A stretch of DNA of 32,428 bases from an uncultured Verrucomicrobiota bacterium (GTDB lineage Bacteria; Verrucomicrobiota; Verrucomicrobiia; Limisphaerales; JAJXZI01), in the NCBI GenBank assembly GCA_903847485.1, contig CAINDV010000661.1, positions 1-32,428 of the forward strand. The letters run 5' to 3'. Position 1 is the stretch's first letter, and the number at the start of each line of letters is the position of its first letter. The position numbers were made by a program, and so were the translations under genes. Below, piece by piece: positions 1-32,428 of the stretch. The notes under the pieces are model-generated. The model was not told where the DNA came from. It saw only the letters and a program-made list of their open reading frames with translations, and did not search any database.

Positions 1-25
1 CCCGCCCTGCCAGCCACTCCCAAGC

Positions 26-115
26 GGAGAGGTGGCAGAGTGGTCGATTGCGGCGGTCTTGAAAACCGCTTCGGGTTCACGCCCGACGGGGGTTCGAATC
101 CCTCCCTCTCCGCCA
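26..115 (+). tRNA. tRNA-Ser (anticodon UGA)
   Basis: Class II tRNA with a long variable arm. The acceptor stem GGAGAGG (26-32) pairs with CCTCTCC (105-111), followed by discriminator G112 and an encoded CCA at 113-115. The anticodon stem GCGGT/ACCGC (53-57/65-69) encloses the loop CTTGAAA, which places TGA at 60-62. The variable arm TCGGG/CCCGA (71-75/82-86) is typical of serine tRNAs. The T stem GGGGG/CCCTC (88-92/100-104) carries the loop TTCGAAT. It decodes UCN serine codons. The secE start codon follows 9 nt after the CCA, so both probably lie on one transcript. Confidence 0.97.
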
Positions 116-124
116 AGTGTTGCA

Positions 125-400
125 ATGAATAAAGATACAGTCATTTTAATAGTCGGCGCGGTGGTCGTCGCCGTGTCCTTTGGGCTGCTCTGGAAGGGCG
201 GCTACCTGACCCGTTTTTCCAACTACGTCCAGGAGACCCGCGAGGAGCTTCGCAAATGCACCTGGCCCAGTTGGGACGAGCTCAAAGGCTCGACTGTGGT
301 GGTTCTGGTGGTGACCGGCATGATCGGAATTTTCACCGTTTTCACGGACGGCGTTTTCACGATCCTGTTCACTTGGTTGACCAAGGCTGTCAACTCCTAG
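125..400 (+). CDS. secE: Preprotein translocase subunit SecE
   Basis: A 91-residue inner-membrane protein that clamps SecY in the SecYEG channel. The C-terminal half has the SecE signature: an amphipathic helix (NYVQETREELRKCTWPSWDE, about residues 35-54) followed by a transmembrane segment (about 57-85). An additional hydrophobic stretch (about 5-24) predicts a second, N-terminal membrane helix. ATG at 125 was chosen because the reading frame upstream runs through the tRNA. No Shine-Dalgarno is visible in the 9-nt spacer. nusG follows 8 nt downstream, the usual secE-nusG pairing. Confidence 0.95.
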   Translation: MNKDTVILIVGAVVVAVSFGLLWKGGYLTRFSNYVQETREELRKCTWPSWDELKGSTVVVLVVTGMIGIFTVFTDGVFTILFTWLTKAVNS

Positions 401-408
401 GCATCGCC

Positions 409-957
409 ATGCGCAGCCAGTGGTTTATCATCCATACGCTTTCTGGTCAGGAGGGGAAGGTCAAAGAGAGCATCGAGCGGCGCATCAAGCCCGAGGAGAT
501 GAATGATCTCATCAAGGAGGTTCTCGTTCCCATGGAGAAGGTTGTTGAGGTGCGCAATCAGAAGAAGACCGTTTCGTCCCGCAAGCTTTGGCCCGGCTAC
601 GTTTTCGTGGACATGGTGCTGCTGGATGAGAACAACCGTATCATTGAGAAGCCTTGGTATTTCATCAAGGAAACCCAGGGCGTGATCGGCTTTGTGGGCG
701 GCGAACCGCCTATCCCCACGCCGGCCGAGGAGGTGGAGCAGATCAAGGCCCAGATTTCCGACTCCGAGGAAACAGAGAGGCCCAAGGTCAGCTTCGAGGT
801 CGGCGAGACCATCAAGATCAACAACGGCCCGTTCCTCAACTTCAGCGGGGTGATTGAGGAAGTTGAACCTGCGCGCGGCAAGCTCAGAGTGACCGTCAAT
901 ATTTTCGGCCGTAACACGCCCGTCGAACTCGAATACTGGCAGGTGGAGAAAGCCTGA
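409..957 (+). CDS. nusG: Transcription termination/antitermination protein NusG
   Basis: A 182-residue transcription elongation factor that binds the RNA polymerase clamp helices and links polymerase to Rho or to ribosomal protein S10. The NGN domain covers about residues 1-118, with the conserved start QWFIIHTLSGQE and WPGYVFV at 61-67. The KOW domain begins near residue 131 (VGETIKINNGPFLNFSGVIEEV) and runs to the end. ATG at 409 follows the secE stop by 8 nt; an open extension further upstream overlaps secE and was not used. There is no clear ribosome binding site. Length and neighbours fit the family exactly. Confidence 0.97.
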   Translation: MRSQWFIIHTLSGQEGKVKESIERRIKPEEMNDLIKEVLVPMEKVVEVRNQKKTVSSRKLWPGYVFVDMVLLDENNRIIEKPWYFIKETQGVIGFVGGEPPIPTPAEEVEQIKAQISDSEETERPKVSFEVGETIKINNGPFLNFSGVIEEVEPARGKLRVTVNIFGRNTPVELEYWQVEKA

Positions 958-1008
958 GCGGCCCACCGCCCTTGAGCCAATCCACCGCTCGTCAAACCTA
1001 GAAATTTT

Positions 1009-1434
1009 ATGGCAAAGAAGATTACCGGTAAGATCAAGCTGCAAATTCCGGCCGGCCAGGCCAACCCGGCCCCGCCCGTCGGCCCGGCCCTCGGCCAGCA
1101 CGGCGTGAACATCATGGCCTTCTGTAAGGAGTTCAACGCGCGTACGAAGGAACAGGCTGGGCTGATCATTCCGGTCGAGATCACCGTCTTTCAAGACAAG
1201 TCTTTCACCTTCATTACCAAGTCGCCTCCTGCGGCCATCCTGCTCAAGAAGGCCGCCGGCATCACTGCGGGTGCCAAGGAACCGAACAAGGAGAAGGTCG
1301 GCAAGGTGACTCGCCAACAGGTCATGGAGATCGTCAAGATGAAGGCCAAGGATCTCAACGCTACCAAGGACGAAGCCGCTTTCCGCGTCATCGCGGGAAC
1401 CGCCCGCAGCATGGGTATCGAAGTAGTTGACTAA
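1009..1434 (+). CDS. rplK: 50S ribosomal protein L11 (uL11)
   Basis: A 141-residue protein of the GTPase-associated centre that binds 23S rRNA helices 43/44 and contacts EF-G and EF-Tu. The N-terminal domain shows the proline-rich family block [20 protein letters not shown] (about residues 13-32). The C-terminal RNA-binding domain contains [15 protein letters not shown] and ends in [11 protein letters not shown]. Length matches the family. The start ATG is preceded by AAATTTT directly abutting it and by no Shine-Dalgarno. It is followed by rplA, the standard L11 operon pair. Confidence 0.98.
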
Positions 1435-1481
1435 AACCAAACCGCGGGAGAGCGCAGCTCGTTCGTACCGCAACCAGTAAC

Positions 1482-2174
1482 ATGCCAAGTAAACGATACA
1501 AGAAAGCCCTTGAACAGGTGGATGCCAAAAAGGCTTATCCTCTCAAGGATGCCGTCCAAGTCCTTGCCAAGTTCCCTAAGGCCAAGTTCAATGAGAGCGT
1601 CGAGTTGGCGTTCCGGTTGGGCGTTGACCCCAAGCAATCTGACCAGATGGTGCGCGGTACCGTGCCGCTTCCGCATGGCAGCGGCAAAACCGTTCGTGTG
1701 GTGGTCTTTGCCAAACCCGGTAATGCCGCCGACGCCGCGAAAGCTGCAGGAGCTGAGTTTGTCGGTTACGACGATTTGATTAAGAAGTGTCAGGATGGCT
1801 GGTCGGACTTTGATGTCGCCGTAGCCACGCCTGAAGCGATGGGCGAGGTTCGCAAGCTCGGCAAGGTGCTCGGCCCTCGTGGCCTGATGCCCAATCCGAA
1901 GACTGGCACGGTCACCGATGACACCGCCAAGGCGGTCAAGGAAGTGAAGGCCGGACGCGTGGAGTTCAAGGTTGACAAGGCCGGCAACGTGCATGTGCCT
2001 GTCGGCAAGGTCAACTTTACCGCGCAGCAGCTTGCGGAGAATGCTCACGCCGTCATTGAGGCAGTGCAAAAGGCCAAACCGTCGAGCGTCAAAGGCACTT
2101 ACATGGTGAGTTGTACCCTGTCCGCCACGATGAGCCCGCCGGTGCGGGTGGACCTTAAAGAGTTCACGGCCTGA
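1482..2174 (+). CDS. rplA: 50S ribosomal protein L1 (uL1)
   Basis: A 230-residue protein of the mobile L1 stalk at the tRNA exit site. In many bacteria it also represses its own rplK-rplA mRNA. The sequence carries the family blocks [12 protein letters not shown] near the N-terminus, the central [15 protein letters not shown] and the C-terminal [21 protein letters not shown]. Length is typical (about 230). The spacer after rplK is 47 nt. I looked for an L1-binding mRNA motif in that spacer and upstream of rplK and saw none I could defend. Confidence 0.98.
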
Positions 2175-2191
2175 TCCCCGGAGATTTTCCC

Positions 2192-2773
2192 ATGCGCCAA
2201 GAAAAACAAAGTCTGACGAAGGAATACGTGGCCCGTCTCAACAGCGCGCCGTTCTTCATCGTGGTCAATTACACCGGCCTGAAAGTGGGGCCCCTCGGCG
2301 AATTGCGCAAACGTCTGGCCAAGGCCGGCGCGGAGTTGCACGTCGTCAAGAACTCTATCTTTCGCATTGCCGCGCAGGAGACGGGCGTGGCGGACCTCGG
2401 CGGGCCGCTCACCGGCCAATTAGCAGTCGTGACCGGCCAGAAGGATATTTCCGTCGCCGCCAAGGCCATCAAGACCTTCGCGTCCGAGTTTGATAAACCT
2501 AAGCTAAAGTTTGGCTTCCTTAACAACGTCCGGCTGGCTGAGGCGCAGTTACTGGCGCTCGCCGACCTGCCGTCGCTGGACGTGCTGCGCGGGAAGTTGC
2601 TGGGAGTATTGAACGCACCGGCCACCCAACTGGTCGTGTTGCTCAACACCCCGGCCACCCAACTGGTCCGCGTCATTAGAGCCAAGTCGGAACAGGCCGA
2701 GTCTGAGCCAGCTAAGCCGGCTGAACCCGCCGCCGACTTAATCCTTTCCCCGCCGCCCGTGGTGGCAGGGTAG
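2192..2773 (+). CDS. rplJ: 50S ribosomal protein L10 (uL10)
   Basis: A 193-residue base of the ribosomal stalk: its N-terminal domain binds 23S rRNA and its C-terminal helix carries L7/L12 dimers. The N-terminal domain shows FFIVVNYTGLKV and the conserved VVKNSIFRIA. The L12-binding region (about residues 132-166) contains APATQLVVLLNTPATQLVRVI, the usual alternating pattern for docking several L12 dimers. A Pro/Ala-rich tail follows (about 172-193) and is longer than in E. coli. One of the few genes here with a recognisable GGAG, about 10 nt before the ATG. Confidence 0.97.
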   Translation: MRQEKQSLTKEYVARLNSAPFFIVVNYTGLKVGPLGELRKRLAKAGAELHVVKNSIFRIAAQETGVADLGGPLTGQLAVVTGQKDISVAAKAIKTFASEFDKPKLKFGFLNNVRLAEAQLLALADLPSLDVLRGKLLGVLNAPATQLVVLLNTPATQLVRVIRAKSEQAESEPAKPAEPAADLILSPPPVVAG

Positions 2774-2823
2774 TTCAACCCTTAACAAAGTAACTCGTCG
2801 GTTCGTAGGCAGTGGACTGAAAA

Positions 2824-2841
2824 CACCCGCGGCCGCGGGTG
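2824..2841 (+). promoter_or_regulatory. Perfect GC-rich palindrome/hairpin upstream of rplL
   Basis: CACCCGCGGCCGCGGGTG is an 18-nt perfect palindrome. In mRNA it can form a 7-bp stem with a GGCC loop. It ends 21 nt before the rplL ATG. The rplJ-rplL spacer is 89 nt, long for this cluster. There is no T tract, so it is not a standard terminator. A role in mRNA processing or stability is inferred. Confidence 0.5.
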
Positions 2842-2862
2842 ACGACGAAACTGAAAGATAAC

Positions 2863-3249
2863 ATGGCAGACATCGCAAACCTAGTAGAAGAACTGAGTAA
2901 ACTCACGGTCCTTGAGGCCGCTGATCTGGTTAAACACCTCGAAACGAAGTGGGGCGTCACGGCGGCCGCGCCGGTTGCCGCCGCTGCTGTGGGAGGCGCC
3001 GGTGGGGCGGCCGCTCCGGTGGCCGAAGCCAAGACCACTTTTGACGTGATACTCCTGTCAGCTCCGGCTGAAAAGAAGATCTCGGTCATCAAGGCCGTGC
3101 GCGAAGTGAAGGCCGGACTGGGCCTCGCGGAAGCCAAGGCTCTGGTGGAGGGCGCGCCCAAGATGGTGCTCGAAGGAGCTCCGAAGGCGGATGCCGAAGC
3201 CGCTAAGAAGAAGCTTGAGGAAGCCGGCGGCAAAGCCGAACTTAAGTAG
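2863..3249 (+). CDS. rplL: 50S ribosomal protein L7/L12 (bL12)
   Basis: A 128-residue stalk protein, normally present in four or more copies per ribosome, that recruits and stimulates translational GTPases. The N-terminal dimerisation domain (1-32) is followed by an Ala/Gly/Pro/Val hinge (33-56). The C-terminal factor-binding domain (57-128) contains [20 protein letters not shown] and [14 protein letters not shown] at 2863 gives the conserved start [16 protein letters not shown]. An alternative GTG at 2839 would add eight unrelated residues and would lie inside the palindrome, so it was rejected. Strong hairpins lie on both sides of the gene. Confidence 0.97.
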
Positions 3250-3266
3250 TTTCGAGCGCACGATTT

Positions 3267-3294
3267 GGGGCGGCGGGCTTCGGTTCGTCGCCCC
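3267..3294 (+). promoter_or_regulatory. Stable hairpin after rplL (possible attenuator or processing site)
   Basis: GGGGCGGCG (3267-3275) pairs with CGTCGCCCC (3286-3294) with one G-T pair, around a TTCG-containing loop. It lies 17 nt after the rplL stop in the 213-nt rplL-rpoB gap. No T run follows. In E. coli this same gap carries a partial attenuator and an RNase III site; equivalence here is inferred from position only. Confidence 0.45.
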
Positions 3295-3310
3295 GATGTG
3301 CCTGTTCAGC

Positions 3311-3327
3311 AAGGCGCGAAGCCTTTT
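3311..3327 (+). terminator. Weak terminator-like hairpin in the rplL-rpoB gap
   Basis: AAGGC (3311-3315) and GCCTT (3321-3325) form a 5-bp stem with a 5-nt loop, followed by a short T run (TTTT, 3324-3327). It is weak for a full terminator but could give partial termination before rpoB, lowering polymerase subunits relative to ribosomal proteins. A further 5-bp hairpin, ACCAC/GTGGT, lies at 3346-3360. Confidence 0.3.
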
Positions 3328-3462
3328 GAAAAACATCCAGTTTCAACCACTTAGCGTGGTGATTGAGCCGGTGAGTTCAACGCGAAATGCGGGACTCGGA
3401 TCGGTGATTTATCTTTGTTAACCCTGACCGGTTTAGTGTCGGTCGTCGGAAGAATCAAGCAC

Positions 3463-6400
3463 ATGCCAGCGCGAGCTACTGAACGGACTAACTTCGGCAA
3501 GATCAAAGAGATCATTGCCCCGCCGAACCTCATCGAACTGCAGACTCAGTCCTACGTGGAGTTTCTGCAGGCCGAAGGCGCGGCTTCCAAACGGAAAAAC
3601 GCCGGCCTCCAGGCAGTGTTCACCGAGATTTTCCCTATCGAGAGTTACGATGGGAAGTGTGTGCTGGACTTCCACTCCTACGAAGTGGGGGCACCGAAGC
3701 TGGATTGGTTGGCGTGCATTCGCGAAGGCCTGACCTTCGGCGCGCCGCTTTACGTCACCTTCCTGCTCCGGGAGGAAAGCCGCGCCACTCGGGAAGAGAA
3801 GGTGTTCATGGGTGAACTGCCGCTGATGACCCCGCAAGGGACGTTCGTGATCAACGGGGCCGAGCGCGTCGTGGTCAGTCAGTTGCACCGCTCGCCGGGC
3901 ATTGCCTTCGAGGCCACCCAGCACCCGAACGGCAAGATGCTGCATTCCTTCCGCGTCATTCCGGATCGTGGATCTTGGTACGAAGCGCAATTCGACACGG
4001 CCGATTTGCTATATGTCTATCTCGACCGCAAGAAGCGTCGGCGGAAGTTCTTGACAACCACTTTCTTTCGCGCCTTGGCGTTCCTCGATGGCGACATCAA
4101 GGGCAAGGAGGCCCAAGAAAAGGTGCGCGGCACCGATGAGGAAATCATCAAGCTGTTTTACGAGACGGAAGAACTGACCGTCAAAGAAGCCGAAAGGCTC
4201 GAAGATCTGCAGAACAAGGTGCTCATCCAGGACGCGGTGGATGACGAGAAGAATCTCGTTGTAGCTCGTGCGTTCGAGCCGCTTTCCAAAGCGGTGGTGA
4301 AACAGCTCGCTGAACTGGGCGTCACCAAGATCAAGGTCGTGGACACGACCTCCGACGACGGCATCATCATCAAGTGTCTGAAGAAAGATCCGGCCCGCAA
4401 TGAAGACGAAGCGCTGAAGGAAATCTACCGGCGCCTGCGCCCGGGTGATCCGCCCACGCCCGCCAACGCTCGTGCCCTGATCAAGCGCCTGTTTTTTGAC
4501 CCGAAGCGCTACGACCTCGGCCGCGTCGGTCGCTACAAGATCAACCAGAAGCTTGGTCTCAAGGACAAGCAGGACGCCCGCATTCTGACGAAGGAAGACC
4601 TGGTCGAAGCCACCAAGTATTTGCTGCGTTTGAAAAAAGGCGAAGGTTCGGTAGACGACATTGACCACCTCGGCAGCCGGCGCATCCGCACCGTGGGCGA
4701 ATTACTCGCCAACCAGTGCCGTGTCGGCTTGGCGCGCACGGAGCGCCTCGTCAAGGAGCGCATGACGCTGTTCGATCAAAGCATTGAGCAAATGTCGCCA
4801 CAGAAGCTGATCAATCCGAAGGCGCTCAGCGCCGTCATCCGCGACTTCTTCGGGCGCAGCCAACTGAGCCAGTTCATGGATCAGATCAATCCGTTGGCCG
4901 AAATGACTCACAAGCGCCGGCTATCGGCGCTGGGGCCGGGCGGGCTTTCTCGTGACCGTGCCGGATTTGAAGTTCGCGACGTGCATCCTTCCCACTACGG
5001 GCGCATTTGCCCCATCGAGACGCCGGAAGGCCCGAACATCGGCCTCATCGCCTCGCTGGCGACGTTTGCCCGCATCAACGATTTCGGTTTCCTCGAAACG
5101 CCCTACCGTAAGGTCGAGGCCGGCCGGGTGAGCACCCATATTGACTACCTTACGGCTGATCGCGAGGAAGGCTACTTCATAGCTCAAGCCAACTCACCCG
5201 TGGACGACAAAGGCATCTTCACCCAGGAACGGGTGGTTTGCCGAGGTCGGGGCGAGTTCATTGACATGGAGCCTGACAAGGTGGACTTCATGGACGTGTC
5301 GCCGAAACAGCTCGTTTCGGTAGCCGCTTCGCTCATTCCCTTCCTGGAGCATGATGACGCTAACCGTGCCCTGATGGGTTCGAACATGCAGCGCCAAGCG
5401 GTGCCCTTGCTCGTGACCGAGGCACCGCTGGTGGCGACCGGGCTCGAAGAGCGTGTGGCCCGCGACTCCTGCGCGGTGGTCGTGGCGATGGAATCCGGCA
5501 AAGTCGCCTCGGTCAACGGCACCCACGTCGTCATCACCGCAGACGGCAAGCTGCCGGAAACCAGGAAGAAGCTGAAGCACGACCCTGAGAAGGGCGTCTG
5601 GGTTTACCCGATCCGCAAGTTCATGCGGTCCAATGCCGCCACCTGCATAAACCAGAAGGTTTTGGTGCATAAGGGCGACACCGTCCGCAAAGGCCAGGTC
5701 ATCGCCGACGGTCCTTGCACCAACAACGGCGAACTCGCGCTGGGCCGCAACGTGCTGGTCGCCTTCATGCCGTGGAATGGCTACAACTTCGAGGACGCCA
5801 TCCTCATCAGCGAGAAGATCGTCAAGGACGACATTTTCACGAGCATTCACATTGACGAATTCGAAGTCGCCGCCCGTGACACGAAGCTTGGGCCGGAAGA
5901 AATTACCCGTGACATTCCCAACCTCGGCGACGAGGCGCTCAAGAATCTCGGGACCGACGGCGTCATCCGCATCGGTGCCGAGGTAAAGCCGGCCGACATT
6001 TTGGTCGGCAAGATCACGCCCAAGTCGGAAACCGAACTCGCTCCCGAGGAACGCCTGCTGCGCGCCATTTTCGGTGAAAAGGCCGCCGACGTGAAAGACA
6101 CGTCGCTCAAGGTTCCGTCCGGCACTTACGGTATCATCATGGACGTGAAAGTATCGTCCAAGAAAGAAACCGATCACGAGAAGGTGGTGTCCACGGACAA
6201 GAAAGCGCTCAAGGCCATTGAGGAGGAGCACAAGACCAAGCTTGAAGAACTGCGCGATCAGCTTACCGAAGCGTTGAGCAACATTTTGCTCGGCGAGAAA
6301 ATCCCGCTCGACGTGGTCAACAGCGAGACCGGGGAAGTCATCATTCCAGCCAACCGCAAAATCACCAAGACGCTCCTGCGCAAGCTCGCCACGGTGTACG

Positions 6401-7353
6401 ATCGGATCGAGATTGATCCGTCGCCCATCCGCAACAAGATTAACGAAATCATCGGCGGCTTTAAGAAGCGTTTCGACGACATCCAGATGCAGTATGGCGA
6501 GGAAGTCGCGCGCGCCGAATCCGGCGAGGGATTGGAGACCGGTATCATCAAGTCCGTGAAGGTCTATGTCGCCTCCAAGCGCAAGCTGTCGGTAGGTGAC
6601 AAAATGGCCGGCCGCCACGGTAACAAGGGCGTCGTCGCCCGCATCGTCAAGGAAGAGGACATGCCGTTCCTCGCTGACGGGACACCGGTGGAAATCGTGT
6701 TGAACCCGCTGGGCGTGCCTTCGCGCATGAACGTCGGCCAGGTGCTGGAAACGCACTTGGGCTGGGCGTGCCGGCTGCTGGGCATCAAGATCGCCACGCC
6801 GGTGTTCGACGGTATCAAGGAAAAGGACATCCGCGGTTACCTGCGTCAAGCGGGAGATCTGCAGACGAAAGACCGCCACGCACCGTTGGTCGGCGAGAAT
6901 GGCAAGACGACCCTCATTGACGGACGCACTGGCGAGACCTTCGACCAGGAAGTCGTGGTCGGCTACATCTACATGATGAAGCTGGGCCATTTGGTGGCGG
7001 ACAAAATCCACGCCCGCGCCGTGGGGCCATATTCGCTCGTCACTCAGCAGCCGCTGGGCGGCAAGGCGCAGTATGGCGGCCAGCGCTTTGGCGAAATGGA
7101 AGTGTGGGCCATGGAAGCCTACGGTGCCGCCTATTCGCTGCAGGAATTGCTCACCGTCAAGTCTGACGACGTGCAAGGGCGCACCCGCATCTACGAAAGC
7201 ATTGTCAAGGGCGACAACAGCTTGGAAGCGGGCATCCCTGAATCGTTCAATGTGCTCGTCCGGGAGATGCAATCCCTCGGCCTCGATGTGAAGGTCGGTT
7301 ACACCAACCCTGCGCAACAGCCGGCGCCGCCGCCGATGCTGGCCACCCTGTGA
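3463..7353 (+). CDS. rpoB: DNA-directed RNA polymerase subunit beta
   Basis: A 1296-residue core RNA polymerase subunit forming one pincer and part of the active site. Visible signatures are the rifampicin pocket [20 protein letters not shown] (about residues 466-485), [52 protein letters not shown] and the C-terminal [18 protein letters not shown] block. Pocket residues equal to E. coli Gln513, Asp516, His526 and Ser531 are unchanged; the Asn518 equivalent is Ile475. ATG at 3463 was preferred to an upstream TTG at 3415 because it has GGAAG about 12 nt upstream and gives a family-like N-terminus. rpoC follows after 34 nt. Confidence 0.98.
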
Positions 7354-7387
7354 CGGACCCCCAACCCTTTTGCAGAGCAGAGACATT

Positions 7388-10300
7388 ATGATCAGCAGCA
7401 AGGAAAACGCCCGTGAGTTGCTCGGCCTGGACAAGGTCAACCAGGTTGATTACATCGCCATTTCCGTCGCCTCTCCCGACGCGATGCGTTCCTGGTCGAA
7501 GGGTGAAGTCAAGAACCCGGAAACGATCAACTACCGTACCTTCAAACCCGAAAAAGGCGGCTTGTTCTGCGAGCGTGTTTTTGGTCCCGTCAAGGACTGG
7601 GAATGCTCGTGCGGCAAATATAAGCGCATCAAGCACCGAGGGATCGTCTGCGATCGTTGCGGCGTCGAAGTGACGCTGGCGCGGGTGCGTCGTGAGCGCA
7701 TGGGCCACCTCGATCTGGCCGTGCCCGTGAGTCACATCTGGTTCTTCAAGTGCATGCCCAGCCGCATCGGACTGATGCTAGACGTGACCTCCCGCGATTT
7801 GGAACGGGTCATTTACTACGAGGACTACCTGGTCATTGATCCGGGTTCGACGCCCTTGCAGCCCCACCAGTTGCTTACCGAGCAGGAGTTTCGCGAAGCC
7901 CGCGAGACCTACGGCCAGGATTCGTTCTCGGCCAAGATGGGGGCTGAAGCCGTGCGGGAAGCCCTGGCCCGCGTGGACTTGGCCAAGAGCATTGAGCAAT
8001 TGCAGGTTGCGATGACGGAGACCAAGAGCAAGCAAATCCGCAAGAAGCTCGCCAAGCGCATCAAGCTGCACCAAGGCTTCCTAGGCTCCAAGACCCGCCC
8101 GGAGTGGATGATCTTGACGGTCTTGCCGGTGATCCCGCCGGATCTTCGTCCGCTCGTCCCGCTGGAAGGCGGGCGCTTCGCCACCTCGGATCTCAACGAT
8201 CTTTATCGCCGCGTCATCAACCGGAACAACCGGTTGAAAAATCTGCTCCAGCTCAAAACGCCCGAAGTCATCATTCGCAACGAGAAGCGCATGTTGCAGG
8301 AGGCGGTGGACGCGCTTTACGACAACGGTCGACACGGTCGCGCCGTCACCGGTGCCGGCAACCGGGCTTTGAAATCACTCTCCGACATGCTAAAGGGCAA
8401 ATCGGGCCGCTTCCGGCAGAACCTGCTCGGCAAGCGCGTGGATTACTCCGGTCGTTCGGTCATCGTCATCGGGCCGGAATTGAAGCTCCACCAGTGCGGC
8501 CTGCCGAAGAAGATGGCGCTCGTGCTGTTCGAGCCTTTCATCATCCGGCGCCTCAAGGATCTGGGCTATGTCCACACCGTCCGCTCGGCCAAGAAGATGA
8601 TCGAGCGCCAGACCCGCGAAGTCTGGGACATCCTCGAAGAGGTTACCAAGGGCCACCCCGTTCTCCTGAACCGCGCCCCGACGCTGCACCGGCTTTCGAT
8701 CCAGGCTTTCGAGCCGCAGCTCATCGAAGGCGAGGCCATCCGCATTCATCCGCTGGTCTGCACCGCCTACAACGCCGACTTTGATGGCGACCAGATGGCG
8801 GTTCACGTTCCTCTGTCCATCGAGGCTCAATTGGAAGCGCGCCTGCTGATGATGGCACCCTTGAACATCTTCAGCCCCTCGAGCGGCAAGCCCATCATCA
8901 CGCCCACGCAGGACATCACGCTGGGCTGCTATTACCTCACCGCCGAGCCGCGCGTTCCGATGCCGGCTGACGTGAACAAGCTGATGCTCTTCGGTTCCAA
9001 GTCCGAGGTCATCTTTGCCTGCGATGACGGTGCGCTGCACACCCACGATCGTGTCCGTATGGCGAATCCGGATTTTGGCCAGAAGACGGAGTACGGCGAC
9101 CAGAATTCCAAGGTCATCGTGACTACTGTGGGCCGCGTAATCTTCAGCGAAATCTGGCCGGGGGGCATGGGCTTCTGTAATAAGTATGTGGGCAAGCCTC
9201 AGCTTACCGAGTTGATTTGGAAATGCTACAAGGTCTGCGGCCACCAGAAGACTGTGGAGATGCTCGACAAGCTCAAGGAGTTGGGCTTCCGCGAGGCGAC
9301 GCGTTCCGGCTGTTCCATCGGCGTGGATGACATGATCATACCGAAGGAGAAGGATCAGGAGATTGAGGCAGCGCACAAGCTCATCCGCGAGGTGGACAAG
9401 CAGTACCGCAAGGGCGTGATCACGCCGGGAGAACGTTATAACAAGATTATTGACATTTGGACGCACTGCACCGACCAGATCTCGAACGTCATGATCAAGA
9501 CGCTGGAGCGCAACCAGGATAAGCGAGAGTTCAACCCTGTCTATCTCATGGTGGATTCCGGCGCGCGCGGCAACCGCCAGCAAGTCCGCCAGCTCGCGGG
9601 CATCCGCGGCCTCATGGCCAAGCCCGACGGCTCGATCATCGAGAAGCCGATTCTTTCCAATTTCCGTGAAGGCCTCACGGTGCTCGAATACTTCATCTCC
9701 ACTCACGGTGCCCGCAAAGGCCTCGCTGACACTGCGCTGAAGACGGCAGATTCTGGCTACATGACCCGCAAGCTCGTGGACGTCTCCCAGGATGTGATTG
9801 TGCGCGAACAGGATTGCGGCACGTCGAACGGGATCTGGGTCTCCGCTATTTTCGAGGGCGAAGACGAGATCGTGAAACTCAGCGAACGACTCGTGGGCCG
9901 CTTCTCCTGCGATGACATCGTCAATCCCAACAATCCGAAGGAGGTGTTCGTCAAAGCCAACGACGAGATTGACGAAGAGAAGGCGAAGAAGATTGATGGT
10001 GCCGGAGTTGAGCGCGTCAAGATCCGCTCCGTGCTTACCTGCGAGAGCAAGCAGGGTGTATGCATGCGCTGTTATGGTCGGAACTGGGCTACTGGCGCGT
10101 TCGCCAAAGAAGGCGAAGCCATTGGCATCATTGCCGCGCAGTCCATCGGCGAGCCGGGCACTCAGCTCACCATGCGCACGTTCCACATCGGCGGCACGGC
10201 GGCAGCCGTGTTCAAGCAGCCTAAGGTCGTCGCCAAACACGACGGGATGGCGCGCTACAACGAGCTGCGCTTAGTCGAACTTGAAGATGGGAACAGTATC

Positions 10301-11530
10301 GTGCTCAACAAGAACGGGTCCATCACGATCGTCTCTGACGAGGGCCGGGAACTGGAAACCCACACGTTGGTGATTGGTGCTGTGGTCGCTGTCAAGGAAG
10401 GCAGCCGGGTCAAGAAGGGCGAGGCTTTCGTGCAATGGGATCCTTACAACGTGCCGATCATTTCGGAGAAGGAAGGCCGTGTGCGCTTCCACGACATCAT
10501 CGAAGGCGTGACGATGAAGCAGGAGATGGATCAGACGACCGGTCAGGAGTCTATGGTCATCATTGAGCACAAGGAGGATTTGCATCCTCAAATTATCGTG
10601 CTCGATGCCAAAGGAGAACCGCTGGCCAACTACTTGATTCCATCCGGTGCGCACGTTGCCGTCGAGGAAAACGACAAGATCGTGCCGGGAACATTGCTGG
10701 CCAAGACTCCGCGCCGCACGACCAAGACGAAAGACATCACTGGCGGCTTGCCGCGGGTGGCTGAATTGTTCGAAGCGCGCCGTCCCAAGGACGCCGCCGA
10801 GATTTCAAAGATTGATGGCATAGTTGACTTTGGCGCGAGCGTCCGCGGCAAGCGGTGCGTCGTGATCAAAGACCCCAAGACTGACACCGAAGAGGAGCAC
10901 CTGATGCCGATCGGAAAACATGTGATCGTGTTCAAGGGGGACTTCGTGAAGAAAGGCCAGCAGTTGACGGAAGGCCCGGTGGACCCGCACGAAATACTTG
11001 ACGTGTGCGGACCGCACGAATTGCAGGAGCACCTGGTCAATGAAGTGCAGGAGGTCTATCGCCTTCAAGGCGTCACTATCAATGACAAGCACATTGAGAT
11101 CATTGTCCGCCAGATGCTGCGCAAGGTGCGCATCACCGAGCCGGGCGACACCCAGTTTCTCTGGGGCGAGCAAGTGGACAAAATTGACTTCGAGGAAGAA
11201 AACACGCGCGTCGAGAAGCTGGGTGGCAAGCCTGCGGAGGCTGTGCCAGTGCTCCTGGGGATCACCAAGGCATCGCTCGAAACCGAGAGCTTTCTTAGCG
11301 CGGCGTCGTTCCAGGACACGACCCGAGTGCTTACCGAAGCGGCCACGCGCGCCAAGGTGGATTCCCTGCGCGGATTCAAGGAGAATGTCATCATGGGCCA
11401 CATCATTCCGGCCGGATCGGGCTATGATTCACACCGCAAGGTCAGGCTCAAACCGCTGGTCGAACAACCAGCGGAACAGCCCGCGTCAGAACCGGAAGCA
11501 TTAGCCGACGAAGAGTCGGCGGCGATTTAA
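7388..11530 (+). CDS. rpoC: DNA-directed RNA polymerase subunit beta'
   Basis: A 1380-residue catalytic subunit of RNA polymerase. The catalytic loop NADFDGDQ places the Mg-binding aspartates at residues 464, 466 and 468. The N-terminal zinc site has Cys73, Cys75, Cys88 and Cys91; the second zinc site has Cys810, Cys885, Cys892 and Cys895. Also visible are [20 protein letters not shown] and the bridge-helix/trigger-loop region with [19 protein letters not shown] at 7388 was chosen over a TTG 18 nt upstream. The C-terminus has a short Glu/Pro/Ala tail. The gene ends 101 nt before rpsL. Confidence 0.98.
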
Positions 11531-11553
11531 TCCAGAAAAAGAACAAATAACTG

Positions 11554-11581
11554 TTGCAAAAAAAAACGCGATCGCTATTCT
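11554..11581 (+). promoter_or_regulatory. Putative sigma70-type promoter for the str genes
   Basis: TTGCAA (11554-11559) and TATTCT (11576-11581) are separated by 16 nt, part of it an A run. They resemble -35 and -10 boxes. The site lies in the 101-nt rpoC-rpsL gap, where an independent str-operon promoter would be expected. Transcription would start near 11588, at the base of the hairpin at 11589. Confidence 0.45.
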
Positions 11582-11588
11582 CAACTTT

Positions 11589-11606
11589 CCGTTTGCCACC
11601 AAACGG
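11589..11606 (+). promoter_or_regulatory. 5'-leader hairpin of rpsL
   Basis: CCGTTTG (11589-11595) and CAAACGG (11600-11606) form a perfect 7-bp stem with the 4-nt loop CCAC. It begins about 8 nt after the putative -10 box, so it could be the extreme 5' end of the str mRNA. No T run follows, so it is a poor rpoC terminator. A stabilising 5' stem-loop or an S7/S12 binding site is possible. Confidence 0.4.
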
Positions 11607-11631
11607 CAGATAACCTAGACAATCATCGGAA

Positions 11632-12036
11632 ATGCCGACGATAAATCAACTGGTCCGCAAGGGCCGAAACAAACTAAAGCGCAAGTCCAAGTCGCCCGCC
11701 TTGGAGAACTCGCCGTTCCGTCGTGGCGTGTGCATCCAAGTGATGACACGCACGCCGAAGAAGCCTAACTCGGCCATGCGCAAAGTGGCCAAAGTCCGCC
11801 TAACTAATGGCTATGAGGTTATTGCCTACATTCCGGATGAGGGGCATAATTTGCAGGAACACTCGATCGTGATGGTTCGCGGTGGACGTGTCAAAGACCT
11901 GCCCGGCGTGCGCTATCATATTGTGCGGGGTCGGTTGGACGCTGCGGGCGTTGAAAAACGTCGCGTTAGCCGCTCAAAGTACGGGGTCAAGAGGCCGAAG
12001 GCAGGCACCAAGCCTGCCGCCGCAAAGGCGACTTAA
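11632..12036 (+). CDS. rpsL: 30S ribosomal protein S12 (uS12)
   Basis: A 134-residue protein of the decoding centre. It shows [54 protein letters not shown] and [13 protein letters not shown]. The lysines where streptomycin-resistance substitutions arise in other bacteria, Lys43 and Lys88 counting Met1, are both wild type. Asp89, the residue that is methylthiolated in some bacteria, is present. A short Ala/Lys tail follows the usual C-terminus. rpsG starts 12 nt downstream. No Shine-Dalgarno is visible. Confidence 0.98.
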
Positions 12037-12048
12037 AGAACTAGAAGT

Positions 12049-12522
12049 ATGTCACGACGTCGAAGAGCAGTAGCGCGCACAGTGTCGGAAGATCCGAAGT
12101 TCAAGAGTGCGCTGGTTACCCGATTGGTCAACACCATCATGAGTGGTGGTAAGAAATGCACGGCGGAGCGGATTGTGTACGGCGCATTTGACCAAATTGT
12201 GGTTAAGAACCAGACCGCCAACCCGCTTGAGGTGTTGCAGCGCGCGGTGGACAACGCCAAACCGCGCATTGAGACCAAGCCGCGCCGAATGGGCGGTGCC
12301 ACCTATCAAGTGCCCTTGGAAGTGCCCGCGGAACGCCAGGCTTCCCTCGCGTTGCGTTGGATTGTTAATTTTGCCGACGCGCGCAAGGGTGTTCCGATGA
12401 GCCAGGCATTGGCTTCCGAAATTCTGGAAGCCTACCAAGGCCAAGGAAACGCCATTCGTAAGCGCGACGAGGTGCATAAGATGGCGCAGGCCAATAAGGC
12501 ATTCGCACATTTTCGCTGGTAG
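12049..12522 (+). CDS. rpsG: 30S ribosomal protein S7 (uS7)
   Basis: A 157-residue primary 16S-binding protein that organises the 30S head near the E site. In many bacteria it represses the str operon. Family blocks are LVTRLVNTIMSGGKK, ERIVYGAFDQI, RVGGATYQVP-like sequence (RRMGGATYQVPLEV) and the C-terminal GNAIRKRDEVHKMAQANKAFAHFRW. Length is typical (about 156). The gene is followed by an intrinsic terminator, then fusA. Confidence 0.98.
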   Translation: MSRRRRAVARTVSEDPKFKSALVTRLVNTIMSGGKKCTAERIVYGAFDQIVVKNQTANPLEVLQRAVDNAKPRIETKPRRMGGATYQVPLEVPAERQASLALRWIVNFADARKGVPMSQALASEILEAYQGQGNAIRKRDEVHKMAQANKAFAHFRW

Positions 12523-12540
12523 GAAACGACTTGCATACTT

Positions 12541-12574
12541 ACGCCCCGGTGGCTAGGACTGGCGGGGCGTTTTT
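12541..12574 (+). terminator. Intrinsic terminator between rpsG and fusA
   Basis: ACGCCCCG (12541-12548) pairs perfectly with CGGGGCGT (12563-12570), an 8-bp stem with a 14-nt loop, followed by TTTTT (12570-12574). It lies 18 nt after the rpsG stop and its T tract ends 18 nt before the fusA ATG. It would end or attenuate rpsL-rpsG transcripts. I saw no convincing promoter between it and fusA. Confidence 0.7.
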
Positions 12575-12592
12575 GGTCCCCTAATTTTGTAG

Positions 12593-14773
12593 ATGGACGC
12601 AGCAGCAGACAATAAGAAATCGGTGAATTCGCCGAGCCGGGCCTATACGATGGAGCGTACGCGCAACATCGGTATTGCTGCGCACATTGACGCCGGAAAG
12701 ACCACGACGACCGAGCGCATCCTGTATTATACCGGTCTGATCCACAAAATGGGCGATGTGGACGACGGCAATACTGTTACCGATTGGATGGAGCAAGAGC
12801 GCGAGCGTGGGATCACTATTACCTCAGCGGCCACGACTTGTTACTGGACGCAAAAACGCGAGGGTGGCTTGTATAAGTCGTTTGAAGAAATTGCCCATCG
12901 GGTCAACATTATTGATACCCCGGGACATGTGGACTTCACCGCCGAGGTCGAACGGTCCCTGCGCGTGCTGGATGGCGCCGTGGCCGTTTTCTGTGCGGTA
13001 GCGGGAGTCCAACCCCAGTCCGAAACGGTCTGGCGGCAGGCGACCAAGTATCGGGTTCCGCGCATTGCCTTCATCAACAAGATGGATCGGACGGGAGCGA
13101 ACTTCGAGAACGCCATCAGCGATATGCGCAAGAAGCTTGGAGCTTATGCGTTTGCCATTTTTCTGCCCCTCGGCAAAGAGGACTACCTGACGGGCGTCCT
13201 GGACGTTGTGAACCAAAAAGCCATCATCTACGACCCGCTCGACGAGTTTGGGATGAGGTATGAGGTCGTCGGAATTCCCGCCGAAGAGAAAGAGCGCGCA
13301 GAGATGGCTTTGGCAGAATTGATTGACGCGTGCTCCAACAAGGACGAACAAATTGCGGAGTTGGTGATTGATAACAAGCCGATCGAGCCTGCCGTTCTGA
13401 AAGCGGCCATCCGCCGGTTGACGTGTAAGAACGAACTGATCCCGGTTCTGGGCGGCTCCGCCTTCAAGAAACGTGGCGTGCAGCCGCTCGTTGATGCGGT
13501 CGTGGACTACTTGCCGTCTCCGTTAGATGTTCCGTCGGCGACCGGCCAGGCGACAGATAACGCCGAGGCCGTCGTTCAGGTTCCATCCTCCGACCACGCC
13601 AAGTTTTGCTCGCTGGCCTTCAAGTTGTGGACCGATCCCTTTGTGGGCAAGCTGGTATTCTTCCGGGTCTATAGCGGCACCCTTAAGAAAGGGGACATCA
13701 TTTACAACCCTCGGACTCGCAAACGGGATCGAGTTAGTCGCGTGATGATGATCCAGGCGGACAAACGCATTGACGTGGAGACGACTTATGCTGGCGACAT
13801 CGCGGCGCTGGTTGGTCTGCGAAATATTACGACGGGCGATACGCTTTGCGACGAGTCTTTTGAAGTGACGCTTGAGCCGCCGACCTTCCCCGAGCCTGTT
13901 ATCTCAATGGCTGTCGAGCCTAAGACTCGCGCGGATAGAGACAAAATGAGTGAGGGCTTGCAGCGACTCGCGGAAGAGGATCCGACTTTCAAGTGTTTCA
14001 CAAACGAGGACACTGGCCAACTCATCATCGCCGGCATGGGTGAGTTGCACTTGGAGATCATTCGCGACCGTTTGTTCCGTGAGTTTAAGGTGGAAGCGAC
14101 TGCGGGAGCCCCTCAGATTGCCTATCGCGAGACTATCACGCGCGCAGCCGATGGCGAGGGCAAGTTCATCCGCCAATCCGGCGGTCGTGGTCAATACGGG
14201 CATGCTTGCATCAAGTTGCAACCGAATGAGCGTGGCAAAGGAGTTGAGATCGAAAACAAGATCGTAGGCGGTGCCATTCCGAAGGAATATATTCCGGCTG
14301 TTATCAAAGGCATCGAAGAGGCCGTCAAAGGCGGAGTGCTCGCTGGATTCCCGATGGTGGACGTGAAGGTGCAAGTGGTGGATGGCACCTTTCATGAAGT
14401 TGATTCCAATGAGTTGGCTTTCAAAATGGCCGGGATTTTCGCTCTGAAAGACGCAGCTAGGAAGGCTGGTGGAATTCTGCTGGAGCCGCTCATGAAGGTG
14501 GAAGTGACAACCCCTGACGAGTATCAAGGTGATCTGCTTGGCGATTTGAACCGCCGACGCGGCAAGATCATCAGCATTGATGTCAAGGATACTGCCACGA
14601 TTCTCAATGCCGAAGTTCCGCTGGCTGAGATGTTCGGTTATGCGACGGCGATTCGATCCCTTTCCAAGGGGCGTGCCTCCTATTCGATGGAGCCACTCGC
14701 CTTTGAACCGGTTCCGAACAGTATCGCCGAGAAGATTCTGGATACCACCAAGCCGAAAGCGGCCCGAACTTAG
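12593..14773 (+). CDS. fusA: Elongation factor G
   Basis: A 726-residue translational GTPase that drives mRNA-tRNA translocation and, with RRF, ribosome recycling. GTP-binding motifs are G1 AHIDAGKTT (30-38), G3 DTPGH (108-112) and G4 NKMD (162-165). Further blocks are GMGELHLEII in domain III and the domain IV RQSGGRGQYGHACI. The usual start would be near Met20 (MERTRNIGIAAHID). ATG at 12593 adds a polar 19-residue extension, and neither start has a Shine-Dalgarno, so the exact start is uncertain. tuf does not follow; rpsJ does, after 29 nt. Confidence 0.97.
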   Translation: MDAAADNKKSVNSPSRAYTMERTRNIGIAAHIDAGKTTTTERILYYTGLIHKMGDVDDGNTVTDWMEQERERGITITSAATTCYWTQKREGGLYKSFEEIAHRVNIIDTPGHVDFTAEVERSLRVLDGAVAVFCAVAGVQPQSETVWRQATKYRVPRIAFINKMDRTGANFENAISDMRKKLGAYAFAIFLPLGKEDYLTGVLDVVNQKAIIYDPLDEFGMRYEVVGIPAEEKERAEMALAELIDACSNKDEQIAELVIDNKPIEPAVLKAAIRRLTCKNELIPVLGGSAFKKRGVQPLVDAVVDYLPSPLDVPSATGQATDNAEAVVQVPSSDHAKFCSLAFKLWTDPFVGKLVFFRVYSGTLKKGDIIYNPRTRKRDRVSRVMMIQADKRIDVETTYAGDIAALVGLRNITTGDTLCDESFEVTLEPPTFPEPVISMAVEPKTRADRDKMSEGLQRLAEEDPTFKCFTNEDTGQLIIAGMGELHLEIIRDRLFREFKVEATAGAPQIAYRETITRAADGEGKFIRQSGGRGQYGHACIKLQPNERGKGVEIENKIVGGAIPKEYIPAVIKGIEEAVKGGVLAGFPMVDVKVQVVDGTFHEVDSNELAFKMAGIFALKDAARKAGGILLEPLMKVEVTTPDEYQGDLLGDLNRRRGKIISIDVKDTATILNAEVPLAEMFGYATAIRSLSKGRASYSMEPLAFEPVPNSIAEKILDTTKPKAART

Positions 14774-14802
14774 ATAGTCATTAACAGAAAACTGCTCTTT
14801 CT

Positions 14803-15111
14803 ATGACTGGACAAAGAATTCGTATAAGACTTAAGGCGTACGATCACCGGGTGATTGACCAATCCGCCAAGGAGATTGCCGACACGGTGAAAAGAACCGG
14901 CGCGCGGGTTGCCGGGCCGATACCCTTACCCACCCGCATTGAACGCTTTACTGTGCTGCGTTCGCCGCACGCGGACAAGAAATCGCAGGAAACGTTTGAG
15001 CAGCGCACCCACAAGCGGTTGCTGGACATTATTGATCCCACGGCCAAGACAGTGGATGAGTTAAAAAAGCTCAACCTGCCTGCCGGGGTGGACATCACCA
15101 TCAAGATCTGA
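14803..15111 (+). CDS. rpsJ: 30S ribosomal protein S10 (uS10)
   Basis: A 102-residue 30S head protein that also acts as NusE, bridging NusG and the ribosome. The sequence contains the family pattern [43 protein letters not shown] and [13 protein letters not shown]. It is the first gene of the S10 block, only 5 nt before rplC. The 29-nt gap after fusA holds no L4-type leader structure, so the E. coli mode of S10-operon control is not visible. Confidence 0.98.
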
Positions 15112-15116
15112 TCGCT

Positions 15117-15908
15117 ATGGCTCTTGGACTTATTGGAAAAAAATTGGGTCAGACGCGTGTTTATGACGCGGATGGCGTGTCGAGACCGGTGACCATCGTG
15201 CTGGCTGGCCCGAACCGGGTCTTGCAAGTGCGCACCAGTGAGTTGGATGGCTACTCGGCGGTGCAGTTGGCGTTTGGGGATCAGAAGCCGCAGCGCCTTT
15301 CGAAGGCTGCGCTTGGCCATCTGGTCAAGCATGGGGTGCTTGATGCGAAGGCTTCAGGGCAAGCTCGCGAAAAGGGTGAGAAAAAGCATTTGACGGCGGT
15401 GGCCGAGATTCGGGAGTTCCGCAATTTCACCAAAGAGGTCAAGACCGGGGATATCGTAGGCCCCAGCCTGTTTGCAGTTGGAGATTATGTGGACGCCATC
15501 GGGGTAACTAAAGGGCGTGGATTTGAAGGGGTGGTCGGTCGCCACGCATTCTGCGGCGGCGATAGCACCCACGGCGCGAAGGGTTGGCATCGCCGGGGTG
15601 GCGCGATCGGACAGCGATTATTTCCCGGGACTGTCATGCGGGGGATGAAAATGCCTGGCCATTTGGGCCGAGTTCGCCGCACGGTTCAGAATCTTCAAGT
15701 TGTCCAGGTGCGGGAGTCGGAAAACGTTCTCCTGATTCATGGCGCAATTCCTGGAGCCAATGGGGATTACGTCATCATTCGCGAGTCCAAGAAAATTCCT
15801 CAACAACTTGCCCGACAGAAAGCGCAGGCCATAGCTACCGCCAAGGCGGCCGCCTTGGCCGCGCAGCAAAAGAAAAGTGCCGCCAAGGCTTCACCCTCTA
15901 GGAAGTAG
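15117..15908 (+). CDS. rplC: 50S ribosomal protein L3 (uL3)
   Basis: A 263-residue early-assembly protein whose internal loop reaches toward the peptidyl-transferase centre. Family features are [15 protein letters not shown] at the start, [34 protein letters not shown] and [18 protein letters not shown]. The usual fold ends near residue 222. The last 40 or so residues ([20 protein letters not shown] onward) form an Ala/Lys-rich extension not found in E. coli L3 (209 residues). Tightly spaced with rpsJ and rplD; no Shine-Dalgarno is visible. Confidence 0.97.
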
Positions 15909-15914
15909 CATTTC

Positions 15915-16535
15915 ATGAAACTTACGGTTAAGGATAATCAGGGTCAGGATCAAGGTGAGCTTGAGGTCAAGTTGCAACTTATCGAGAACCAGCGTGGCAC
16001 GCAGGCTGTGCACGACACAGTGGTGGCCCACATGGCCAATCAGAGAATGGGGACGGCTTGCACCAAAACGGTGGGGGAAGTGGCCGGATCCAACAAGAAG
16101 CCGTGGCGGCAGAAGGGCACCGGGCGCGCCCGTGCTGGCTCATTTCAATCTCCTTTGTGGGTTGGCGGCGGGGTGGTCTTCGGGCCAAGGCCGAGAGATT
16201 TTGGTAAGAAGGTTAACCGGAAGACCCGTCAACTCGCCCTCCTCAAGGCCCTAAGCGAGCGACTTAAGGCCGGTGATGTTCTGGTCGTTGGCGACCTCAA
16301 ATTGGCCGCGCCCAAGACCAAGACCATGGTCGCACTCTTGGATAATCTTAAAATCTCTGGAACTGTCTTGATTGTGCTTGATCCAATTGATAATAATGTC
16401 ATTCTTGCGTCGCGGAACATCCCGTGTGTGGATGTTGTGACGGGCGAAGAACTCAACACCTATCAAGTGCTGAAAAGCGACAAACTGATCTTCACGCGCA
16501 GTGCGTTTGCGAAGGTCGAGGCACGCTTGGAATAG
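15915..16535 (+). CDS. rplD: 50S ribosomal protein L4 (uL4)
   Basis: A 206-residue protein lining the nascent-peptide exit tunnel. It contains RGTQAVHDTVVAHMANQRMG, the extended tunnel loop KKPWRQKGTGRARAGSFQSP and FGPRPRDFGKKVNRKTRQLAL, all typical of L4. The C-terminal half keeps the Rossmann-like fold pattern. Length fits the family. AGGAAG about 10 nt upstream is one of the better ribosome-binding sites here. In E. coli L4 represses the S10 operon; no leader target is seen in this window. Confidence 0.97.
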   Translation: MKLTVKDNQGQDQGELEVKLQLIENQRGTQAVHDTVVAHMANQRMGTACTKTVGEVAGSNKKPWRQKGTGRARAGSFQSPLWVGGGVVFGPRPRDFGKKVNRKTRQLALLKALSERLKAGDVLVVGDLKLAAPKTKTMVALLDNLKISGTVLIVLDPIDNNVILASRNIPCVDVVTGEELNTYQVLKSDKLIFTRSAFAKVEARLE

Positions 16536-16542
16536 CAATCGC

Positions 16543-16824
16543 ATGAACAGTTTTCAGACCATCAAGACCGTACGGTTAACAGAAAAGGGCACCCGGCAGG
16601 GTGAGAAGCTCAATCAGTACACTGTCGTGGCCGATCGGCGTGCCAGCAAACCTGAGATCAAAGCTGCCGTGCAGGAACTCTTCAAAGTAAAAGTCGTGAA
16701 GGTCAACACGATGAATGTGCGTGGCAAACTGCGTCGGCAACGAACCGCGCAAGCCGGGAAGGCACCGGATTGGAAGAAGGCGGTTGTCACGCTCAAGAAG
16801 GGTGACAAGATAGTACTGACCTAA
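16543..16824 (+). CDS. rplW: 50S ribosomal protein L23 (uL23)
   Basis: A 93-residue protein at the tunnel exit, the docking site for trigger factor and SRP. It has the family order VRLTEKGTRQGEKLNQYTVV, ASKPEIKAAVQELFKVKVVKVNTMNVRGK and a basic loop before VTLKKGDKIVLT. ATG at 16543 was chosen; the open frame further upstream only overlaps the end of rplD. The gap to rplD is 7 nt. Confidence 0.95.
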   Translation: MNSFQTIKTVRLTEKGTRQGEKLNQYTVVADRRASKPEIKAAVQELFKVKVVKVNTMNVRGKLRRQRTAQAGKAPDWKKAVVTLKKGDKIVLT

Positions 16825-16837
16825 GACGAGATATCGT

Positions 16838-17692
16838 ATGCCAGTAAAAACATTTCGCCCGCTGACACCGTCCACGCGTTACATAACGATTGCGGACTTC
16901 AGTGACATCACCAAGACGAAGCCGGAGAAGTCATTGGTCAGAATTCGCAAGAAGACTGGTGGCCGTAACGCTTATGGTCGGGTAACTGCTCGCGGTATCG
17001 GTGGCGGGCACAAGCAGAAAATTCGGAGTGTAGATTCGCGCCGGAGCAGGCATGGCGTCGAGGCCAGCGTGATAGCAATCGAATATGACCCATTGCGATC
17101 CGCTCGGCTGGCGCTGGTGCAGTATCCCGACGGTGAGAAGCGGTACATCCTTGCACCCCAAGGACTGAAAGTGGGCGGCAAAGTGATGAGCGGGCCTAAG
17201 GCGCCTCCCGAGGTCGGTAATGCGCTCCCGCTCAAATCCATTCCAGTTAGCTCTGTGGTTCACAACCTTGAGTTGATGCCTGGCCGTGGCGGGCAGGCGG
17301 TGCGCAGCGCTGGCTCCGCCGCAATCCTCATGTCCAGGGATGAAGGCTATGCTCAACTGAAACTTCCATCCGGCGAGATTCGTCGGATTCACCTGGAGTG
17401 CTACGCAACGATGGGACAGGTCGGTAATTTGGAGCACGAAAAGGTCAAGCTTGGGAAGGCGGGTCGTTCCCGCCACATTGGTAAACGTCCGATCAGTCGC
17501 GGGGTTGCCAGGAATCCAGTTGACCATCCTAACGGTGGTGGTGCCGGCAAGTCGAAATCGGGTGGCGGCTGGCAGCAGTTGACTTCCCCGTGGGGGTTGC
17601 TGGCCAAGGGTTATCGGACCCGTCACAAGAAGAAGTACTCTAACAAGTTTATCGTCGTTCGGCGCGATGGCCGTCCGATGAAACAGAAGTAG
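16838..17692 (+). CDS. rplB: 50S ribosomal protein L2 (uL2)
   Basis: A 284-residue 23S-binding protein needed for subunit association and peptidyl-transferase activity. It shows [34 protein letters not shown] and the C-terminal [14 protein letters not shown]. The critical histidine is His230 (equal to E. coli His229 without Met). The following residue is Asn rather than the common His. Length is slightly above the usual 270-280. rpsS starts 4 nt after the stop. Confidence 0.98.
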
Positions 17693-17696
17693 AACT

Positions 17697-17978
17697 ATGG
17701 GACGCTCGATAAAGAAAGGTCCATTCGTGGACGGCCACTTGATGGATAAAATCGTCAAGGCGCGGGACACCAAGTCCAAGGCACCGATCAAAACTTGGTC
17801 GCGACGCTCGATGATTACTCCTGATTTCGTCGGACTTACCTTTACCGTGCATAACGGCAAGGTGTTCAATCCGGTCTTTGTGACAGAAAACATGGTTGGG
17901 CACCGACTGGGTGAGTTCTCACCGACGCGGACGTTCAAGAAACATGGCGCGCATACCGCCAAGGCGGAGGCCAAGTAG
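17697..17978 (+). CDS. rpsS: 30S ribosomal protein S19 (uS19)
   Basis: A 93-residue 30S head protein that pairs with S13 and contacts the 50S subunit. Family sequence is clear: [56 protein letters not shown] and a basic tail. Length is typical. rplV starts 2 nt after the stop, so translational coupling is likely. Confidence 0.98.
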
Positions 17979-17980
17979 TC

Positions 17981-18313
17981 ATGGAAGTTCAAGCAATAAC
18001 CAAGAATGTGGGCATGTCGCCGCAGAAGATGCGCGAAGTGGTTCGCCAGATTCAGGGGCTTATGGCTGCGGACGCCTTGCAAGTTCTGGCAGTGGTGCCG
18101 CGCAAGTCCGCACGTGTGGTAGCCAAGACTCTACAGTCCGCCATTGCCAATGCAGAAAATAACAATAGCCTTAAGCCCGCCCGTCTACGCATCAAGGAGG
18201 CGGTGGCTGGAGCGGCTGCGAGTATCAAGCGTTTTACACCAAAAGCACGCGGGTCTGCGGGGCCTATCATCAAGCGGCGCTGTCACATTAAAATTGTTTT
18301 GACGGACGAATAA
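17981..18313 (+). CDS. rplV: 50S ribosomal protein L22 (uL22)
   Basis: A 110-residue protein whose beta hairpin lines the exit tunnel and, with L4, forms the constriction. It shows [33 protein letters not shown], the tunnel hairpin [20 protein letters not shown] and [16 protein letters not shown] lies 12 nt before the ATG, inside the end of rpsS, the best Shine-Dalgarno in the cluster. rpsC follows 4 nt downstream. Confidence 0.98.
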
Positions 18314-18317
18314 GCGT

Positions 18318-18998
18318 ATGGGTCAAAAGACAAATCCGATCGGCCTCCGCATCGCAGTCACCAAAGATTGGCGCTCGAAGTGGTACGCCGGCAAGAAAGA
18401 GTTCGCCAAGCTGCTGGCCGAGGACGGACTGATTCGAGAGATTCTGAAAAAGAAACTTGAAACTGCTTCCGTCCCGAAGATTGTCATCGAGCGCGCCGCG
18501 AACCGCTGCCGCGTGACGATACACACGGCTCGGCCTGGTGTGGTTATTGGGCGCAAAGGCACTGAGATTGATAAAATCAAAGAGGACCTGAGCAAAATGA
18601 CCGGCAAGGAGGTTTACGTTGACATAGTCGAGGTGAAGCAGCCGGAGATTGATGCCCAGCTCATGGCCGAGAATGTTGCCCTTCAACTTGAGCGCCGCGT
18701 TTCCTTTCGCCGCGCAATGAAGAAATCCATTCAGACCGCGAAAGATTTTGGCGCTGAGGGCGTCAAGATTCGATGCTCTGGACGGCTCGGTGGTGCCGAA
18801 CTCTCCCGAACGGAACAGTATCATTGGGGACGTGTTCCACTGCACACACTCCGAGCCACCATTGACTACGGCTTCGCCGAAGCGAGAACCCTTTACGGCA
18901 AGCTTGGCATCAAATGCTGGATCTGCAAAGGTGAGTCACGCGGGCTTGTCAAGCGCAGTCGCCAGCCCGTTGCTGCAGGAGCTTCGGCCCAACCTTAA
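18318..18998 (+). CDS. rpsC: 30S ribosomal protein S3 (uS3)
   Basis: A 226-residue protein at the mRNA entry channel with helicase-assisting activity. It starts [12 protein letters not shown]. The KH domain carries the VIGRKG loop at residues 76-81. The C-terminal domain shows [20 protein letters not shown] and [20 protein letters not shown]. Length is within the family range. The tail ends in an Ala-rich stretch. rplP starts 15 nt after the stop, with GGAG about 10 nt before its ATG. Confidence 0.98.
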
Positions 18999-19013
18999 CC
19001 GGAGATATTTGAT

Positions 19014-19436
19014 ATGGCGATGATGCCGGAGAGAGTAAAGTATCGGAAAATGCACCGTGGCAACCGGTCGGGCTTGGCTTGGCGCGGGAGTACGGTTGCG
19101 TTTGGCGAGTACGGGTTGCAGTGCTTGGAGCGTTGCTGGATGGACGCCAAACAAATCGAGGCGGCCCGCATGGCGATCTCGCGGGCGATGAAGCGTCACG
19201 GCAAGCTTTGGATTCGTGTCTTTCCCCAAAAGTCATACACCAAGAAGCCTTTGGAAACGCGAATGGGCCACGGCAAAGGTCCCTTGGAGTCTTGGGTGGC
19301 GGTGATTCGGCCAGCGAACATTATATTTGAGGTGGACGGCGTGACGGAGACGGAAGCCCGTGCGGCGTTGCGGTTGGCGGCGACCAAACTGCCGATCAAA
19401 ACTCGATTCATCTCCCGCCACCGGGCGGCAGTGTGA
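19014..19436 (+). CDS. rplP: 50S ribosomal protein L16 (uL16)
   Basis: A 140-residue protein near the A-site tRNA elbow, important for late 50S assembly. It has [63 protein letters not shown] and [19 protein letters not shown]. Length and motif order match the family. rpmC starts 10 nt after the stop. Confidence 0.98.
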
Positions 19437-19446
19437 GGGACTAGGC

Positions 19447-19668
19447 ATGAAGTTTTCTGAGATCAAAGACATGACGGTGGTGGAGTTGGCGGCCAAAGGC
19501 CGAGACTTACGCCAGGAGGTTTTTAACCTGCGATTGCAGCAGGCTAGTGCGCAGTTGGAAAAGACTGCCCGTTTGCGGTTGCTGCGGCGCGACGTTGCAC
19601 GCATTGAGACGCGTCTGAGCGCGTTGCGCAACGCAGTTAGGCCGGCGGCAACGGCGGCGGTAAAGTAA
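19447..19668 (+). CDS. rpmC: 50S ribosomal protein L29 (uL29)
   Basis: A 73-residue two-helix protein at the tunnel exit. The sequence MKFSEIKDMTVVELAAKGRD, EVFNLRLQQASAQLEKTARL and RRDVARIETRL is the L29 pattern. A short Ala-rich tail extends it slightly beyond the common 60-70 residues. The open frame upstream of ATG 19447 overlaps rplP and is not conserved, so it was not used. Confidence 0.95.
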   Translation: MKFSEIKDMTVVELAAKGRDLRQEVFNLRLQQASAQLEKTARLRLLRRDVARIETRLSALRNAVRPAATAAVK

Positions 19669-19686
19669 CCGGCACAGTATTTTTGT

Positions 19687-19989
19687 ATGGCTGAAGCGAC
19701 CAACACAACAGAAGTCAAACGCGGCGTTCGCAAGGAACGCGTCGGTGAGGTCATCTCCAATAAGATGACGAAGACCATCGTAGTTCGGGTTCAGCGAAGG
19801 TATCAGCACGCCCGCTATAAAAAAGTCGTGACTGGCTACAAGAAATTCTATGCCCACGATGAAAAATGCGAGGCGAAGGTGGGCGATCAGGTGAGGATTG
19901 AGGAAACCCGTCCGCTGTCCAAGCTCAAGCACTGGCGTTTGGTACAAATTGTGGATCGAGCCATTGATGTTTCGCTCGTGGTGGTATAA
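19687..19989 (+). CDS. rpsQ: 30S ribosomal protein S17 (uS17)
   Basis: A 100-residue OB-fold protein that binds 16S rRNA in the 30S body. Core blocks are GEVISNKMTKTIVVRVQRRY, the region KVVTGYKKFYAHDEKCEAKV, GDQVRIEETRPLSKLKHWRL and VQIVDRA. A polar 15-residue N-terminal stretch precedes the core. The start is preceded by ATTTTTGT rather than a Shine-Dalgarno. rplN follows after 12 nt. Confidence 0.97.
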   Translation: MAEATNTTEVKRGVRKERVGEVISNKMTKTIVVRVQRRYQHARYKKVVTGYKKFYAHDEKCEAKVGDQVRIEETRPLSKLKHWRLVQIVDRAIDVSLVVV

Positions 19990-20001
19990 TCTGGAAGAGC
20001 T

Positions 20002-20328
20002 ATGCTTCAACTTCGTTCTATACTTGATGTTGCGGACAACACCGGAGCGCGCCGGGCGGCTACCATTGGGGTGCTGGGTAGCAACCAAGTGTATGCCCAT
20101 GTGGGTGATATCGTCAAAGTCCATATTAAGGAATCCTCGCCGGAAGCTACTGTAAAGAAGGGCGAGGTTGTGGATGCGGTTGTGGTGCGCACCAGGCAGG
20201 CCATCAAACGCAGTGACGGTTCCTATTTGCGCTTCGACAGTAATGCCATTGTGATCATAGACAAGGAGCGCAATCCCAAGGGCACCCGCATCTTCGGCCC
20301 GGTTGCTCGTGAGCTACGCGAGAAGTAG
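20002..20328 (+). CDS. rplN: 50S ribosomal protein L14 (uL14), cut short by an in-frame TAG
   Basis: uL14 is a beta-barrel protein at the 50S interface that contacts 16S rRNA and L19. The ORF shows [51 protein letters not shown] and [15 protein letters not shown], then stops at TAG (20326-20328) after 108 residues. The family is normally about 122. The next 12 codons in the same frame read [12 protein letters not shown], the normal uL14 C-terminus, and end at TGA (20365-20367). Read through, the product would be 121 residues. TAG could derive from CAG or AAG by one change. Either this is a sequence error, a real nonsense mutation, or the codon is read through. Many neighbouring genes end in TAG, so it is not reassigned generally. 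GGAAG precedes the start. Confidence 0.95.
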
Positions 20329-20367
20329 TTCATGAAGATCATCTCCCTTGCCCCCGAGGTGCTTTGA
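20326..20367 (+). other. rplN: Conserved uL14 C-terminus beyond the in-frame TAG
   Basis: TAG followed in frame by TTC ATG AAG ATC ATC TCC CTT GCC CCC GAG GTG CTT and TGA, encoding [12 protein letters not shown]. This matches the C-terminus of E. coli uL14. The segment lies between the rplN TAG and the rplX ATG at 20372. It also contains an in-frame ATG 3 nt after the TAG, so re-initiation could yield an 11-residue peptide. Confidence 0.9.
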
Positions 20368-20371
20368 GATT

Positions 20372-20647
20372 ATGCCTAACTTTCACGTAAAAAAAGGCGA
20401 CGAGGTCGTCATCATCAGTGGTGCGCACAAAGGCAAGCGCGGCAAGTTGATCGCCATCGCCAGCAAGAAACAACGGGCGGTGGTCGAGGGTGCCTGCATG
20501 ATGAAGAAACACATGCGCAAGAGCCAGCAGCATCCCCAGGGTGCCATTGTCGAGCGCGAAGGGACGGTGCATATCTCCAACTTGATGAAAGCATCTGATT
20601 TTGACTCCCGTGCCGCCCGGCGGAAATCCAACGTCCAATCGACCTAA
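20372..20647 (+). CDS. rplX: 50S ribosomal protein L24 (uL24)
   Basis: A 91-residue assembly-initiator protein with an N-terminal KOW motif (VKKGDEVVIISGAHKGKRGK, residues 6-25). VVEGACMMKKHMRKSQQHPQ, GAIVEREGTVHISNLM and a short basic tail follow. Compared with E. coli (about 104 residues) the C-terminal strand block with VGFR...KKVR is missing. ATG at 20372 lies 4 nt after the TGA that ends the full uL14 frame, and gives the normal N-terminus; an in-frame ATG at 20348 falls within the uL14 tail. Confidence 0.95.
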   Translation: MPNFHVKKGDEVVIISGAHKGKRGKLIAIASKKQRAVVEGACMMKKHMRKSQQHPQGAIVEREGTVHISNLMKASDFDSRAARRKSNVQST

Positions 20648-20649
20648 GC

Positions 20650-21216
20650 GTGCCGGAATCCAAGGCCAGCCAAATGAAGTCACGACTTTACAACAAATAT
20701 ATCACTGAAGTTCTCCCGGCGCTGAAGGCGAAGCGTGGTTACACGAACGTCCACCAGATACCACACTTGGAGAAGATCGTGGTCAACATGGGGGTAAGTG
20801 CCTCGCTGGAGAAGGTCGCGGTTGAAGATGCGGCCAAGGACTTGGCTCAAATTACCGGACGCAAGGCCGCGATCAGCAAGTCCCGCAAGAGCGTGGCCAA
20901 CTTCAAACTCCGCGAGAACCAGCCCATTGGGTGCCGAGTTACGCTGCGCCGGGATGCCATGTACGAGTTCTTCGACCGGTTGGTGGCGGCCGCGCTCCCG
21001 CGAATTCGTGACTTTCGGGGATTGTCCCCACGCAAATTCGATGGCCGGGGTAATTACTCTTTTGGCGTGGCAGAGCAGTCCATTTTCCCGGAGATCGAGA
21101 TGGACAAGATCAAGCGAACCCAGGGCATGGATATTACCATTGTCACGTCCGCTACCACCGACTCCGAAGCCCTTGATTTTTTGAAATTAATGGGCTTTCC
21201 GTTCGCCGAGAAATAG
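20650..21216 (+). CDS. rplE: 50S ribosomal protein L5 (uL5)
   Basis: A protein of the central protuberance that binds 5S rRNA and P-site tRNA. It contains YNKYITEVLPALKAKRGY, HLEKIVVNMGVSASLEKVAV, KSRKSVANFKLRENQPIGCR, VTLRRDAMYEFFDRLV, the FRGLSPRKFDGRGNYSFGV block and GMDITIVTSATTDSEALDFL. From GTG at 20650 it is 188 residues. ATG at 20674 would give 180, closer to the common 179, and is an equally possible start. Neither has a Shine-Dalgarno. Confidence 0.96.
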   Translation: MPESKASQMKSRLYNKYITEVLPALKAKRGYTNVHQIPHLEKIVVNMGVSASLEKVAVEDAAKDLAQITGRKAAISKSRKSVANFKLRENQPIGCRVTLRRDAMYEFFDRLVAAALPRIRDFRGLSPRKFDGRGNYSFGVAEQSIFPEIEMDKIKRTQGMDITIVTSATTDSEALDFLKLMGFPFAEK

Positions 21217-21228
21217 CAATTTTTAGAT

Positions 21229-21498
21229 ATGGCCAAGAAATCATGGATTGAGCGCAACAAGCGCAAGGCAGCGACAGTGAAGAAATTCGCTGTGAAGCGA
21301 GCCGAACTTAAGGCGAAGGGTGATTACGCTGGGCTGGCGAAGTTGCCTAAGGACGCGAGCCCTATCCGGCTCATCAATCGGTGTGCTGTCACGGGTCGCC
21401 GCCACGGCTTCCTGCGCAAATTTGGGGTTTCACGCCTCACTTTTCGTGAAGGCGCGCTGAACGGGATGATTCCGGGTGTGACGAAGGCCAGTTGGTGA
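21229..21498 (+). CDS. rpsN: 30S ribosomal protein S14 (uS14), zinc-free type
   Basis: An 89-residue 30S head protein. It has [20 protein letters not shown] at the start and the signature [20 protein letters not shown] with [17 protein letters not shown] at the end. Only one cysteine remains in the region where zinc-binding S14 proteins carry two CxxC pairs, so this is the zinc-independent form. The start is preceded by AATTTTTAGAT and no Shine-Dalgarno. Confidence 0.97.
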
Positions 21499-21502
21499 GC
21501 GT

Positions 21503-21892
21503 ATGACTGACACGATTTCTGACATGTTGGCCCGGATTCGGAACGCCGGGATGGCCTTACTACCGGTCGTTGAGTTGCCGCATTCGCACATTAAGGAAAG
21601 CATTGCCCAAATTCTCCGTAAGGAAGGCTATGTGAGTGATGTCTTGGTCGAGGGCAAGGTGCCGAAGAAAACGATCAAGCTGAAGCTGAAGTACCAAGGG
21701 AAGAAGTCCGTGATTGAGGGCTTGCGCCGGATCAGCCGGCCGGGATTGCGCCGCTATGTTGGGTCCACGGAGATGCCGCGGGTACGCGCCGGGTTGGGCA
21801 TTTCCATTATCTCCACACCCGAGGGTGTTATGTCCGGTGCTGAGGCCCGGAAAAAGAATCTGGGCGGCGAAGTGCTGTGTTACGTCTGGTAA
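21503..21892 (+). CDS. rpsH: 30S ribosomal protein S8 (uS8)
   Basis: A 129-residue 16S-binding protein of the 30S platform and, in E. coli, repressor of the spc operon. It shows TDTISDMLARIRNAGMALLP, HIKESIAQILRKEGYVSDV, LKYQGKKSVIEGLRRISRPG and a C-terminal GVMSGAEARKKNLGGEVLCYVW. The C-terminal STPEGVMSGAEAR block is near-invariant in the family. It starts 4 nt after rpsN. No copy of the S8 target on the rplE start region was recognised. Confidence 0.98.
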   Translation: MTDTISDMLARIRNAGMALLPVVELPHSHIKESIAQILRKEGYVSDVLVEGKVPKKTIKLKLKYQGKKSVIEGLRRISRPGLRRYVGSTEMPRVRAGLGISIISTPEGVMSGAEARKKNLGGEVLCYVW

Positions 21893-21904
21893 GCTGCGAA
21901 TTTT

Positions 21905-22441
21905 ATGTCGCGAATTGGAAAACAACCCATCGGCATCCCGGCCCAAGTCAAGGTCGAGGTGAAGGGCCGTTCTATCTCAGTCGAAGGCCCGAAGGGCAAA
22001 CTCCGTTGGGAGTTGCCGGCACGTACCAGCCTGAAGGTTGTCGCGGGCGAAGTGCTCGTGAGCCGGGAAGGCGATGACGCGCAAGCTAAGGCCCTGCACG
22101 GATTGAGCCGCGCCTTGGTCAATAACATGGTTAGAGGCGTCAGCGAGGGATTCGTTAAGAAATTGGAAATTCAAGGGGTAGGCTTCAAGGCCAATGTTCA
22201 AGGTAGCACGGTCAACATGATTTTGGGCTTTTCCCACCCGATTGCCTATCCTATCCCTAGCCAGATCAAGGTGACTGTCGAGGAAAACACTAAGATCACG
22301 ATTGAAGGACCGGATAAGTCAATCGTCGGCAAGGTGGCGGCCGAACTGCGTAGCTTCTACCCGCCGGAACCTTACAAGGGCAAGGGAGTGCGCTATGTCG
22401 GCGAGCGTGTTGAGCGCAAGGAAGGCAAGACCGTCCAGTAA
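21905..22441 (+). CDS. rplF: 50S ribosomal protein L6 (uL6)
   Basis: A 178-residue two-domain protein near the factor-binding site and sarcin-ricin loop. It has MSRIGKQPIGIPAQVKVEVK, SVEGPKGKLRWELP, the central LVNNMVRGVSEGFVKKLEIQ, GVGFKANVQG and the C-terminal RSFYPPEPYKGKGVRYVGER. Length is typical. GAATTTT directly precedes the ATG and there is no Shine-Dalgarno. A 51-nt gap follows before rplR, in which I see no structure. Confidence 0.98.
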   Translation: MSRIGKQPIGIPAQVKVEVKGRSISVEGPKGKLRWELPARTSLKVVAGEVLVSREGDDAQAKALHGLSRALVNNMVRGVSEGFVKKLEIQGVGFKANVQGSTVNMILGFSHPIAYPIPSQIKVTVEENTKITIEGPDKSIVGKVAAELRSFYPPEPYKGKGVRYVGERVERKEGKTVQ

Positions 22442-22492
22442 GAGTTGTCTGATGGAGAAAAGATAGCCCGGCAAAATCCGTGACGCATTGAG

Positions 22493-22897
22493 ATGAGAAC
22501 TGACAAAAAGATTCAACTGGAACGAAAGCGCCATTGGCGAGTGCGGAAGACGGTCATTGGGACCGGCGTTCGCCCGCGAATGAGTGTCGCCTTTACTAAC
22601 CAACACATATACGTTCAGTTTATTGATGACGCGGCTGGAGTGACGCTGGCGATGGCCTCCACACTTAGTAAGAAGTCCGAGTCACCGGGGAAGCTATCAG
22701 CCAATACCACCAGTGCGCAGGTCGTTGGCAAACTGGCTGCGGAAGCGGCCATGGCCAAGGGAATCACTCAAGTGGTCTTCGATCGCGGCGGAGCGCGCTA
22801 TCACTGGAAGAAGGGTAATAGTAAAGAGAGTAAGCCGGTCTATGGCAAACTGGCAACATTGGCTGAGGCTGCGCGCGCAGTGGGTCTCAAGTTTTAA
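22493..22897 (+). CDS. rplR: 50S ribosomal protein L18 (uL18)
   Basis: A 134-residue 5S rRNA-binding protein. Visible features are RKRHWRVRKTVIGTGVRPRM at the N-terminus, VAFTNQHIYVQFIDDAAGVT, LAAEAAMAKGITQVVFDRGG and YGKLATLAEAARAVGLKF at the C-terminus. It is somewhat longer than the usual 117-122 because of extra residues in the central and C-terminal loops (HWKKGNSKESKPVYG). Order and spacing fit the spc genes. Confidence 0.96.
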   Translation: MRTDKKIQLERKRHWRVRKTVIGTGVRPRMSVAFTNQHIYVQFIDDAAGVTLAMASTLSKKSESPGKLSANTTSAQVVGKLAAEAAMAKGITQVVFDRGGARYHWKKGNSKESKPVYGKLATLAEAARAVGLKF

Positions 22898-22918
22898 TTT
22901 TCAACCCAAAAGAATATT

Positions 22919-23569
22919 GTGGCGGAACCAACGAAAGTAGAAAACGCCGGGGCGCGTGGCTCGCGCGGTGGCGGTCGCGGACGGCCCGGGCGTCCGGGCG
23001 GCGCGCGTTCGGAAGGCAGTTTTGACAGCAAATCCGGGGTTGAACTGGCAGAGAAAGTCGTGTTCATCAATCGCTCGGCCAAGGTTGTCAAAGGCGGACG
23101 CCGCTTTAGTTTCAGCGCGCTCGTGGTTGCTGGCGACAAGCAGGGCAAGGTGGGGGTTGGTCTAGGCAAGGCCGGCGAGGTCGCCGACGCGATCCGCAAG
23201 GGTGGCGAAGTGGCCAGGGGGATGCTGGTCTCCATCGCGGTCAAAGGTCCAACCATTCCGCACGAGGTGACCGCCCGCTTTGACGGTGGTTATGTTTTAC
23301 TTAGGCCGGCTTCGCCGGGCACCGGAATTATCGCGGGCAAGACGGTTCGCGCCGTCCTAGAGGCGGTGGGTTTGAAGGATGTATTGAGTAAGTCGCTCGG
23401 ATCAAAGAATCCTGCCAATGTGGTTAAGGCTACCTTGGTTGCACTACAGCAACTACGACTGCGGGAAACCATTTTTGCCAACCGCGGACTGGCAGTGAAG
23501 AAGCCGGAACCGCCGCAACTCCCGGCCGAGCCAGTCGCAGCCGCCGCAGGCGAAATGGTGAACATTTAA
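22919..23569 (+). CDS. rpsE: 30S ribosomal protein S5 (uS5)
   Basis: A 216-residue protein that shapes the decoding centre and mRNA entry channel. The core begins near residue 42 with [73 protein letters not shown] and [16 protein letters not shown]. The first 40 residues are Arg/Gly-rich ([17 protein letters not shown]), and a Pro/Ala-rich tail follows the core; E. coli S5 has 167 residues. The start is GTG with no Shine-Dalgarno. rplO follows after 3 nt; rpmD (L30), often found here, is absent. Confidence 0.97.
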
Positions 23570-23572
23570 CTT

Positions 23573-24040
23573 ATGCGTTTGCACGATTTGAAACCCCGTC
23601 CCGGTGCCAAGCACCGGCGGAAGCGCCTCGGTCAGGGCGAGTCCAGTGGCCACGGCAAGACTAGCGGGCGCGGTGGCAAGGGTCAGACGGCCCGGTCGGG
23701 CAGTTCGATTCGACCCGGTTTTGAGGGCGGGCAGATGCCCTTGATTCGCCGTATTCCCAAGCGTGGCTTTAGCAACGCCCGGCACGCGACGGTCTATGCC
23801 GCAGTGAACGTGGCGTCCTTGAATCAGTTCGAGGATGGTGCGCGGGTGGACGTGGTGACTGTGAAACAGGCCGGGTTGGCTAACGGGCCAAGCAACGGGA
23901 TCAAAATCTTGGGCAATGGCAAATTGGCCAAGAAGCTGACGGTTTGCGCTCATGCCTTCAGTGCTTCTGCCAAGGCGCAAATCGAGGCCTTGGGCGGGCA
24001 GTGTGAGTTGATCAACAAGCCGGCTGCGGGGAAGGTGTAG
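23573..24040 (+). CDS. rplO: 50S ribosomal protein L15 (uL15)
   Basis: A 155-residue late-assembly 50S protein. The N-terminus is typical: MRLHDLKPRPGAKHRRKRLG, QGESSGHGKTSGRGGKGQTA, and PGFEGGQMPLIRRIPKRGF. The C-terminal domain keeps VKILGNGKL-like sequence (IKILGNGKLAKKLTVCAHAF) and ALGGQCELI. Length is slightly above the 144 of E. coli. secY follows after 19 nt. Confidence 0.97.
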   Translation: MRLHDLKPRPGAKHRRKRLGQGESSGHGKTSGRGGKGQTARSGSSIRPGFEGGQMPLIRRIPKRGFSNARHATVYAAVNVASLNQFEDGARVDVVTVKQAGLANGPSNGIKILGNGKLAKKLTVCAHAFSASAKAQIEALGGQCELINKPAAGKV

Positions 24041-24059
24041 GCGCGGCGACTAATTAGGC

Positions 24060-25439
24060 ATGATAGCCTCCATCTTTAACACCTTCGCCAACTGCTTCAA
24101 GATCCCGGAGCTTAAGTCCCGGATTTTGTTCACCTTGTTGCTGCTCGCCATCTGCCGGCTGATGTCGGTCATCACCGTGCCCGGTTTGGACGGTCCGGCG
24201 CTGCACGAGTATTTTCAGAAGATGGGGCAGAAGGAGGGCGGTGGCGTGCTGGGGATGTATAGCATGTTCACGGGCGGGGCCTTGGAGAACTGTGCCATTG
24301 CGGCGTTGGGCATCATGCCTTACATCAGCGCGACGATCATCATTCAGTTACTGACGGCGGTAGTCCCTCAGTTGAGCAAGTTGGCTCGGGAAGAAGGCGG
24401 ACGTCCAAAGTTGATCCAGTATGGACGATATCTGACCCTGATCCTCTGCCTTGGGCAGGGCTTCGTCATGGCCTTAGGGTGGGAAAACGCGGGCAAGATA
24501 TTTCAAGGATTCCAAGGCAACTTAGTTCTGTATCAAAACATTTGGTGGTATCGCATTCAAACCACCTTAGTGCTTACTACTGGGACACTGCTACTGATGT
24601 GGTTAGGCGAGCAAATCACCGAGCGGGGGATTGGCAACGGCGTTTCGCTGGTCATCACGATCGGCATTCTGGCGCGGCTGCCGGCGGCCGTGCGGGGACT
24701 CTATGACACCTTCCTGTCCCACGGCGATGTGGAGTCCAAGATGAATCTGGGCCATGCGATTGTCTTGATCGTTCTGTTGTTCGTAGTCGTGGCTGCGGTG
24801 GTTGCCATTACCCAGGCCCAGCGCAAGATTCCCGTGCAGTACGCCCAGCGTGCCGTCGGTCGCAAGGTTTACGGCGGCGGAACCTCCTTCCTGCCCCTGC
24901 GTGTGAATTACGCTGGCGTGATGCCGATTATTTTTGCCGGCGCGATCTTGATGTTTCCCTCGATGATCTTTCAGACGCTCTATTCCAAGACCGGCATTGG
25001 CATCTTTCGTGACCTCTATGCGGTGTTGCAAGAGCACTCGTTTTGGTACAATCTGGTTTACGGGCTGATGATCATGTTCTTCTCCTATTTCTGGGTGGCG
25101 ACCCAGTTCAATGAGTTGCAGATTGCCGACGATCTGAAGAAGAACGGCGGTTACATTCCTGGGGTGCGCCCGGGGCAGGCCACCAGCACGTTTTTGCATA
25201 ATTCCATGCATCGCATCACGCTGGCTGGGGCGGTCTTCCTCACCATCATCGCTATCATTCCGAATCTACTCTATCGGAGCATGGACATTCCCTACGCGGT
25301 TGCTCAGTTCTTTGGCGGTACCAGTCTGTTGATCACGGTCGGCGTCTTGCTGGACACGATGCGCCAGATGGAGTCCCACCTCTTGATGCGGCACTACGAC
25401 GGCTTCCTGAAGAAGGGTCGCATCAAGGGTCGTTTCTAG
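24060..25439 (+). CDS. secY: Preprotein translocase subunit SecY
   Basis: A 459-residue inner-membrane channel for protein export, a partner of the SecE encoded at the other end of the cluster. The expected string of about ten hydrophobic segments is visible. Landmarks are ILFTLLLLAICRLMSVITVP (TM1), the plug-region MYSMFTGGALENCAIAALGI, MPYISATIIIQLLT (TM2), GEQITERGIGNGVSLVITIG, QRKIPVQYAQRAVGRKVYGG, FLPLRVNYAGVMPIIFAGAI and DDLKKNGGYIPGVRPGQATS. The cytosolic C-terminus ends RHYDGFLKKGRIKGRF. adk, a common neighbour, is absent. Confidence 0.98.
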   Translation: MIASIFNTFANCFKIPELKSRILFTLLLLAICRLMSVITVPGLDGPALHEYFQKMGQKEGGGVLGMYSMFTGGALENCAIAALGIMPYISATIIIQLLTAVVPQLSKLAREEGGRPKLIQYGRYLTLILCLGQGFVMALGWENAGKIFQGFQGNLVLYQNIWWYRIQTTLVLTTGTLLLMWLGEQITERGIGNGVSLVITIGILARLPAAVRGLYDTFLSHGDVESKMNLGHAIVLIVLLFVVVAAVVAITQAQRKIPVQYAQRAVGRKVYGGGTSFLPLRVNYAGVMPIIFAGAILMFPSMIFQTLYSKTGIGIFRDLYAVLQEHSFWYNLVYGLMIMFFSYFWVATQFNELQIADDLKKNGGYIPGVRPGQATSTFLHNSMHRITLAGAVFLTIIAIIPNLLYRSMDIPYAVAQFFGGTSLLITVGVLLDTMRQMESHLLMRHYDGFLKKGRIKGRF

Positions 25440-25489
25440 TTCTAGTTTGCACCCTAAGTTCGCGGGTTGCGGCACGGGGCTGGCATTCT

Positions 25490-26281
25490 GTGAGCGGGCG
25501 TCCGGTAGTGATCATTGTAAAAACAGAGCGAGAACAGGAAGCGATGCGAAAGGCTTGCCAGGTTGCGAGTCTTGTGTTGCAAGAGATAATTGATTATTTG
25601 AAGCCGGGTCAAACGACCCGTGACGTGGACGAATTCGCCGCGCGCCGCATCTTGCAGCACGGAGGTCGGAGCGCCTTTCTGGGCTATAAGAAGTATCCCA
25701 GTAACACTTGTATCTCGGTCAACGAGCAGGTGGTGCATGGTGTAGCTGGAGGGCGCAGGTTGATGTTCGGAGACATCGTGAGTTTGGATGTCGGGGTAAG
25801 CTATGGTGGGTTCATCGGGGATCTCGCCCGGACCGTGTCCGTGGGCGGTTGTGCCGTCGAGGCTCAGCGGTTGATGGATGCCACCGAGCAGGCTCTCTAT
25901 ATGGGTGTCGCCCAGGCTATGCCTGGCAATCGAGTGTCGGACATTTCGCGGGCGGTGCAGCAGTGTGTCGAAGGCCACGGGTTCAACGTGGTTCGCGAGT
26001 TTGTCGGGCACGGTGTCGGTCGGTCCATGCATGAAGATCCGCAGGTGCCGAATTTTGTGGACGGCAAATCATCGCCCAAGTTGCGGCCTGGTATGACGAT
26101 AGCCATTGAACCGATGGTGAATGCCGGGGTGGCGGCGGTCAAAGTGCTAAATGATGGCTGGACAGTGGTGACGGAAGATGGTTCACTCTCCTCCCATTTT
26201 GAGCACACGGTCTTGGTGACGGACGGTGAACCGGAAATCTTGACATGGCACGAGCAGCCGACATCCGCGCTGAGGGCGTGA
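25490..26281 (+). CDS. map: Methionine aminopeptidase, type I
   Basis: A 263-residue metallo-aminopeptidase that removes the initiator methionine from new proteins whose second residue is small. The five metal ligands of the pita-bread fold are Asp100, Asp111, His174, Glu207 and Glu238. The substrate-contacting His83 lies in NEQVVHGV and His181 in SMHEDPQVPN. FIGDLARTVSVG and FVGHGVGRSMHED are characteristic of type I. GTG at 25490 gives the longest family-like N-terminus (VVIIVKTEREQEAMRKA); a later GTG is possible. The last 37 nt overlap infA. Confidence 0.96.
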   Translation: MSGRPVVIIVKTEREQEAMRKACQVASLVLQEIIDYLKPGQTTRDVDEFAARRILQHGGRSAFLGYKKYPSNTCISVNEQVVHGVAGGRRLMFGDIVSLDVGVSYGGFIGDLARTVSVGGCAVEAQRLMDATEQALYMGVAQAMPGNRVSDISRAVQQCVEGHGFNVVREFVGHGVGRSMHEDPQVPNFVDGKSSPKLRPGMTIAIEPMVNAGVAAVKVLNDGWTVVTEDGSLSSHFEHTVLVTDGEPEILTWHEQPTSALRA

Positions 26282-26469
26282 TCGTCGCCTTATTGCCCAA
26301 GGGTCGATGCCGTGTGGCGTTGGTTAACGGGCACCGTTTGGTGGCTTGGCGTAAGCGCAGCCAGCCTGTCGCACGCCTCGAGATCGGCATGAAGGTAAAC
26401 TTGGAAATTTCGCCTTGCGATGTGGCGCAAGGGTATTTGGTTGAGCAGAAAACAAATTTGAGACAATGA
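26245..26469 (+). CDS. infA: Divergent translation initiation factor IF-1-like protein
   Basis: A 74-residue OB-fold protein in the normal infA position, before rpmJ. It matches IF-1 in the frame [21 protein letters not shown]-x-x-x-A, then [16 protein letters not shown]. However, the usual HISGKMRKNYIRIL block is replaced by [13 protein letters not shown], and the C-terminal GRI-x-x-R ending is lost. IF-1 binds the 30S A site and aids initiation; several of its rRNA-contacting residues seem altered. It overlaps map by 37 nt and its TGA overlaps the rpmJ ATG. It may be the cell's IF-1 or a second, specialised copy. Confidence 0.82.
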
Positions 26470-26579
26470 AAGTTCGCGCATCAGTAAAGAGACTTTGCGA
26501 GCACTGTAAAATAGTGCGTCGTCGCGGAGTTATCCGCGTCATTTGCACCAATGCCCGGCACAAGCAACGGCAAGGTTAG
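26466..26579 (+). CDS. rpmJ: 50S ribosomal protein L36 (bL36)
   Basis: A 37-residue zinc-ribbon protein of the 50S subunit. The sequence starts [20 protein letters not shown] and ends [13 protein letters not shown]. Zinc ligands are Cys11, Cys14, Cys27 and His32, so this is the zinc-binding form. The start ATG shares four bases (ATGA) with the infA stop, indicating translational coupling. rpsM starts 11 nt after the TAG. Confidence 0.96.
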
Positions 26580-26590
26580 ACACATCCTAT

Positions 26591-26986
26591 ATGGCACGTA
26601 TCATCGGCGTTGAAATTCCCAGCCAGAAGCGCATTGACATTGCGCTCCGCTACATCTACGGCATCGGACCGCGTAATGCGGTGGAGATCCTGGAGAGAGC
26701 TAACATTGCTGCCAGCACGCGAGCCAAAGATTTGACGGAGCAGCAGTTATCCCAGATCGTTCACGCGATTCAGGAAGGCAAGTATGTCATCGAAGGCGAC
26801 CTTCGCCGCGAGATCGGCATGAATCTGAAGCGGTTGCAGGGCATCAAGTGCTACCGCGGCATCCGGCACATGCGCAGTCTGCCGGTGCGCGGGCAACGTA
26901 CGCAAACCAATGCTCGCACCCGCAAAGGTCCGCGTAAGACGGTTGGGGTGCAGCGCAATCCTAACGCGAAGACCGGCATTCACTAA
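26591..26986 (+). CDS. rpsM: 30S ribosomal protein S13 (uS13)
   Basis: A 131-residue 30S head protein that bridges to the 50S subunit and touches P-site tRNA with its basic tail. It has [79 protein letters not shown] and RKGPRKTVG. The tail ([11 protein letters not shown]) is a little longer than in E. coli. ATG at 26591 gives the invariant N-terminus; the open frame upstream overlaps rpmJ. Confidence 0.98.
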
Positions 26987-26994
26987 CAACACCC

Positions 26995-27657
26995 ATGGCT
27001 GACGAGACCAAAGATACGGCGGCTCATCCCGCCACAGCGCCGAAAAAGGACGCCCCCAAGAAGCAACCCAAGCAGAACGCCACTGCTGGGGGAGAGAAGA
27101 CTGACAAGGCTTCCAAACCCGAGAAGGCGGCCAAGCCGGAGGGCGACGGAGTTGCGCCGGACGGCAAAGCTCCGAAAAAATCCGCCGCCGCCGCGGAGGT
27201 ACCCAAGCCTGTAGTTGAGGGGCCGGTGGCAGGCACCGCGCCGACCGCCGACGAGTTGCTGGGCGATGATTCGGCTTCCAAGAAGATCGTCAAGATCAAG
27301 GGTGCCAAGAACATTCAGGTCGGCATCGCCAACATTGTGGCCACCTTCAACAACACCCAGGTCAGCATCAGCGACATGCAAGGGAATGTGATTGGTTGGT
27401 CCAGCGCCGGCCGGGTTGGCTTCAAGGGATCTCGCAAGAGCACGGCCTATGCGGCTCAGCAGGTCGCTCAGGACGCCGCCCGTCAAGCCATGTCGCACGG
27501 CTTGAGGGAAGTTGAAGTGCGGGTCAAGGGTCCCGGTTCCGGCCGTGAATCGGCGATTCGTGCCCTCCAGGCCATTGGCCTTGAAATCAACACCATAAAA
27601 GACATTACGCCGGTGCCGCATAATGGCTGTCGTCCGCGCAAGAAGCGCCGCGTCTGA
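26995..27657 (+). CDS. rpsK: 30S ribosomal protein S11 (uS11) with long N-terminal extension
   Basis: A 220-residue protein; the family is normally about 129. The S11 core begins near residue 105 with [20 protein letters not shown], followed by [40 protein letters not shown] and the invariant [15 protein letters not shown]. The first 92 or so extra residues are Lys/Ala/Pro/Gly-rich with no cysteine, resembling an intrinsically disordered basic tail. ATG at 26995 lies 8 nt after rpsM and no internal ATG occurs before the core, so the extension is likely translated. S11 lies on the 30S platform near the mRNA exit. Confidence 0.96.
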
Positions 27658-27685
27658 TCCGCACTTAGAACTATTTACATCACGT

Positions 27686-28294
27686 ATGGCACGTTATACT
27701 GGTCCTCGCGTCCGCATCAGTCGCCGCTTTGGGGTTCCGATCTTTGGCCCTTCCAAGTATTTGGAGCGGCGCAACTTTCCGCCTGGCGTTCACGGTCCTA
27801 AGAGCCGCCGCAAGCAGACGGAATACGGTCTTGGCCTGATTGAAAAGCAAAAGCTCCGTTATTACTACGGACTGATGGAACGTCAGTTCCGGAATGTTTA
27901 CGAGCGCGCATTGCGTCGCCGTGGCGTCACCGGAGAGCACATGCTTCAGATGCTCGAGACGCGGCTCGACAACGTCGTCTTCCATCTTGGATTCGCCAAT
28001 TCCCGGGCCGGTGCCCGGCAGATGGTTTGTCATGGCCATATCCGGGTCAACGGCCGCAAGGTCAATATCCCCTCTTACACCCTTAAGGTGAACGATGCGG
28101 TGGACGTCAAAAACAACAATGTTTCGCGTCAACTCGCGACCAAGGGTTTAGAAAGCTCAACCAGCCGCGCCGTGCCCGACTGGCTCTCTCTTAACAAGGA
28201 CGAGTTCAAGGGGGTCGTCATGCGGATCCCGACTCGCGACGAGATCCAGCCGATTGCCAACGAGCAGACCGTAGTCGAATTTTACTCCCGCTAA
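27686..28294 (+). CDS. rpsD: 30S ribosomal protein S4 (uS4)
   Basis: A 202-residue primary 16S-binding protein, needed for assembly and mRNA-entry helicase activity; in E. coli it also represses the alpha operon. It shows MARYTGPRVRISRRFGVPIF, RRNFPPGVHGPKSRRKQTEY and the S4 RNA-binding domain RLDNVVFHLGFANSRAGARQ with GHIRVNGRKVNIPSY. The N-terminal part lacks the CxxC zinc motif. ATG at 27686 was chosen over an upstream in-frame ATG that overlaps rpsK. A 103-nt gap to rpoA follows, with only a weak CCCC/GGGG hairpin at 28306-28319. Confidence 0.97.
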   Translation: MARYTGPRVRISRRFGVPIFGPSKYLERRNFPPGVHGPKSRRKQTEYGLGLIEKQKLRYYYGLMERQFRNVYERALRRRGVTGEHMLQMLETRLDNVVFHLGFANSRAGARQMVCHGHIRVNGRKVNIPSYTLKVNDAVDVKNNNVSRQLATKGLESSTSRAVPDWLSLNKDEFKGVVMRIPTRDEIQPIANEQTVVEFYSR

Positions 28295-28397
28295 AACTAC
28301 CGGCACCCCGCTGTTGGGGAGCCAAAAGCAATTATACGGACTGTCGCCGCTGCGGGAAATTGGCGGTCAGTCAGATTACAATTGCAGAAAGAAAAAC

Positions 28398-29423
28398 ATG
28401 CCAGTACGTCTGGGAAGATTTGAGATACCGAAGCGCTTGGCCAAAGACGAGTCCAGCGCCACCTCCACCTACGCCAAATTCGTTGCCGAACCCTTTGAGA
28501 CCGGCTACGGCCACACCGTCGGCAACTCGCTTCGCCGGGTACTGCTCTCTTCGCTTGAGGGGGCGGGCATCACCTCGGTGAGGATTGATACCGCGATGCA
28601 CGAATTCGCCACCATTGATGGGGTGGTGGAAGATGCGACCGACATCGTCCTCAATCTGAAAAAGGTCAAGTTTAAGGCGCACAGCCGCGACGCGCAGACC
28701 CTGCTTCTGTCCGTGAACAAGGAAGGGGCGGTTACGGCCGCTGACATCCAGGTCAACCAGAACCTCGAACTCGTCAACCCCACGCAGCACATTTGCACCT
28801 TGGACAAGAAAAAGAAGTTCGATATGGAACTCGAGGTCCGGGTCGGGCGCGGGTTCTGCCCGGGCGACGAAAACAAGAAGCCCGGCCAGCCCATTGGCGT
28901 CATTGCCGTTGACACGCTTTTTTCGCCGGTCAGCCGCGTCCGTTACAATGTCGAGGCGGCCCGTGTCGGCAACAAAACCGACTATGATAAGCTGATCCTC
29001 GAGCTGTGGACCGATGGTCGTATCACGCCAGAAGATGCGTTGACCCAAGCCTCCGCCATTTTGCAGCACCACCTGGATGTCTTTGTCGGCTACGACAAGG
29101 ATGCCGTCGAGTTCGAGGAAGTCGTGGACAAGCAAGATGAAGAGAAGGCGAAGCTCAAGAGGCTTCTCGAGATGAGCGTCAACGAGATTGAGTTGAGCGT
29201 CCGCGCCGCCAACTGCCTCAACAATGCCAACATCACCACTGTCGGCCAGTTGGCTATGAAGTCCGAGCAGGAGATGCTCAAATATCGCAACTTCGGCAAG
29301 AAGTCGCTTAATGAAATCAAAGACAAGCTCACGGCGTTGAAACTCGTGCTGGGCATGACCTTTGAACCAGGAATGATTGAAGCGCCTGCCCCGAAGGAAG
29401 AGCCGCAACCGGCTGCGGAATAG
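28398..29423 (+). CDS. rpoA: DNA-directed RNA polymerase subunit alpha
   Basis: A 341-residue RNA polymerase assembly platform and activator target. The N-terminal dimerisation domain (to about residue 235) has FETGYGHTVGNSLRRVLLSS and LFSPVSRVRYNVEAARVGNK. An acidic linker with DKQDEEKAKL follows. The C-terminal domain (about 256-320) contains ELSVRAANCLNNANITTVGQ, with Arg269 equal to E. coli Arg265, the UP-element contact. LKYRNFGKKSLNEIKDKL then follows. A Pro/Glu/Ala tail ends the protein. ATG at 28398 was preferred; the upstream part of the frame is unlike any RpoA. Confidence 0.98.
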   Translation: MPVRLGRFEIPKRLAKDESSATSTYAKFVAEPFETGYGHTVGNSLRRVLLSSLEGAGITSVRIDTAMHEFATIDGVVEDATDIVLNLKKVKFKAHSRDAQTLLLSVNKEGAVTAADIQVNQNLELVNPTQHICTLDKKKKFDMELEVRVGRGFCPGDENKKPGQPIGVIAVDTLFSPVSRVRYNVEAARVGNKTDYDKLILELWTDGRITPEDALTQASAILQHHLDVFVGYDKDAVEFEEVVDKQDEEKAKLKRLLEMSVNEIELSVRAANCLNNANITTVGQLAMKSEQEMLKYRNFGKKSLNEIKDKLTALKLVLGMTFEPGMIEAPAPKEEPQPAAE

Positions 29424-29438
29424 TCAGGGTTTTGGTTT

Positions 29439-29927
29439 ATGAGACACCTTAAGCGAACTGCCAAACTGGGCCGCACTGGCCAGCATCGTAATGCGATGCT
29501 CGCCAACCTCGTGTCCAGCCTCATCCTTCACAAGCGCGTCACCACCACCCTCGCCAAGGCGAAGGCGGCCCGGTCTGTCGCCGAGAAGATGGTCACCCTG
29601 GGCAAGAAAGGGACGATCCACGCCCGACGCCTCGCTAACGCCAGGTTGCGCACTCACGGCCCAGGCAACACCCTGCGCAAGGCAGAGCGCAAGGTGTGGC
29701 GCTTGGAAAAGGACGTTATCCGCATCCTGTTCGAGGAGATCGCGCCGAGCTATAAGGAACGGCGTGGCGGTTACACCCGCATCGTCAAGTTGAACCAGCG
29801 TCAGGGCGACGCCGCTAAGATCGCTATTTTGGAATGGGTGGATTTTCAGTCTGCGGCTCCGATTACCCCGGAAGCCAAGCCTGCGGAAGGGGCCAAGCCC
29901 GCTGACACCAAAGGCGAGTCCACGTAA
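29439..29927 (+). CDS. rplQ: 50S ribosomal protein L17 (bL17)
   Basis: A 162-residue protein at the bottom of the 50S tunnel exit. It shows MRHLKRTAKLGRTGQHRNAM, LVSSLILHKRVTTTLAKAKA and RRGGYTRIVKLNQRQGDAAK, typical of L17. The core ends near residue 135. The last 22 residues are a Pro/Ala/Lys/Glu-rich tail, like those on several other ribosomal proteins here. It is the last gene of the cluster, 15 nt after rpoA. Confidence 0.97.
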   Translation: MRHLKRTAKLGRTGQHRNAMLANLVSSLILHKRVTTTLAKAKAARSVAEKMVTLGKKGTIHARRLANARLRTHGPGNTLRKAERKVWRLEKDVIRILFEEIAPSYKERRGGYTRIVKLNQRQGDAAKIAILEWVDFQSAAPITPEAKPAEGAKPADTKGEST

Positions 29928-29952
29928 GGTACTTCGTCCCCAACACCGGTTG

Positions 29953-29973
29953 TGCACCCATAAGAAGGGTGCA
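29953..29973 (+). terminator. Hairpin after rplQ, possible end of the cluster
   Basis: TGCACCC (29953-29959) pairs perfectly with GGGTGCA (29967-29973), a 7-bp stem with a 7-nt loop, beginning 26 nt after the rplQ stop. It lacks a T run, so if it terminates the operon it is not of the classical type. It also lies just before the ATG of the decayed repeat gene (29978). Confidence 0.35.
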
Positions 29974-29977
29974 GCAG

Positions 29978-32224
29978 ATGCAATTCGGACGCCATACCTA
30001 CCGCGCGATCAGGCGCATCCTCGCTGGGTCGTTGGTCCTAAGCTGGGCAATTTGCACGGCTGCTTCCGCCAACGGGTAGTGGACCATGCAGTGACTCAAA
30101 TCTTTTGGTTTCCCCGACCAGTCGGGTAGCAGCGTTGACGCGCCTCTTATCTAAGGCACCGACGGGGCGTTCTACGGCACGGTGGGCAACGCGGTGTTTA
30201 GGCTTAGCAACAGTGGCACCGCCTACGCTCGGCTACGCACGTTTGGCGCTCCAGGAGATGGAGCGCAGCCCTCAGACGGCCCCTTGCTGCAAGGGAGCGA
30301 CGGCATGCTCTACGGCACAACCACAGGGGGCGGAGCCCAGACTAATGGCACTGTGTTCAGTGCTAGCAACGGACGGCACTCGTTATGTGGTCATCCACAA
30401 CTTCGGATATCCTGGACTTGACGGGTGCCATCCTGAAGCCGGGCTAGTACAAGGCACCGACGGTGCCTTGTATGGCACAACTAGGGAAGGCGGGACCCAT
30501 GGCACTGGCTTCGGCGGCAGCGGCACCGTGTTCAAAGTGAGCACCAATGGGACTGGATACTTGGTTCTGCACACCTTCACAGGTGTCGGCGGAGACGGGA
30601 GTTCTCCTCAAGCCGGCCTGATCCAGGGCGCTGACGGCATGCTCTGCGGCACGACTTGGGGTGGCGGGGTTGGCTACGAGGGAACGGTATTCAAAATCGG
30701 CACTGATGGTAATGCTTTTGCAGTGCTTTACAGCTTCGGTACCGGCCAGAGTTGGGATGGCGGTATTCCAAGGTCCACACTTCTGCAGCTTAGCGACGGT
30801 ATGTTGTACGGCACTACTGAGTCTTTGGGAACTAATGGATGGGGCACGGTATTTAAGCTGGGAACAAACGGCTTGGGTTACACTCACGTCTACGACTTCG
30901 ACACTGAGAATGGGGACGGTTATTATCCCGCTTCTGGACTGGTACATGGGCTTGATGGAGCGCTCTATGGTGTGACGCCCAGAGGCGGCCTCTTCGATTG
31001 GGGCACCGTTTTCAAAGTTGGAACAAATGGAATAGGCTTTAGCGTGGTTTGGGATTTCAATGGCTTCGACAACATTGGTGTCACTCCTGCTCGCGGCTTG
31101 ATGCAAGGTCGTGACGGGGCCCTTTACGGCGCGACGTACAGCGGTGGGACCTACAACAATGGCTCGGTGTTCCGGCTGAATGGCGATGGTAATGGCTGCA
31201 ATGTGTCCTACAGTTTCAGTTACGCCGGGGGCGACGGCGGCCACCCACTCTCACCCCTGCTAGGCCACGATGGATCGCTCTACGGTTCGACCGGGTTGGG
31301 CGGCGCAAGCAACAGCGGCACGATTTTCAAAATGAGCACCAGCGGCAGCGGCCAGACCGCGCTCCACGATTTCGCAGCAGAATTGACGCAGGGTAGGGAC
31401 GGCGCATTGTACGGTCCAGGAAACGTCGGGACCCACTGGAGTGCTGGACAATTCAGCAAGCTGCTCAAACTGAGCACGAACGGCACCGATTGCACCGTGC
31501 TCCACACCATGACCACGAACGACGGATCGCAGACCTCATTCCCGTTAATGCAACACAGCGACGGGATGCTCTACGGTGCGACCCTCGATGGCGGGAGTAA
31601 CGACGCTGGTACTGTGTTCCAACTCGCCACCGACGTTACCAGCTACACAATACTCCATAGCTTTCGCACGAACAAAACCAACGGACGCTATCCTGAGGAT
31701 CTGCTACAGGGTCGTGATGGTCAATTGTACGGCACGACTTCCCAAGGTGGCAGCAATGGTGCTGGAACTATCTTCAAAGTGCGCCCTGACGGTTACACTC
31801 AAATTTACAGCTTCGACAAGACTGGCGTGAACGCTGGTCCACCATACGGTCGGCTGTCACAAGGCCACGACGGGGGACTCTACGGCACGACCTTATACGG
31901 TGGTACCAACCGCACCGGCGCGGTCTTCCGGTAAGGCACGAACGGTTCTGACTTCAGGCTCATCTACACTTTCGCGACCAACGGCTCCTGGTGGAGCGTA
32001 AACCCAAACGGTGCGCTATTGCAGGGTGGTGATGGTGCGCTTTATGGCACCACGGCATCAGGAGGGCCGGGGGACGGCACACACGGCAACGGTACGGTGT
32101 ACAGGATTACGACCAACGGGACAGCGTACACCACACTCCACACTTTCAATGCCAGCCTCGGAGACGGGTCGACGCCTAACGCTGGACTGGCTCAGGGGAA
32201 CGACGGCGCGTTGTACGGTTCCAG
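29978..32224 (+). pseudogene. Decayed secreted tandem-repeat protein gene (Gloeo/Verruco repeat type)
   Basis: ATG at 29978 begins a 33-residue signal-peptide-like sequence: basic RAIRRIL, hydrophobic AGSLVLSWAI, then a TAASA cleavage site. It stops at TAG (30077). The same frame continues with TGA (30092) and TAA (30152, where the repeat pattern expects Gln), shows repeats, then shifts near 30360 where one extra base fits. The next frame holds a long repeat ORF to a TAA at 31932, after which repeats resume in frame until about 32224, where the repeat breaks off at an IS256-type end. The pattern resembles the repeat described from Verrucomicrobia and Gloeobacter (TIGR03803), usually on exported proteins. 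The function of the intact protein is unknown. Confidence 0.8.
30155..32220 (+). repeat. About 14 coding tandem repeats of roughly 157 bp
   Basis: The translated unit is about 52 residues, with a core like QGxDGxLYGTTxxGGxxxxGTVFKxxTxGxxYxxLHxF. Core anchors begin near 30155, 30293, 30451, 30628, 30788, 30949, 31108, 31263, 31391, 31554, 31710, 31862, 32025 and 32197. Units are diverged from each other at DNA level, so the array is old. The pattern suggests a beta-propeller or beta-solenoid-like surface, which is a guess. The last unit is cut after LYG. Confidence 0.85.
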
Positions 32225-32428
32225 AGAAATGTCCAGAAGTTGTGGATGGCGGGGTGGAAGTGCATCCCAAGGGTAACATTGGTTTAGGCGGCTTTGGCCT
32301 TGGGGATCAGTTCGACGCCATCGACAAACTGCACGCCCGCGATCACGCGGGCCAGTAACTCATATCCATTGAGGCGACGCCAGTGTTTTTCGGCCACGCG
32401 CGCCAATTGAAACACCATCGCCAGCGTC
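32225..32428 (-). mobile_element. End of an IS256-family insertion sequence (partial)
   Basis: From about 32225 the repeat reading is lost. A sequence read inward from the edge, GAGAAATGTCCAGAAGTTGT (about 32226-32245), resembles terminal inverted repeats of IS256-family elements. It is followed by the minus-strand transposase C-terminus. The other end lies outside the window, so the exact boundary and target duplication cannot be seen. Confidence 0.7.
32284..32428 (-). CDS. IS256-family (mutator type) transposase, C-terminal fragment
   Basis: Minus-strand reading enters from the right edge of the window and gives 47 residues ending in TAA: TLAMVFQLARVAEKHWRR, then LNGYELLARVIAGVQFVDGV and ELIPKAKAA. 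The block LxxxAEKxWRRLNGxELLxxVIxGVxFxDG is typical of the end of IS256/mutator transposases, DDE enzymes that cut and paste the element. The catalytic residues lie outside the window. The 59 bases between its stop and the presumed element end are non-coding. Confidence 0.8.
   Translation of the reverse strand, partial: TLAMVFQLARVAEKHWRRLNGYELLARVIAGVQFVDGVELIPKAKAA

Follow-up and report, generated by a model that had tools for sequence, protein, structure and literature searches.

The spacer between rpsG and fusA in the str operon of an uncultured Verrucomicrobiota bacterium of the order Limisphaerales contains a GC-rich hairpin that is directly followed by a T tract. Judged from its sequence and that of its relatives, this spacer hairpin is not a product of chance, since 62 of the 71 related loci in which fusA follows rpsG carry both hairpin and T tract. 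We consider it fairly probable that the element is an internal intrinsic terminator which is partly read through, is kept by selection in the str operon and would lower the expression of fusA relative to rpsL and rpsG. The hairpin probably serves to make less EF-G than ribosomal protein.

According to the mechanism proposed here, RNA polymerase would start at the rpsL promoter and transcribe rpsL and rpsG. A share of the polymerases would stop at the GC-rich hairpin and its T tract, which would give a short rpsL-rpsG mRNA, and the remaining polymerases would read into fusA and, in this genome, probably into the genes behind it. The mRNA for EF-G would thereby be kept below that for S12 and S7. 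The sequences show the hairpin itself, its conservation, the paired changes in its stem, its fixed distance to the rpsG stop codon and the lack of rpsL-type promoters 5' of linked fusA genes, whereas termination, its partial nature and its effect on EF-G are inferred. In many cases the gene for EF-G lies in one operon with ribosomal protein genes, and it is only partly understood how different amounts of these proteins are made from one transcript.

The rpsG-fusA spacer

The window, i.e. the whole stretch of DNA that was analysed (32,428 nt), contains nusG, rplK, rplA, rplJ, rplL, rpoB, rpsL, rpsG and fusA and, further on, genes from secY to rplQ, as identified by Pfam; rpoC and the genes from fusA to secY were named by position only. 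The following features are relevant here:

11554..11581, + strand: inferred rpsL (str) promoter, the likely source of fusA transcription (TTGCAA, 16 nt, TATTCT)
11632..12036, + strand: rpsL (S12; Pfam PF00164)
12049..12522, + strand: rpsG (S7; Pfam PF00177), stop codon at 12520-12522
12541..12548, + strand: 5' arm of the putative terminator stem, ACGCCCCG, with the core GCCCC kept in relatives
12549..12562, + strand: 14-nt loop (from the fold), its 5' half containing GGC
12563..12570, + strand: 3' arm of the stem, CGGGGCGT, the exact reverse complement of the 5' arm
12570..12574, + strand: T tract TTTTT (from the sequence), the first T being part of the full 8-bp stem
12593..14773, + strand: fusA (EF-G; Pfam EF-G domains), the gene 3' of the putative terminator
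14803..15111, + strand: rpsJ by position and sequence (open frame, gene order), next after fusA

The perfect 8-bp stem and the TTTTT that an earlier note on this DNA had described are confirmed, the arms ACGCCCCG and CGGGGCGT enclosing a 14-nt loop. Within the spacer of 70 nt, the hairpin starts 18 nt after rpsG and the T tract ends 18 nt (12575-12592) before the fusA ATG at 12593, from which the EF-G frame is intact. The first T of the run pairs with A12541 and leaves four free T behind the full stem. A GC-rich hairpin with an immediate T tract is thus present on the coding strand behind a gene, as is typical of an intrinsic terminator. The same note had remarked on the missing Shine-Dalgarno sequence before fusA. 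This is true and at the same time ordinary here, since an SD-like tetramer stands at 6 of the 34 listed starts in the window, which are those of the longest frames and of which some are probably not true starts.

The fold of positions 12536-12576 has an energy of -19.2 kcal/mol (z = -2.56), which was equalled or bettered by 4 of 200 shuffles; the fold of the entire 70-nt spacer is ordinary (z = -0.74, 41 of 200 shuffles as good). Rfam revealed only a tRNA in the window and nothing at 12400-12700 with E-values up to 5, and no curated family of known ribosomal protein leaders matches at the site.

The hairpin might also be a product of chance or a functionless leftover. This would agree with a generic terminator scan of 5-20 kb of the window, which found 17 sites compared to 16.7 expected and hence no regional excess of terminator-like sites. 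The scan was restricted to loops of 3-8 nt and for this reason does not list the hairpin described here. It lists a weaker overlapping hairpin (12564-12580), in which the GGGG is paired with a downstream TCCCC; by eye, this downstream CCCC is not kept in relatives. Since the generic scan showed no excess and the long loop is not listed by it, chance had to be judged from the relatives.

Two further observations concern the window. The rplL-rpoB spacer (3250-3414), which is the site of an attenuator in E. coli, contains a stable GC-rich hairpin without a T tract. Just 5' of the rpsJ start (14790-14802) there is a TTCTTT-like pyrimidine-rich stretch without a Shine-Dalgarno sequence, and this stretch recurs by eye in relatives (e.g. 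L005, L006).

Conservation of the hairpin in Limisphaerales

With the S7 protein we found 80 loci (L031-L110). Their titles include Limisphaerales, Verrucomicrobia subdivision 3 and Pedosphaera, besides the less precise Verrucomicrobia, and the order is named Limisphaerales after these relatives. They partly overlap with the genomes of the loci L001-L030, and the two sets are not summed. In the 75 nt after rpsG that were scanned, 69 of the 80 loci possess a hairpin with a T tract, compared to 94 of 1600 shuffled spacers (20 shuffles for each locus). The gene fusA is located next to rpsG, here called linked, in 71 of the 80 loci; L069 and L052 were settled by reading, L052 being linked on the first fusA codons only at a contig end, and L061 was classed as unlinked from 246 nt of sequence. 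Of these 71 linked loci, 62 possess both hairpin and T tract, and the stem contains GCCCC/GGGGC in 61 of the 62. In L057 and L084 the hairpin is present and the T tract has decayed, so that of the 64 linked loci with a hairpin, 62 have at least four T among the six positions behind it. The remaining seven linked loci (L046, L070, L072, L075, L079, L102 and L110) are without the hairpin. On the S7 tree they require three changes, and four of the seven (L070, L075, L079 and L110) form one clade.

The same kind of hairpin was recognised by eye in 29 of 30 loci taken from 58 genomes of the order, L025 being without it, and in 3 of 3 further members of the order. The earlier note had proposed to compare this spacer among relatives and to look for loss of the stem or the T run in close ones; such a loss was not seen in the same-family genome G001 (L002), which has both stem and T run. 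The pattern CGCCCCG-N3-20-CGGGGCGTTTT has a single match in the organism's own draft genome (9.0 Mb, 76% complete), at exactly this site. In the 58 genomes the same exact pattern gave 44 matches in 34 genomes, 26 of them just 5' of fusA and 18 elsewhere (positions compared by eye), and a reversed control pattern matched once.

Outside the order the trait is rare. Within the same class, a terminator was found in the spacer of 2 of 35 linked genomes (L191 and L205; 37 genomes fetched), and in other classes of the phylum in 1 of 18 (L237; 20 fetched), in scans that stopped near the fusA start, as compared to 75 nt for the 80 loci. The spacer hairpin therefore marks Limisphaerales. Two of the loci (L069 and L098) bear the title Akkermansia muciniphila and one (L075) Hydrogenedentota; the rpsG of these metagenome bins groups with the other loci, and the labels may be wrong.

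The pairing of the stem was examined in an alignment of 58 rows that was not fitted to the structure; 9 of the 64 hairpin rows were omitted as near repeats by eye, and the window, L022 and L030 were added. Altogether, 92% of the cells are paired, compared to 38-55% in slid registers. Changes on both sides occur in 5 of 9 pairs (21 cells), a value reached in none of 500 shuffles. Most of them lie towards either end of the stem, and each of the five core pairs has at most one altered cell and hence provides little information. Another covariation measure, the number of further pair types, was not above the shuffles (161/500). Paired changes of this kind are expected for an intrinsic terminator. 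Although the absence of the hairpin from 7 of the 71 linked relatives might speak for a chance hairpin or a leftover, its frequency in the linked loci as compared to shuffled spacers and the paired changes in the stem already contradict this explanation, which we regard as highly improbable.

A stable and conserved stem between the genes of one operon is also what one would expect of a stem-loop that shields the 3' end of the rpsL-rpsG mRNA after cleavage, and operons with selective RNA processing and stabilisation are described in PMC8219983. In sequence, a stem with this function could hardly be told from a terminator. However, stabilisation alone does not need a T tract directly behind the stem, which is kept in all but two of the linked hairpins, and a processing function appears quite improbable to us.

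Promoters of linked and relocated fusA genes

A promoter matrix was derived from the sequences upstream of rpsL in the window and in 74 of the 80 loci, which gives 75 regions in all. Its motif consists of TTGCAA, 15-19 nt, a TATATT-like element and then CCGCGCTCCGTTT. All 75 rpsL promoters, which are at the same time the training set of the matrix, score above 8 (window 31.2, median 35.4, minimum 12.3), and none of 75 shuffled regions scored as a promoter. In the window, TTGCAA-N16-TATTCT is followed by ..TTCCGTTTGCC, the consensus of the order being CCGCGCTCCGTTT, and the region 11554-11600 with the rpsL promoter and the first transcribed bases is strongly conserved. A looser promoter pattern gave 10 matches in five genomes, of which 3 were at rpsL, compared to 5 for the reversed control.

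The promoter matrix was then applied to the 330 nt upstream of linked EF-G genes in 64 cases (63 of the 71 linked loci plus the window; in the other 8 loci the upstream sequence or the motif was missing), a test that covers the rpsL-type promoter class. Only L102, which is itself without a hairpin, has such a promoter before fusA. The next scores belong to L083 with a hairpin (6.1) and L046 without one (4.7, TTGCCC/TATAAT). As far as the rpsL class is concerned, there is thus no promoter between the genes in 63 of the 64 cases, as would be required of an attenuator.

It is conceivable that the hairpin is a full terminator and that fusA is transcribed from its own promoter of another class. Such a promoter might lie unrecognised within rpsG, the spacer or the hairpin, and perhaps gives a nearly leaderless mRNA. 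The inner terminator scores like the terminators at the fusA end of the same loci (see below), and several relatives have a TATTCT right behind the T tract. However, this TATTCT is not kept in the window, where only 18 nt separate the T tract from the ATG. In the window, neither rpsG nor the spacer gave a sigma-70-like site in a generic scan, although this is weak evidence, since the scan also misses the inferred rpsL promoter. In addition, rpsG contains no outstanding patch of synonymous constraint (ratio 0.78-1.05 in 10-codon windows with 2-10 informative codons each). Taken together with the 63 of 64 cases without an rpsL-type promoter, these results do not support the unseen fusA promoter within rpsG that the earlier note had suggested, and we judge a full terminator with a hidden promoter of another class unlikely.

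In nine of the 80 loci rpsG is not linked to fusA (L041, L061, L066, L073, L074, L085, L095, L101 and L106). In eight of these genomes fusA is located elsewhere (L111-L118); a full fusA was not found in the ninth, L061. All eight relocated fusA genes possess an rpsL-type promoter (scores 22-35), with the same arrangement 5' of the gene as in the window, and none of the eight has a hairpin with a T tract before the gene. They represent natural experiments, in which the moved fusA has a promoter of the rpsL type and lacks the hairpin. Since linked fusA genes are without such a promoter and relocated ones have it, linked fusA seems to rely on polymerases that read through the hairpin, as far as this promoter class is concerned.

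The relocated genes also bear on a role of the hairpin in the translation of fusA. As 0 of 8 relocated fusA genes carry it, the hairpin is not needed for fusA translation, and this function is ruled out.

On the S7 tree, linkage changed 8 times (at least 7 by starred branches), and on the EF-G tree, which excludes loci with under 900 nt of EF-G, 7 times (at least 5). Several changes on both trees indicate more than one event, unless the genes moved sideways. The loss of linkage between rpsG and fusA recurs within a single large clade. Another terminator stands at 7 of the 9 unlinked rpsG ends, with a loop of 3-4 nt in 6 of the 7. The fusA leaders of L113, L117 and L118 are alike by eye, which may hint at sorting of an old fusA copy or at transfer.

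Strength and position of the terminator

Terminator strength was scored with a formula that weights the T tract. The inner hairpins have a median loop length of 12 nt (n = 62), while the 25 rplQ terminators and the 7 unlinked rpsG ends have loops of 4 nt. Their score is 23.2 compared to 41.4 for rplQ (p = 2.7e-6) and 42.4 for unlinked rpsG (p = 0.0012). L041 and L073 were dropped from the unlinked group as they are without a terminator, and 5 of 30 rplQ loci, including the window, were dropped for having no terminator in 90 nt. A different picture is obtained from the 19 loci in which fusA is flanked by a terminator on either side. Here the inner stems are shorter and the loops longer than behind fusA, and the median scores are 32.2 inside and 32.0 behind (p = 0.62), with some of the fusA-end matches being doubtful (e.g. 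L035, L036, L045). The equal paired scores give no sign that the inner terminator is leaky in these loci. At the rplQ ends (L162-L190), orthologous terminators often share a GCCCG stem base and a 4-nt loop, so that conservation of terminator sequence is not confined to the rpsG-fusA spacer.

Which genes an inner terminator would act on, depends on what follows fusA. Among the 56 linked loci with a visible fusA end, an rpsJ motif stands directly 3' of fusA in 26, as it does in the window, and was not found in 30. A terminator match follows fusA in 22 of these 30 loci, and there the inner terminator would act on fusA alone.

The distance from the rpsG stop to the first GC pair is 16.4 +/- 1.9 nt in 62 loci, compared to 26.4 +/- 8.6 nt from the rplQ stop to the stem in 25 terminators (Brown-Forsythe p = 8e-7); as the loci are related, such p-values are optimistic. 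In the 19 paired loci the median is 15 nt inside and 26 nt behind fusA. This tight spacing of about 16 nt from the rpsG stop is hinting at a coupling to translation. A ribosome that finishes rpsG might, by virtue of its footprint, be positioned directly 5' of the hairpin and alter its folding, so that readthrough would report the translation of rpsG, for instance under S7 feedback. We regard such a translation-coupled attenuator as possible but rather unlikely. The spacing on which it draws may, however, be inherited from one ancestor, as the loci are related, and neither an antiterminator from upstream nor a known ribosomal protein leader was found. The pairing of the 5' arm with the 120 nt upstream has a mean of 0.54 compared to 0.56 in shuffled sequences (p = 0.17), with 39 of 62 loci exceeding their own shuffles. 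The alternative antiterminator that characterises regulated attenuators of the rpsL-leader type was thus not detected in the upstream sequence.

If loop positions are numbered from the end of GCCCC, GGC stands within positions 2-7 in 27 of the 62 relatives, compared to a mean of 5.25 and a maximum of 13 in shuffled loops. This GGC might base-pair with GCC in the 5' arm. One could imagine a position-locked gauge, in which the stem, about 16 nt behind the stop codon, lies at the edge of the ribosome that finishes S7 and the loop GGC acts as a fast-forming competitor. We give this idea a small chance only. If it were true, readthrough into fusA would follow the rate of S7 completion, and the supply of EF-G would be tied to ribosome production in most of an order, with neither a leader peptide nor a ligand being needed.

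Besides the hidden promoter, the earlier note had offered attenuation that sets the ratio of S12 and S7 to EF-G and a readthrough switch. Attenuation is the best supported of the three. The conserved hairpin with its T tract and the lack of an rpsL-type promoter before linked fusA speak in its favor, and the hairpin would then lower EF-G. For the switch, the hallmark of an antiterminator formed by upstream sequence was not found; a ribosome-driven switch is possible, if rather unlikely.

Comparison with known systems

The E. coli rplL-rpoB attenuator is a partial intrinsic terminator that separates ribosomal protein genes from genes needed in smaller amount, and its readthrough has been measured. 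It belongs to another operon than the element described here, for which readthrough is proposed. In the str operon of E. coli, the S7 regulatory site is located between rpsL and rpsG. S7 autoregulation in E. coli concerns the same operon and acts on translation (PMC2965389); no Rfam family matches at the site studied here. In Pelagibacter, an rpsL motif occasionally occurs 5' of rpsG or fusA (PMC2704228).

The closest likeness comes from streptococci, for which Naville and Gautheret 2010 (PMC2965389) predicted a terminator-like element in the rpsG-fusA spacer. Spacer and operon are the same as here, and the likeness is one of description. In contrast to the present case, where none was found from upstream sequence, putative antiterminators are reported for these elements of another phylum. 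For Streptococcus pneumoniae, a PIPETS re-analysis shows a 3'-end peak in the expected 3' UTR of rpsG and an extra peak further on before fusA (PMC11585934). There, 3' ends were measured between rpsG and fusA, which counts in favor of our reading; the passage concerned gives no mechanism. Internal terminators in operons for ribosomal proteins and RNA polymerase have been shown by mutation to matter in Methanococcus maripaludis (PMC10450193). As we propose for Limisphaerales, internal termination lowers the genes behind ribosomal protein genes in this archaeon; however, the termination machinery is archaeal and other genes are concerned.

Judged by titles and the beginnings of abstracts, we found no literature on a terminator in the rpsG-fusA spacer of Verrucomicrobia. 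In the present case, most of an order whose members are largely uncultured has retained a single putative terminator at the same junction. While this kind of terminator is known from streptococci, the order-wide and position-locked case is new to the literature that we searched.
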